A stretch of DNA of 53,225 nt from assembly GCA_025062295.1 (NCBI GenBank), contig JANXAJ010000012.1, positions 1 through 53,225 of the forward strand. Direction: 5' to 3'. Source of the DNA: Bacteroidia bacterium. GTDB lineage: Bacteria; Bacteroidota; Bacteroidia; SpSt-205. This document shows, in pieces, positions 1 to 53,225 of the stretch. Position 1 is the stretch's first letter; every line of letters begins with the position of its first letter. Under the pieces are notes generated by a model. It ran no database searches and was not told the origin of the DNA. It worked only from the letters and a program-made list of their open reading frames with translations. The translations under genes and the position numbers were made by a program.

Positions 1-987
1 ATTCGTTCTCTCCCTAATGAATGGCAGGCTGAAATAGAGGCTCCCCCTATTACCATTCCTACCCCCCCTTCTCAGGTTTATACAGGGATAGTAACGCTTG
101 GCATGGGCGGTTCTGCATTCGGGGCAGAGGTGGTGCGAGCATGGGCTCGTTCTCTTCTCTCCATTCCCTGGGAGATTATTCGAGATTACAGCTTGCCGGC
201 ATGGGTCAGCTCTCGCACGCTTGTTATTAGTGCTTCTTACTCTGGCACGACGGAGGAGACTCTCAGCGCGACTCAAGAAGCTCTCAAGCGAGGGGCAACC
301 GTCGTAGGGATTGCCAGTGGAGGAACCCTCAGAGCCTGGGGAGAAGAAGGAAGACTTGTTGCTTTCATTCCGCTGCCCTCAGGGCGTCCGCCCCGAGCCG
401 CCGTTCATTTTTCTATTGCTGCTCAATTCCGACTATTAGAGGGGTTAGGGCTGATTCCCTACACATGGCGAGAGGAAGCTCAAGCTCTTCTCCCCCTCCT
501 TTTCAGTCCTAATCATCCCGATACCGCTACTCTACGAGCGCTCAGCCAGGCCTGGGCTCAGCATATCATCGTCTTGTATGCCCCCCCAGAATATGAATGT
601 ATTGCACTGAGAGCGCGCCAGCAGATTCAAGAAAATGCGAAACACCTAGCTTGGCATCATACTATCCCTGAAATGAATCATAACGAAATCGTCGGCTGGG
701 AATACCCCTCCCCCTTACAGGAGAAAGTAGCATTTTGGCTATTAGAGGGGTCCCACATTCATCCACGAAACCGATCTCGCTTAGACTTCATGGAAGCCCT
801 ATTGAAAGAGCGAGGGTTACAGTATGCACGTTGGTGTGCCCCTCAGGCGCCTTATCTGGCTCAGCTTCTGTGGTTTCTTCATGCCGTAGATCTCTTCTCC
901 ATCTATTTGGCTGAGGCTCATGGTGTAGATCCTACTCCTGTCCCTATTATCGACAAACTGAAGAGTCATCTTGCTCAGCAAGCCTGA
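1..987 (+). CDS. Bifunctional phosphoglucose/phosphomannose isomerase, 5'-truncated by the window edge
   Basis: The frame is open from base 1, so only the C-terminal 328 residues are present. The enzyme interconverts glucose-6-P or mannose-6-P with fructose-6-P in the cytoplasm. Visible support is the first SIS-domain loop GMGGSAFGAE (about residues 34-43), the phosphosugar-binding SYSGTTEET segment, MNHNEIVGW in the second SIS domain, and a C-terminal YLAEAHGVDPTPVPIIDKLK block typical of the bacterial PGI/PMI C-terminal domain. The downstream CDF gene starts inside its last codons (17-nt overlap), so the two are probably co-transcribed. The family assignment is firm. The relative glucose and mannose activity cannot be read from sequence. 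The true start lies outside the window. Confidence 0.88.
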   Translation: MRSLPNEWQAEIEAPPITIPTPPSQVYTGIVTLGMGGSAFGAEVVRAWARSLLSIPWEIIRDYSLPAWVSSRTLVISASYSGTTEETLSATQEALKRGATVVGIASGGTLRAWGEEGRLVAFIPLPSGRPPRAAVHFSIAAQFRLLEGLGLIPYTWREEAQALLPLLFSPNHPDTATLRALSQAWAQHIIVLYAPPEYECIALRARQQIQENAKHLAWHHTIPEMNHNEIVGWEYPSPLQEKVAFWLLEGSHIHPRNRSRLDFMEALLKERGLQYARWCAPQAPYLAQLLWFLHAVDLFSIYLAEAHGVDPTPVPIIDKLKSHLAQQA

Positions 988-1999
988 GATTGCCCTTCGG
1001 TGGAGTCTGGGAAGTGCTTTAGTTGTGCTTTTTTTCAAAGGCCTTGCGTACGCTATAGGGGGAAGTGCAGGCTTTTTCTCTGATGCTGGAGAAAGCCTTA
1101 TCAATATCCTGACAGCCGTACTGGGAATGTACGGCATATGGTGGGCTCGTCAGCCGCGTGATCCGGACCATCCCTATGGACACGGGAAGGTAGATGCCCT
1201 TATCTCTGCCATTCAAGCTCTCATTGTAATATCCACTGCCGCAGTTCTCGCAATACTTATCCTGAGCGGCACCTACAAACCTCCAAACTTCCAATCAACT
1301 CAAACCGCCCTGCTTTGTGAAGGATTAGCCATTAGCATTAATGCGGCCTTAGCTATTTGGCTCTGGAGATGGAGTCATCGCTACCATTCTACTATCCTCC
1401 GAGCCGAAAGTCTGCATCTCATAGGTGATATTGGCACTTCTTGCGCTGTCCTTCTTAGCTTTCTCGCCTTGAAATGGGGACTTCCTCCAGCGATAGACAA
1501 GGGCATGGGGCTTATTGTCGTGGGCATCGTTGGGTATGGAGCCTTACGCATCTTGAGGCAGACGGGGGCTACCTTAGTAGATGCCCAAGACCAGCATCTC
1601 CTCCAGCGGCTTGCTCATGCAATAGAAAAGCACCATCGCCCAGAGTGGATAGACCTCCACAATGTCAGAATTCAGCGATATGGGACTGCCCTCCACATAG
1701 ACGGGCACGTAACTCTTCCGTGGTATTGGAGCCTTCAACAGGCTCATACTTCCATGAAAGAGTTAGAAGCCCTTATCAGGAGGGAACTGCAAGCAGAAGT
1801 GGAGTTCTTCTGGCACATGGATCCCTGCGAGCCAGTTTGCTGTTCAGCTTGTAAGGTAGAAGGATGCGAATATCGGCAAAGCCCCTTCCAAGAACGGCAT
1901 GTTATCAGTCCAAAGAGCTTGTTTGTCAATCAAAAAACGGCTTTGCTCTCTTCATCCCATCAGTCGGTGAAAGCCCACATATCCCAGCCCACACAGTAG
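971..1999 (+). CDS. Cation diffusion facilitator (CDF) family metal transporter with Cys-rich tail
   Basis: A 342-residue CDF exporter that would move divalent metal ions out of the cytoplasm by proton antiport. About six hydrophobic segments fill the first 200 residues. The TM2 site reads SDAGESLINI, with E and N where E. coli YiiP has its two site-A aspartates, while TM5 keeps the HxxxD pair (HLIGD). YGHGKVD follows TM2, as in the family. After the cytoplasmic ferredoxin-like domain comes a Cys cluster (about residues 284-302, DPCEPVCCSACKVEGCEYR) that could bind metal. The start is TTG, overlapping the isomerase gene by 17 nt; no better start is evident. The 3' end overlaps the convergent membrane-protein gene by 48 bp. 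Metal specificity is not predictable. Confidence 0.87.
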   Translation: MLSKPEIALRWSLGSALVVLFFKGLAYAIGGSAGFFSDAGESLINILTAVLGMYGIWWARQPRDPDHPYGHGKVDALISAIQALIVISTAAVLAILILSGTYKPPNFQSTQTALLCEGLAISINAALAIWLWRWSHRYHSTILRAESLHLIGDIGTSCAVLLSFLALKWGLPPAIDKGMGLIVVGIVGYGALRILRQTGATLVDAQDQHLLQRLAHAIEKHHRPEWIDLHNVRIQRYGTALHIDGHVTLPWYWSLQQAHTSMKELEALIRRELQAEVEFFWHMDPCEPVCCSACKVEGCEYRQSPFQERHVISPKSLFVNQKTALLSSSHQSVKAHISQPTQ

Positions 2000-2509
2000 C
2001 CCAGCCACTCCTCCTCGCCAGAGTTCCGACTGGAGATGAGCCCGCTGAACTAAGCGTAAGAGAGCTACCCCTATGCTCATCAGAAGAAAAAAGGCTACAT
2101 GCCATGGATAATCTACTGCATAGCCTGCATAAAACCCAGCCAATCCCGCCCACCCATACACATGAAGCGAATAGCTCCAAAACCACTCAAGGAGGAAAGC
2201 ACATAGCCCCATCCATAAGAAAAAGCTCAGCCACACATAAAGGAGAGGATCCGTATTGGCGCCCCATAAAATTACAAGGCCCAGAAGATTCCAGAGAAGG
2301 AGGAAGCGCCGTTCAGACCCCAGAAGAAGGACTACGTCCCGACGACCCTGAGTAACCCATAAGTGAAGAAAACCGCCTACTCCCACTAACAGACCAAAAC
2401 TGCTTACAATCCACTCCCATTGTCCTCGGCTCCAGTAGGAGATCCAGAAGGCTTCCACCCAAGCGGGATGAGTGATAACGCTCAAGACGAAAAGGAGTCT
2501 CTCTCTCAC
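1952..2509 (-). CDS. PAP2-related integral membrane protein
   Basis: A strongly hydrophobic protein of about 185 residues with five or six predicted membrane spans. It resembles the short Bacteroidota proteins related to PAP2 phosphatases, with SLHVYGWAGLAGF and LRLVQRAHLQSELWRGGVAG in place of the usual SMH..GxGG and RxxxxAHTxxEVxxG blocks. The canonical PSGH motif is not seen, so phosphatase activity is doubtful. I chose the GTG at 2509 because GTGA overlaps the stop of the upstream DUF5683 gene by 4 nt and the product then begins like relatives (a short lead followed by an HP-containing first helix). The ATG at 2548 would give 198 residues and a 43-nt overlap. It is the last gene of the acyl-CoA synthetase operon. 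The family call is moderate and the function unknown. Confidence 0.62.
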   Translation of the reverse strand: MRERLLFVLSVITHPAWVEAFWISYWSRGQWEWIVSSFGLLVGVGGFLHLWVTQGRRDVVLLLGSERRFLLLWNLLGLVILWGANTDPLLYVWLSFFLWMGLCAFLLEWFWSYSLHVYGWAGLAGFYAGYAVDYPWHVAFFLLMSIGVALLRLVQRAHLQSELWRGGVAGLLCGLGYVGFHRLMG

Positions 2510-3165
2510 CAGGCAAGAGCTAACGAAACCCCTGAAGGACCTACCCATGAATAAATCACGAAGCCCTTCAGGTGGGCTTCCGCTAAGGCTTCACCGATCT
2601 GCAGCCCATACCCTATCACAAAAGCCAACAGAAAAATGTCCCTGTCTTGCCGATAGCCTTCTCTCAAGAGACGGATATTTTCAGGTGGGAGGGAAAGAAC
2701 GGAGCTCCCCCCTGACAAAGCTTCTTTGTAAGCTTGGCGATAAAAGATGTATCGCTGATGATGGTAGTAAGCCAAATACCCTGTCGTCCCCAAGAAAACC
2801 CACACTATAGGGGCCTTCCAAAAGGAACGATTATAGATCTGCCCCATCCCCGGTACAATAGCGCTCAGAAAGGCCGCTACTTCTGGTTTAGGAAGACGCA
2901 GCGAATCAAAGGATAAAAAACCTCCCTGCCTAAAAAAGGAAAGCGAAGGAAAACTTCTAATGGATCGCCTACCTTTGAGGAAAGAGAACTGAGTGCCATC
3001 CGAAAATGCTGTAGAACTCTTATAGGCATAGAAGTAGAGGATCCTTCCATCCTTCTCACCCAGAATCGGCGAATAATAGAGGGATTGTGCTTGTAGCTTC
3101 TTTCCTATTCCTTCTAAAAGGGAGAAAAGAAGGAAAGCTTTAGCGGTGCTAAAGAGCCTATTCAT
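2506..3165 (-). CDS. DUF5683 domain-containing protein
   Basis: A 219-residue protein with an N-terminal signal-like segment (about residues 8-27, ending LQAQS) and a central block AAFLSAIVPGMGQIYNRSFW followed by KAPIVWVFLGTTGYLAYYHH. That block is characteristic of DUF5683, a small Bacteroidota envelope family of unknown function with two membrane segments. Its ATG overlaps the stop of the acyl-CoA synthetase gene by 4 nt and its stop overlaps the next start by 4 nt, so it is translationally coupled in a three-gene operon. I know of no biochemical role. A small-molecule or envelope-assembly function would be guesswork. Confidence 0.75.
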   Translation of the reverse strand: MNRLFSTAKAFLLFSLLEGIGKKLQAQSLYYSPILGEKDGRILYFYAYKSSTAFSDGTQFSFLKGRRSIRSFPSLSFFRQGGFLSFDSLRLPKPEVAAFLSAIVPGMGQIYNRSFWKAPIVWVFLGTTGYLAYYHHQRYIFYRQAYKEALSGGSSVLSLPPENIRLLREGYRQDRDIFLLAFVIGYGLQIGEALAEAHLKGFVIYSWVGPSGVSLALAW

Positions 3166-5228
3166 CCTTTTTTCTGCTCAAGGTACTGGCGACGAAGGAG
3201 GCGACGCATCACTTTATGAGAGGCGGTGCGGGGAAGCTCCTCTACCACTACCACATCATGAAGGTGAAAAAGAGGGCTAAGTTTTTCTCGGATCGCCTGA
3301 GCAAGAAGAGGGTACCAGTAGTCAGGAGCGCGTGAGGCATTAGCTTGAGGGACAATGTACAAGACGAGCTGTTCTGGTCCGCCTTCAGGTGGCGGGACAG
3401 CTACAGCAGCGCTTTCTCCGATGCCTGGCACCTGAACCGCCACTCGTTCAATTTCAGCAGAGGAAACCTTTATACCTCCTAAGTTCATCGCATCGTCAGC
3501 TCGCCCACCAGAGACCCAAAAGCCAGTCTTCAACCGACGCATGTAATCCCCATGTCGGCGCAGCCGAAGGGGAATCCCTGCATACTCCTGTTTGATAGGA
3601 GCCCCAGAAGCCCCTACCCACCCTTCCCCTATCGGAGGTGTGCCTTGATAATACACCTTTTCATGATCCGCATTTAGAAGGTGCTGAGAAAGTCCTATAG
3701 CAGGGGGTACTAAAAAGAGTTCCCCTTCATCACTTGGCTGACCCTCTTCATCAAGTAAGACAAAATCTAAACCTAAAGCTGGCGCAGCAAACTGACTGGG
3801 TGCATTTGCATGAAGAAGCGTGCTCGTGATATAACCTCCACCAATCTCTGTACCCCCACAGTATTCTATGATAGGCTTATATTTTGCTTTTGCCATCAAT
3901 TGCCACATATGCCAAGGGTTGGAGGCTTCGCCAGTAGAGCTAAAGAGCCGAATCCCCGACCAATCTACCCCCGCCCATGCATCGGATTCAATCCAGCGAC
4001 GCACTAACGAGGGCACCACTCCCAAGATAGACACCTTTTGCCTCTCTACAAACTGGCAAAATCCGGGACTGGTAGGCGCTCCCTCGTATAGGGCAATAGA
4101 GGCCCCATGAGATAGCCCAGCGAAAAGCAACCAAGGACCCATCATCCAGCCGAGATTCGTAGGCCATGTAATTGTGTCAGTGGAATGCACATCATGGTAA
4201 AAGTGTGCATCAGTGATTGCTTTGAGGGCGGTAAGCTGAGTCCACGGGATAGCCTTCGGCTCAGCTGTCGTCCCTGAGGAGAAAAGAACTCCTATCTCTC
4301 TATCCGAAGCTCCATAAAAAGGGGAGGCACCTCCCCCGCCCTCAGACAAAAAGGCACCCCACGTCAAGGCATTATTCCGAAGGCGCGCTTGCAAACTTTC
4401 ACCCCCAGCAAGGACGACAGTGGGAGGCAGAGCATAGGACTGAAGCCGTTCGTATAAGGGAATAAACCTACCCTCACGATAGAGGCCATCCTGAATAAAA
4501 AGAAAACGGGGAGCAGCAATGCGCAGCCGAGTCGCTATTTCTTCACCCGAGAGACTATCAGGAATTGTCACAACGGAAATCCCTGCATATAGTGCCCCTA
4601 AATAAATAAAGACCGCTTCAGGTCTCAGTGGCATACAAAGGGCGATGCGATCGCCGGGTGTTAGTTTATGAGCCAATAGGGCTGCGGCGACTCCTTGAAC
4701 TTCTCCGCTTAGCGCTTCATAACTCCATGTCTGAATCATTCCTCCCTCCCGCTGGTAAATCAAGGCAGGATGGGGGGCCGAGTCATGAGATAAAAGCAGT
4801 TCTATCACATTCCAGAGAGCCCCCACAAGCCAAAGCGGCTGAGCCACATCTCCCCTCTGAAAAGCTAAAACGGTATCGGGAGCACGCTTGAAGGGAACCT
4901 TTAATCGCTCAAAAATGACATATCGCCAAAAATCTGCCCGACGCTCTACGCTCCACCGATGAAGAGCTTTATAATTAGACCCCATCTCTCGCCAGTAGGG
5001 AGTGAAACTGGGCTCATCTCGAAGCTCTTCCAGTGCCTGAAAAAGATGTGTCTCCTGGGGAGAGCCCATCAATTCAGGATACCATAGCGGATAAAAGGGG
5101 GGGACCGCCTTCGTCTCAAAGCTATCCTCGTACAACTGAATGTGGGCTTCAAAGTCGCCTTCCAAAGCTCTACATCCCCGACACCACTTCTCTCGCTGGT
5201 GAGAAGGGGGGAGGTCAGACCACTGCAT
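3162..5228 (-). CDS. AMP-dependent acyl-CoA synthetase (acyl-activating enzyme)
   Basis: A 688-residue ANL-superfamily enzyme that activates a carboxylic acid with ATP and then forms the CoA thioester. Motifs in order: the AMP-binding loop FSSGTTAEPKAIPW (about residue 314), YCGGTEIGGGY (about 452), the hinge region around RRHGDYMRRLKTGFWVSGGRADD, and the C-terminal lysine in PRTASHKVMRRLLRR (about 673). The long N-terminal extension and overall form recall acetyl-/acetoacetyl-CoA synthetase relatives and plant AAE17/18-like enzymes rather than classical Acs, so the substrate is uncertain. The ATG lies 4 nt after a TATCTTTG box (5233-5240), which predicts a leaderless message. First gene of an operon with DUF5683 and PAP2-like genes. 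Confidence 0.85.
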   Translation of the reverse strand: MQWSDLPPSHQREKWCRGCRALEGDFEAHIQLYEDSFETKAVPPFYPLWYPELMGSPQETHLFQALEELRDEPSFTPYWREMGSNYKALHRWSVERRADFWRYVIFERLKVPFKRAPDTVLAFQRGDVAQPLWLVGALWNVIELLLSHDSAPHPALIYQREGGMIQTWSYEALSGEVQGVAAALLAHKLTPGDRIALCMPLRPEAVFIYLGALYAGISVVTIPDSLSGEEIATRLRIAAPRFLFIQDGLYREGRFIPLYERLQSYALPPTVVLAGGESLQARLRNNALTWGAFLSEGGGGASPFYGASDREIGVLFSSGTTAEPKAIPWTQLTALKAITDAHFYHDVHSTDTITWPTNLGWMMGPWLLFAGLSHGASIALYEGAPTSPGFCQFVERQKVSILGVVPSLVRRWIESDAWAGVDWSGIRLFSSTGEASNPWHMWQLMAKAKYKPIIEYCGGTEIGGGYITSTLLHANAPSQFAAPALGLDFVLLDEEGQPSDEGELFLVPPAIGLSQHLLNADHEKVYYQGTPPIGEGWVGASGAPIKQEYAGIPLRLRRHGDYMRRLKTGFWVSGGRADDAMNLGGIKVSSAEIERVAVQVPGIGESAAVAVPPPEGGPEQLVLYIVPQANASRAPDYWYPLLAQAIREKLSPLFHLHDVVVVEELPRTASHKVMRRLLRRQYLEQKKG

Positions 5229-5259
5229 GAGGCAAAGATACTTTGTACTTTATGGCATG
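5226..5259. promoter_or_regulatory. Divergent promoter between acyl-CoA synthetase and HD hydrolase genes
   Basis: On the minus strand TATCTTTG (5240-5233) is followed by 4 nt and the synthetase ATG. The inverted repeat CAAAG-ATA-CTTTG (5233-5245) places a second TTTG on the plus strand, 11 nt before the HD gene start at 5257, although the plus-strand box (ATACTTTG) lacks the leading TA in register. Start codons of the longest open frames overlap here (5227 and 5228), which argues for the HD start at 5257. Confidence 0.6.
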
Positions 5260-6447
5260 CTGCCTACGGCGAAAATTATTAATGATCCCGTTCATGGATT
5301 TATTCGGATTCCCGAGGGACGAATCCTGAAAGCCTTATCTCATCCTGTAGTTCAGCGGCTTCGCCGACTTACCCAGTTAGGTCTAGCTCAGTTTGTTTAT
5401 CCAGGAGCTGTCCATACTCGCTTCGCTCATGCGCTTGGGGTGATGCATCTTGCAGATGAAGCGCTCGCTTCCCTAAGCCGTAAAGGGCTCCTCCTCTCTA
5501 AAGAGAGCTGGGAGTCTGTTCTGCTTGCAGCCCTCCTTCATGACATTGGACACGGACCTTTTTCGCATAGCTTAGAGGGACAGCTTCTTCCCTTCTCCCA
5601 TGAAGAACTGGGATTCAGGCTTCTTTCTCTCTTAGCAGAGGAGGTCGGCGAGCTCTCAGAGATTCAAGCTCTATGGAAAGGCTCTCATCCCCACCCCTTT
5701 CTGTCTGAGCTAATCGCTAGCCAGTTAGATGTGGACCGATTAGACTATCTCGTTCGAGACAGTTTCTTCACAGGGGTCCAGGAGGGACTCATAGGAACCG
5801 AACGGCTTATTTATACGATGACCCTCGCCGACTCCCACTTAGCAGTAGAAGAAAAAGGACTGAATTCCGTAGAGAAGTTTATCGTTGCACGACGCTTTAT
5901 GTATTCGCAGGTATATCTCCACAAAGGTGTCTTAGGTTCAGAGCTGCTTCTCAAGCGATGGTGGGCTGCTCTCCACATCTCTGAAGAACTGCCTGTGCTT
6001 CTTCAGCGGCTTCAAAGCTCAGATGAGAGAGAAGCGGTTGAGACTTTTCTCCACATAGATGAAGCACAAATCTGGAGTTGGATTAGCGAAAAGGAGAGCG
6101 CTGGGTTTCCCCCTCTCCGAGCTTTGAGTAGGGCTCTTCTCTGGCGCATTCCCTACAAGATTCATTTCACCTCAGACCCCGAAACAATCAACTTCCTCAA
6201 AATGAAATGGGAAGCTGAGCTCCCACCTCGGGCTTACCCTTGGCGTGAGTGGTTCTGGGTAGAAGGTGAAGCTGAAAGCCTTGCCTACCTCCCCAGTCGA
6301 GAAGAAGAAATCCTAATCCTTCTCAAGAACGGATCTGCTCTTCCCTTGGCTCAGGTCAGCCCATGGCTTCAAAGTTTGAGCCGTCCTATGAAGAAGCCTT
6401 TTGGGGGTGGAATTCCCGCAGCTTCGCTTGAATCGCTGCTGCGGTAG
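5257..6447 (+). CDS. HD-domain metal-dependent phosphohydrolase (dNTPase-like)
   Basis: A 396-residue HD-superfamily protein resembling SAMHD1/deoxynucleotide triphosphohydrolase-like bacterial proteins. The signature metal ligands are visible: TRFAHALGVMHLADEAL (first His), LLAALLHDIGHGPFSHSLE (HD pair plus GHGPFSH), and SQLDVDRLDYLVRDSFFTG (final Asp). It probably hydrolyses phosphate esters of nucleotides; the substrate is not determinable. I prefer the ATG at 5257, giving MLPTAKIINDPVHGFI, where family proteins begin, over the ATG at 5227, which would overlap the divergent gene's start codon. The 3' end overlaps the convergent HIT gene by 62 bp. Confidence 0.86.
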   Translation: MLPTAKIINDPVHGFIRIPEGRILKALSHPVVQRLRRLTQLGLAQFVYPGAVHTRFAHALGVMHLADEALASLSRKGLLLSKESWESVLLAALLHDIGHGPFSHSLEGQLLPFSHEELGFRLLSLLAEEVGELSEIQALWKGSHPHPFLSELIASQLDVDRLDYLVRDSFFTGVQEGLIGTERLIYTMTLADSHLAVEEKGLNSVEKFIVARRFMYSQVYLHKGVLGSELLLKRWWAALHISEELPVLLQRLQSSDEREAVETFLHIDEAQIWSWISEKESAGFPPLRALSRALLWRIPYKIHFTSDPETINFLKMKWEAELPPRAYPWREWFWVEGEAESLAYLPSREEEILILLKNGSALPLAQVSPWLQSLSRPMKKPFGGGIPAASLESLLR

Positions 6448-6808
6448 CTTGAAACTCCTCTGGGGAGAGTTGAAGCCGTGGATTCTGAAAATTGAGATCA
6501 GCCATGGAACGAATAGGAATGAGATGGATGTGGGCATGAGGGACCTCCAGCCCAACTACAGCAAATGCTACCCGTTCACAAGGAATTGCTGCCTGAATCG
6601 CCCGAGCCACCTCCCGAGCAAAAAGCCATAGCCCTACATACAAGGGCTCCTCTAAATCTAAGAGATAATCCACCTCCTTTTTGGGGATAGCCAGTGTATG
6701 ACCCCGAGTCAGCGGACGGATGTCTAAAAACGCAAGATATTCTTCTGTCTCCGCTACCCGGTAGGCTGGTAGCTTTCCTTCTACAATTTGAGTGAATACG
6801 CTTGGCAT
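6386..6808 (-). CDS. HIT family protein (histidine-triad nucleotide hydrolase)
   Basis: A 140-residue cytoplasmic HIT protein that would hydrolyse the phosphoramidate or phosphoanhydride bond of AMP-linked substrates. It has the N-terminal ..FTQIVEGKLPAYRV.., FLDIRPLTRGHTLAIPK, and the triad PHAHIHLIPI (about residues 91-100, HxHxHxx). Its ATG shares one base with the greA stop (TGATG), so it is the last gene of the TonB-T9SS-PorV-greA operon or of a greA sub-operon. The 3' end runs 62 bp into the convergent HD gene, a longer antisense overlap than usual. The natural substrate is unknown. Confidence 0.9.
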   Translation of the reverse strand: MPSVFTQIVEGKLPAYRVAETEEYLAFLDIRPLTRGHTLAIPKKEVDYLLDLEEPLYVGLWLFAREVARAIQAAIPCERVAFAVVGLEVPHAHIHLIPIRSMADLNFQNPRLQLSPEEFQATAAAIQAKLREFHPQKASS

Positions 6809-7278
6809 CAGGTATAGCGAATTTCCAAGACTTTAAGTCGCATTTGACCAGCTGGCACTTGAACCACTACCTCATCTCCCACTCTCCGTCCAAGTAGAGC
6901 TCGCCCGATGGGGGATTCTACAGAGATTTTCCCTAATTGTACATTCGCTTCTACGGCAGGAACAAGCGTATAAAGGTGTTCGCGGTTCGTAGAGAGATTA
7001 AGCACTCGTACGGTAGCTAAAAGGCTGACCCGAGAAGTATCAATCTGAGATATATCTATAACCTGACTTTGAGCAAGGAGAGCCTCCAATTCAGCAATGC
7101 GAGCTTCCAAGAGACGCTGGGCTTCTCGTGCTGCGGCATACTCGGCATTTTCGCTCAGGTCGCCTTTCTCTCGCGCCTCGGCAATAGCTGCCGCCACCTC
7201 TGCGCGACGCCGCGTCTTGAGCTCATGCAGCTCTTCTCGCAATCGCTCAAAGGCTTCCTTTGTCAAGATTCGGCTCAT
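6808..7278 (-). CDS. greA: Transcription elongation factor GreA
   Basis: 156 residues, the normal GreA length. The protein binds the RNA polymerase secondary channel and stimulates cleavage of backtracked transcripts. The N-terminal coiled coil (about residues 8-75) contains REKGDLSENAEYAAAREAQ, whose Asp and Glu sit at the tip and are needed for cleavage stimulation. The C-terminal FKBP-like domain contains SPIGRALLGRRVGDEVVVQVPAG. The start overlaps the stop of the PorV-like gene by 4 nt (ATGA), so expression is coupled to an outer-membrane operon. The same frame stays open no further upstream of a plausible start. Confidence 0.95.
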   Translation of the reverse strand: MSRILTKEAFERLREELHELKTRRRAEVAAAIAEAREKGDLSENAEYAAAREAQRLLEARIAELEALLAQSQVIDISQIDTSRVSLLATVRVLNLSTNREHLYTLVPAVEANVQLGKISVESPIGRALLGRRVGDEVVVQVPAGQMRLKVLEIRYT

Positions 7279-8378
7279 ATGTATAGACGTGCTCCAATAC
7301 TATGCGTACCACTAAAAAAGTAAGTCGGACGAAAACTATAGTCAATCCCAAAAGTAGAATACCGATTCTCACCCGTACGGAAAGGCAGCTCTATTGTCGC
7401 TCCCATGCTCCATCCCATGAAGGCATTCTGAGTAGTTTCCTGGCTAGTAACGTCAGGCTCCCATAAGTAAGCCCCTCGGATCATGAAGTAGCTCTTATAC
7501 CTGAGCTCTAACCCAGCACCCAGTTGGTTATTTTGAAAGGAATGGGCATAAAATCCAATCATCGGCACTAAAGAGAACACATAATCTTTTTCTCCACCTG
7601 TTCCTCCTACGCTCGCTTCACGGCTTCGAATCTCAGTTTCGCCACCGAATCCAATACGATATGCCGCTCCGACCAGTAAAGCCGAGGGAATCTCAAATGA
7701 GGCAGCTGGCGTATGAACTAAGCTTGTAAAAGCACCTCCCGCTCCACTAAGATTGGCTCTGGCGGAAAGGCCCTCTCCCCGATATCGCATTTGCGGACCC
7801 ACATTTCGCAGCGCCACACCCAGCTTTAAGTTTCCTTTTTTGTCTCTATACTGAACACCCGCATCAAAGGCTACCCCATTTGCAGCAGCATCGGGGATGG
7901 ACTCATGAATGAGCTTGGCCGTAGCTCCAACAAATATCCGATCATCCGCAAAAACTTTGGCATATGAGAGAGAGATATTTAAGAAGGTAGGCGAGAAGTA
8001 GCCGATGCCCCCCTCAGGGTTATCAATCGTAGTCCGTTCAAATTGTCCTAAGTCAAAAGCCATTACAGCAATACCTAAAGTCCCCCCATTTCGGAAACCT
8101 TGGGCAAAACCCGCTACATTGATACTAATATCACTCCCAACCAGCCATCGGGTATGACTAAAGACGAATTCGGTCCGGCGGGTCAGAGCGATACCAGCAG
8201 GATTGATAATCACGCTCTCTATGCCATAAGTGTTAGCGATATTTAGCCCTCCCATCCCCGAGCTACGAGCATACGGATTGATGAGAAGTTGAGTGGCACC
8301 AGCAGAGCCTGCCCGTTCAGGATTGCCTGCAAGCAGGATTCCCCCTAAGAGAGCTAATACGATAAATGCAGCACGCAT
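7275..8378 (-). CDS. PorV/PorQ-family outer-membrane beta-barrel protein
   Basis: A 367-residue protein with a cleavable signal peptide (hydrophobic residues 3-17, ending near LLAGN). It begins GATQLLINPYARSSGMGGLNIANTYGIESVIINPAGIA, the typical start of the PorV/PorQ/UPF0164-like FadL-fold family, followed by alternating beta-strand segments and a C-terminal aromatic-rich strand. Family members such as PorV shuttle T9SS substrates to the attachment complex at the outer membrane. It sits 2 nt after the gene for a T9SS cargo, which supports, but does not prove, a dedicated shuttle for that cargo. It could instead be a porin-like or FadL-like channel. Confidence 0.8.
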   Translation of the reverse strand: MRAAFIVLALLGGILLAGNPERAGSAGATQLLINPYARSSGMGGLNIANTYGIESVIINPAGIALTRRTEFVFSHTRWLVGSDISINVAGFAQGFRNGGTLGIAVMAFDLGQFERTTIDNPEGGIGYFSPTFLNISLSYAKVFADDRIFVGATAKLIHESIPDAAANGVAFDAGVQYRDKKGNLKLGVALRNVGPQMRYRGEGLSARANLSGAGGAFTSLVHTPAASFEIPSALLVGAAYRIGFGGETEIRSREASVGGTGGEKDYVFSLVPMIGFYAHSFQNNQLGAGLELRYKSYFMIRGAYLWEPDVTSQETTQNAFMGWSMGATIELPFRTGENRYSTFGIDYSFRPTYFFSGTHSIGARLYI

Positions 8379-8380
8379 AT

Positions 8381-11300
8381 TCAGAAATTATTAAGGTCTA
8401 TTTGCGGCATAATAGCGAAAAACTTGATAACCTTCTCTCCGACGCCGGGCACATCCACATGGATGATATACACTCCGCTAGCGATAGGCACGCCGTAGTC
8501 ATTCTTTAGGTCCCATTCAATATAAGACTCCTCGGAGTCCTTTCGGAAAGTCCGTACAAGAACCCCATTCAAAGTGAAAATTCGGACAGTACAGCGAGGA
8601 GGTAAATTTGTGATTTTAGCCCGGGTGTCAATTTGACTGATTTCATATCGTCCTCGTCCGACGCCTGAGCGCCCGTAGAAGGGATTCGGAACAATTCGAA
8701 TGAGATTTAGAGCTTCTTTTGCAGTGGAGACATCACCGACGCGCGCAGCCAGCTCGCGAGTGGAAAAAGCAAAGGAGGGCGACTCCCCATTCGGGCCTCG
8801 CCGATAAGATTTATTCACACCGATAGTAATGCGAACCTCCGTTGGAATATCCTTATAATGACGAAACTCATATTGGGGACCTGTTACTCGAGCCAATGTA
8901 GCCCATGCCACATACTTATAAAAAGAGTCTATCCGAACTACACCCCCACCTGGCTTGTTGAAACGAAGTCCCGCTTCTCCTACAGTTGTAAAGTTGAGGG
9001 GAGGATTGTCCCCCACACAGAGCCACTCAGCAAATTTCGCACACTCATCATATGGATAGGTCGTCACCAAAATCCAATGACGCCCCCCAAAGGCATTACT
9101 ACCTGTTCCGAGAGTAGAAGTAGGATTGAAAAGCATATCATCGCCATTATCCCCTCTAAACCAGGAAGCCTCCGCAAAGAGGATATTGACCCGTTCCCCT
9201 GTCTCTAAGTTGATGGCATACCCCGGGAACCAGCTGAACCCTTGAGAAGCAACAGAGAGAGGCTGATTGCGATAAGCCAGCGTGTCGCCTTGAATTACAT
9301 CCCGACTAAGACGCCATTTCGCTACTCTGGGGGACCCAGCTCCTACTAATCGTCCCAAGCTCGTAGAGGGCGAAGATTCCAAGACCAGACACTTGGACCA
9401 CTTAGAGCGGTCGGGTGTAATCACAATCTGCATACTGGGAAGGCGAGAAAGTACAATTGCCTCGGTAGGAATAGCGCCGTACAGCGGAGCATCACCCGCA
9501 CATGCCCCGCCACAAAAGCCAATCCCAAATCCTAAAAGATCCGGTCGCCTTTCCGAAAGAGGAGTCAAGAGAGGAAAAGGCACCCATCCCTGTGATGTAG
9601 AGTCCTGATAATACACCCGAGCATGGCCGTCATAGAAGTAAAACCATGGCAGCGAGGCAGAAGGAGCAATAGGGAAGTCCGCCACTCCTCTTTCGCGTCG
9701 ACGAGCCGAACGAAGGGTAATCTGACATCCACGCTCATAATCCTGGACAGGCTGGAGCAGATCCGCATTCTCATAGGTCGGCTTGAGCTCTCCACCCTCC
9801 AAAAGCCCTGGACCCCGAGCCCATCCAAACTGCTCCATCGAGAAAAACGACAGCCAGGGCTTTGTCGGGTCAGCATACTCTATTTCTACCCCTATAAGGC
9901 CATTCCGAACATCCTGAATGAAGTAATAATAGGCAAAATTCGCCGTGTCCCTCTCTACCTCACATATCCATGGATAAGCTGAACGCGCCAGCACCCGACT
10001 TGGACTCCCATAAAAAGAACCATCAATCCCTGGATCAATCGCTTGACGAACCGAAATGGCAATCCCATGTCCTGGAATAATCCTCTCTGTGCCATTATGA
10101 TATCGTTCTAAGAGGAACTCTAGAGTATTCCGCTGATAGTCCCATCGCCTCTCTGAAATGGGAGCCCATGAAGTATAAAGCAGCTCTTCAGGGGTTCCAC
10201 TCCCTGCTGGTCGCCCATACAGCTCCCACTCTTTCACAAGAATAGTCGGTTCCAAGCCAGAAATAACCTGGCGAACAGTGGTATCTAAGTTGATCACAAG
10301 CCGATACTCATACGATTTGACCTGTTTTGGATCTATTACTCGGACCTTGACAGGCCCAAAGCCAGCCATATACTGGAGAGGCTCACTCCGATAGGGCGAA
10401 ACAAGAGCCTGCTGTTCAGCCTCTGGGGTCAGCCGAAGAAAATTCCCCCCATTCCCTTGACCACTAAGCCGCCGCACCGATACACCATCCCCATATGCAC
10501 TATTCAGTACTGTCCCACCGCTTCGCATCGTCGGCTTATGAGGGATAGCTTCATACCGCCTGACATTATTGCGACCTAATAAAAACTTTCGGTTATTCAA
10601 GGAATCCCCATTATAAGCATAAGCAACAATCATAAAGTAGTACCTCTGATAATTCTTGAGCCGCGGATCAGTTCCTTCAGCAAACTTATCCTCAGTCACA
10701 CGGATTGAATAAAATAGACCTTGATCAGCGCCATTCACCATTACCTTATCCACTATCAAAGGTTCAGGTTGTCCAGGTAGGGCTGTCTTTTCTCGGTTGA
10801 CGATAGCAGTGATTCCATTCTTGATATCACATTGAGCGATAAGGGCAGCTCGGGTGGGATCTTGAAGATCCGCTTCTGAGACCCGAGCGTCACGCAACTG
10901 ATAAATGAGGTATCCTTCAAATCGGTAAGTAGAATCGCGTGCACCCAAAGATTTGAGGACAGGGTCAACTTGGCTATAATTTTCAAAGTAGTTATTGGAA
11001 AGTGGATTTTTATACCGCCAGCTCAGGATGAGTTCCTGATCTAATTCTACGATTTCAAGATCAGGGGCATCAGGTCCATCTACTAATTGGAAATTATTGT
11101 CAAACAGGGCTTGGGCCACATCATCCGCCTGATAGAGAAGGCAGACAGAGCCAATGCGTCCGTCGCCGCCGGGTCCGTAGATGCCGTTGATATCGCGAGC
11201 CCACGGCACCCCAATAATGATATCATTCACAGCTCCAGGCTGAAGGACAAAAGGACCTGCTGACTGAAGGTATCGGCGATCAAACGGGCTATTCCCTGCT

Positions 11301-12568
11301 GTAGCCTCATCCCATCCTGCTGCTGGCGGAGAAAAAGGGCAGCGAGCCACCGCATCGGCTCCACCCGGATGGCCGGTGTAAATAAAATTCGTTGGACCCC
11401 CAAGCCCACCATATCCATTCCTATTATTTGCTATTAGGGGCGAACCGTCTTTCCAAATAGAGCGCATGTAGTTGTAGTAGTGGATCGCATTAGTAGGGTT
11501 CCCCCGCACACTAAAGTCATTCTCATAATACATGAAGTTGGTCATCTTGAGCCGATTGCCGTTTTCATCCTTTGGACCTTGGAAGAAGTCTGTCCCAATC
11601 GCAGGAGGGTTTAAGCCATATCCAGGCCCAGAAGGGTCATCAAAAGGATCACCATTATAGCAATATCCTAAGCCCCTGCTCGTATCACACCCTACATAAT
11701 CATCACTATACATCCCTAAATCCGCATCTACCCACACCGCCATATAAGCATCTCGCAGGGCTAAACTCCCTCGGTTGATGATGCGGTACTTATAAAAGGT
11801 CATATCATTCACTTGATCAGTAGTGGCGAAAGCAAAAGCCATCGCTTGGACTTCCAAGCCAATGGGAGGCGCCCCAGTCTCCGTATGTACATTCCCTTTA
11901 TCGTTATAGACCCACCAGATGGCCATGTCACCCAGCACATCAGGGTAGTCCCCCGCCGCTGGCGTATAATCCCCATCATTATTCACATCTACGAAGGGGG
12001 CTAAAGTACGCTCAAACCCTGGGGTAGGATTAATTGCAGGCCAGCTTACGATATTAGGAAACTCCCCCAGGTTAAGGTTTTGAGGATTCGTCTGAAAAGC
12101 AGAGCGGAAAGCGTTGATTTCTTTTCGGGTGATAACAAAGTGACGATCCCACTGCTGACAGGTGTTTTCATCGGTTGTTCCTTGGAGAGAGAGGGGACCC
12201 GCAAAGTAGTCAATTCCGCTTTGGCGATAGGTCTGAGCAGCAAGACGCAGGCGCCCAGCTGCATCCAGCCCCCCGACCCACACCGCACTGGCAAACATAG
12301 AGTGAACCGCTGGCACGCCAGGAGGCACCTTGGGGATTTCGTATCGGGGCGCGCTTACCAGATCCCACCACATATCTCCGCCATTGTGGATAAGACATCT
12401 GACATTACTGATGTCCAATTGCACGCTGGAAGTCGGCGCTGTACAAGTGCTGGCTGTACGAGGCGCTATCCGCCGTTCTACCGACCCCAAAATCTGCTTG
12501 CTCCATCCGATACCCAATCCAGCCCCTATCACCCATAGCATGGAAAAAGTCCGCATTCTTCTTTGCAT
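8381..12568 (-). CDS. Large secreted protein with T9SS C-terminal sorting domain
   Basis: A 1395-residue exported protein. An N-terminal hydrophobic signal (about residues 5-22) is followed by SNVRCLIHNGGDMWWD and FASAVWVGGLDAAGRLRLAA, blocks found near the N-terminus of large Bacteroidota surface proteins. A calcium-binding-like DVNNDGDYTPAAGDYP lies near residue 194. The C-terminal ~90 residues (IVPNPFYG.., ITNLPPRCTVRIFTLNG, ASGVYIIHVDVPGVGEK, ending DLNNF) form a type A T9SS sorting domain. No catalytic domain is recognisable; adhesion or surface coat are possible roles. It is flanked by a TonB receptor (12 nt upstream) and a PorV-like protein (2 nt downstream). Confidence 0.82.
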   Translation of the reverse strand: MQRRMRTFSMLWVIGAGLGIGWSKQILGSVERRIAPRTASTCTAPTSSVQLDISNVRCLIHNGGDMWWDLVSAPRYEIPKVPPGVPAVHSMFASAVWVGGLDAAGRLRLAAQTYRQSGIDYFAGPLSLQGTTDENTCQQWDRHFVITRKEINAFRSAFQTNPQNLNLGEFPNIVSWPAINPTPGFERTLAPFVDVNNDGDYTPAAGDYPDVLGDMAIWWVYNDKGNVHTETGAPPIGLEVQAMAFAFATTDQVNDMTFYKYRIINRGSLALRDAYMAVWVDADLGMYSDDYVGCDTSRGLGYCYNGDPFDDPSGPGYGLNPPAIGTDFFQGPKDENGNRLKMTNFMYYENDFSVRGNPTNAIHYYNYMRSIWKDGSPLIANNRNGYGGLGGPTNFIYTGHPGGADAVARCPFSPPAAGWDEATAGNSPFDRRYLQSAGPFVLQPGAVNDIIIGVPWARDINGIYGPGGDGRIGSVCLLYQADDVAQALFDNNFQLVDGPDAPDLEIVELDQELILSWRYKNPLSNNYFENYSQVDPVLKSLGARDSTYRFEGYLIYQLRDARVSEADLQDPTRAALIAQCDIKNGITAIVNREKTALPGQPEPLIVDKVMVNGADQGLFYSIRVTEDKFAEGTDPRLKNYQRYYFMIVAYAYNGDSLNNRKFLLGRNNVRRYEAIPHKPTMRSGGTVLNSAYGDGVSVRRLSGQGNGGNFLRLTPEAEQQALVSPYRSEPLQYMAGFGPVKVRVIDPKQVKSYEYRLVINLDTTVRQVISGLEPTILVKEWELYGRPAGSGTPEELLYTSWAPISERRWDYQRNTLEFLLERYHNGTERIIPGHGIAISVRQAIDPGIDGSFYGSPSRVLARSAYPWICEVERDTANFAYYYFIQDVRNGLIGVEIEYADPTKPWLSFFSMEQFGWARGPGLLEGGELKPTYENADLLQPVQDYERGCQITLRSARRRERGVADFPIAPSASLPWFYFYDGHARVYYQDSTSQGWVPFPLLTPLSERRPDLLGFGIGFCGGACAGDAPLYGAIPTEAIVLSRLPSMQIVITPDRSKWSKCLVLESSPSTSLGRLVGAGSPRVAKWRLSRDVIQGDTLAYRNQPLSVASQGFSWFPGYAINLETGERVNILFAEASWFRGDNGDDMLFNPTSTLGTGSNAFGGRHWILVTTYPYDECAKFAEWLCVGDNPPLNFTTVGEAGLRFNKPGGGVVRIDSFYKYVAWATLARVTGPQYEFRHYKDIPTEVRITIGVNKSYRRGPNGESPSFAFSTRELAARVGDVSTAKEALNLIRIVPNPFYGRSGVGRGRYEISQIDTRAKITNLPPRCTVRIFTLNGVLVRTFRKDSEESYIEWDLKNDYGVPIASGVYIIHVDVPGVGEKVIKFFAIMPQIDLNNF

Positions 12569-12580
12569 AGGACTTATAAT

Positions 12581-15500
12581 TTAGAAGTTGAAAAGCATGC
12601 CAAGCCGAATCCGAAGAGGAGCCCCTAAAAGACCTGGATTTCGCTCCTTGAGTCGATAAAGAAATTCAAAAGTCTCCCTAGAGTATTGACTTGCCGCCAA
12701 CTGCTGTCCAACCGGAGACTGAATATACCCACTGTCATCTGGCAGTCCAGTATATGGATAGACGCCTATCACATTTCTCTGATTGAAAGCGTTCAAAAAG
12801 ATAACATACAGATTCAGAATTGACTGCTTGTCTTCGCCTCTTCGGATAATAAAATCTCTATCCACCCGAATATCAAAGCGGTTATACCATGGCAAGTTGT
12901 TTCCAAATGGCTGCCCGCTAATCAGACTGACAGGATTGACCCCAAATTGTACATCCGCAGGGTTCGGTAGAATATAGCGAGTATAAGGACGACCCGAACC
13001 AAGATTATAGGTGATGTTGATTCCTGCTCCCTTGAGTGGATAAATCACTCGCTCTCCCAGCCGAACAGCTGGTCCTTTGACGCCTCGCTCCAGAAATCGT
13101 ATATCAGCCACTCCTGTGAAAGTATGTCGCTGATCAAAAGAGAGCGGAAGGAGGGAGCGAAAGACATTGAACCCCTCTATGCTCCCGATAATCCCACGGT
13201 TAGATGTAGGTGATGAACCTGTCCCCTGTGCATATTGCAGGGTATAAGCAAACCGAAGCTCTAATACCCCTATCCGACGAATATCTACATCTACATTTAT
13301 CCCCTTGACAGTGGCAAAGTCCAAGTTTTCAAAAGCAGTATAGCTCACTGGATAGGCTCCTAAGAAGAAGAAGCTTTGAACAAGATTCCGCATCTCCCGA
13401 TAGTAGCCAGAGATAGAGAGCGCAATATTTTGAGTCAGAAGCTGCTTGAAGCCCACCTCAAAATCAATTGTTTGTTCAGGACGCAGGGCTGGATTAGCTT
13501 GCTGAAGTGTCGCATTTTGCAGAATAAAAAGCCAATCCACGAATTGAGCGACCTGTCCAGCTCTAGGCCGCTGAGTGAGCACATCATAGTGAGCAAAGAA
13601 TGTCGCTTCATCCGAGATGGGGAAGGAGAAAGAAATGCGTGGCATGATATTGATCTGAGGCCGATAGTCCTCAAAGGCTTCATAGGTGAGGGTATCCTGC
13701 TTGAGGTGAGGCAAAGCTCTCCCTCCAGAGGCTCGAGTAATAGCCAGAGCGCTCGTAGGATTTCCATTCGCATCATACCAGACATTCCCACTCCGAAAGC
13801 CTATGATGCGGGTTGGATTGAGCGCATTATCCACATAAGCCACCCAATCCCCTCCCACCCCCTGCGGTAGCTCCACACCTAAAATCCTTGCAGTCTCCTG
13901 TGCCCGATAAAACGGACGAATAATATAGGGGTCCTTAAGAATTGGGATATTCGCATCAAAGCGATCCACTCGGACCCCTATGTTGAAAAACATTCTGTCA
14001 AACTCAAACTTGTCTTGCGCATACAGAGCCACGTATGTCGGAGAAAAAGCATTCTGAGGACGATTCTGTGTATCAGAGAAAAACCGTTCAGGCGCCACTC
14101 GGCGAGCCCTTTTTCCCCATGGGGTGTAACCTTGATAAAACACCGCTGGGTTTCCCCCTGCAAAAAGGTCTTGAATATCAAACATGTCAATATCAAAGAA
14201 AGAGGGATCCATCGCATCTGGCTCTATAAGGTCTAGCCCATCCACTGGCAGTCCAAGCTTCTCTCGCATCTTTCTATCAAAGTGGCTCTGCTGGTCTGCT
14301 TGGTACAGACGCCGATACCGAATCGTATCGCCAGAAAAAATGCGCGAGGACCGATCCAGCTCCTGTAAATGGCGATTCGCATACAGCCGCATAAGCTGCC
14401 ACAGGTATCCTGCCGATACACCGTAAAACCGACTATACCTCTGATCAAACTCAAATCCAGCCTTCAGGTTATGACGCCCCAATTCCACCGCCGCCTGACC
14501 CGTAATCCGAAACATTTCACCATCACTAAATGAAGCCCCCGTAGCAGGTGGATAACCCTGACCAAAGTAAAGATTGTAAATTAGGGTCTGAGCCCCGAGA
14601 ATCCCATTCACATTCCCCCCTAACTGAAGAAGGTCTATAAAGTTCCGAACCCTAGAACTTGGCTCTATGCTAAGGGTGAGAGGATTGAAAAGTAGGCGCG
14701 GATTCTGGCGAAGATAGTTGTAAATGTATGTGTTATAGTTTGCCAAAGTAGGATAAGAGCTGTTAGATGGATCAAAGATATACTCATTTTCTACAAAACC
14801 CAATGATTCATATACAGGAAGGTTGCCATCGGAAAGGGTAGGAACCAGCAATTCTGCATACTTCGTCTGAAAGCGTCCAATATGAGTATAATAGAACCAG
14901 TTCAACTGATACTGATCATCAACTGTACGGGTGGTGTTTCTAGTGAAGTCAAACTGGAGGGTGTAGAAAAAGTTTCTCAATACACTTCCTGTATCTCCAG
15001 GGAAAGATTGCTGAAGGCGAACAAAGGAACGGACGGTTCGGAAATAGGTAACGGCTGCTGTTTCATATGCGAGCAGGGACCGAGAGAGGGACCAAGAAAC
15101 AGTTCTGGAGTCTTCGCCATTAAGACCAAATTTGAGAAATGCATTTTCACCTAGACGAAGGTCCATCCGTAAATTCGCTCTCAATTGTCTGAGCGGAGCA
15201 CCCTGCCGATAAGGAATGCGCTCAATCTGATCGGGTCGAATAAAGTTTGCCCGATTCACAAAGAAAGCCTGTCCCGTCCCAAAAGGCTGGAGTGGGGTCG
15301 CCTTCAAGTCCTCTAAGACCTCGGGCTTGACCCGATAGACCCCCCCATAAGGTGGACCATAATCCCGTTCATGCTGAAATTCCGTGCTAAAGGCATATCC
15401 TAAGATAGGTATCTTCAAACCATCTTCTCGCGTTCGAGAGAAAATTGGTCCGGAAGCATTGAAGGCAAAGAGATTGAAGCGATAGGGATCCGTGAATTGA

Positions 15501-16216
15501 CTGGACTGAATCTCTCCCCCGAAAGTGTGAAAGCCGCTCGGCGCCCCTGTTGTGATCTGGACTACGCCTCCCATCACATCTCCAAACTCAGCCGGTATGC
15601 CACCCGTATAAATAGAAAGCTGAGAAATTCCTCGCTGCGGCATCCCTAAAATCCCAACCACTCGAACTCCATCTATGAAGTATTGGGTTGCATCCGAACG
15701 AGCTCCACGAACGAAAACAGACCCACCATCATCCGCTTGATAAACCCCTGCCGATGTAGCTAAAAAAGTAGTAACATTTCGAGTCCCCATCTTCTGAATC
15801 TGCTCCAGGGTAATAGTTTTGCCCGTTACTGTTTCATCTTTTTCAAATAACGGGACTTTATAATCCACGATGACTTGCGTCTCCGCTTCTACACTGGATT
15901 CCATATTGATGTCTAATACAATCGTGCGATTGGGGGTAACAACAACCCCGCTCACAGTGAAATTCTTACCTGCATAGCTCGCCCTGACATCGTAGGTACC
16001 AGGAGACACTGGAGCGATACTGTATTCCCCATTCTCGTTTGTATTAGCACCTCCTTTTACAACCCCATTCTGAAGGATGACGACAGTTGCGAAAGCTAAC
16101 GGCTCTTTGGTAATCTTATCTCGGACTACCCCTCGGATTTTTCCCGCATCTTGCTGGGCAAAGGCTATGGTGAGCCATCCTAAAAGCATCAATCCTTTTC
16201 CTATCCCTGCTCGCAT
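12581..16216 (-). CDS. TonB-dependent outer-membrane receptor with carboxypeptidase-regulatory domain
   Basis: A 1211-residue receptor. The signal peptide ends near IAFAQQ. A carboxypeptidase-regulatory-like beta-sandwich follows (about residues 27-105: IRGVVRDKITKEPLAFATV.., ENGEYSIAPVSPGTYDV), then a plug domain (about 125-235, SVFVRGARSDATQYFIDGV) and a large beta-barrel ending in LRIRLGMLFNF with a terminal aromatic, as outer-membrane barrels do. Such receptors import large substrates with TonB/ExbBD energy; the ligand is unknown and no SusD partner is adjacent. I use the ATG at 16216; the frame extends to a TTG two codons upstream. A TATATTTG box at 16239-16246 lies 22 nt before the ATG. 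First gene of the TonB-T9SS-PorV operon. Confidence 0.9.
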   Translation of the reverse strand: MRAGIGKGLMLLGWLTIAFAQQDAGKIRGVVRDKITKEPLAFATVVILQNGVVKGGANTNENGEYSIAPVSPGTYDVRASYAGKNFTVSGVVVTPNRTIVLDINMESSVEAETQVIVDYKVPLFEKDETVTGKTITLEQIQKMGTRNVTTFLATSAGVYQADDGGSVFVRGARSDATQYFIDGVRVVGILGMPQRGISQLSIYTGGIPAEFGDVMGGVVQITTGAPSGFHTFGGEIQSSQFTDPYRFNLFAFNASGPIFSRTREDGLKIPILGYAFSTEFQHERDYGPPYGGVYRVKPEVLEDLKATPLQPFGTGQAFFVNRANFIRPDQIERIPYRQGAPLRQLRANLRMDLRLGENAFLKFGLNGEDSRTVSWSLSRSLLAYETAAVTYFRTVRSFVRLQQSFPGDTGSVLRNFFYTLQFDFTRNTTRTVDDQYQLNWFYYTHIGRFQTKYAELLVPTLSDGNLPVYESLGFVENEYIFDPSNSSYPTLANYNTYIYNYLRQNPRLLFNPLTLSIEPSSRVRNFIDLLQLGGNVNGILGAQTLIYNLYFGQGYPPATGASFSDGEMFRITGQAAVELGRHNLKAGFEFDQRYSRFYGVSAGYLWQLMRLYANRHLQELDRSSRIFSGDTIRYRRLYQADQQSHFDRKMREKLGLPVDGLDLIEPDAMDPSFFDIDMFDIQDLFAGGNPAVFYQGYTPWGKRARRVAPERFFSDTQNRPQNAFSPTYVALYAQDKFEFDRMFFNIGVRVDRFDANIPILKDPYIIRPFYRAQETARILGVELPQGVGGDWVAYVDNALNPTRIIGFRSGNVWYDANGNPTSALAITRASGGRALPHLKQDTLTYEAFEDYRPQINIMPRISFSFPISDEATFFAHYDVLTQRPRAGQVAQFVDWLFILQNATLQQANPALRPEQTIDFEVGFKQLLTQNIALSISGYYREMRNLVQSFFFLGAYPVSYTAFENLDFATVKGINVDVDIRRIGVLELRFAYTLQYAQGTGSSPTSNRGIIGSIEGFNVFRSLLPLSFDQRHTFTGVADIRFLERGVKGPAVRLGERVIYPLKGAGINITYNLGSGRPYTRYILPNPADVQFGVNPVSLISGQPFGNNLPWYNRFDIRVDRDFIIRRGEDKQSILNLYVIFLNAFNQRNVIGVYPYTGLPDDSGYIQSPVGQQLAASQYSRETFEFLYRLKERNPGLLGAPLRIRLGMLFNF

Positions 16217-16238
16217 ATACAAGGACGTTTACAGCAGA

Positions 16239-16267
16239 CAAATATAGTGCAAACAGCATATTTACAA
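16239..16267 (-). promoter_or_regulatory. Promoter of the TonB receptor operon
   Basis: On the minus strand TTG, 18 nt, then TATATTTG (16246-16239) match the Bacteroidota -33/-7 pattern. The -7 box ends 22 nt before the ATG, so this operon should have a short leader, unlike the leaderless genes in the window. Confidence 0.6.
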
Positions 16268-16299
16268 GGGTGCCTTCCCTTCTGAGGGAAAGGTCAGCG

Positions 16300-16314
16300 T
16301 ATCTTTGCTCAATG
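16300..16314 (+). promoter_or_regulatory. -7 box and leaderless start of lipoamide dehydrogenase gene
   Basis: TATCTTTG (16300-16307), 4 nt, then ATG at 16312. With a transcription start 4-6 nt after the box the message would begin at or next to the start codon. Confidence 0.7.
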
Positions 16315-17700
16315 GAGAAGCATGTGATTGTGATTGGGGGGGGGCCGGGCGGCTATGTGGCAGCTATTCGAGCAAGTCAATTAGGCTTTAAGACCCAGCT
16401 CATAGAACGGGAACAGCTTGGCGGCGTTTGCCTCAACTGGGGCTGCATCCCCACAAAAGCTCTCCTTAAGTCCGCCGAAGTGCTGGAATACCTCTTAAAT
16501 GCTGAAAGCTACGGTTTCCGTATCGGCGAACCTCATGTGGATTTTTCAGGGATTATTGCCCGTAGTCGCAGTATAGCAGAGAAAATGAGTCGGGGAATAG
16601 ATTTCCTCATGCGGAAGAATAAAATAGAAGTTATAAAGGGCACTGCTCGCCTCGTCCCTGGCCCAAAGGTGGAGGTAACTCTGCCAGATGGCAGCCGTAC
16701 CCTTTTGGAAGCGCCTCACATCATCTTAGCCACGGGGGGGCGCCCCGCCAACCTTCCCCACATCCAGATAGATGGACGCCTCGTTATCGGCTACCGAGAG
16801 GCTATGACCCTCCCCAAACAGCCTAACACCCTCCTCGTCATTGGCGCAGGAGCTATCGGAGTGGAATTTAGCTATTTCTATCATACCTTAGGCACGAAGG
16901 TAACCCTCGTAGAGGCCCTGCCTCACATCCTCCCGCGCGAGGATGAAGAAATAAGCCGTGAGCTTGAAAAGATTTACCGCAAAAAAGGTCTGACTATCCT
17001 CACAAGCACGCAAGTTACTGAACTCCAAAAGACCAAAAAAGGCATCAAAGCCACTCTGCAGACCCCTAAAGAACTTCTGCAGGTAGAGGCAGAGGTTGCC
17101 CTTTTAGCAGTAGGGATTACACCAAACACAGACGGAATTGGCTTAGAGGAGGTTGGTATCAAGCTGGAGAGAGGACGCGTCGTAGTGGATGAGTTCTACC
17201 GAACCACCCAACCAGGAATATATGCGATTGGAGACATTTTGCCCACTCCTGCCCTTGCTCACGTGGCTTCCCTTGAAGGCATCATCTGTGTGGAAAAAAT
17301 TGCTGGACTTGATCCAGAACCGCTGGATTACAGCATAGTGCCAAGTTGTACCTACTGTCAGCCCGAAGTAGCTTCTATGGGCTTGACCGAAAAGGCTGCT
17401 CGCGAGAAAGGCTACAACATTCAAGTCGGTAAATTTCCCTACACAGCTTCGGGCAAAGCCTCAGCCAGCGGCAAAACTGAAGGCTTTGTCAAGCTTATCT
17501 TTGATGCTCAATATGGAGAACTCTTAGGAGCCCATATTCTCGGCGCAAATGCAACTGAAATGATAGGGGAGCTTGTAACGGCCCGACGATTAGAAACCAC
17601 TGGTCATATCTTATCTAAGACCATTCATCCTCACCCTACCCTTTCTGAAGCCATTATGGAAGCCGCCGCCGCTGCCTACGGTGAGGCTATCCACATTTAA
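16312..17700 (+). CDS. lpdA: Dihydrolipoamide dehydrogenase (E3)
   Basis: A 462-residue flavoprotein disulfide reductase that reoxidises dihydrolipoamide in pyruvate/2-oxoglutarate dehydrogenase and glycine cleavage complexes, reducing NAD. It has the FAD-binding IGGGPGGYVAA (residues 8-18), redox-active cysteines C40 and C45 in GGVCLNWGCIPTKAL, the NAD-binding IGAGAIGVEF, YAIGDILPTPALAHVA for the FAD ribityl, and the C-terminal HPHPTLSEAIMEAA that supplies the His-Glu active-site pair. The in-frame ATG at 16270 would add 14 residues, but the TATCTTTG box sits just before 16312, which also gives a normal N-terminus (MEKHVIVIGGG). It stands alone, followed by a separate small transcription unit. 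Confidence 0.94.
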   Translation: MEKHVIVIGGGPGGYVAAIRASQLGFKTQLIEREQLGGVCLNWGCIPTKALLKSAEVLEYLLNAESYGFRIGEPHVDFSGIIARSRSIAEKMSRGIDFLMRKNKIEVIKGTARLVPGPKVEVTLPDGSRTLLEAPHIILATGGRPANLPHIQIDGRLVIGYREAMTLPKQPNTLLVIGAGAIGVEFSYFYHTLGTKVTLVEALPHILPREDEEISRELEKIYRKKGLTILTSTQVTELQKTKKGIKATLQTPKELLQVEAEVALLAVGITPNTDGIGLEEVGIKLERGRVVVDEFYRTTQPGIYAIGDILPTPALAHVASLEGIICVEKIAGLDPEPLDYSIVPSCTYCQPEVASMGLTEKAAREKGYNIQVGKFPYTASGKASASGKTEGFVKLIFDAQYGELLGAHILGANATEMIGELVTARRLETTGHILSKTIHPHPTLSEAIMEAAAAAYGEAIHI

Positions 17701-17766
17701 TCCCCCATTCAGATGCCGATATATACCTCTCAAGCGTAAAAAACTTCCACTCCGTTGGATAAGAGA

Positions 17767-17799
17767 TTGCTTTTATCTTGCCAAAAATTTGTATATTTG
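17767..17799 (+). promoter_or_regulatory. Promoter of candidate small RNA
   Basis: TTG at 17767-17769, 22 nt, then TATATTTG at 17792-17799, an exact match to the TAnnTTTG box. It lies 92 nt after the lpdA stop and points to a transcript starting near 17804 with no gene downstream on that strand. Confidence 0.55.
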
Positions 17800-17803
17800 T
17801 AGA

Positions 17804-17862
17804 AGCCCAGCAGAGAGGCCCCCGGGTTGATTCCCTTCGGGTTGAGTCCCCGGGGGATTTTT
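17804..17862 (+). ncRNA. Candidate small RNA ending in an intrinsic terminator
   Basis: Predicted from a TAnnTTTG promoter box ending at 17799 and a strong GC hairpin with arms at 17819-17826 and 17849-17856 followed by five T residues (17858-17862). Between the arms is an imperfect tandem repeat, GGGTTGATTCCC (17824-17835) and GGGTTGAGTCCC (17839-17850), each able to fold on its own, so the long hairpin competes with two small ones. The transcript would be about 59 nt. It does not match an RNA family I recognise. A terminator for lpdA read-through is the main alternative; the separate promoter favours an independent RNA. Confidence 0.4.
17819..17862 (+). terminator. Intrinsic terminator
   Basis: Eight-base-pair arms CCCCCGGG and CCCGGGGG enclose a 22-nt loop, followed by ATTTTT. 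It would end the small transcript and also stop read-through from lpdA. Confidence 0.7.
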
Positions 17863-17980
17863 CATGTCCTTATGGTAAAGCTTAGCTCCGCGAAAGCCAG
17901 CGAAAAGCCCTCATTTAGGCTTGAGGTATGAAAGGAAGCCCATAAAGCCCTATTCCCTCCCCCCCTTACTTTCAAGCTCC
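17863..17980. other. Intergenic stretch between convergent units
   Basis: No gene is seen. A weak inverted repeat CCTCA/TGAGG (17909-17913 and 17922-17926) followed on the minus strand by a short T run could act as a terminator for the glycogen operon, but it is not strong. The right part is pyrimidine-rich. Confidence 0.3.
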
Positions 17981-19180
17981 CTACCCTCTCTCTTGCGCCT
18001 TGCCTAAAAGCCGCTGCCGAAAATCTGCAAGTACGTTCATATAAGTTACATAGGCTTCATAAGGTGAGTTATAAGGATTGAAGTACTTATGCACATCCCC
18101 ATCGGAAAAAAACTTGGTACACATGTAGTAAAAGTGATCACTGGTTTGAAGCCGCAGCCAATCTCGCCAGATGGAGGGGTCTTCTTCATTTTCTACCAGT
18201 GGTTCTAATGCGTAGAGAGTTTCAAAAGCATCTGTCTGCAGCTCGTTTCCAAGCCAGGCTGTGAGGTCTCGCTCTGAGTCTGCCCACGAAAGAGGCATAG
18301 GTACGCTAAGCTTTGCCACAGGCTGATACGCCTCAAGAATCCAAGAAGGCGTTACGAAAGTCCCTCTCCCTTCTGAAAGCATTAGATTGACCCAATGTTC
18401 AAAAAACTCAAATATGCCTGTATCTGCCCACTGGTGCTCTCCAAATGTTTCATAATCCATGAAGAGATTCACAAGCTTTTGTTCAGAGGGTAGGGCACTC
18501 AACCACCCCGCATACTTTTCAGCCGTCAAAGGCCATTCTGACCACTCTCTATTGGAAAATCGGAAGGCAATATCATCACTGAAGCGATAGTGCCGAAGGA
18601 GCAGTTTAAGCGGAGCAGCCGCACTTTCGTAGAGATAGTTTGGACTGCGCCATCCCAATAGGGTATCAGCCCCCTCAGCCAGCATCCCTTCAAAGCCTAA
18701 CTCTGAAACCCACCGGGCCACTTCATCATAATACACCAATTCAGTATTGCGAAAAATTTTGGGTGTAGTGCTGAATAGCCTTTCTATGGTCTCTATGTGT
18801 TTTTTCACTTGCCGTTCAAACTCTCGTCGAGACTTTAGACAGGAAAGGCTATGAGCGTAGGTCTCACCCACGATTTCGACGCCTCCTGTTTGATGAAGCG
18901 CCTGAAAACTTTCCAGTACCTCTGGACCATAGAATTGCATTTGCTCCAGAGCACTGCCACTGATTGCAAAAGCTACTGAAAATCGCTCAGGCCCCCACTT
19001 CTCTATCAAGTGCTTCAGGAGGGCATTCATGGGCAAGTAACACTTACGAGCGATGCGTTGGAAAAGAGTACGATTGTTTAGCTCATGATAGTACTCATGA
19101 GACACCCCAATGTCAAAGAATCGGTAAATCCGTAAGCGGAAAGGCTGATGCACTTGAAAGTAGAGGCATATGTGCTTCAT
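17981..19180 (-). CDS. Glycoside hydrolase family 57 (alpha-amylase/glucan-acting enzyme)
   Basis: A 399-residue cytoplasmic GH57 protein (no signal peptide) that would cleave or transfer alpha-1,4-glucan chains. The N-terminus CLYFQVHQPFRLR is the family's first conserved region. RNTELVYYDEVARW probably carries the nucleophile Glu and FMDYETFGEHQW the acid/base Asp of regions 3 and 4. Its ATG overlaps the GT4 stop by 4 nt, and it is the last gene of the debranching enzyme-GT4-GH57 operon, a common Bacteroidota arrangement for intracellular glycogen turnover. Hydrolase versus glucanotransferase activity cannot be told apart here. Confidence 0.88.
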   Translation of the reverse strand: MKHICLYFQVHQPFRLRIYRFFDIGVSHEYYHELNNRTLFQRIARKCYLPMNALLKHLIEKWGPERFSVAFAISGSALEQMQFYGPEVLESFQALHQTGGVEIVGETYAHSLSCLKSRREFERQVKKHIETIERLFSTTPKIFRNTELVYYDEVARWVSELGFEGMLAEGADTLLGWRSPNYLYESAAAPLKLLLRHYRFSDDIAFRFSNREWSEWPLTAEKYAGWLSALPSEQKLVNLFMDYETFGEHQWADTGIFEFFEHWVNLMLSEGRGTFVTPSWILEAYQPVAKLSVPMPLSWADSERDLTAWLGNELQTDAFETLYALEPLVENEEDPSIWRDWLRLQTSDHFYYMCTKFFSDGDVHKYFNPYNSPYEAYVTYMNVLADFRQRLLGKAQERG

Positions 19181-20457
19181 CTCAGAAGAGATTTATAGGC
19201 TTCAATCACGCGTGCACTGGAGCGTTCCCATTGGAGTTGAGAGAGTTCTGCTTGAGCATAGCGAATAAAGAAAGGACGGATGCCCTTATACTGCAAAACC
19301 CCGTAGATTAAGTCAGCCAAGCCATCCACATCCCAGAAGTCTACTTTGAGGGCATGAGGAAGGACTTCAGCGACGCCAGATTGACGAGAGACAATAACAG
19401 GGACACCAGCCCGTAAGGCTTCCAAAGCTGAGATGCCAAAAGGTTCTGACACGGAGGGCATAACATACACATCACTCAAATCAAATAGTCTCTCCACCTC
19501 AGGAGGAGGCAGAAATCCTGTAAAACTGAAACGAGCCCCTAGCCGAAGCTGAGCCACCCGCCGAATCACGCTACGCAGGAGATCACCCGTCCCCGCCATG
19601 ACAAAGTGAGCCTCAGGTACGTAAGGCGCCAGCCGAGCTGCTGCCTCTACAAAGTATTCAGGTCCCTTCTGATGCGTAACACGCCCCAAAAAAGTTACTA
19701 CCTTCTGCTTAGAAGGGGGACGCTGAAGAGGTTGCCTGTCTTTCGGCAGGACAGCATTATGAATTGCCCATATTTTATCCAAAGGAATGCCATATTTTTC
19801 GGCTACGACCGAACGAGTATAGAAACTCACAGCAATAATCAAATCAGCTCCTTCAAATCCCATCTGCTCAATTGAGCGTACTTCTGGATTTGGATTGTCG
19901 CCAGAACGATCATATTCGGTAGCATGGACATGAACCACTAAAGGTTTGCCTGTCTTGGCCTTCAACCACAAGCCTCCTAAGTAAGTAAGCCAGTCATGAG
20001 CGTGGATAATGTCAAATGTTTCTCTCTCTGCAAGATGGCTCACGGCATAAGCGTACCGATAGACCTCGCTCAGAAGGTCAGGTCCATAGCGTCCCGAAAA
20101 CTCTAAGCGTAAGGCCTCTTCCTGTTGAGTCCAAACCATCCTCTCCTGCACAGATTCAAAGAGAACCTCAGGATAAGTCAGAAGCTCCAAGTAAGGACCA
20201 AGGGCCGTCTTGACCCCATAAAAGGTGATATGATGCCAGAAGGGAGGTAGAGGAACTGCCCAACTGCGAGGGATCTCTATCTCATGAGCACCTAAAAGTT
20301 TATATCCATTAAGAGGCTCGTCCCCCGAGCGAAAAGGCATGACAAAAGTAACCTGTACCTTATGATAGGCAAGACCACGGACGAGCCCATAGCATGCTAC
20401 GCCGAGCCCACCAGCAATACGAGGAGGAAATTCCCACCCCAGCATGAGTACTCTCAT
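19177..20457 (-). CDS. GT4 glycosyltransferase, glycogen synthase-like
   Basis: A 426-residue GT-B fold glycosyltransferase that probably elongates alpha-glucan from a nucleotide sugar. Seen are the N-terminal MLGWEFPPRIAGGLGVACYG acceptor loop, HAHDWLTYLGG, the donor-domain FLGRVTHQKGPEYFVEAA, and PSVSEPFGISALEALRAG, whose Glu residues contact the nucleotide sugar in this family. I take the ATG at 20457, which overlaps the debranching enzyme stop as ATGA and gives MRVLMLGWEFPPR, the usual beginning. The frame is open to 20505. Between a debranching enzyme and a GH57 enzyme, glycogen or maltooligosaccharide synthesis is the natural inference. Confidence 0.88.
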   Translation of the reverse strand: MRVLMLGWEFPPRIAGGLGVACYGLVRGLAYHKVQVTFVMPFRSGDEPLNGYKLLGAHEIEIPRSWAVPLPPFWHHITFYGVKTALGPYLELLTYPEVLFESVQERMVWTQQEEALRLEFSGRYGPDLLSEVYRYAYAVSHLAERETFDIIHAHDWLTYLGGLWLKAKTGKPLVVHVHATEYDRSGDNPNPEVRSIEQMGFEGADLIIAVSFYTRSVVAEKYGIPLDKIWAIHNAVLPKDRQPLQRPPSKQKVVTFLGRVTHQKGPEYFVEAAARLAPYVPEAHFVMAGTGDLLRSVIRRVAQLRLGARFSFTGFLPPPEVERLFDLSDVYVMPSVSEPFGISALEALRAGVPVIVSRQSGVAEVLPHALKVDFWDVDGLADLIYGVLQYKGIRPFFIRYAQAELSQLQWERSSARVIEAYKSLLR

Positions 20458-22298
20458 AGCGCTTTGAGAAAAAAAGCAGCGCGTAGCACCTCTCCCACAC
20501 TCCAAGCCTGAGCCGGAGCCCCCCTGGGAGGGTGGGGAGCATCTCCGTCGTAAATCTCAGCCAAAGTACCCCAACCGTATGCATATAGGGCTTCCTCTAA
20601 ACCATTTATAAGCTTGAGAAGAGGGATTCGTGCGCCTTCACCCCAGAGACTCAGCCGAGCATCAATATAGGAACCCATAAGCCAGAGCCAGACCGTTCCG
20701 TTATGATACGCCTTATCTCGTTCAGTAGGAGAACCTTGATATTGCCCACAATATTGAGGATCAGCGGGTGAAAGGGTGCGCAGCCCACGAGGTGTGAGAA
20801 GATGCTTTTCCACTTCATGTAGAATAAGCTCAGCTATTTTCTCACTGACTGGTCGGTAGGGGAGAGCAGCTGCGAAGAGTTGATTAGGACGCATCTGCCA
20901 GCTTACCTCTTCCTCTGCTCGCCAGTCTGCTAAGTAGCCTCGCGCTTTATTCCAGAAAGTTGGTTTGAAGGACTCTAAGACTTTACGAGCCAGCAAGCCC
21001 CATCGCCACCGAATACCCTCCTGAGAAGCAATCTCTGCCACAAAACGCACAGCCATATACCATAGGGCATTTAGCTCTACCAGAGCACCCCGTCGCGGCA
21101 CAGCAGGCTTGCCTTCTACGAGTGCATCCATCCACGAGGCAGGCGGAACCTCCTCAACAAAAAGAAGTCCATTCTCTCCACATAGCCGCTGCATGTATCC
21201 AACCAGCACTTGTAGAAGAGCTTCGCCATATCGTTCCCATATCTCCTTAGGTGACACTCCCATTCGGGTCGCCTGCATCAGCGCCCATATCCACCACAAT
21301 CCCGTATCTTCACTGTTATACTGATTAGGAAAAACATTAGGGAAGAGCCCATTTGGCGATAAAAACTGTAGCGCTGTCTCCATCACCTTATGAAACCTGG
21401 AGGTCTGACCCCGTGCTAGCGTCAGCCCTGGCAAGCTAATAAAAGTATCTCGTCCCCACACGCTAAACCACGGATGACCAGCTATAATGTATTCACCTGT
21501 CTTATCCTTCAGAAAAAAGCTATCCGCTGCCTCACTCAGTGCTTGGAAAAAAGTAGTATGGGAGTAACGGCGCTCTGGCAGCCCTAAAGAGGCAGAAGCG
21601 ATAGGCTGGGAACTGAGTACAATCAGAACCTCTCCTGCTGTATGAAGGCGCCATTCCCAACATTCAGAGGCAGAAAGTATCTCTATTGCTTCATACCCCC
21701 GCTCCTCCTCCCTCGGATAGAAGACCCCCTCATAAGCATATGCCCAGGGGATGAATCGAGGCAGAGGTTCTGTGTAGAAATACAGAGTAAGCCCCTCAGG
21801 AAAAATAAGCCTTTCTCCCAGCCTTTCTACCCGAAAAAACTCCCGACGCAAGGTATGCCACGGACGAGCAGACCATAAAGGAATCCATCGGAAAAGAGCC
21901 CCACCCGAAAAGCGATATCGTAATAACCAGAGAGGATCCGTCGGAGAAAGATAGAGAGTCTTTTCCACAGAGACGTCACCGATATGATAAACCCATCTCC
22001 AAGGAGGTCCTACATGAAAGCTATGAAGATGCCTATAGCCTTCCCATGTGAGCTTGCGATGAAAGTACTGACTTGTGAGGAGAAACCGCCCTTCCTGTAG
22101 ATAAAGCTCCTCTTGCATTTGAGGAAGGAATTCGTATCGCTCAAAGCCTTTCCAGAGGGAGAACCAGCTATGATACTTGCGGGTCGGGCATCCCCAGAGC
22201 GTCGTCGCTGCAAAACCGCCCCACTCCGTAGCTTGAATCAGCTCTCGCTCCAGTGCCCAAATCGGCTCTATTAAGGGCACCCGACCGACACGCTCCAC
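20454..22298 (-). CDS. Glycogen debranching enzyme (amylo-alpha-1,6-glucosidase)
   Basis: A 614-residue protein with an N-terminal beta-rich domain (about residues 15-250, starting ATEWGGFAATTLWGCPTRKYH) and an (alpha/alpha)6 barrel C-terminal domain. Barrel motifs are SVWGRDTFISLPG, NSEDTGLWWIWAL and the terminal PRGAPAQAWSVGEVLRA, all typical of archaeal/bacterial GDE proteins that remove alpha-1,6 branches in the cytoplasm. The start is GTG at 22298, 4 nt after a TATCTTTG box (22303-22310), so the operon should be leaderless even with a non-ATG start. First gene of the glycogen operon and 37 nt from pruA upstream. Confidence 0.9.
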   Translation of the reverse strand: MERVGRVPLIEPIWALERELIQATEWGGFAATTLWGCPTRKYHSWFSLWKGFERYEFLPQMQEELYLQEGRFLLTSQYFHRKLTWEGYRHLHSFHVGPPWRWVYHIGDVSVEKTLYLSPTDPLWLLRYRFSGGALFRWIPLWSARPWHTLRREFFRVERLGERLIFPEGLTLYFYTEPLPRFIPWAYAYEGVFYPREEERGYEAIEILSASECWEWRLHTAGEVLIVLSSQPIASASLGLPERRYSHTTFFQALSEAADSFFLKDKTGEYIIAGHPWFSVWGRDTFISLPGLTLARGQTSRFHKVMETALQFLSPNGLFPNVFPNQYNSEDTGLWWIWALMQATRMGVSPKEIWERYGEALLQVLVGYMQRLCGENGLLFVEEVPPASWMDALVEGKPAVPRRGALVELNALWYMAVRFVAEIASQEGIRWRWGLLARKVLESFKPTFWNKARGYLADWRAEEEVSWQMRPNQLFAAALPYRPVSEKIAELILHEVEKHLLTPRGLRTLSPADPQYCGQYQGSPTERDKAYHNGTVWLWLMGSYIDARLSLWGEGARIPLLKLINGLEEALYAYGWGTLAEIYDGDAPHPPRGAPAQAWSVGEVLRAAFFLKAL

Positions 22299-22310
22299 GC
22301 TACAAAGATA
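22296..22310 (-). promoter_or_regulatory. -7 box and leaderless GTG start of glycogen operon
   Basis: On the minus strand TATCTTTG (22310-22303), 4 nt (TAGC), then GTG at 22298. It lies in the 37-nt gap after pruA and separates the glycogen operon from pruA. Confidence 0.65.
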
Positions 22311-22335
22311 CGGCTTCCCTTAGGCCTCTTAAAAT

Positions 22336-23949
22336 TTAGCCCATGAAAGGGTAACGGTAATCTCTCGGGGGCAAAAAGTTTTCTTTGATAGCCCGAGGGC
22401 TCACCCATCGGATAAGGTTCCAAGGGGACCCTGCCTTGTCATTCGTACCCGAAGCTCGTCCCCCTCCAAAAGGCTGCTGATTCACTACAGCCCCCGTTGG
22501 CTTGTCATTGATGTAGATATTCCCTGCTGCATACCGAAGAGCATCTAAAGCTCGCTCTATCACCCGCCGGTCCTGAGCCCATATAGCCCCCGTCAAACCA
22601 TAAGGAGAAGTCTCATCCACAAGATAAAGAGACTTTTCCCATTCCTCATCCTCATAGATATACACCGTCAAGACTGGCCCAAAAATCTCCTCCTGCATAA
22701 GCCGATGAAAAGGTTCCTTGGTCAGAAAAAGGGTTGGCTGAATAAAATAGCCCTCCGTGTCGTCATATCCCCCTCCTTCTAAGAGAGTTACGGCCGGATC
22801 CGATTTACCCATTTCAATATAAGAGACAATTTTGTCAAAAGACTTTTTGTCAATTACAGCGGTGATAAAGTTAGAGAGGTCTTCTGGAGGACCTATGCGG
22901 AAGCTACGCATCATCTCCAGTAGCCGATGAAGAACCGCCTCCGCCTGAGAAGCAGGCAAATAGGCTCTGGAAGCAGCTGAACATTTCTGACCTTGATATT
23001 CGTAAGCCCCTCGAGCTAAGGCTACGGCTACTTCCTGCGGATCAGCAGAAGCATGCACCCAAACAAAGTCCTTTCCACCCGTCTCAGCCACTACGCGAGG
23101 ATAATTCCGATAAGAGGGAAGATTTCGTCCAATACTTTGCCACAAAAGATTAAGAGTCTCTGTAGAACCTGTAAAGTGAAGTCCAGCAAATTGAGGATGA
23201 CGCAAGGCGACTTCAGAGAGGGTCGGACCAGAGACAACAAGCATATTAATTACTCCCTCAGGCAAGCCTGCTTCTAAAAGAATGTCAAGAATGATCCGAG
23301 CTGAGTAGAGCTGAGTCTCGGCGGGCTTCCACAAGACTACATTCCCCATAAGGGCAGGGGCTGATGGAAGGTTACCAGCGATAGAGGCGAAATTGAAAGG
23401 GGTAATGGCTACAATAAACCCTTCCAGCGGCCGATAGTCCAAACGATTCCGAACTCCTGACGGGCTTGACGGCTGCCACCGCATGATCCACTCCGCATAA
23501 TGCACATTGAACCGCCAGAAGTCCGCCAGTTCAGCGATAATATCTATTTCAGACTGGAATACGGTTTTTGACTGCCCAATCATGCATGCTGCATTCGCAG
23601 CAGCACGATATTTGTGAGAGAGAAGATCAGCTGCCTTGAGAAAAATCTCGGCTCGTCGTTCAAAGGGCCAGCGACTCCATTCTCGATGGGCTTGAAGCGC
23701 GGCCTGAATAGCAGCCTCTACCCCTTCATGACCCAACCGATAGGCTGTGCCTAAAAGGTGATGCTTACGATGGGGCGCTGCCAACGAAAAAGGTGTGCCT
23801 TCCCACCTCTTCCCTCCAATAAAACTGTGCACCTGAACATGCTCTCTATAGGCATGCTCGAGGGCCTCCAAGAGCTCCTGCCGCTCTGCTGAGCCTGGCG
23901 CATACGATAAGACTACCTCGTTCGCCGGTAGGGGAAAGCTCCATTCCAT
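22336..23949 (-). CDS. pruA: L-glutamate gamma-semialdehyde (1-pyrroline-5-carboxylate) dehydrogenase
   Basis: A 537-residue aldehyde dehydrogenase for the second step of proline breakdown, giving glutamate with reduction of NAD. It has FIVAITPFNFASIAGNLPSAP (cofactor pocket), VVAETGGKDFVW with the general-base Glu (about residue 286), and GQKCSAASRAY with the catalytic Cys (about 322). The C-terminal NQQPFGGGRASGTNDKAG is typical of the mammalian-type P5CDH group common in Bacteroidota. No proline dehydrogenase gene is in the window. A TATTTTTG box (23954-23961) ends 4 nt before the ATG, inside the 18-nt gap after queF, so it can be expressed independently of queF. Confidence 0.93.
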   Translation of the reverse strand: MEWSFPLPANEVVLSYAPGSAERQELLEALEHAYREHVQVHSFIGGKRWEGTPFSLAAPHRKHHLLGTAYRLGHEGVEAAIQAALQAHREWSRWPFERRAEIFLKAADLLSHKYRAAANAACMIGQSKTVFQSEIDIIAELADFWRFNVHYAEWIMRWQPSSPSGVRNRLDYRPLEGFIVAITPFNFASIAGNLPSAPALMGNVVLWKPAETQLYSARIILDILLEAGLPEGVINMLVVSGPTLSEVALRHPQFAGLHFTGSTETLNLLWQSIGRNLPSYRNYPRVVAETGGKDFVWVHASADPQEVAVALARGAYEYQGQKCSAASRAYLPASQAEAVLHRLLEMMRSFRIGPPEDLSNFITAVIDKKSFDKIVSYIEMGKSDPAVTLLEGGGYDDTEGYFIQPTLFLTKEPFHRLMQEEIFGPVLTVYIYEDEEWEKSLYLVDETSPYGLTGAIWAQDRRVIERALDALRYAAGNIYINDKPTGAVVNQQPFGGGRASGTNDKAGSPWNLIRWVSPRAIKENFLPPRDYRYPFMG

Positions 23950-23961
23950 TCCGCAAAAATA
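23947..23961 (-). promoter_or_regulatory. -7 box and leaderless start of pruA
   Basis: On the minus strand TATTTTTG (23961-23954), 4 nt (CGGA), then ATG at 23949. Confidence 0.6.
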
Positions 23962-23967
23962 AGAGAG

Positions 23968-24393
23968 CTAAGGGATGAGTCGCTGTATCTCTTTCGGGAG
24001 ATCCTCTAAGTTCCCTCTTGCTATATGAACCGTGGTCAAAATCCCTCCCCGAATATTATACCTCAAAGAAAGTCTCATATACCGAGGAAGAAGCACTGTC
24101 CACAAATCCTCAAATAGAAGGTCCGCCACAGGCTCCTGGAAAATTTCGGCATTCCGATAGCTGAAGAGATACATCTTCAAGGATTTGAGCTCTATGCACC
24201 TATCTGAGGGGATATACCATATATCCAACGTACCGATATCGGGCAGTCCTGTACCTGGACACACAGCGCTAAACTCCTCTGTATGAAGGTGAATAAGCTG
24301 AGGTTGCTGGGTAACAAAAGAAAAAGTTTCCAATAGGGCACGCCGCTCAGGACTGCGCACTTCGTCTCGCGTGTCTGCTATTCTGATAGGCAT
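23968..24393 (-). CDS. queF: NADPH-dependent preQ0 reductase QueF
   Basis: A 141-residue single-domain T-fold enzyme that reduces the nitrile of 7-cyano-7-deazaguanine to preQ1 for queuosine in tRNA. The catalytic Cys is in FSAVCPGTGLPDIGT with the Asp proton donor, and CIELKSLKMYLFSYRN is the QueF signature. Length fits the short (type I) QueF. It starts 4 nt after the rluB stop, so it is co-transcribed with rluB; both genes act on RNA modification. Confidence 0.93.
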   Translation of the reverse strand: MPIRIADTRDEVRSPERRALLETFSFVTQQPQLIHLHTEEFSAVCPGTGLPDIGTLDIWYIPSDRCIELKSLKMYLFSYRNAEIFQEPVADLLFEDLWTVLLPRYMRLSLRYNIRGGILTTVHIARGNLEDLPKEIQRLIP

Positions 24394-24397
24394 CGGG

Positions 24398-25207
24398 TCA
24401 GACCGATTGATTGGCGATCATCTTAAGCCAGCTTACTTCTTGTGGAGTAAGGAATCGCCATTTGCCTCTCGGCACACCTTTGCGAGTCAGTGGTCCGAAG
24501 GCTATGCGATCTAACGACTTGAGACGATAGTTTAGGTGTTCAAGCATACGCCTCACAATATGCTTTCTACCGATATGAAGGGTGATAATCAAAGTGTAGG
24601 GATCCTCTAAGTAAGCCTCATCTGCTCGGGCTACCCCATCAGGAAGGGGTATCCCTTCCAGGAGTTTCTGCACTACCGTAGCATTCATTGGCTTGACCGT
24701 CGTAGCGCGATAGGTACGGGGCACTTTCCTTGCAGGGTGCAAGAGCTTCTGAGCTAAATCCCCATCGTTTGTCAAAAGAAGGATGCCCGTCGTATTGCGA
24801 TCTAAGCGTCCAACTGGATATAACCGAACAGGCGGTGCTCCCTCAAGCAGTGATAGTACGGTGGGACGCCCTTTTTCATCTCGGACCGTACAAATGGTAT
24901 TCTTAGGCTTATTGAGGAGAATATACACGGGCTTCTCAGGCTTCAGAAGCTCTCCCTTGTAAGTAACCTTATCCTTCTGTATATCCACATATTTCCATGG
25001 TTCATAGACGACCTCTCCATTAACAGTAACTTGTCCATTCTTAATGATTTTAGCAGCTCTCCGCCGAGAGGCTACTCCAGCTAAGCTTAGATAACGAACC
25101 AGTCGTACTTGCTGAGGCAGAGAAGGGACTTCCACACGGTTAGGCCTTTTGTGCGGAGATTGACGACCCTTTTTGGCAGAGATGCTTTTAGGGGATTGGC
25201 TTTTCAT
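24398..25207 (-). CDS. rRNA pseudouridine synthase, RluB/RsuA family
   Basis: A 269-residue RNA-modifying enzyme. A basic N-terminal tail (residues 1-33, Lys/Arg/Ser-rich) precedes an S4 RNA-binding domain (RYLSLAGVASRRRAAKIIKNG) and the catalytic PVGRLDRNTTGILLLTNDG, where Asp is the pseudouridine synthase nucleophile. The target is probably 23S rRNA as in RluB, but RluE/F or RsuA-type specificity cannot be excluded. The basic tail is common in Bacteroidota versions. Upstream on the same strand are an imperfect box (TATTTTTC, 25221-25214, 6 nt before the ATG) and the end of a small broken gene that overlaps the start by 20 nt. Confidence 0.88.
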   Translation of the reverse strand: MKSQSPKSISAKKGRQSPHKRPNRVEVPSLPQQVRLVRYLSLAGVASRRRAAKIIKNGQVTVNGEVVYEPWKYVDIQKDKVTYKGELLKPEKPVYILLNKPKNTICTVRDEKGRPTVLSLLEGAPPVRLYPVGRLDRNTTGILLLTNDGDLAQKLLHPARKVPRTYRATTVKPMNATVVQKLLEGIPLPDGVARADEAYLEDPYTLIITLHIGRKHIVRRMLEHLNYRLKSLDRIAFGPLTRKGVPRGKWRFLTPQEVSWLKMIANQSV

Positions 25208-25387
25208 AGAGAGGAAAAATACAAAGTCTTTTCGGTTCTATCCCCGCAAAACGAATAGCCTCAAGTCTCACCATGCGCTCCTGCAGAGCCCCTATACGAG
25301 AGTAAGGAGCCCTCCTAAACGCTCTAAAATTTCGTTCAGGCTCTCGCTTTCAATAGCCTGGATAAAAGACTTTCCCCCTTCCTCCAT
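25188..25387 (-). pseudogene. Possible small gene split over two frames upstream of rluB
   Basis: On the minus strand an ATG at 25387 opens a 31-codon frame (MEEGGKSFIQAIESESLNEI...) ending at TAG 25292. Just before that stop the neighbouring frame continues with protein-like sequence (RIGALQERMVRLEAIRFAG.. to ..PLYEKPIP) ending at TAA 25188, inside the rluB start. Joined by a -1 shift near 25297 they make one helical protein of about 66 residues. The 300-nt gap between purB and rluB is otherwise unusually long for this window. It could be a frameshifted gene, an assembly error, programmed frameshifting, two mini-proteins or chance. I recognise no family. Confidence 0.3.
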
Positions 25388-25507
25388 TTCCAAATGCCTA
25401 ACTTTAGCTCTATCTGAGAAGAAGTCTTTAGACCCCTATTCTTCTATGAGAAAAAGTCAGCTTTGCTATACTTTGCACTAAAGAGATCATCTCCCTCAGG
25501 AGGAGAA

Positions 25508-26812
25508 TTACGGCGGAGGAATGCTCTCTGGGGCATAACCTAAATAAGCCGTTGGGGGTATATCTACTGAGAATCTGCCTTGCTTTATCGCTTCTTGGGC
25601 CAGTTCGTACGCATTCACTTGTCCCGCTTTTCTTTCAAGTATTTGCCACGCCTCAGAAAGGATTTCTGGATGAGCCTCTAAGTCCTGACGAAGGGCTTCC
25701 TCGTTTGGAGAGAGAAGGGCGAGTCCCTCCTGAAGCGCTTGAATGCCCACAAGCCCATATCCAAGAGCCACTCCCAGGTTTCGTAGAATTGTGGAGTCGC
25801 TCAAGTCCCGCTGGAGGCGAGAAATGGGGAGCTTAGCTGTGAAAAATGACCACATCGCATTTGAAAGATGGAGGTTTCCCTCAGCTAATTCAAAAAGAAT
25901 AGGATTGACCTTATGAGGCATGGTGGAAGAGCCGATCTGTCCTTCCGCACGATGCAGCTGAAGATAGCCCCGATGAACATAAAGCCAGATATCCTGCGCT
26001 AAATCTATCAATATAGCTTGGAGCCGACGCAAGCTATCCCAAATCTCAGCCCAGCGTTCATAGGGAAGAATCTGAGTAGTGAGAGGAAAACGCTTCAGAC
26101 CAAGCTGAGCTGCAAACTGTTCAAAAAAGCTCACCCAGTCTACCTCTGGATAGGCCAGACGGTGAGCATTTAGATTGCCGACGGCTCCCCCTAGCTTTGT
26201 CCAAAAAGGAACTTGCTGCAAGCTTTCATATTCGCTTTTGAGTCTCACGACATATACATAGAGCTCTTTGCCGAGGGTAGTAGGAGAGGCTGGCTGTCCA
26301 TGAGTGAAACTAAGCATTGCCATGCTGCGCCATGCATAGGCTCGCTCATGGAGCGATTGAAGAAGCGCTTCCAGGGCTGGATAGTACACTTGCTTGAGGG
26401 CATCTCTAATCATTAAGGCTTGAGCGGTGGTATTCACATCCTGAGAGGTGAGCCCAAAGTGAATGAAAGCTAAAGCCCCATGAAACTCTGGGGGGAAAAA
26501 GGCTGTCCATCGCTCCCTTAGAAAGTACTCTATGGCTTTTACATCATGTCGGGTTTGCGCCTCTATCTTTCGCAGAGCGGTTAGGACTTCCTCTGTGAAA
26601 GGTTCATAGGCTGATTCCAACTGCTGAAGGAGCGAAGATGGAAGGCGTTGAAGCGGTGGAAGAGGAAGGGATGCCAGCGCCCGAAAGTAGCGCGTTTCCA
26701 CCTGTAGGCGGTAATAAAAAAAAGCCGCCTCGCTTAGATACGTGCGCAAAGAAGCGACATAGCGCCTATATCGCCCCTCTAAGGGGGAAAGCGCCCACAA
26801 GTCCTCAGTCAT
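25508..26812 (-). CDS. purB: Adenylosuccinate lyase
   Basis: 434 residues of the fumarase/aspartase superfamily. The enzyme cleaves SAICAR and adenylosuccinate in purine synthesis. It begins LWALSPLEGRYRRYV, contains FGLTSQDVNTTAQ (active-site Ser-Gln-Asp), FTHGQPASPTTLGKEL with the catalytic His, and the flexible signature loop GSSTMPHKVNPI. The E. coli-like length and SPLEGRY start place it in the longer PurB group. Its ATG overlaps the fabI stop by 4 nt. purL is also in this window but in a different operon. Confidence 0.95.
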   Translation of the reverse strand: MTEDLWALSPLEGRYRRYVASLRTYLSEAAFFYYRLQVETRYFRALASLPLPPLQRLPSSLLQQLESAYEPFTEEVLTALRKIEAQTRHDVKAIEYFLRERWTAFFPPEFHGALAFIHFGLTSQDVNTTAQALMIRDALKQVYYPALEALLQSLHERAYAWRSMAMLSFTHGQPASPTTLGKELYVYVVRLKSEYESLQQVPFWTKLGGAVGNLNAHRLAYPEVDWVSFFEQFAAQLGLKRFPLTTQILPYERWAEIWDSLRRLQAILIDLAQDIWLYVHRGYLQLHRAEGQIGSSTMPHKVNPILFELAEGNLHLSNAMWSFFTAKLPISRLQRDLSDSTILRNLGVALGYGLVGIQALQEGLALLSPNEEALRQDLEAHPEILSEAWQILERKAGQVNAYELAQEAIKQGRFSVDIPPTAYLGYAPESIPPP

Positions 26813-27609
26813 CTGAGCAATTCTTCCGCTACCCCCATCGCCGAGAAGCCCCCATCATGGTAGAGAGTCTGCATCGTCACTCCCCGAGTGAGGTCGGAAA
26901 AAAGCACCACAATAAAGTCAGCACAGGCTTCTGCCGAAGCATTTCCAAGAGGGCTCATTTGGTGGGCGTATTCATACATAGCCTGAAAGCCCTCTATACC
27001 CATTCCAGCCGTGGTAGGAGTGGGTGATTGAGACACTATATTCACTCGGATCCCTCGTTCCTTGCCTAAAAAGTACCCAAACATTCTCGCAATAGACTCT
27101 AAAAGAGCCTTGGCATCAGACATGTCGTTATACTTAGGAAAGACTCGCTGAGCTGCAATGTAGCTGAGCGCAACAATAGACCCCCCTTCTGCAAAAGCCT
27201 CCTTCCGCCGCCCTATTTGGAGCAGCTTATGAAATGATATAGCCGATACATCCAAGGTTTTCTGATAAAACTCGTAGTCTATATCAGGATAGGCTTTTCC
27301 CTTCCGCACGTTTAGAGACATGCCGACAGAATGAAGGAGAAAATCTATCGGTCCACCAAAGTATTTTAGGGCTTCGTCGTATAACTTTTCAATATCGGCT
27401 ATTTGGGTCAAGTCAGCTGGAACAAGAGGTACTCCCAATCGCTGAGCTAAGGCGCTGGGCTGCCCTAAACGCATAGCCACAGGAGCATTCGTAAGAAGAA
27501 GGGTTGCGCCCTCTTCAGAGGCTCGACGAGCCACATGCCAAGCAATCGAACGCTCATCTAAAGCACCAGTGATGATCCCCTTCTTACCGCGCAGCAGTCC
27601 GTAACTCAT
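26809..27609 (-). CDS. fabI: Enoyl-[acyl-carrier-protein] reductase (NADH)
   Basis: A 266-residue SDR-fold enzyme for the last step of each fatty-acid elongation round. It shows GKKGIITGALDERSIAWHVA (cofactor loop, FabI style), LLHSVGMSLN, and ALSYIAAQRVFPKYNDMSDAKALLES, with the catalytic Tyr and Lys spaced as in FabI (YNxMxxxK). I use the ATG at 27609, which overlaps the stop of the NYN-like gene as ATGA; the frame stays open for 17 more codons upstream, but that part overlaps the previous gene and is not FabI-like. Middle gene of the NYN-fabI-purB operon. Confidence 0.93.
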   Translation of the reverse strand: MSYGLLRGKKGIITGALDERSIAWHVARRASEEGATLLLTNAPVAMRLGQPSALAQRLGVPLVPADLTQIADIEKLYDEALKYFGGPIDFLLHSVGMSLNVRKGKAYPDIDYEFYQKTLDVSAISFHKLLQIGRRKEAFAEGGSIVALSYIAAQRVFPKYNDMSDAKALLESIARMFGYFLGKERGIRVNIVSQSPTPTTAGMGIEGFQAMYEYAHQMSPLGNASAEACADFIVVLFSDLTRGVTMQTLYHDGGFSAMGVAEELLR

Positions 27610-28382
27610 TGAGGCGACTGAACTATAATCTTCTTGTCTTTGATAGCTATGAAATTCCATTCTATTAGCCTCTTGAGGAAGTAGTCTAAGTTCTTCCCCG
27701 GTAGGTCCCTATCTACATTTATACTCATGCTTTCAAGCATTTTCCTAAACTCTTTACGAGTCATTTGAGTACCTGCGGCAAGGCTGAGGATAGAATCCAA
27801 CACCTTTCTATATATAGTAAGATGATCTGGCTTAACCCTTCCTTTTCGTTTGAAGAGGGCAGAGAATTCCTCATCAGAAAGACTCTTCCCTCCAGAAGGG
27901 GAAAAAGCTTTTTGCTTTTCAGAAACAAGGACCGAAGCCTCCTCAGTTGCAGAGGCGGCCTTTGCCGCTGGAAGAAGTCGTTCCGCCTCCGTATCTATCC
28001 TATAATCATCTGCTAATATATGGGTACAATTCAAGTCTCTCTCTCTGAGAAACTGAACAAGACCCTCCCAAACCCGATGATGCGTTCCTATCAAAAGAAC
28101 CTTCCTGTATCTCCCTTCTCGACGACCCAGCTCATAACAGACACGCTTGAGGATATACAGAAGTAAGTCTTCCTCATATCGGGGCATTACTACATTGTGA
28201 GCAGAGAAATCTCTGCGCAGCCGAAAAGAATGATGAATCTTATCCTTATAGAAAAACCATATCTCTAATCTTTTCTCATTCTCCAAAAAGGAAAGGTCAT
28301 ATTTTACACCTTCCCTTAAAGCATCCCCATCAATAATTACAAGGGTACGCTTCTTCTTTTTCTCAGAGGGAGGAGGGGTCAT
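27606..28382 (-). CDS. NYN/PIN-like domain protein with C-terminal helical domain, function unknown
   Basis: 258 residues, not a family I can name with certainty. The N-terminal half has a Rossmann-like pattern: RTLVIIDGDALREG (D18 and D20 in a NYN-style first strand), a middle helix pair, then KVLLIGTHHRVWEGLVQFL and HILADDYRIDT, where NYN nucleases usually show a second acidic motif such as GDSDF. That central Asp is missing here. A charged linker (about 145-180) leads to an alpha-helical C-terminal module, possibly winged-helix (MTRKEFRKMLESM.., LKRLIEWNFIAIKDKKIIV). An RNA-related role is an inference from fold resemblance. TAACTTTG ends 4 nt before its ATG; it leads the fabI-purB operon. 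Confidence 0.6.
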   Translation of the reverse strand: MTPPPSEKKKKRTLVIIDGDALREGVKYDLSFLENEKRLEIWFFYKDKIHHSFRLRRDFSAHNVVMPRYEEDLLLYILKRVCYELGRREGRYRKVLLIGTHHRVWEGLVQFLRERDLNCTHILADDYRIDTEAERLLPAAKAASATEEASVLVSEKQKAFSPSGGKSLSDEEFSALFKRKGRVKPDHLTIYRKVLDSILSLAAGTQMTRKEFRKMLESMSINVDRDLPGKNLDYFLKRLIEWNFIAIKDKKIIVQSPQ

Positions 28383-28394
28383 GCCGCAAAGTTA
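28380..28394 (-). promoter_or_regulatory. -7 box overlapping the era stop codon; leaderless start
   Basis: On the minus strand TAACTTTG (28394-28387), 4 nt (CGGC), then ATG at 28382. The TAA of the box is also the era stop codon, so promoter and coding sequence share bases. Confidence 0.6.
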
Positions 28395-29273
28395 GGAAGT
28401 TCTATAGCCCAAGTTTCGCAAGTAGAGAATAGAGCGACGCCAGCTAGGTCTTACCTTTACATAAAGCTCTAAATAAATATGCTTTTGCAATATCTCCTCT
28501 ATCTTTCTTCTGGCTAACTTTCCTATATTCTTAATCATGGAGCCCTTTTGTCCAATAACAATACGCTTTTGAGACTCTTTCTCTACATAGATGTTTGCTG
28601 CAATGTAATCACTGGATTCTCCTTCCTTATACTGCACAACCTCTACTTCTGTGCTATAGGGGACCTCTTCACGGAGATGGGTATAGAGCACTTCGCGAAG
28701 GATTTCTGCAACGAAAAAGCGGATAGGAAGAGGTGTCAGCTGTTCGGTCGGATAAAGAAAGGGACTTTGAGGAAGTAAAAGAGCTAAAGCCTCCAAAAAA
28801 GGCTCAAGAGATTGATCCAATGAAACGTCTATCCATCTCTGAAAGGGGAAATGAGCCAGGTCAGCTTGGAAACGGTGGATGTGAGTAATACGATCGGAAA
28901 GAAGATCCGCATGAGTGAAAGCCCCAATTAGGGCAGGAGCTTGACGAAGGAAAGCTTCTACGCCTTCTGGAAGGAGAGGGATTTGACTCGTAAGCGAGAG
29001 CACCCATACTTGTATATCCGCTTCTCGTGCTGTCGCCAAGCTCTGAGCTGTGAGGGCTTGATGCCACGCATACCGAGGCTGAGCAATCCAACCAGGCGTA
29101 TCTACAAAGATGTATTGCACCTCTCCCCGGGTCAAGATGGCGGGGATAGGAAAGTGGGTTGTTTGAGGTCGGGAAGTTACGGCTGCAAGTGACTGACCTA
29201 TCAGCCGATTCAGGAGAGTAGACTTGCCCGCATTGGGAGCACCGAGGAGCGCAATAAAGCCAGATCGGGTCAC
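28392..29273 (-). CDS. era: GTPase Era with degenerate G4/G5 motifs
   Basis: 293 residues, the usual Era length, with a GTPase domain and a C-terminal KH domain that binds the 3' end of 16S rRNA during 30S maturation. G1 is GAPNAGKST, the switch I region is SRPQTTHFPIP, G3 is DTPG, and the KH domain has IVIGQKGSMIKNIGKLARRKIEEIL and ELYVKVRPSWRR. The G4 motif, normally NKxD, reads THAD (GAFTHADLL), and G5, normally SA, reads SL (DVSLDQS). The domain order and KH domain make the Era identity firm; nucleotide specificity may be altered. The ATG overlaps the stop of the TlpA-like gene by 4 nt. Confidence 0.9.
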   Translation of the reverse strand: MTRSGFIALLGAPNAGKSTLLNRLIGQSLAAVTSRPQTTHFPIPAILTRGEVQYIFVDTPGWIAQPRYAWHQALTAQSLATAREADIQVWVLSLTSQIPLLPEGVEAFLRQAPALIGAFTHADLLSDRITHIHRFQADLAHFPFQRWIDVSLDQSLEPFLEALALLLPQSPFLYPTEQLTPLPIRFFVAEILREVLYTHLREEVPYSTEVEVVQYKEGESSDYIAANIYVEKESQKRIVIGQKGSMIKNIGKLARRKIEEILQKHIYLELYVKVRPSWRRSILYLRNLGYRTS

Positions 29274-30574
29274 GGAAAAAGTTCTTGGAGCTTCGCCTCT
29301 AATGAAGCCCCTCTTAAGCCTTTAGCGACGATCCGACCCTGGGGATCAATGAGCACAGTGTAGGGAATGCCAGAGACCCGATACAACTGAGCCCCTGCAC
29401 TTTGCCACCCCTTGAGATCACTCACATGCGTCCACATCAGATTATCCGCCTGAATAGCCCCTAACCATGCTTCTCGATTATAATCTAAGCTGACGCCGAA
29501 AATTTCAAAGCCCCGAGGACGATACTGCTGATACAGCCGAACCACGCGAGGATTCTCCATACGACAGGGACGACACCAGCTTGCCCAAAAATCAATCAAT
29601 ACCCATTTGCCTCGCAACTCCGAGAGACGACGAATCTTTCCTGTCGGATCCGGAAGGGCAATGTCAGGTGCTACTTGTCCTCGCCGAAGCGCTCCTTCCG
29701 CTTGAATAAACTGTTCTAACTGAGCTCGACGGGGGTCCTGAGGAGCTACCGCAAGAAAGTGCTCAGCAGCAAAAAGCATCGTTTCCGTCAGTTGATATCG
29801 CTGAGCTGCATCCACAAGAGCTATCCACGCAGTAGGACGAAGAGAAGAGGGAAGCTTCTCAATCCACCCCTCACTCAGTCTCCAAAGAGAGTCTTCGGGT
29901 ATAAGAGAAAGGGCATTTTGCCAGAAACTCTGCATCCGTACAAAAGTCTCAGGGATCTGGGGAGCTAATACAGAATCCCATCTGAAGCCACTCCAGAAAC
30001 TTTTATCCAGCTCTTTCCATAGAAGGCTCGGAGCCCCCTGAGAAAAAGTAAGCGGAGTCGGCGGACGCAAAAGATAGCCATACATCTGCAAATGAGGAGA
30101 AGAGCTCTTCAAAGCTGCCTGAAAAAGGCTATCCATGGCTCGTTGGAGAGAGACTCGCTGCTCCTGAGGCAGCTGATTGAGTCGCTGATATAGGTTACTT
30201 ACCTCTCGCCGTAGTTGAAGGAGTTTCTCATTGTCGGGGCTTTTTTCATAGAGGTAAGTCTGGAAAAGGCGGGTCCCTTCTCCCTTAATGTGAGGTGCTT
30301 CTTTTTGACCCAAAATTACTATGTCGCCCTCTTGGGGAGAGAGGCCCCATAGGTATATGCCGGGAAGGATAGACCCCCTGAAGCTGAACCGCTCACCTTC
30401 CACCTTCGTACTAGCTACCTTTTCCCAGCGTCCATCCACCCAGCGATACAAGTAAAGAGAATCTCTCAGAAAGCCTTTTATCTCTCCAGTCAGAAAAGCA
30501 GGCTGAGACTGGCAAGCACTACTCAGGAGGAGGACTAAGCCCCAGCGACTTCTAATCCTAATGCGCAGATACAT
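29270..30574 (-). CDS. TlpA-like thioredoxin-fold lipoprotein with DUF4369-type N-domain
   Basis: 434 residues. The signal peptide has a lipobox-like LLSSACQS, so it is probably anchored as a lipoprotein facing the periplasm. The N-terminal domain (about 24-110) resembles DUF4369, a middle helical part follows, and the C-terminal thioredoxin domain (about 300-434) has FWASWCRPCRMENP with the CxxC redox pair and GIPYTVLIDPQGRIV with the cis-Pro. Such proteins reduce or exchange disulfides in exported proteins or cytochrome c assembly. I start at 30574, which puts the signal peptide at the N-terminus; 30601 is possible. It overlaps the upstream O-antigen ligase gene by 17 nt. Confidence 0.85.
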   Translation of the reverse strand: MYLRIRIRSRWGLVLLLSSACQSQPAFLTGEIKGFLRDSLYLYRWVDGRWEKVASTKVEGERFSFRGSILPGIYLWGLSPQEGDIVILGQKEAPHIKGEGTRLFQTYLYEKSPDNEKLLQLRREVSNLYQRLNQLPQEQRVSLQRAMDSLFQAALKSSSPHLQMYGYLLRPPTPLTFSQGAPSLLWKELDKSFWSGFRWDSVLAPQIPETFVRMQSFWQNALSLIPEDSLWRLSEGWIEKLPSSLRPTAWIALVDAAQRYQLTETMLFAAEHFLAVAPQDPRRAQLEQFIQAEGALRRGQVAPDIALPDPTGKIRRLSELRGKWVLIDFWASWCRPCRMENPRVVRLYQQYRPRGFEIFGVSLDYNREAWLGAIQADNLMWTHVSDLKGWQSAGAQLYRVSGIPYTVLIDPQGRIVAKGLRGASLEAKLQELFP

Positions 30575-31940
30575 AAAATGAAGGTATGACTTCTCTCGCA
30601 AGAGCCCCTATTATACCCCAGTGGAGATAGAGGAACGCTGCCATGTGCCCATGATCCATGAAATTATTGATAACTCCATGAAGGTAGTAGGACAAAAGGG
30701 GAAGAGTGAAAAGGGCAAAGGTCCAGCGCTGAGTAGAAGAGGTAGGATACCACATCCCCCACAAGCCCGTCTTAAGAGAGGAGAAATAGATTAGGAGAAG
30801 GAGCACAAGTCCTGGGATACCCATTTCGGCAGCAGCTGTGAGATACTCGCTATGAGCTCCGCCCATTTCACCCATCTCTACACTGATGGCAGTGCGAGTA
30901 AGACTGCTCTGATAAGCGGAGTACTCTCGACTGAAGGTATTCGGGCCAAACCCTAATAGAGGACGAGTTCGAATCATTTGGAGAGCAGCATCCCATCGGT
31001 TGAGCCTCTCCATGTTTGAAAGATTGCGTTGAAGGTCAAAACTAGAGATAAGATGCTCGCCAGCCTCACCCAAGCGCCAGCGCGCCTGAAGCTGAAGAAG
31101 CTGAGGATTATAAGACATGAAGTAGATTGTCAAAGCTGCAATCCCCACAATCGCAAGCAGCCCTAGCCCAATGCGTACAGGAAGGGCAATCCGGCGCACC
31201 CCTTCTATAAACACCCAGAGGCCTAAGGCACCAATAGCACTGAGCCAAGCCCCACGACTGTAGCTGAGAAAAAGAGCACTCAGCGAGACAAGAGCCCCCA
31301 ACCCTATCCACCACCGTCGCCACAAGAAGAAACTAACAATCGCACTTACCGAAAACCAAGCAGAATAAGCCCCATATACTGTATGCTCACGCATGAAGGG
31401 AATAATCGCTTTATCCACTGTATGCTTCGTGCCACCAAGCTCAAGGTGCCGAAAAACACAGTACCCTAAAACTACCACTGCCGAAATAAGTAGTACCCGA
31501 AGATAAACCTCCCCTTGCTTAGAGAACTCCCCAGAAGCCCATAAATACCCTCCAACCCCAAAGGTTAGGAAATAAGCTGTCTGGCTTATCCAAAATTTTA
31601 GCGATATGACGGGATGCTCAGAAAAAGGAGTAGTCAATCCCATCCATGCAAGATAGATCATCACCCACTTCAAAACAGGATTCATCATAAGCTTCTCTAA
31701 GGTCTGGGGGTAGAAAAGTAGAAAAAGCCCCACCCCTATACTCCCCACTCCTGCAAAGACATCGTTGGGAAGAGTGAGAGTAAGGAAATCACTTTCTATC
31801 CTCTCCATTGCCCATGGACTACCTGCTACAAGAAGAAGCCATGCTAAGGACTTCTTATTGGCTGCGAGGGCTAAGAGTGCCCCCACCAATAAAATCCCCG
31901 TAAGAAGAGTAACTATGAGCTGAGCAATATCAGGCGACAT
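30558..31940 (-). CDS. O-antigen ligase/polymerase family membrane protein
   Basis: A 460-residue polytopic inner-membrane protein with about 11-12 hydrophobic segments. The Wzy_C-type signature region is visible: SYSRGAWLSAIGALGLW, then a large periplasmic loop with RTRPLLGFGPNTFSREYSAY and GGAHSEYLTAAAEMGIPGL, where the Arg and His typical of O-antigen ligases lie. The likely role is transfer or polymerisation of a lipid-linked polysaccharide on the periplasmic side. Ligase (WaaL) and polymerase (Wzy) cannot be distinguished, and the gene lies in a housekeeping operon rather than in an O-antigen cluster. It overlaps def by 11 nt. Confidence 0.82.
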   Translation of the reverse strand: MSPDIAQLIVTLLTGILLVGALLALAANKKSLAWLLLVAGSPWAMERIESDFLTLTLPNDVFAGVGSIGVGLFLLFYPQTLEKLMMNPVLKWVMIYLAWMGLTTPFSEHPVISLKFWISQTAYFLTFGVGGYLWASGEFSKQGEVYLRVLLISAVVVLGYCVFRHLELGGTKHTVDKAIIPFMREHTVYGAYSAWFSVSAIVSFFLWRRWWIGLGALVSLSALFLSYSRGAWLSAIGALGLWVFIEGVRRIALPVRIGLGLLAIVGIAALTIYFMSYNPQLLQLQARWRLGEAGEHLISSFDLQRNLSNMERLNRWDAALQMIRTRPLLGFGPNTFSREYSAYQSSLTRTAISVEMGEMGGAHSEYLTAAAEMGIPGLVLLLLIYFSSLKTGLWGMWYPTSSTQRWTFALFTLPLLSYYLHGVINNFMDHGHMAAFLYLHWGIIGALAREVIPSFYVSAH

Positions 31941-32481
31941 AGGAAGTGAGGGGGTAACTCACCTCAACTTCACCCGCTGCGATTCGCTTGAGCCGCTGCC
32001 GAAGAAGCTGTCGTCTGACAGGGGAAAGGTAATCTATAAAAAGTCGCCCCATCAAGTGGTCATATTCATGTTGAATCACACGCGCCACTATTCCAGTAAA
32101 ATGCCGACGATGAAGGGCAAAGCGTTCATCGTAGTACTCTATCTCTATCTCAGCAGGACGAGCGATGCGTTCCCGAATCCCAGGGATACTTAGACATCCT
32201 TCTTCTCTTATGCTAAGCGTAGAAGTCGCTGACAGAATCCGAGGATTGATAAAAACGCTCTTGAAAGGCTGCTCATTTGGCGACTGCACCTCTCGAACAT
32301 CTACGACAAAGACTTGGCTAGAGACCCCTATCTGTGGCGCTGCCAATCCGATCCCTTCAGCATTATACATTGTATCCCATAGGTCCTGAATAAGCTGAGG
32401 GAGGGAAGGATCATGGAGATACACTTCTTGGGCTTTTCGCCGAAGGATGGGCGCGCTATACAGCACAATCGGACGGACCAT
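31930..32481 (-). CDS. def: Peptide deformylase
   Basis: 183 residues. The enzyme removes the formyl group from N-terminal Met of new proteins using a metal ion. All three family motifs are present: GIGLAAPQIGVS, EGCLSIPGIRE with the metal-binding Cys, and QHEYDHLMG with the HExxH-equivalent HEYDH. Length is normal. The start overlaps the ruvX stop region by 26 nt, and the gene is followed by the O-antigen ligase-like gene with an 11-nt overlap. No separate promoter box is evident, so it should be driven from the ruvX promoter. Confidence 0.96.
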   Translation of the reverse strand: MVRPIVLYSAPILRRKAQEVYLHDPSLPQLIQDLWDTMYNAEGIGLAAPQIGVSSQVFVVDVREVQSPNEQPFKSVFINPRILSATSTLSIREEGCLSIPGIRERIARPAEIEIEYYDERFALHRRHFTGIVARVIQHEYDHLMGRLFIDYLSPVRRQLLRQRLKRIAAGEVEVSYPLTSYVA

Positions 32482-32881
32482 ACCGAGGACGCAAAAGGTA
32501 GGCTTCTAATAGTACTGTAGCTGCAAGTCGGTCAGAAACTGCCTTATTCTGTCGAGAAGAGCGGGGAAGTTGGCGAAGATAGTAACTTGCTGCTCTCGTA
32601 GAAAAGCGCTCCTCCACAAGTTCCACAGGGATAGAGGGATATTTTCGCTGAAACTCTCGGTAAAAGGACTCAACCAAGGGAGTCATATCCGTGGGACGAT
32701 TGTCAAGATGGCGGGGATAGCCTATGATGACTTTTTCTACTTGCAACAAAAGCTCAGGAAGGCGTTTCCAGAGTAGAGAAGTTGGAATCCCTTCCAAGGG
32801 CAGGGCCACCCGCTGCTCAGGGTCTGTCCAAGCAAGACCAGTTCGTTTTATACCATAATCTATGGCCAAGATGCGTCCCAT
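32456..32881 (-). CDS. ruvX: Holliday junction resolvase-like protein YqgF/RuvX (16S rRNA processing)
   Basis: A 141-residue RNase H-like protein. It starts MGRILAIDYGIKRTGLAW, the usual YqgF beginning with the catalytic Asp, and carries PLVESFYREFQRKYPSIPVELVEERFSTRAA with the second acidic site and AVSDRLAATVLLEAYL near the end. In E. coli YqgF processes pre-16S rRNA. The ATG at 32881 is preceded by TACATTTG with a 5-nt gap and by TTG 19 nt further upstream. The longer open frame (to 32932) would overlap the divergent thiolase start and adds no conserved sequence. First gene of a five-gene operon reaching era. Confidence 0.92.
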   Translation of the reverse strand: MGRILAIDYGIKRTGLAWTDPEQRVALPLEGIPTSLLWKRLPELLLQVEKVIIGYPRHLDNRPTDMTPLVESFYREFQRKYPSIPVELVEERFSTRAASYYLRQLPRSSRQNKAVSDRLAATVLLEAYLLRPRYGPSDCAV

Positions 32882-32918
32882 CTTTACAAATGTACCACTT
32901 AATACCTTTGGAGCAATG
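32879..32918. promoter_or_regulatory. Divergent leaderless promoters of ruvX and thiolase
   Basis: Minus strand: TACATTTG (32894-32887), 5 nt, ATG at 32881, with TTG 19 nt upstream of the box. Plus strand: TACCTTTG (32903-32910), 5 nt, ATG at 32916. The two start codons are 34 nt apart and the boxes 8 nt apart, so polymerase binding at one promoter probably blocks the other. Confidence 0.65.
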
Positions 32919-34103
32919 CAGGCAGCATACATTGTCGGAGGAATACGTACACCTTTTGGAAGGTACGGAGGAAAGCTGGCAAGCGTGCGTCCAGATGATC
33001 TTATTGCCCATTTGATCCGAGGATTAGTGGAGCGCTTCCCTCAAATTCCCCCGGATGCGTATGACGAGGTCATTTTAGGAGCTGCTAACCAGGCAGGGGA
33101 AGACAATAGAAATGTAGCTCGGATGGCAGTGCTGCTGGCAGGTCTGCCCGTAGAGGTGCCAGGAGTTACAGTAAACCGTCTATGTGCTTCCGGATTGGAA
33201 GCCGTGATCCAAGCCGCCCGAGCGATTGCCTCAGAGGAAGCTGATCTCGTTTTGGCTGGAGGGGTGGAATCCATGAGCCGAGCCCCTTTTGTCTTGCCTA
33301 AAGCAGAGACCCCATTCTCGCGAAAAGCTGAAATCTATGATACCACCATCGGCTGGCGCTTCATCAATCCAGTTCTCGCCCAACGCTACCCTCCCTATAG
33401 TATGGGGGAAACCGCCGAAAATGTTGCCGAAAAATATAGCATCTCTCGAGAAGCCCAAGACTTGTATGCTCTTAGGTCTCAAAAACGGTACGCCGAAGCA
33501 AAATCCCGAGGATTTTTCGTGGAAGAGATTTTTCCTGTCCCCCTACCCGAAGGTGAGCTTTTGGCGGAAGATGAACATCCGCGACCCGATACTACCTTGG
33601 AGAAACTCTCCAAACTCAAGCCGAGCTTCCGACCTAATGGCAGTGTAACGGCAGGTAATTCTTCTGGCATCAATGATGGAGCGGCTCTTTTACTTTTAGC
33701 CAGCGAACGGGCTTTGCGCACTTATGAGCTGACGCCCTTGACTCGGGTAGTGGGGGCAGCTTCGGCGGGCGTAGATCCCGCCTACATGGGCATAGGTCCT
33801 GTACCCGCTACCCAAAAGCTGCTTCAGCGTTTGCGTTTGCCTCTGGAGGCAATTGATCTCTTTGAGCTCAACGAAGCTTTTGCTGCCCAGGTCATAGCTT
33901 GCATCAAGCTTTTAGACATAGATGAGGCTCGCTTGAATATCCACGGAGGGGCTATTGCGATTGGACATCCCTTGGGAGCGACGGGGGCTCGTCTAACTTT
34001 GACCCTCACCCGCAGCCTCCATCTCTATGAGAAAAAATACGGTCTTGTCTCTCTATGTGTAGGCGTGGGGCAAGGCGTGAGCCTCCTTTTAGAGCGAATC
34101 TAA
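32916..34103 (+). CDS. Thiolase (acetyl-CoA acyl-/acetyltransferase)
   Basis: A 395-residue thiolase with the nucleophile Cys in NRLCASGLEA (about residue 91), NEAFAAQ, the catalytic His in GGAIAIGHPLGATGAR and the second Cys in SLCVGVGQG. It makes or cleaves 3-ketoacyl-CoA, in beta-oxidation, acetoacetyl-CoA metabolism or 3-oxoadipyl-CoA breakdown. The N-terminus MQAAYIVGGIRTPFGRYGG is family-typical from 32916 and is preceded by the TACCTTTG box; an in-frame ATG at 32862 would overlap the divergent ruvX. No other beta-oxidation gene adjoins it, so the chain-length preference is open. Confidence 0.92.
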   Translation: MQAAYIVGGIRTPFGRYGGKLASVRPDDLIAHLIRGLVERFPQIPPDAYDEVILGAANQAGEDNRNVARMAVLLAGLPVEVPGVTVNRLCASGLEAVIQAARAIASEEADLVLAGGVESMSRAPFVLPKAETPFSRKAEIYDTTIGWRFINPVLAQRYPPYSMGETAENVAEKYSISREAQDLYALRSQKRYAEAKSRGFFVEEIFPVPLPEGELLAEDEHPRPDTTLEKLSKLKPSFRPNGSVTAGNSSGINDGAALLLLASERALRTYELTPLTRVVGAASAGVDPAYMGIGPVPATQKLLQRLRLPLEAIDLFELNEAFAAQVIACIKLLDIDEARLNIHGGAIAIGHPLGATGARLTLTLTRSLHLYEKKYGLVSLCVGVGQGVSLLLERI

Positions 34104-34188
34104 CCACCTGTAACAGCTTCTGTGGGACTTCACGGTGTGTCAGAGCTTCCAAGGCCGACATATCTTCCACTAGACACACCTGACCCCC

Positions 34189-34205
34189 TACCTTTGTAGA
34201 GAGTG
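34189..34205 (+). promoter_or_regulatory. -7 box and leaderless GTG start of lepB
   Basis: TACCTTTG (34189-34196), 6 nt, then GTG at 34203. The 99-nt gap after the thiolase gene shows no other signal. Confidence 0.55.
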
Positions 34206-35312
34206 AGTCGCTCCGCTGAAGCCAAAGCCCGTCGTCGTCGCTGGTGGCGTGAGCTTCTAATCGCCTTAGGAATCATTCTCTTTCTGCGCACTTTTATCGT
34301 TGAGGCATTTCTAATCCCCACCAGCTCCATGGAGAGAACGCTTTTAGCATGGGACCTTGTTTTTGTGAGTAAGCTACACTACGGACCGCGCCTACCCATG
34401 GTCCCTCTCACTATTCCCTTCATCCATAATAGAATCCCCTTCACAGGAATTCCCTCCTATTTAGACTGGATAGTTTTCCCCTATATCCGCCTCAAAGGTT
34501 TCAAGCCTATCCAGCGCGGGGATATCATTGTATTCAATTATCCTGCTGATGACATCATGCCAAATAGCCCCGAGCTTGGTCCCGTGAATATCCCAAGTCT
34601 CAAAGAAAACTACGTCAAGCGCTGTGTAGCGGTGCCAGGCGATACGATTCAAATTCGTGATGGCAATATTTACATCAATGGAAAGCCCAGCTATCATCCT
34701 CGCTATGTTCAAGAGCGCTACAAAGTCGTTACTCGGAATACTCCCCTTACCTATCGGGTTCTCAAGCATTTTGGCTTTCGTCCCCCTGGCAGTTCCAATC
34801 CAAATTGGGCAGCAGTAGACGAAAAGACATACATCCTGGATATGCCACGCTATCTCTCAGAGGAATTCCGCCAGAAGTTTGGAGAGTTTTTAGACACCTT
34901 CTACCGAATCATAGATACCTCAGGCCACCACATGGCTCAAGTGTATCCTCATGATACGACCTTCCGATGGAATTTAGATCACTGGGGACCTTTCTACCTT
35001 CCCCGAAAGGGAGATCGCATCTCCCTCAACCATCATACGCTTCTTTTATATCGCCGCTTGATTGAAGGATACGAAGGACACACTGTGCGAGTGATAGGAG
35101 GGCAGATTTACATAGACGGGAAGATTCAGACAGAATACACTTTTTCCCAAAACTACTACTTCGCCATGGGCGATAATCGATACAATTCTTTAGATGGGCG
35201 ATTCTGGGGACCTGTCCCAGAGGATCACATTGTGGGCAAGCCTATATTCGTCCTTCTCTCTATTGAAAACTGGAAGCCGCGATGGGATCGCTTCTTGAGA
35301 GCCGTGCAATAG
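34203..35312 (+). CDS. lepB: Signal peptidase I
   Basis: A 369-residue inner-membrane serine/lysine protease that removes signal peptides of exported proteins. A basic N-terminus (RRRRWW) and one membrane helix (about 17-36) precede the catalytic Ser in [11 protein letters not shown] (about S42), the general-base Lys in [15 protein letters not shown] (about K139), and the box [20 protein letters not shown]. The roughly 150-residue insertion between the last two boxes is typical of Bacteroidota LepB. The GTG start is 6 nt after TACCTTTG. The stop overlaps purL by 31 nt. Confidence 0.94.
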
Positions 35313-37543
35313 CCAAAAGGGCTGGGCTGACTGAGGAAGAATATGAGCGAATATGGGAGCTTTTAGGACGGGAACCCAGCCCTGTGGAGGTGTGGCTCTT
35401 TTCAGCCCTTTGGAGCGAACACTGTAGTTACAAGAGCTCTTTGCTTCACTTGCGGCGGTTACCACGACGAGGCCGGCGAAGCTTACGCACTGCTGGCGAA
35501 GAGAATGCTGGTATCTTGGAAATTGGAGGGGGATGGGCTATCGCCTTCAAAGTAGAGTCTCATAATCACCCAAGCGCTATAGCCCCCTATCAAGGAGCCG
35601 CTACAGGGGTAGGTGGCATCCATCGGGATATTTTGGCGGTTGGCGCTCGTCCAATTGCTGCTCTTAACTCTCTCCATTTCGGCTTTCCTATCAGGAAAGA
35701 TACCTACCGTCTAATAGATGGAGTAGTAAGAGGCATAGGCGACTACGGGAATGCTTTAGGCGTGCCCACTATTGGAGGAGAGACCTATTTTGCTCCAGAA
35801 TATCAGGGAAAACCGATTGTGAATGCTTTCAGCCTAGGGTTAGTACGAGTAGAGCAGCTAATCAGTGCTCGGGCTGAGGGGATTGGAAATCGAGTTCTCT
35901 ATTTAGGAGCTGCTACAGGACCTGACGGAATAGGGGGAGCTACCTTTGCCTCTGAGACGCTAAGCGAAGCGAGTCAAGACCACATGCCTGCAATTCAAGT
36001 AGGCAATCCTTTTCGGGAAAAGCTCTTAGTGGAAGCTATTGGAGAAATGGTAGAAGAGGGACTGATTGTAGGCATGCAAGATATGGGAGCTGCGGGTCTT
36101 GCCAGCTCTACTGCAGAGACAGCTGCCCGAGCCAAAGTAGGCGTGCGAGTGATTTTAGATCAGGTCCCACTTCGAGGAGGGCTTAGCCAACCTCAAGAGA
36201 TTCTCCTCTCAGAGTCTCAAGAGCGAATGCTTCTGATTGTCCGCCCAGAAGCTGTACAAAAAGTCTGCTCTATTGCGGAAAAGTGGGGACTTCTGTGCGT
36301 AGAAATCGGGGAGGTTACCGATACAGAACTTTTAGAATATTGGTGGCGAGGGCAGAAAGTGGCTGAGCTTCCTCCTTCTGTGCTGATGGCTGGTGAGGGT
36401 GCCCCTCTCTATGATCATCCTCGGCATCCGCCTGCTTACTTTGCCCATATCGCTGAGTACAGAGAGACACAAGTGCGCGACATTACTAAGGGCACTGAGC
36501 TAATTGAGATTCTGACTCAGCTCCTATGTCATCCTAATTTGGCAGATAAGAAGTGGATTTATCAGCAATATGACCGAATGGTGGGAGCTTGTACAATGGG
36601 CTCTGCGGCAGACCTTCCTGCGGCAGCTCCCACCCTGCGCCTTCCCTTTGAGGAGAGAGCTCTGGCAATGAGTCTGGATGGAAATCCGTGGTGGGTAGAG
36701 GCCCACCCTCGCCAAGGCACTGCCTTAGCTGTAGCCGAGGCTGCCCGACAAGTCGCCTGCACAGGGGCTATACCTATAGGAGTTACGAACTGCCTTAACT
36801 TTGGAGATCCTCACTCCCCAGAAGTGTATTGGCAGTTCGTAGAAGCAGTAGAAGGGCTCCGAGAAGCATGTGAAGCGCTCGATCTACCCGTAACCGGAGG
36901 AAATGTGAGCTTCTACAATCAAGATGAACGAGGACCAATCCTCCCCACTCCCGTTATTGGAGTAGTAGGTCTGCTGGAGAAAGCACTTCAGCATTGGGTG
37001 CCTTTGGCTCTTCCCCCTGTCTCAGCCTACTTATACTTGATTGGCGATGCAAAAGCTCTCTTTTCACCGACCTTAGGCAGTAGTCATTACCTGCGGGAGA
37101 TATGCGGCATTCGATACTCACCACCCCCCCAGCTTAATCTCTCTTCCGAAGGGGCTTTGATTCGCCTTCTTCCTGAATTGGCAGCACAAGGCATTCTCTT
37201 AGCTGCACAGGATGTCTCGGACGGGGGACTACTTATTGCTCTATTAGAAATGGCTTTTGCAGGCGAGACAGGCTTCAAGGTCCGACAATGTCCAGACACT
37301 CGAACCGACGCTTTCTGGTTTGGCGAAGATGGTGGTAGGGTCATCATCGCTGTAGCTCCCTCCTCAAGTACCCTTCTGGAAAAGAAAGTGAAAGAAGCTG
37401 GACTGGCCTTCTATCTCCTGGGTCAAACGCTCCCCCAAGTAGGGTGGGCTGAAGTGAGCCTTCTCCAAGAAAAAGTGATTTTAGACCTTCTTGCTCTCAA
37501 AGGAATCTGGAGCACTGCATTTGAGAGAGCCCTTTCCGAATAA
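35282..37543 (+). CDS. purL: Phosphoribosylformylglycinamidine synthase subunit PurL
   Basis: A 753-residue protein of the short PurL type, which needs separate PurS and PurQ (not in this window). It catalyses ATP-dependent FGAM synthesis in purine biosynthesis. It shows [10 protein letters not shown] (active-site His), [23 protein letters not shown] (ATP/metal site), [26 protein letters not shown] and, in the second half, [12 protein letters not shown] and [16 protein letters not shown]. The start lies inside the 3' end of lepB (31-nt overlap), so the two are coupled. Confidence 0.95.
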
Positions 37544-37547
37544 AGCG

Positions 37548-37560
37548 TATTTTTGCATAG
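37548..37560 (+). promoter_or_regulatory. -7 box immediately upstream of tRNA-Arg
   Basis: TATTTTTG (37548-37555) ends 5 nt before the first mature tRNA base at 37561 and begins 5 nt after the purL stop. Transcription would start at or within a base or two of the tRNA 5' end. Confidence 0.55.
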
Positions 37561-37632
37561 GGCCCCATAGTTCAAGGGATAGAACGTGAGCCTCCGGAGC
37601 TCAAGATCCAGGTTCGAGTCCTGGTGGGGCTA
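37561..37632 (+). tRNA. tRNA-Arg (anticodon CCG)
   Basis: A complete 72-nt cloverleaf. Acceptor GGCCCCA pairs with TGGGGCT (one G-U at the first pair), with discriminator A at 37632. The D stem is GTTC/GAAC, the anticodon stem TGAGC/GCTCA with loop CTCCGGA (anticodon CCG, reading CGG), and the T arm CCAGG-TTCGAGT-CCTGG. CCA is not encoded. The last 32 nt are also covered, on the other strand, by the end of the gamma-carbonic anhydrase-like gene. Confidence 0.95.
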
Positions 37633-38188
37633 CATCCATTCCCTCCCTTAGAACGGGGTGGGTTTCAATCAGCTCACTCTTTTCATACCATTCTTTATAT
37701 CCTATATACCTTATTGCAGACTCTCTAAGAGTCTCTATCTGCTCAGGGGAAAGGAGTCTGATAGGACGAGCGGGAATACCTGCATACAAATAACCTGATT
37801 CTAAGCGCGCTCCTTGAGGAACAAGCGCTCCTGCTGCAATTAAGACTTCATCTGCTACTTCTGCGTGATCCAAAATAATTGCCCCCATTCCTACAAGGAC
37901 CCGGTTTCCAATCCTACACCCATGGACAATCGCCCCATGACCTATAGTAACTTCCTCTCCTATTTCTAGAGGGGCTCGCTGGTAAGTACAGTGCAGAATA
38001 GCCCCGTCTTGAATATTGGTACGATTGCCTATTCGGATAAAATGCACATCCCCCCGTATAACTGCATGATACCAAATGCTGCAGCTTTCGCCGATAGTGA
38101 CGTCGCCGATAATTACAGCGGTTTCTGCTACAAAAGTACCGGGTCCTATCTGGGGGGTTTTCCCCCTAAGAGGACGAATGAGTGCCAT
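37601..38188 (-). CDS. Gamma carbonic anhydrase-like (YrdA/PaaY family) hexapeptide-repeat protein
   Basis: 195 residues, a left-handed beta-helix of hexapeptide repeats (IGDVTIGESCSIWYHAVIRGD onward). The His metal ligands of the gamma-CA family are in AILHC and IGHGAIVHGC. The likely role is a metal-binding trimer with carbonic anhydrase or related hydrolase activity in the cytoplasm. The last codons (APPGLEPGS) are translated from the antisense of the tRNA-Arg T arm and acceptor, so the true protein may have gained this tail by read-through into the tRNA gene. An imperfect box TATTTTTA lies 3 nt before the ATG. Confidence 0.88.
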   Translation of the reverse strand: MALIRPLRGKTPQIGPGTFVAETAVIIGDVTIGESCSIWYHAVIRGDVHFIRIGNRTNIQDGAILHCTYQRAPLEIGEEVTIGHGAIVHGCRIGNRVLVGMGAIILDHAEVADEVLIAAGALVPQGARLESGYLYAGIPARPIRLLSPEQIETLRESAIRYIGYKEWYEKSELIETHPVLREGMDVAPPGLEPGS

Positions 38189-38201
38189 AATTAAAAATAC
38201 G

Positions 38202-39008
38202 CTATCCCCTCAATCGCACACCTTTTTTATCGCTAGCATAGGTAAGGAAGTATCCCCACACTCGACGCTTGCCCCCTACGAAGTTAGAGTAGGCGTTATC
38301 TGCTGGAGGAAGGAACCCCCCACTGCTTCCAAGCGTATTCCGAACTACCTGGTCGTAGTAGGCAATCGTTTCAAGAGGAATCGCCATAAGCTCAAGGGCG
38401 AAAGTATCCCCAGGTTGCAGTGTATAGGGGAACTCAAATACAATAACCTGTCCGTCAATGTACCTATCGTCGGAATAAATCCACTCAAAGGATCGGTTGA
38501 AGAGGGTATCGTTGCGCCAGACGCGAGCTCGGTAGGCATTTCGGTTATCCCGAGGGTCTCGCGCTACACCGATAGCTCTGTATCCCTCTGGTAAGAAGCC
38601 TGAGGCAGGTCTGTATAGCACTACGAGAGTATCTATCGGCACACGCTGGGGCAGGCGACTAACGGCTTGAATGTCCTCATCCCCTATTCGGATTCTGAGT
38701 CGGTAGGTATGGCCAGCTTGAGGCGAGACTCGCCCCCTCACGCGGACATACATAGAGTCTCGCCAGACAAGCGTATCCACTGCACCCGTCTCTAACTCCT
38801 CCAGCGTAATGAAGGCATCAGAGTAAAGAGGGGGCTTCCCCTCAGTAAAGTAGGGAATAGTTTGAGAGAGGCGAACAGTTGCACTATCCTTGTCATTGTA
38901 GTAAGCTTCTATCACCCACTCTCCTGCATCCGCAGGTACATCCACATCAATGAGACGGAGGCATGCAGCCAAGGGTATAACTAAGACTACTACCAGAGCA
39001 CGCCACAT
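38202..39008 (-). CDS. DUF4249 family lipoprotein
   Basis: 268 residues from the ATG at 39008. A short signal peptide with a lipobox-like PLAACLRL (Cys about residue 16) suggests outer-membrane or periplasmic anchoring. The rest is beta-rich with an early ADAGEWVIEAYYNDKDSATVRLSQTIPYF and a C-terminal VGGKRRVWGYFLTYASD, matching DUF4249, a Bacteroidota family that often accompanies TonB-dependent receptors. Here no receptor is adjacent. The frame runs open to 39113, into the preceding phosphatase gene, but only the 39008 start puts the signal peptide first. It begins 20 nt after that gene's stop and is probably co-transcribed. Function unknown. Confidence 0.78.
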   Translation of the reverse strand: MWRALVVVLVIPLAACLRLIDVDVPADAGEWVIEAYYNDKDSATVRLSQTIPYFTEGKPPLYSDAFITLEELETGAVDTLVWRDSMYVRVRGRVSPQAGHTYRLRIRIGDEDIQAVSRLPQRVPIDTLVVLYRPASGFLPEGYRAIGVARDPRDNRNAYRARVWRNDTLFNRSFEWIYSDDRYIDGQVIVFEFPYTLQPGDTFALELMAIPLETIAYYDQVVRNTLGSSGGFLPPADNAYSNFVGGKRRVWGYFLTYASDKKGVRLRG

Positions 39009-39028
39009 GTCTGCTGTAAAAACAAAAT

Positions 39029-39859
39029 TCACTGGGGTCTCACAGGAGGCGAAGAGGAATATTCTGCGAGGCCGGCTTCCTTTAGAATAGAGTGGAGGGC
39101 ACGATGAATCCATGCTCCTCCTGCAAGAATGCTATTTCCGAAGAGATACTCATCCCGACCAGCGAAATCTGTAACGATCCCTCCCGCCTCTTGAACTAAG
39201 AGGGCACCAGCAGCTACATCCCACGGATTGAGGTCCATTTCAAAAAAGGCATCTATGCGACCTGCCGCCACATATGCAAGGTCTAAAGCAGCAGAGCCGA
39301 GACGACGCATCCCACCGAATCGCCGCATCACCTCATTCAGGGCATGGAAGTACTTTTCTGAGCGCTCTGCCTCTCTATACATAAACCCCGTAACTACCAA
39401 AATTCTATCAGGATCGGCGGTTTGACTCACTTGGAGCGGCTCTCCTTCAATGTAGGCACCAGCCCCTCGTACCGCCCAGAAAGTCTCATCTTGTGCCACT
39501 GCATAAACCACCCCTATTACAGGCTCTCGCCGATAAAGTAGGGCTACACTAATGCAAAAGAGAGGAATGCCATGGACGAAATTTTTTGTCCCATCTAAGG
39601 GGTCTATGACCCAAAGAAGCTCCTTTTGATGATCAGTACCGCCGCTTTCCTCTAAGATGAAACCTGCCTCTGGAAGAAGACGCGCACAGTGCTCTCTAAG
39701 GAGCTCTTCCGCACGACGATCTACATATGAGACGGGGTCTCGTGCCGTCTTGTACTCCGCATACTCCCGATTGAATCGTCTAAATTCATCTCGGAGATAA
39801 GTACCTACCTCTCGGATAGAGCGGAGGAGCGCCGAAAGCGGTACAATTGTCTCAACCAT
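39029..39859 (-). CDS. Inositol monophosphatase family protein
   Basis: A 276-residue magnesium-dependent sugar-phosphate or 3'-phosphoadenosine phosphatase. Metal-binding residues are in FILEESGG (Glu), LLWVIDPLDGTKNFVHG (Asp-Asp, the family signature) and NPWDVAAGALLVQEAGG (Asp). The substrate may be inositol-1-P, fructose-1,6-bisphosphate or PAP (CysQ-like); sequence alone does not settle it. I start at 39859 (MVETIVPLSALL), where TACTTTTG lies 10 nt upstream (39870-39877); this box is inside the 3' end of lnt, which the gene overlaps by 55 nt. Confidence 0.9.
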   Translation of the reverse strand: MVETIVPLSALLRSIREVGTYLRDEFRRFNREYAEYKTARDPVSYVDRRAEELLREHCARLLPEAGFILEESGGTDHQKELLWVIDPLDGTKNFVHGIPLFCISVALLYRREPVIGVVYAVAQDETFWAVRGAGAYIEGEPLQVSQTADPDRILVVTGFMYREAERSEKYFHALNEVMRRFGGMRRLGSAALDLAYVAAGRIDAFFEMDLNPWDVAAGALLVQEAGGIVTDFAGRDEYLFGNSILAGGAWIHRALHSILKEAGLAEYSSSPPVRPQ

Positions 39860-41424
39860 ATAACACAGGCAAAAGTAGTGAGCACGCCCCACCCTATCTC
39901 GCCGAAGCGATAGTAAAAGGTAGCAGCCTTTTGAGGTGCAAGAAGCCCCTCTATTCGTCCTCTCTCCTCATATCCTAAAGAGCGAAGCACTTCGCCCTTA
40001 GAGGAAATCAAAGCGGAAACCCCTGTGTTTGCGCTTCGAACAGCAGATACTCCCAAGGCTTGGGCTGTTAAGCGTCCGTAACTCAGATGTTGCCAGTACC
40101 CAGAGCTGCGTTTCCACCATCCATCATTTGTGATAATAGCTATATAGCTGAGGTTATTTTCAGTTCTCCTTCGCAGATCATGAAGAAAAATACTTTCATA
40201 GCAAATAGCCAAACTCAAACTCACCTCATCGGGGTAAAGAGTGAGAGAATACTGATGCTGAGGCTTACCAAAATGACCGAATCCTCCACCTAAGTCTATG
40301 TGCCACTTTTTCAAAAAAGTCAAAAGTTCTAAGTAGGGGGCACGCTCTACAAAAGGGACGAGTCGTCCTTTGATATGCACTTGAAAGGTATCAGGTCTCA
40401 GAAGAAGGGCAGCGTTATAGGTTTCATAGCCTCCTCCTCCCGGAAGCGAGCGCGCAGAAGCAGGAAGAGCGGCCCCCTTAGGAAGGTAGCGATACCCTAC
40501 TACTCCTATTAGGAGATTTACCCGATGCCGCTGTACATAATTCCAAAAGGGCTGAATAAGCTCCTCCTCTCGCCAGCGGTCTAAGCTCACAGCAATAGGA
40601 ATAGCCGTCTCTGGCAGCACCACCAGCGAACCAGCTGGCGGGTAAGAAGGAAGAAGTCGCAAAAGCAAACTCACCTGCTGCTCAGGAGGCATCTCTTCAA
40701 ACTTGGTATAAGGGTCTATGTTAGGCTGTACTGCATAAACTAAGCGAGCAGAACCCATCACTGGCTTCGGCGAGAAAAGCCTAAGACTCCCTGGCAAAAG
40801 AAAACTCCATGCCCCAAACAGAAGCATAGACTTTTTTTCATACACCAGAGCAGCTCCAATCAAAGTCCATGTAGAGAGACCCATTACTCCCAAAGCTTCC
40901 GCAAGCTGTCGCCAATAGCCCCATTCACTCCAAGCGAATCCCACTGTCAGCCAGCTCCAGGTAAGCTCCCATCGAAAATGAAACTGCTCATATATGCCCC
41001 ACCACAAGATGAAAAGCCATGGCGAAAGAGATACTCTGAGGAGCTGAGAGGTTTTTTTCCACAAGAAAAAAGGGAGCAGCATCAAGAGAGGATTAAGGAA
41101 AATCGCAGCTGCCCCTGCTACAAAGCTTATGAAAGCTTCACTGAGATTAGGGGCACTGAGAGCTGTGAGAGTGAGCCAGTAGCAGCCAATAAGATTCCAG
41201 AGGAGAAGAGCGCTGTAGAGTCTGGAGTAAGGGCGAGGAGCCTTAGTCAGCCCCCACAAAAGCGGAAATGCCAACCATACCAGCCATGGTAAGGAGAGGG
41301 GGGGAAAAGCTGCCCCCAAAAGCGTTCCTGCTAAAAAAACACTAAGGCGAGGCTTCTGTGTAGGCAGCGCCTGCCACCACGAGAACCACCTCTCCACGAG
41401 GGGGATTTGATGCATAATGCGCAT
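39805..41424 (-). CDS. lnt: Apolipoprotein N-acyltransferase
   Basis: A 539-residue inner-membrane enzyme that adds the third acyl chain to lipoproteins. Six to seven N-terminal membrane segments (residues about 25-215) precede a nitrilase-fold domain. The catalytic triad can be placed at Glu in VVLPETAIPI, Lys in HIKGRLVPFVERAPYL and Cys in LAICYESIF. A final hydrophobic helix ends the protein. The start codons at 41424 and 41415 both lie inside rsmI (overlap 74-83 nt), and no start after the rsmI stop fits, so the overlap seems real. The 3' end overlaps the phosphatase gene by 55 nt. Confidence 0.92.
   Translation of the reverse strand: MRIMHQIPLVERWFSWWQALPTQKPRLSVFLAGTLLGAAFPPLSLPWLVWLAFPLLWGLTKAPRPYSRLYSALLLWNLIGCYWLTLTALSAPNLSEAFISFVAGAAAIFLNPLLMLLPFFLWKKTSQLLRVSLSPWLFILWWGIYEQFHFRWELTWSWLTVGFAWSEWGYWRQLAEALGVMGLSTWTLIGAALVYEKKSMLLFGAWSFLLPGSLRLFSPKPVMGSARLVYAVQPNIDPYTKFEEMPPEQQVSLLLRLLPSYPPAGSLVVLPETAIPIAVSLDRWREEELIQPFWNYVQRHRVNLLIGVVGYRYLPKGAALPASARSLPGGGGYETYNAALLLRPDTFQVHIKGRLVPFVERAPYLELLTFLKKWHIDLGGGFGHFGKPQHQYSLTLYPDEVSLSLAICYESIFLHDLRRRTENNLSYIAIITNDGWWKRSSGYWQHLSYGRLTAQALGVSAVRSANTGVSALISSKGEVLRSLGYEERGRIEGLLAPQKAATFYYRFGEIGWGVLTTFACVIWLRQLYRFRRSSALSER
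39870..39877 (-). promoter_or_regulatory. -7 box inside the 3' end of lnt
   Basis: TACTTTTG on the minus strand, 10 nt before the phosphatase ATG. It would allow this gene to be expressed apart from lnt. Confidence 0.4.
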
Positions 41425-42034
41425 GAAGTGCCCCTAAGGTATCGCGCCGAACCTCTTCATGAATCTTAGTCAATTCTCTTACTATACATCCCCATCGGTG
41501 CTCTCCGAGACTTTCCTTCAAAAGCTTCAAGGTCCGAACCAGACGATGGGGCGACTCATACCATATCACTGTCCGCTCCTCCCGAAGAAAGGCTTGAATA
41601 TAGGCCTGCTGCTGACGACGAGGAAAGAATCCCTCAAAAATAAAGCGCTCCATTGGCAGGCCGCTGGCTACGACCGCTGCTGCAAAAGCCGTCGGTCCCG
41701 GCAAGACGTAGACAGGAATATGACGCCGATGAGCTTCACGTATAGGGAGGAAACCTGGATCCGAGATACCAGGCATCCCTCCTTCTGTCACTAAGCCCAC
41801 CTTCCAGTTTCTGTGCTTCGCTTCTTGAAAAAGTCTTTCAAGAACCCGATGCTCATTACCTATATGAAGAGAACGGAGCAGCTTTTTCTGAATAGAAAAA
41901 TGAGAAAGAAGCTTACGAACTGTCCGAGTATCTTCACACCATAGAACATCCACCTCATTCAAAACATCCAATGCTCGGAGGGTAATGTCCCGAAGGTTTC
42001 CGAGAGGGGTGGGGATGACCCAAAGCCCCTGCAC
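41342..42034 (-). CDS. rsmI: 16S rRNA (cytidine-2'-O)-methyltransferase RsmI
   Basis: A 230-residue SAM-dependent enzyme of the tetrapyrrole methylase fold that modifies C1402 of 16S rRNA. It has IPTPLGNLRDITLRALDVL, CEDTRTVRKLL, LVTEGGMPGISDPGF and the SAM-binding VLPGPTAFAAAVVASGLP. It is slightly shorter than E. coli RsmI, lacking part of the C-terminal region, as in many Bacteroidota. It begins 8 nt after the Lrp-type regulator and overlaps lnt at its end. Confidence 0.94.
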   Translation of the reverse strand: MQGLWVIPTPLGNLRDITLRALDVLNEVDVLWCEDTRTVRKLLSHFSIQKKLLRSLHIGNEHRVLERLFQEAKHRNWKVGLVTEGGMPGISDPGFLPIREAHRRHIPVYVLPGPTAFAAAVVASGLPMERFIFEGFFPRRQQQAYIQAFLREERTVIWYESPHRLVRTLKLLKESLGEHRWGCIVRELTKIHEEVRRDTLGALHAHYASNPPRGEVVLVVAGAAYTEASP

Positions 42035-42042
42035 TTTAGGCT

Positions 42043-42585
42043 CTACTTCTTTTTCCCTTTAGAAGAAGGCTTTTGCCCTCTTGAAGAAGACTTTTTTCCA
42101 GTCCCTGCTTTGAGAGAGCTCATTTCAACCGAAGGGACAGGTACCCCACGCTGAATCGGCTCATCTAAAATGATTTGTACCTCTACCCGCTCTGCTTTGA
42201 GACTTTGCTGGAAAAATTGAATGAGCTCATTGAGCTCATTTACACTACGAAGGTAAGCATGCACCATTAGATTCTGCTCCCCTGTCAGCACATACACCCC
42301 GCTCACCTCTGAACGCGCCTCTAACACCTTGATGGCAGCTGCAACGTCAGGAGTGTATAGCCGAATTGCCACCGAAAAAGAATAGCCTAACTTTTTTGCA
42401 TCCAGAAGGAGGCGGGCTCCTTGGATAATCCCCCACTCCTTAAGGCGCTGAGAGCGTAAATACACCGTTCCGATAGACACTCCCAGCTTATCTTTGATTT
42501 TTGCATAGGACTCCGTCGGATCTTCTGCCATGACAGCTAACAGACGAAGGTCAAGTTCGTCCATAGTTTCCCTGCGCTTCTTCAT
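42043..42585 (-). CDS. Lrp/AsnC family transcriptional regulator with Lys-rich tail
   Basis: 180 residues. An N-terminal helix-turn-helix (MDELDLRLLAVMAEDPTESY then LGVSIGTVYLRSQRLKEWG) is followed by the RAM effector domain (FSVAIRLYTPDVAAAIKVL .. VYVLTGEQNLMVHAYL .. LNELIQFF). The last ~25 residues (KKSSSRGQKPSSKGKKK) are low-complexity and basic, not part of the normal family. Such regulators sense amino acids; pckA is divergent and tyrosine catabolism is 8 kb away, so amino-acid metabolism targets are plausible. Start at 42585 or at the internal ATG 42564. TAACTTTG at 42626-42633 gives a leader of about 36 nt. Confidence 0.88.
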   Translation of the reverse strand: MKKRRETMDELDLRLLAVMAEDPTESYAKIKDKLGVSIGTVYLRSQRLKEWGIIQGARLLLDAKKLGYSFSVAIRLYTPDVAAAIKVLEARSEVSGVYVLTGEQNLMVHAYLRSVNELNELIQFFQQSLKAERVEVQIILDEPIQRGVPVPSVEMSSLKAGTGKKSSSRGQKPSSKGKKK

Positions 42586-42625
42586 ATGCTATGTCTGTTT
42601 TTTCTCTATAACACAAAAACTCCAT

Positions 42626-42653
42626 GCAAAGTTACAAGTTGAGCAGCTTTTCA
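42626..42653 (-). promoter_or_regulatory. Promoter of the Lrp-type regulator gene
   Basis: On the minus strand TTG, 17 nt, TAACTTTG (42633-42626). The box ends 40 nt before the ATG, so this message should carry a leader of about 36 nt, which could be used for autoregulation. Confidence 0.5.
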
Positions 42654-42730
42654 ATCTTCTTTCAGCTGCTGCTGAATAAGTAGGAATATCCACAATTTAT
42701 CTTCAGCTTTCACCTTTGCCTCTCTGCTCG

Positions 42731-42745
42731 TAGCTTTGTGGTATG
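42731..42745 (+). promoter_or_regulatory. -7 box and leaderless start of pckA
   Basis: TAGCTTTG (42731-42738), 4 nt (TGGT), then ATG at 42743. The 157-nt gap to the divergent Lrp-type gene is the likely control region of both. Confidence 0.65.
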
Positions 42746-44338
42746 TTTCCGCCAGTTTCACAGCCGCATCGTAGTAATCTTACGGATGTAGTATATGTAA
42801 ATCTACCTCTCTCAGAGCTGATTGAACATACCCTGAAATCAGGTCAAGGCGCACTGGCAGATAATGGTGCTTTAGTGGTCTCTACGGGCGAATTCACAGG
42901 AAGGGCACCAAGAGACAAATTCGTCGTCCGAGATGCTTTTACTGAAAATCTGATTTGGTGGGGAGAGGTGAATCATCCCCTTCCTGAAGAGAAATTTGAA
43001 TGGCTCTATCAACGGATACGAGCCTACATGCAAAATAAAACGCTTTATCTCCGAGATGTGTATGCCAGTGCTCGACCAGAGTATCGGATCCGTATTCGTA
43101 TCGTCAATGAGCTGCCATGGCACAACCTTTTTGTACGAAATCTTTTCATAGAACCCTCGCCCCAAGAACTGGAGTCTTTTGAACCAGACTATCTCATGAT
43201 TGTCATGCCTGGGTTTCGGGCTGAACCTGCTATAGATGGGACCCGTCAGCATAACTTCACCGTGCTGAACTTATCACGACGAATCATCCTAATCGGAGGG
43301 ACAGCATATGCAGGGGAGATGAAGAAGAGCATTTTCACTTTACTCAACTACCTTTTGCCCCAGCAAGGAATCATGCCCATGCACTGCTCAGCTAATATCG
43401 GTCCTGAAGGGGATGTGGCATTATTCTTCGGGCTCTCTGGAACGGGAAAGACAACCCTTTCAGCTGATCCCGAACGCCGTTTGATTGGCGATGATGAGCA
43501 TGGCTGGGATGAACAGGGTATTTTCAACTTTGAAGGTGGATGTTATGCAAAATGTATTGACCTCTCCCAGGAAAAGGAGCCCCAAATCTGGGCAGCCATT
43601 CGTTACGGTACAGTAGTAGAAAATGTTACTTTTTATCCTCACACCCGAACAATAAACTTCAAGGATGCCTCTATTACTGAGAATACTCGCGCAGCCTATC
43701 CCCTATCCTATATCCCAGGGGCTGTCATCCCCTCCATAGGAGGACATCCTCGGCATATTTTCCTCCTGACGACAGACGCATTTGGGGTTTTGCCTCCCAT
43801 TGCTCGTCTTACTAAAGCTCAGACTATGTATTACTTCCTCTCTGGCTATACTGCTAAGGTAGCGGGAACCGAAACTGGAATTAAGGAACCTCAGGCAACT
43901 TTTTCCGCTTGCTTTGGTCAAGCTTTCCTTCCTCTCCATCCCACACGATATGCTGAGCTTTTCGGGGAGAAGATTCAGCGGCACGATGTAAGGGTATGGC
44001 TCATCAATACGGGCTGGACTGGAGGACCCTACGGCATAGGCTACCGGATGCCTCTACCTTCCACGCGAGCAATGGTTCGGGCTGCCCTTCGGGGAGAGCT
44101 GGAGAACGTAGCATATTTTATAGACCCGATTTTCGGATTAGCCGTACCGAGGGAGGTGCCAGGGGTGCCTAGTGAGTATCTGCTTCCCAGAAATACCTGG
44201 GATGATCCACACGCCTATGATAGACAAGCTTCACATTTGGCTCAGCTATTTCGCCAGAATTTTAAGAAATACGAGGATTTCGCCTCAGAAGAGATCAAGA
44301 GTGCTCAACCTGATCCGGCTGCCATCCCTGCTTCATGA
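42743..44338 (+). CDS. pckA: Phosphoenolpyruvate carboxykinase (ATP)
   Basis: 531 residues. The enzyme makes PEP from oxaloacetate and ATP, the entry to gluconeogenesis. It has TGEFTGRAPRDKFVV (substrate site), GTAYAGEMKKSIFTLLNY, the kinase-1a loop FFGLSGTGKTTLSADPERRL (about residues 228-246), the metal-binding GDDEHGWDEQGIFNFEGGCYAK and NTGWTGGPYGIGYRMPL. All are intact. Its ATG is 4 nt after TAGCTTTG. The stop overlaps the uvrA start by 4 nt (ATGA), coupling a central-metabolism gene to DNA repair. Confidence 0.96.
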   Translation: MFPPVSQPHRSNLTDVVYVNLPLSELIEHTLKSGQGALADNGALVVSTGEFTGRAPRDKFVVRDAFTENLIWWGEVNHPLPEEKFEWLYQRIRAYMQNKTLYLRDVYASARPEYRIRIRIVNELPWHNLFVRNLFIEPSPQELESFEPDYLMIVMPGFRAEPAIDGTRQHNFTVLNLSRRIILIGGTAYAGEMKKSIFTLLNYLLPQQGIMPMHCSANIGPEGDVALFFGLSGTGKTTLSADPERRLIGDDEHGWDEQGIFNFEGGCYAKCIDLSQEKEPQIWAAIRYGTVVENVTFYPHTRTINFKDASITENTRAAYPLSYIPGAVIPSIGGHPRHIFLLTTDAFGVLPPIARLTKAQTMYYFLSGYTAKVAGTETGIKEPQATFSACFGQAFLPLHPTRYAELFGEKIQRHDVRVWLINTGWTGGPYGIGYRMPLPSTRAMVRAALRGELENVAYFIDPIFGLAVPREVPGVPSEYLLPRNTWDDPHAYDRQASHLAQLFRQNFKKYEDFASEEIKSAQPDPAAIPAS

Positions 44339-47157
44339 GTCTCTCTGAGAAGATCCGGATTGTTGGAGCGCGCCAGCATACACTCAAGAACATTTCTGTA
44401 GAGATTCCTCGCCATAAGCTGACAGTTCTTTGTGGGTGGAGCGGCTCTGGCAAGACAACCTTAGCGTTTGATACCCTTTATGCTGAGGGATTTGGAGCTT
44501 ATGTAGAAAGTCTGAGTACTTACGTTCGTCAATTTTTGCCGAAGCTTCCGCGTCCTGCTGTAGATCGGATTGAAGGGTTAGCTCCTGCTATTGCCCTCCA
44601 ACAGAATCGGTTTACCGCTGGGTTTCGCTCCACGGTGGTTACCCTTAGTGAGCTATATCCTTATTTGCGCCTACTTTTTGCGAAGGCGGGTCAGCTCTAC
44701 TCTCCCATCAGCGGTGCTCCCGTGGTCCGCTACACGCTTGAAGAGGTGGTTCAATTTCTTCTTCAGCAGCCCGATGGCACGGAGGTTCTGATTCTGCGTC
44801 CCCTCTTCCCCCAAGAGAAGGGAGGGGGGGATCTCCTTAAAACGATTGAAAAGGTAGTGGAGGCGGGATATGACCGATTCTATCAGGAAGGACGACTCTA
44901 TGAGTGGCCTGAAGTGCCTCCTCATGAAGAGGAGGTGTATGTCGTCGTTGACCGAGTATTCATAGAGCCGACGGAGATAGAGTTGCGCGCTCGGCTTATA
45001 GAGAGCTTAGAAGAAGTGTGGTACGCTCATGAGAGGCGAGTCTGGCTCTGGATTCAGGGTAAAGGTGAGTTTTTCTTCAGTGGAGATTTATACGCAGAGG
45101 GGCACACCTTTCGGGAACCTGTCCCAGAGCTCTTCAACTACTTCAGTTCGTATGGGGCCTGTCCAGCTTGTCAAGGACGTGGGCAAGCCGTGAGTTTAGA
45201 TCCACATCGAGTCATTCCTGATCCTCGGAAGAGTTTGGCAGAAGGCATGGTAGCGCTGTGGACCCTTATTCCCGAAATGCAGCGATTTCAGGTGGAGTTT
45301 GAAGAAGCTATTCAAGGAGACATCCCTTCGGAACTCCCATACTATCGATATAGCTCTACCCAGCGTCGGTTGCTCTGGTGGGGTGATGCTCTGCGCGGGG
45401 TAGTGGGTATTTACAAAAGTTATGAGCAAACCCTGAAACATCGACACCTCCGCCAGAAGCTCTTTGAATTTCAAGGTCAGGGGCCTTGTCCTGTTTGTGA
45501 AGGAAGTCGCTTGCATCCAGACACTCGCTGGATTCGGATTGAAGGCTTATCTTTACCCCAAGTCCTCTCCCTAAGTGTGGAGCAATTTGCTGAGTGGCTG
45601 GACAGCATAGATTTACCTGAGCCGCGACGCAGTATAGCAGCCCCCCTTTTACAGGAGCTCAAACACCGAACTCATCTTCTTCTCAAGGTTGGACTAGGCT
45701 ACCTTACCCTTGACCGAGCAGGTGAGACCCTCTCTGGAGGAGAAAGTCAGCGCCTCCAACTTGCTACAGTGTTGGGCAGTCAACTCACAGGTGCTATTTA
45801 CGTCTTAGATGAACCCACTATTGGCCTCCATCCCCGAGACACCGAGCGGCTCTTGCAAACCATCCGTCAGCTTCAAGAAGCTCCAAATACAGTCGTCGTA
45901 GTGGAGCACGATGAGGTTTTCATTCAGAATGCGGATCATCTCATAGAGATGGGACCAAAATCCGGAGAAAATGGAGGAGAAGTAATTTTCTCTGGCACTT
46001 TTTCTGAACTCCTCAGAGCAGATACTCCCACTGCCTCTTATTTCAAGCAGCCTCCGCCTCCTCCTCGGAAGAAGCGCTTTCCTTCACGCCATCCTTTCCT
46101 TCATGTAGAGGGAGCTTGCCTTCATAATTTGAAGAATATCTCGTTTTCTTTACCTCTTCAGGCGCTGACCGTCATAACAGGCGTGAGTGGTTCGGGCAAG
46201 ACTACGCTTGCCCTTCATCTACTTGCACGAGTGCTTCAAGAAGGGAGCCGCAAGCCTGTGGGAAAGGAAGGTAAGGTATATCGCATTGAACACCCCACAG
46301 AGGGAAGGTGGTATAAGCAGATTTTGGTATCAGCCGAAGCCTATCAAAGCGTAGAAGTGCTCTCTCAGCAATCTATCGTGAGAAATCGTCGCTCTACCAT
46401 TGCCACCGTTAGCGGGGCTTACGATGCAATAAGGGAAATTTTTTCTCTCGCCGCCAATGAAGAGGGCTACGACTACTCTCCCGCTTTGTTTTCTTTCAAT
46501 GTACCGGGCGGTCGCTGCGAAACCTGCGAAGGTGAAGGCGTACTGGTGAAGTCTATGCAGTTCTTGGCAGATATTCGGCTGCCTTGCCCGAACTGTGGGG
46601 GAAAGCGCTTTCAAAATTTCATCCTGGAAGTGAAGGTAAAGAACAAAAGTATCAGTGATGTCCTTGAGATGACAGTATCAGAAGCTCTAGACTTTTTCTC
46701 CAACCTTCCAAAGGTCCCAAAAAATCTTTCAGCAATGATCCATTCTGCTCTTTCGCCTTTTGTTCTCTTGGGACTGGAGTATCTCAAGCTGGGTCAATCC
46801 ACTGTGGAACTCTCAGGGGGGGAAGCGACGCGGCTCAAGCTTCTTTCTTACCTCCGACCGAAAGGAGAAAAAACTATCCTCTTTGTAGATGAGCCGACAA
46901 CGGGTCTCCATTTTGATGATGTGAAGCGTTTAGTGGAGGCTCTACAGCTACTTGTAGCCCGGGGACACACGCTTGTAGTAGTGGAGCACAATTTAGATTT
47001 CATTTCACAAGCGGATTGGGTAATAGACTTAGGACCAGAAGGGGGGGAAGAGGGGGGAGAACTTCTTTATCAGGGACCCCTGAAAGGTCTTCTTACACAT
47101 CCAACAAGTTATACAGCAGCGGCTCTTCGACGACGATATGCGCATCGGAATCTTTGA
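44335..47157 (+). CDS. uvrA: Excinuclease ABC subunit UvrA
   Basis: A 940-residue damage-recognition ATPase of nucleotide excision repair. Two ABC modules: Walker A GWSGSGKTT (residues 34-42) with LSGGESQRLQLATVLGS and YVLDEPTIGLHPRDT; and GVSGSGKTT with ELSGGEATRLKLLSYL and LFVDEPTTGLHFDD. The C-terminal zinc module is complete (GGRCETCEGEGV .. LPCPNCGGKRF). The first zinc module keeps GACPACQGRG but lacks the earlier CxxC (LYAE in its place), as is common in Bacteroidota UvrA. It is translationally coupled to pckA and overlaps the GlmU-like gene by 20 nt. Confidence 0.93.
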   Translation: MSLSEKIRIVGARQHTLKNISVEIPRHKLTVLCGWSGSGKTTLAFDTLYAEGFGAYVESLSTYVRQFLPKLPRPAVDRIEGLAPAIALQQNRFTAGFRSTVVTLSELYPYLRLLFAKAGQLYSPISGAPVVRYTLEEVVQFLLQQPDGTEVLILRPLFPQEKGGGDLLKTIEKVVEAGYDRFYQEGRLYEWPEVPPHEEEVYVVVDRVFIEPTEIELRARLIESLEEVWYAHERRVWLWIQGKGEFFFSGDLYAEGHTFREPVPELFNYFSSYGACPACQGRGQAVSLDPHRVIPDPRKSLAEGMVALWTLIPEMQRFQVEFEEAIQGDIPSELPYYRYSSTQRRLLWWGDALRGVVGIYKSYEQTLKHRHLRQKLFEFQGQGPCPVCEGSRLHPDTRWIRIEGLSLPQVLSLSVEQFAEWLDSIDLPEPRRSIAAPLLQELKHRTHLLLKVGLGYLTLDRAGETLSGGESQRLQLATVLGSQLTGAIYVLDEPTIGLHPRDTERLLQTIRQLQEAPNTVVVVEHDEVFIQNADHLIEMGPKSGENGGEVIFSGTFSELLRADTPTASYFKQPPPPPRKKRFPSRHPFLHVEGACLHNLKNISFSLPLQALTVITGVSGSGKTTLALHLLARVLQEGSRKPVGKEGKVYRIEHPTEGRWYKQILVSAEAYQSVEVLSQQSIVRNRRSTIATVSGAYDAIREIFSLAANEEGYDYSPALFSFNVPGGRCETCEGEGVLVKSMQFLADIRLPCPNCGGKRFQNFILEVKVKNKSISDVLEMTVSEALDFFSNLPKVPKNLSAMIHSALSPFVLLGLEYLKLGQSTVELSGGEATRLKLLSYLRPKGEKTILFVDEPTTGLHFDDVKRLVEALQLLVARGHTLVVVEHNLDFISQADWVIDLGPEGGEEGGELLYQGPLKGLLTHPTSYTAAALRRRYAHRNL

Positions 47158-48322
47158 GGACGAGGGCTGGCAAGCTTTTCTTCCTTTGACTCGCTTGCGT
47201 CCCCTCTGGGAGCTATGGTGGGGTATAGACCGTCTCTGCGATAAATGGGAGAGGTACTTCGATTGGAAAGTCGTTGGTTATCTCCCCGCCCAGTCTCTTC
47301 TCCATGAGGTCTTTCCGCCTGTTGTGCCCTCAGAGGAGCTTGTATGGCTCAATGCTCGTCTTCTTCCGATGGGCCCAGACCTTCCGTATTGGCTTCCTTC
47401 TCTCGAGCCCGACACACTCTATACCACAGAAGAAGGCGTCCCCGTGGCTCTTCGCACTCGCTCTCTGACAAAGCGAGAGGATTTAGCTCGTTTTCGAACC
47501 GTTCAATTGCCCCCCCAGCTAAAGCTATATTGGATTGAAAAAGTTACCGATTTGTTTCAGCTCAATGGTCAGATTATTGCCGAGGATTGGAAGCATCTTC
47601 GGCAGAAAAGTGCTCCCCTACCTTCTTCACTATCGGTCCGAGGACGAGATAATATCTTTTTCCACCCTTCTGCTCGGGCAGGCTTCGCTATCCTTGCGGC
47701 GGAGGACGGACCCATCTGGGTGGGACCCTCTGCTGAGCTTCAAGATGGAAGCATCGTCCAGCATACTAATGTGCTCGGACCCTCAACCACTATCATGGTA
47801 GGGGCCCGCATCCGCACTCACAATAGCTTTGGTCCTTGGTGTAAAATCGGGGGAGAGGTAGGTCAGAGTACTTTTCTCGGGTTTTCTAACAAAGCTCATG
47901 ATGGATTCGTTGGGCATTCTATTATTGCTCAATGGTGCAACATAGGAGCTGGCTCTAATACCTCTAATCTCAAAAACACTTACGGTCCTGTCCGACTTTA
48001 TTCACCCGCTTTAGGGGTTTTACAGGATACAGGACTTCAGTTCTGTGGGCTTATTATGGGAGATTATGCCCGATGTGGGATACAGACACCTTTCCCGACA
48101 GGATGTGTCGTAGATATTTTTGCAAATGTAGTAGGAACGGGCTTTGCTCCAAAATATGTTCCACCTTTTTTCTGGAATGAGGGACAGTATTGGAAGGTGG
48201 AGAAAGTCATACAAGCAGCGCAGCGCATGCAAGAGCGGCGCGGACGCATCCTTTCCGAAGCTGAGAAAAAGCTTCTTCGCACCCTCCATGCCCTATTAGC
48301 TACAAAGAGTGTTGAAGGATAG
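47138..48322 (+). CDS. GlmU-like sugar nucleotidyltransferase (Bacteroidetes type)
   Basis: A 394-residue protein with a divergent N-terminal nucleotidyltransferase-like domain (IFEDEGWQAFLPLTRLRPLWEL, about 1-170) and a C-terminal left-handed beta-helix acetyltransferase domain (GPSAELQDGSIVQHTNVLGPSTTI onward, with NIGAGSNTSNLKNTYGPV). This is the Bacteroidota alternative GlmU family, believed to make UDP-GlcNAc from glucosamine-1-P for cell wall and lipopolysaccharide. The nucleotidyl domain lacks an obvious GxGTRM loop, so the uridylyl activity is less certain than the acetyl-transfer fold. It starts inside the uvrA 3' end (20-nt overlap). Confidence 0.85.
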   Translation: MRIGIFEDEGWQAFLPLTRLRPLWELWWGIDRLCDKWERYFDWKVVGYLPAQSLLHEVFPPVVPSEELVWLNARLLPMGPDLPYWLPSLEPDTLYTTEEGVPVALRTRSLTKREDLARFRTVQLPPQLKLYWIEKVTDLFQLNGQIIAEDWKHLRQKSAPLPSSLSVRGRDNIFFHPSARAGFAILAAEDGPIWVGPSAELQDGSIVQHTNVLGPSTTIMVGARIRTHNSFGPWCKIGGEVGQSTFLGFSNKAHDGFVGHSIIAQWCNIGAGSNTSNLKNTYGPVRLYSPALGVLQDTGLQFCGLIMGDYARCGIQTPFPTGCVVDIFANVVGTGFAPKYVPPFFWNEGQYWKVEKVIQAAQRMQERRGRILSEAEKKLLRTLHALLATKSVEG

Positions 48323-48501
48323 CAAAGAGAAGCTTTTGAGCTCAATAATCAGCTGTAAATTAGCCGAAGGGAAAAGGCTTCTAACCCCCTGGGGCTGCTG
48401 CTACTTGAGTAGAAGAAACCTTCTGATCCCCAGAGGCTCTAAGGCTTGTTGGGGAGAATAAGGATGGGCTGCTTGCTAAGGGATTAAGACTCTCTACAAA
48501 T
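48323..48501. other. Convergent intergenic region with hairpin-forming segment
   Basis: A 179-nt gap between the GlmU-like gene and the GT9 gene, with no ORF. It holds nested inverted repeats: CCCCTGGGG (48386-48394) can pair with CCCCAGAGG (48428-48436, one mismatch), enclosing the small hairpins CTACTTGAGTAG (48401-48412) and AGAAG-AAAC-CTTCT (48411-48424), which share two bases and so exclude each other. No T run follows, so a simple intrinsic terminator is not indicated. Confidence 0.4.
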
Positions 48502-49695
48502 TCAGGTTGCTTTTCGCACCTCTTTCAGCCAACTTAAAGCTTCTTCTACCACTCCAGCTGACGCTATTTCTCTAATACAAGGGTAGGCTTTTGTTCGAGT
48601 GTATTGATACTTACACATCCACCCACATCCAAAACAAGGTTTCTCCTTTGCTATGACTTTGAGAGGAAATGAGACTTCTGCTGGATAGGGGATAAATCGC
48701 CCCCAGTGTCCCCCTCCCGCTATCATAATAGTAGGGACCCCCAAAGTAGCAGCGATATGACCCATACCAGTATCGGTGGAGAGGACAAAAGAAGCGCCTA
48801 TGATTTTTTGTACTGCCTCCCTTAGAGAGAGCCGTCCTGTCCAGTCTTCTGCGACAGATTGAAGAAGAGCGGCATGCCCTCGTTCAGCCGCCGTCCCTAC
48901 AACATACAATCGTACCCCCTCATACCGCCTGAGAGCTGTGCAAAGCTTTATCCAAACATCGGCTGGAGGCACCTTGTAGGAAACACTCGCCCCTACAACT
49001 ACAATCCCATACGCCGAGCTTGGCGAAGAAGGAGCGAGGCGATGCCGAAGAGCAGAATAAATATCCCACTCCAAAGGTCCAAGCCCTAAGTCATCAAGCC
49101 ATGCCGAATACCTTCTCCATTCATGTATAAAAAAAGAAGTAGGCGTTTCTAAAACTTTATTGTATAGGGCTTGGTCTATCCACTGACTCAGAAGAAGGGG
49201 CTCTCCACTCAAAGGGTCGCGCTGCCAAGCAATACGCTGGGCAGCAGGTAGGGTCCAGGCCACCCAGTCTTCCACAGCGATCCGACGACTAAAAGTGCTT
49301 TGCAATAGCATCCTGCTGGAAGGGAAGAGAGTAGCAAGCATCCTTCTGATAGCCCTTCGGTACTGAAAGCTTCTCCGAAGCCGCGAGGGATCGACCGACA
49401 CAATCGTCTGAAAGAAGCCCGTTTGCTCTGCCAGCTCTTTCCAGAGAGGGTTGGCAACAAGGTAAAAAGGACTATCAGAATAAGCCTTTTTGAGTGCCGC
49501 TACAAAGGGAAGCCAGAGCCAAAAATCCCCTATTCCATCTAACCGAATGAGTGAGAAACCCTCTCCTTTCCCTGGACTGGGAGATGGGGGAGGAAGCCAC
49601 CCCATCCCTTCAAGTACAACCACCCCGCTTCTCAGTACAACCCGGCTGCGCCATTCCAACTGACGCAGCAGGCGGGGTAGTACCCCCTTCCTCAC
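48502..49695 (-). CDS. Glycosyltransferase family 9 (heptosyltransferase-like)
   Basis: A 397-residue GT-B enzyme that probably adds a heptose or related sugar to lipopolysaccharide at the inner face of the inner membrane. Seen are FSLIRLDGIGDFWLWLPFV at the N-terminal domain start, the nucleotide-sugar pocket VVVGASVSYKVPP and the signature LSTDTGMGHIAATLGVPTI. A Cys-rich patch (PCFGCGWMCKYQYTRTKAYPC) near the C-terminus is common in GT9 proteins. It is last in the hmgA-hppD-GT9 operon (ATGA overlap with hppD), an unexpected partner for tyrosine catabolism. The acceptor is unknown. Confidence 0.87.
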   Translation of the reverse strand: MRKGVLPRLLRQLEWRSRVVLRSGVVVLEGMGWLPPPSPSPGKGEGFSLIRLDGIGDFWLWLPFVAALKKAYSDSPFYLVANPLWKELAEQTGFFQTIVSVDPSRLRRSFQYRRAIRRMLATLFPSSRMLLQSTFSRRIAVEDWVAWTLPAAQRIAWQRDPLSGEPLLLSQWIDQALYNKVLETPTSFFIHEWRRYSAWLDDLGLGPLEWDIYSALRHRLAPSSPSSAYGIVVVGASVSYKVPPADVWIKLCTALRRYEGVRLYVVGTAAERGHAALLQSVAEDWTGRLSLREAVQKIIGASFVLSTDTGMGHIAATLGVPTIMIAGGGHWGRFIPYPAEVSFPLKVIAKEKPCFGCGWMCKYQYTRTKAYPCIREIASAGVVEEALSWLKEVRKAT

Positions 49696-50822
49696 AGATT
49701 CCCGCGACGCGCCTGCTCCCGCTCTATAGCTTCAAATAATGCCTTGAAGTTCCCTTTCCCAAAAGACTTAGCTCCCTTCCGCTGGATAATCTCGTAAAAA
49801 AGTGTAGGGCGATCTTGAACAGGTTTCGTAAAGATTTGAAGGAGATATCCTTCATCATCTCTATCAACTAAGATTCCAAGCTCTGCAAGCACCTCTACGG
49901 GTTCATCTATTTGACCTACTCGGTCTAAGAGAGTTTCATAATAGGTTTTAGGTGTTTCTAAAAACTCTATGCCTCGCCTGCGCAGTTCCCTAACCGTGTG
50001 AATAATATCATCCGTAGCCATGGCAATGTGCTGAACGCCCTGTCCGTGGTAATACTCTAAATACTCTTCTATTTGCGATTTGCGCCGTCCTTGAGCAGGT
50101 TCATTGATAGGAAACTTGATATATCCATTTCCATTTGCCATTACTTTGCTCATGAGAGCGGAGTATTCTGTAGATATATCCTTATCATCAAAGGAGATAA
50201 GTTGTCTGAAGCCCATTACATCCCGATAAAAGGCTACAAATTGGTTCATCTCACCGAGATATACATTGCCCACGCAGTGATCCACATACTTAAGTCCGAT
50301 TGGAGTACTTTGTCCGAAGCCTCCCCACGGGAGGTATCCAGGCAAGAAAGGGCCGTTATAATGACCTCTTTCTACGAATATATGGACAGTATCCCCGTAC
50401 GTATGAATGCCTGAGAGGATCACGTATCCATTCTCGTCTTCTAAGCGAGTGGGAGGCATAAAGGGTCTGCCGCCTCGCCGGGTAGTCTCTGCATAGGCTT
50501 GAGTAGCATCTTCCACTTGAAGGGCAAGCACACGCACCCCATCTCCATGCCGGTAGATATGATCCGCAATAAAATTCCCAGGGTGGTAAGGTGTGGTGAA
50601 AACGAAAGTAATTTTCCCTTGACGCAAGACGTAGCTGGCAGCTTCCCGATAACCTGATTCTAACCCCCGATAAGCAATGGGTTGAAAGCCAAAGGCATGC
50701 TGGTAGTAATAGGCAGCTTGCCGAGCATTTCCTACATAAAACTCAATGTAATCCGTTCCAAGGATAGGAAGGAAGTCGGAATCTTCCGCCCTCTTGAGAG
50801 TTACTTCTGCTATTTGACTCAT
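49692..50822 (-). CDS. hppD: 4-hydroxyphenylpyruvate dioxygenase
   Basis: A 376-residue non-heme iron dioxygenase that converts 4-hydroxyphenylpyruvate to homogentisate in tyrosine breakdown. It has two vicinal-oxygen-chelate domains: YIEFYVGNARQAAYYYQHAFG (N-terminal) and LKYVDHCVGNVYLGEMNQFVAF. Iron ligands are His in VDHCVGNV, His in VQHIAMATDD and Glu in LFYEIIQRKG. The C-terminal FGKGNFKALFEAIEREQ is the family's closing helix. The start overlaps the hmgA stop by 4 nt and the stop overlaps the GT9 start by 4 nt. Confidence 0.95.
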   Translation of the reverse strand: MSQIAEVTLKRAEDSDFLPILGTDYIEFYVGNARQAAYYYQHAFGFQPIAYRGLESGYREAASYVLRQGKITFVFTTPYHPGNFIADHIYRHGDGVRVLALQVEDATQAYAETTRRGGRPFMPPTRLEDENGYVILSGIHTYGDTVHIFVERGHYNGPFLPGYLPWGGFGQSTPIGLKYVDHCVGNVYLGEMNQFVAFYRDVMGFRQLISFDDKDISTEYSALMSKVMANGNGYIKFPINEPAQGRRKSQIEEYLEYYHGQGVQHIAMATDDIIHTVRELRRRGIEFLETPKTYYETLLDRVGQIDEPVEVLAELGILVDRDDEGYLLQIFTKPVQDRPTLFYEIIQRKGAKSFGKGNFKALFEAIEREQARRGNL

Positions 50823-52003
50823 ACTGCGTCAGATTTTTCACTTTCTGGCAGCCAGCTCAGATAATAGGTCGGAATCTCTATTCTAAGCGCATCGGGAGTA
50901 AGCATAAGGGGACGGAAAGTATCTACCATCACCGCTAACTCTTTAGTTTCTTTAGCGCCAATGCTTTTCTCCACAGCCCCCGGGTGAGGTCCATGAGGAA
51001 TGCCCATTGGATGAAGCGTAATCATTCCACGCTCTACATGCTTACGACTCATGAATTCGCCTTCTACATAGTAGAGCACTTCATCTGAGTCCACATTACT
51101 GTGATTATAAGGAGCGGGAATCGCTAAAGGATGATAATCATAGAGGCGAGGGACGAAAGAGCAAACTACAAACTGCCGAGCTTCATACGTTTGATGAACT
51201 GGCGGCGGCTGATGCACCCGACCGGTTATCGGCTCAAAATCATAAATGGAAAATGCGTAGGGATAAAGGTAGCCATCCCACCCAACAAAGTCAAAAGGAT
51301 GCGATGCAAGGACGTATGTAAAAAGCTCGCCCCTTTTCTTAATCTTGACAATGAATTCGCCGGTTTCGTAGTAGGTCTCCAAATCCGTAGGGGGACGAAT
51401 ATCTCGCTCGCAGAAAGGCGAATGCTCCATAAGCTGACCATATTCATTCATGTAACGCTTCGGGAAGCGAATAGCCCCACAATAGGACTCTATAATAAAA
51501 AGGCGATTTTGAGGAGTATCAAAGTAGATTTGATAAATCGTCCCACGCGGAATATGAAGGTAATCCCCCGGCTGGAAGCGAATCTTGCCAAACCCTGTTC
51601 GAAGCTCGCCAGAGCCTTCATGGACAAAAATGAGCTCATCTGCAGAGGCGTTTTTGTAAAAGTAATCGCTAAATCCCCGCTCGGGCGCCGCTAACGAAAG
51701 ATGAACATCCTCATTGAAGAGCACTACGACACGACTCTCCAAATAATCTTTTTTCGGCTCAATTTGAAAGCCCCGCAGCGCTCGGTGTCTCATATTATTC
51801 TCTATTGCTGCCTGAGGACGCAGATCAACCGTCTGCTCTTCTATAGCCCGAACCAATGTCGGCGGATTGACATGATAAACTAAGCTGTAAATATCAGAAA
51901 ATCCCTCTGTACTAATAAGCTCCTCTGCATATAGCTTGCCATTATTTCGGAACTGCGTGTGGCGCTTGTGAGGGACATGCCCTCGACAGACGTAGTAAGG
52001 CAT
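50819..52003 (-). CDS. hmgA: Homogentisate 1,2-dioxygenase
   Basis: A 394-residue cupin-fold iron dioxygenase that opens the ring of homogentisate to maleylacetoacetate. It begins MPYYVCRGHVPHKRHTQFR, contains FVHEGSGELRTGFGKIRFQPG, DYLHIPRGTIYQI and the C-terminal iron-binding region ITLHPMGIPHGPHPGAVE. The start at 52003 is 4 nt after a TACCTTTG box (52008-52015) with TTG 21 nt further up; the open frame continues 12 codons upstream but through the promoter. The next pathway enzymes (maleylacetoacetate isomerase, fumarylacetoacetase) are not in this window. Confidence 0.94.
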   Translation of the reverse strand: MPYYVCRGHVPHKRHTQFRNNGKLYAEELISTEGFSDIYSLVYHVNPPTLVRAIEEQTVDLRPQAAIENNMRHRALRGFQIEPKKDYLESRVVVLFNEDVHLSLAAPERGFSDYFYKNASADELIFVHEGSGELRTGFGKIRFQPGDYLHIPRGTIYQIYFDTPQNRLFIIESYCGAIRFPKRYMNEYGQLMEHSPFCERDIRPPTDLETYYETGEFIVKIKKRGELFTYVLASHPFDFVGWDGYLYPYAFSIYDFEPITGRVHQPPPVHQTYEARQFVVCSFVPRLYDYHPLAIPAPYNHSNVDSDEVLYYVEGEFMSRKHVERGMITLHPMGIPHGPHPGAVEKSIGAKETKELAVMVDTFRPLMLTPDALRIEIPTYYLSWLPESEKSDAV

Positions 52004-52039
52004 GTAGCAAAGGTAAAATATTTTCTGCTTTTCTTCCAA
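52001..52039 (-). promoter_or_regulatory. Promoter and leaderless start of the tyrosine-catabolism operon
   Basis: On the minus strand TTG, 21 nt, TACCTTTG (52015-52008), 4 nt (CTAC), then ATG at 52003. Both -33 and -7 elements fit, making this the clearest leaderless promoter here. Confidence 0.7.
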
Positions 52040-52132
52040 CTTCGCATGGAGTGAGGCAGCCCATTCAACGTTCAGCCGGCATGCGTCTCCTTCTACAGCT
52101 ACAAAAGAGGGGGTTATTACCGAAGTTTAAGG

Positions 52133-52146
52133 AAGGAGGTATTATG
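52133..52146 (+). promoter_or_regulatory. Strong Shine-Dalgarno sequence before the FkbM methyltransferase gene
   Basis: AAGGAGGT at 52133-52140 lies 3 nt before ATG 52144. Bacteroidota rarely use such sites and the other leading genes here have none. It decides the start at 52144 against the upstream in-frame ATGs at 52051 and 52081. Confidence 0.6.
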
Positions 52147-53058
52147 AGAAAGCTTCTATATATCAATTTCATCATAAAAAACATTCACAAATCGCGTTCC
52201 TTGCTTGAGAGCATCCCACATGCCATACTGAATATTCTTAGAGGAAACAAAGAGCACCGCCTTCTTCTTCCTCACCCCACCATCCTACCTATCACGCCGC
52301 CTAATCTTTTGGCTCTGATTGATGTATGGGGTCATCTCCGTCTGAAAGAAGTGGATTATAGATCTAAGCGGCTGATATGGGAGCTTGCACCTGAGGTCCA
52401 TATAGCCACCCAAACTGAGCAGGGGTTAGATATTGTAGCTTTAGCAGAGGTATTTATAGGTCGTCCGTACGGTTCCAATTTCAAAGATATGCGTGTATTA
52501 GATATTGGGGGCTACAAAGGAGAATCTGCTATTTTTTTTGCACTGAATGGAGCTGCTTCTGTTGCATGTATAGAGCCTTCTCCTGTGGCGGCTGAGCATA
52601 TTTTAGAGAATATTGCACTTTCTGGATTTGAGAATAGAATAAAGTATTATCCTGTGGCGATAGGGAGCGAAAGAGGGACCCAATCCTTTTTCATCACCGC
52701 TGAAGAGGCATCAGGGAGTAGCCTTTTTCCCACCTTGAGAGCATCAAACTTGAGCTATCGCACAGCGGAGGTGCCAGTATATACTCTTGAGGACATTCTT
52801 GAGGAATTGGGATGGAGCGAAGCGGATTTTGCTAAGGTAGACTGTGAAGGATGTGAGTATATGATATTTGCCTCTACTCCGACAGAGACCCTTCGCCGAG
52901 TCAAAGTATGGGCGATAGAAACGCATCGAGGCACTCCCTCTATTGTGGAGACTCTGCGCAAAGCAGGATATGAAGTGGCTTCATGGGAAGAGCCAGATGA
53001 ACTTGGACTGGTGAGAGCTTGGTTGCCAGGAGCTCCATGCCCATGGGCTCCCTGCTAA
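52144..53058 (+). CDS. FkbM family SAM-dependent methyltransferase
   Basis: A 304-residue protein. The Rossmann methyltransferase core starts with MRVLDIGGYKGESAIFFALNG (SAM site) and ACIEPSPVAAEHILENIA. The FkbM signature includes FAKVDCEGCEYMIF and VKVWAIETHRG. FkbM enzymes O-methylate sugars, lipids or natural products; the target is unknown. The N-terminal ~90 residues (MRKLLYINFIIKNIHKSRSLLE..) are not conserved. The start follows an AAGGAGGT site. The sequence is more AT-rich and less CTC/GAG-rich than its neighbours, so recent transfer is possible. The last residues (PGAPCPWAPC) look like a non-conserved tail. Adjacent to a GT9 gene, which hints at surface glycan modification. Confidence 0.8.
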   Translation: MRKLLYINFIIKNIHKSRSLLESIPHAILNILRGNKEHRLLLPHPTILPITPPNLLALIDVWGHLRLKEVDYRSKRLIWELAPEVHIATQTEQGLDIVALAEVFIGRPYGSNFKDMRVLDIGGYKGESAIFFALNGAASVACIEPSPVAAEHILENIALSGFENRIKYYPVAIGSERGTQSFFITAEEASGSSLFPTLRASNLSYRTAEVPVYTLEDILEELGWSEADFAKVDCEGCEYMIFASTPTETLRRVKVWAIETHRGTPSIVETLRKAGYEVASWEEPDELGLVRAWLPGAPCPWAPC

Positions 53059-53225
53059 TACAAAAGAAGAACTTCTCTTTCTGAGCGCAAGACCATGAGC
53101 GGAAAGTAACTAAGAGAGTCTGAGCGAGGAGGAGTTATTAGGGGAAAGGAGAGGACACTTAGGAGTACCTTTCTATAAGCTGAGAATTGCGGCGGGGCTG
53201 TAGGTGATTAGGGTGCGCCAGCGCC
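53059..53225. other. Right-end intergenic stretch
   Basis: No gene is visible in these 167 nt. An inverted repeat AGAAG-AA-CTTCT near 53067-53078 follows the FkbM stop but has no clear T run. TACCTTTC at 53166-53173 is a one-mismatch -7 box that could serve a gene beyond the window. Confidence 0.3.

Follow-up and report, generated by a model that had tools for sequence, protein, structure and literature searches.

What do a TonB-dependent receptor, a very large protein with a T9SS-type signal and a PorV/PorQ-family outer-membrane barrel have to do with one another, when their genes stand in a row? The question is raised by the 53,225-nt stretch of Bacteroidia DNA analysed here (the window), in which these three genes (the trio, with the large protein as its cargo) are followed by greA and a HIT-domain gene. 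SusCD pairs are the accepted hallmark nutrient importers of Bacteroidota, and the trio looks like an unrecognised counterpart of these SusC/SusD machines because it recurs as an inherited unit and has sister copies among polysaccharide-degrading genes. The reading that we favour, with a probability of roughly 60%, is that a TonB receptor, a surface capture protein delivered by the T9SS and a cognate PorQ-like barrel together form a SusCD-like nutrient-uptake unit.

The trio genes and their products

All five genes lie on the minus strand of the window (Table 1), with gaps of 12 nt between the receptor (TBDR) and cargo genes and 2 nt between the cargo and barrel genes. An earlier sequence-only reading had described this receptor-cargo-barrel arrangement, and both the coordinates and its retention across the phylum prove it to be real; since it is kept across the phylum, it is not a product of chance. 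The overlaps by which greA and the HIT gene were said to be appended are likewise borne out by the coordinates. One shared promoter, or a single transcript, for the trio is plausible, given a box of the Bacteroidota type (TAnnTTTG) before the receptor gene and the same box type at -29 in three relatives. Sigma-70-type promoters and terminators showed no excess over shuffles, and a search for a riboswitch or other known RNA element as a clue to the ligand found none.

Table 1. Positions in the window of the trio, its flanking genes and the candidate promoter element
Feature	Position	Strand	Remarks
TonB-dependent receptor (TBDR)	12581..16216	-	Start ATG, 1211 aa; CarboxypepD_reg, Plug and barrel
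T9SS cargo	8381..12568	-	1395 aa; no Pfam domain; family across the phylum
Cargo N-terminal domain, residues about 40-495	11084..12451	-	Confident model; no convincing solved fold
Cargo C-terminal domain (CTD), residues 1284-1395	8384..8719	-	T9SS-signal fold, strongly conserved
PorV/PorQ-family outer-membrane barrel	7275..8378	-	367 aa; member of a trio-specific clade, apart from canonical PorV
greA	6808..7278	-	4-nt overlap with barrel gene; trails trio in class Bacteroidia only
HIT-domain gene	6386..6808	-	1-nt overlap with greA; trails trio in class Bacteroidia only
Candidate Bacteroidota -7 promoter element TATATTTG	16239..16246	-	Consensus match only; 30 nt before receptor ATG

The receptor carries, by Pfam, CarboxypepD_reg, Plug (PF07715) and OMP_b-brl_3 (PF14905), the last two above their cut-offs, giving it the plug and beta-barrel of a TonB-dependent receptor. 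The SusC model (TIGR04056) found no match in it at E<=1, and two sister receptors score 79-84 bits against the SusC cut-off of 368; membership in SusC was rejected because the cut-off is not reached. Neither the receptor nor the cargo has a close paralogue that we could find in the window's genome.

That the cargo contains no known domain, as had been claimed, was upheld by a Pfam search without a match even at E<=1, and hence without one to SusD. A known enzyme or adhesin was also discarded as a candidate, there being no Pfam match and, in the PDB, no sequence relative beyond a weak match to the PorZ CTD. The predicted structure is large and beta-rich with FN3-like matches, and the N-terminal part is modelled with a pLDDT of 85.7. 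For the N-terminal half a GH94/GH116-like supersandwich was considered and rejected, since Foldseek E-values reach 1.5e-6 but TM is about 0.25 and the rmsd 11-17 Å. The N-terminal domain is common to short (500-600 aa) T9SS proteins elsewhere.

The barrel scores 134.8 bits on the PorV family model (NF033709 PorV_fam; cut-off 90) and is one of three members above this cut-off in the window's genome. It is not a canonical PorQ, PorV or PorV2, since its scores of 79.3, 59.6 and 45.4 bits stay below the respective equivalog cut-offs of 220, 250 and 325. Trio barrels form a clade separate from canonical PorV (support 0.993), and in the same genomes porU immediately precedes canonical porV.

Inheritance and co-evolution of the trio

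The cargo family comprised 32 loci in a scan of GTDB genomes, with a cargo match in 53 of 60 relatives. A family profile matched 163 of 296 phylum genomes, representing 106 of 140 genera, with some of these matches covering the cargo CTD only. Distant members are still 37-48% identical to the window protein over the whole length, and five well-sampled families (f16, f23, f37, f42 and f50) gave no full-length cargo match in the genomes searched. Virtually every Bacteroidota family in which a full-length cargo was found has the order receptor, cargo, barrel. When neighbours were scored with HMMs built from the cargo loci, 20 of 21 loci of the GTDB scan had the TBDR as immediate upstream neighbour and 22 of 23 had the barrel as immediate downstream neighbour; the two exceptions are genes split in two assemblies. 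The corresponding counts were 20/22 and 19/21 in Bacteroidia, taking the best match of one genome per family, and 18/19 and 19/20 in other classes. The remaining misses in these two sets are three solo-cargo loci (L136, L138 and L117); a trio stands elsewhere in two of these genomes (L150 and L151), and in the third a second cargo match is followed, about 1.5 kb on, by a matching barrel (contig C18).

Two observations that would have spoken against a functional set, namely trio genes lying apart in relatives and a cargo occurring mostly without a receptor, were looked for: the genes are neighbours across the phylum, and the full-length cargo is rarely found without a receptor. Some genomes do have extra full-length cargos without receptor or barrel neighbours, so that an adjacent receptor gene is not strictly needed by the cargo. 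The greA and HIT genes trail the trio in 22/22 loci of the GTDB scan and in 15/19 loci from Bacteroidia; the count for other classes is 0/19, and for this reason the two genes are probably housekeeping passengers of one lineage. Apart from gene lists without comment, no description of the trio was found in the literature covered, which included few subscription papers.

Most PorV-family loci were examined in four genomes of non-Bacteroidia classes, which hold 10 (G086), 8 (G120), 4 (G237) and 2 (G074) complete paralogous trios. Their cargos measure about 620 to 1290 aa, and for many of them the CTD is the main feature by which they can be recognised. Co-evolution of the three proteins, suggested earlier as a test, was found here: the receptor, cargo and barrel trees agree, and distances within genomes correlate at 0.84 for receptor and barrel, 0.73 for receptor and CTD, 0.57 for CTD and barrel, and 0.78 for the rest of the cargo and the receptor. 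When partners were shuffled within each genome the mean was about 0 (sd about 0.1), and 0 of 2000 shuffles reached the observed values (p=0.0005). Trios duplicate and evolve as units, a pattern that does not in itself prove physical contact.

The cargo C-terminal domain and its barrel

The C-terminal half of the cargo is predicted with a mean pLDDT of 79.6, and the structure matches of its CTD include PorZ (5m11), the NucA CTD (8glk_D), PorU and the RgpB CTD. The match to the NucA CTD, a signal trapped in the translocon, has a TM of 0.64 on the target and 3.3 Å over 73 columns. By its C-terminal beta-sandwich the cargo thus bears, at the level of fold, a T9SS C-terminal signal of any class. 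It scores 16 bits on the type A model (TIGR04183; cut-off 23), its locus was not reported by a genome search with Pfam Por_Secre_tail (PF18962), and the type B signal found no match in the window cargo. The description of the cargo as T9SS-sorted therefore stands for its fold, while the curated sequence cut-offs (TIGR04183, PF18962) are not reached.

The CTD is 57% identical on average among ten trio cargos from different families, with a family-specific end that has an invariant K and a final D-L motif; type A CTDs of nine short proteins with the same N-terminal domain share 24% identity. Known T9SS complexes show little conservation of the signal surface in contact with the translocon (PMC10994853). 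The extra solo full-length cargos retain the CTD of the trio kind, and a matching barrel was present in 9/9 tested genomes with such cargos and in 0/7 trio-less T9SS genomes. Together, the conservation of the CTD, the CTDs of solo cargos and the co-occurrence of the barrel suggest that one signal class is paired with one barrel class.

The T9SS translocon SprA is present in all 162 other phylum genomes matched by the cargo profile, and 0 of 68 SprA-negative genomes have a match, an association that is phylogenetically confounded, as many of the SprA-negative genomes come from one family and are not an independent sample. We infer that the cargo is exported by the T9SS: it would cross the outer membrane through SprA, using its CTD, and the adjoining PorV/PorQ-like barrel would be its own carrier. 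PorU stays bound to PorV, and PorZ to PorQ, via uncleaved signals (reviewed in PMC10202324). Because PorZ has the CTD nearest to that of the cargo and PorQ is the equivalog on which the barrel scores best, the retention of PorU by PorV and of PorZ by PorQ offers an analogy by which the barrel may both carry the cargo and then hold it at the surface via an uncleaved CTD.

Genomic context, function and rival readings

Within 8 kb downstream of 19 paralogous trios in the four genomes, the 81 neighbours include, among the top 25 Pfam families listed, GHL10 (four), GH3 (three), GH13 amylase (three), GH16 (two), chondroitinase B (two), ABC permeases (three) and sodium-solute symporters (SSF; two). 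Single sister-trio loci add a GH9, a GH5 with CBM6/35, a sugar-type binding protein and a protein matching CBM20/53; one paralogous trio is closely preceded by a GH94. Around 16 non-trio PorV-family loci of the same genomes, no glycoside hydrolase appeared among the 25 families listed for 69 neighbours. Many paralogous trios are thus PUL-like, with CAZymes linked to the receptor, whereas the window copy is accompanied by greA and HIT; it is of the widely conserved single-copy type, with housekeeping neighbours, and its deep relatives have mostly non-CAZyme neighbours (one amylase). Since these neighbours are housekeeping genes and not CAZymes, the ligand of the window copy may be something other than a glycan.

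Of 27 trio genomes searched with two SusD families (PF07980 and PF14322), 17 have neither; the window's genome is one of them, and G120, which has eight trios, is another. All seven trio-less T9SS genomes tested have SusD (1 to 40 each). The plain hypergeometric probability of this contrast is about 0.004, uncorrected for kinship, and the contrast is phylogenetically confounded. In the alginate locus of Rhodothermus marinus, a TonB receptor, a T9SS type A protein and a PorV/PorQ-family gene stand in a row, uncommented, and no SusD is named in the paper (PMC9530828). A T9SS-signal gene and a porV/Q gene figure in a drawing of Porphyromonas hmu clusters (PMC12106395), whose legend gives no readable gene order, so that they do not count as evidence here.

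The simplest common explanation of the CAZyme contexts, the shortage of SusD and the alginate locus is an uptake machine with the cargo as the protein that captures the substrate for the receptor. The cargo at the surface would be the extracellular capture or lid subunit of the adjoining TonB-dependent receptor, which would import the nutrient that it captures; both this contact and uptake as the function are our interpretation. The same three lines lend partial support to the proposal of a dedicated uptake unit made in the sequence-only reading, against which we set the conjectural nature of surface retention and the housekeeping neighbours of the window copy. A wider version of this idea, which we put forward tentatively and at slightly less than even odds, is that the trio represents a second phylum-wide architecture for TonB-dependent uptake, made of a receptor, a T9SS-delivered capture protein that has a separate signal class, and a cognate PorQ-like barrel by which this protein would be carried and retained. 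It would be a counterpart of SusCD that includes complete PUL-like loci in SusD-free genomes, and the conserved single copy in the window would import a widely needed compound.

A dedicated secretion set, with the barrel as exporter of the cargo and a receptor that has an unrelated import task or persists only through operon history, would agree with the role of PorV-family barrels as T9SS carriers (PMC10994853) and with the existence of solo cargos that lack a receptor neighbour. We consider it unlikely, as within genomes the receptors of paralogous trios co-evolve with cargo and barrel at least as strongly as cargo and barrel do with each other, and as sister trios lie in nutrient loci. That these trios adjoin polysaccharide-degrading genes and sugar transporters also argues against a receptor that, instead of importing a nutrient, helps the cargo to be exported or assembled at the surface, in the manner of Oar and PopC in Myxococcus. 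The receptor does share its CarboxypepD_reg and Plug architecture with Oar, without which PopC is not secreted (PMC6434023), but this architecture is the usual one in Bacteroidota and the cargo has a T9SS-type signal and a carrier-type barrel of its own, making such a role quite improbable.

Comparably little weight goes to a structural or attachment unit, in which the barrel would anchor the cargo, an adhesin or a surface-layer-like protein, and the receptor would be an extra anchor or sensor. The very large, beta-rich cargo with its FN3-like matches and the absence of CAZyme neighbours around the window copy would fit, but a plug-bearing TonB-dependent receptor would make an odd anchor, and the CAZyme contexts of sister copies favour uptake.

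Set beside known systems, the trio would work in the manner of SusCD and PorZ-PorQ, yet the cut-offs tested place it in neither. As in SusC/SusD (RagA/RagB), a CarboxypepD_reg TonB-dependent receptor is encoded alongside a large surface partner, with paralogues in polysaccharide loci; unlike there, the partner is of T9SS type and comes with a PorV-like barrel of its own, in place of a surface lipoprotein of the SusD fold, the receptor falls below the SusC cut-off, and many trio genomes, the window's among them, have no SusD. The trio resembles PorZ-PorQ and PorU-PorV in having a T9SS-signal protein that would be kept by its own PorV-family barrel, PorZ-PorQ in the nearest CTD and the best equivalog score of the barrel, and PorU-PorV in gene order, porU directly preceding porV as the cargo gene does the barrel gene. 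It differs from both in the added receptor and the separate barrel clade, and it falls short of the PorQ cut-off with its barrel and of the PorZ cut-off with its cargo. Type B substrates with PorP/SprF (SprB-SprF) are also clustered with a dedicated PorV-like barrel (PMC10202324), but the cargo has no type B match, the trio barrel is of the PorV/PorQ family, and the SprB-SprF pair has no receptor. T11SS/Slam loci (TbpB/TbpA and the hemophilin genes HrpC-HrpB-HrpA) likewise combine an exporter, a surface or secreted ligand binder and a TonB receptor (PMC8406197), whereas the secretion system, exporter family, cargo fold and phylum of the trio are all different.

If the uptake reading is true and many members of the phylum rely on such a trio, entire groups of polysaccharide loci escape locus finders keyed on SusD, many PorV/PorQ paralogues gain a role, and the T9SS builds uptake machines besides being a secretion route. 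The conserved single copy across most Bacteroidia families sampled is the mark of an unassigned basic function. The idea can be tested directly in named culturable species such as Rhodothermus marinus, whose alginate tonB-hypA-hypB genes (PMC9530828) have the same order and annotations as the trio, with a known polysaccharide and a shorter cargo (2181 nt), a likeness read from the annotations.

Cargo relatives outside the trios

Five cargo-related genes, each encoding about 630-830 aa, form a tandem head-to-tail array in the Bacteroidetes genome GWF2_38_335, with neither a receptor nor a barrel among their neighbours. The N-terminal domain of the cargo, for which no Pfam match was found in the window protein, also occurs in solo short proteins of 500-600 aa (loci L141-L149), and these end in an ordinary type A T9SS signal.

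Incomplete, split and paralogous sets

At L198, L214 and L224, a PorV-family barrel gene lies directly 3' of the receptor gene with no recognised cargo in between; a cargo fragment is found upstream of the receptor at L198. In two KatS3mg assemblies (L015 and L016), the cargo is broken into two frames, as are the barrel in L015 and the receptor in L016, possibly through sequencing errors. Among the neighbours of sister trios (alignment A4), FG-GAP_3 and ASPIC/UnbV proteins repeatedly adjoin the paralogous trios, alongside glycoside hydrolases.

Flanks of the putative operon in the window

Coordinates of features in the window and in locus L033
Feature	Position	Strand
Upstream gap	16217-16330	
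Convergent ORF	5227-6447	+
HIT gene/ORF overlap	6386-6447	
Cargo-related array (GWF2_38_335)	L033:8042-21217	

A separate TATCTTTG box serves the divergent gene, which resembles dihydrolipoamide dehydrogenase, and lies a few nt ahead of an ATG, thus placing two opposed Bacteroidota-type promoter boxes within one gap of about 100 nt. At the downstream edge, the 3' ends of the HIT gene and a convergent ORF, which looks like an HD-domain protein, overlap by 62 nt.
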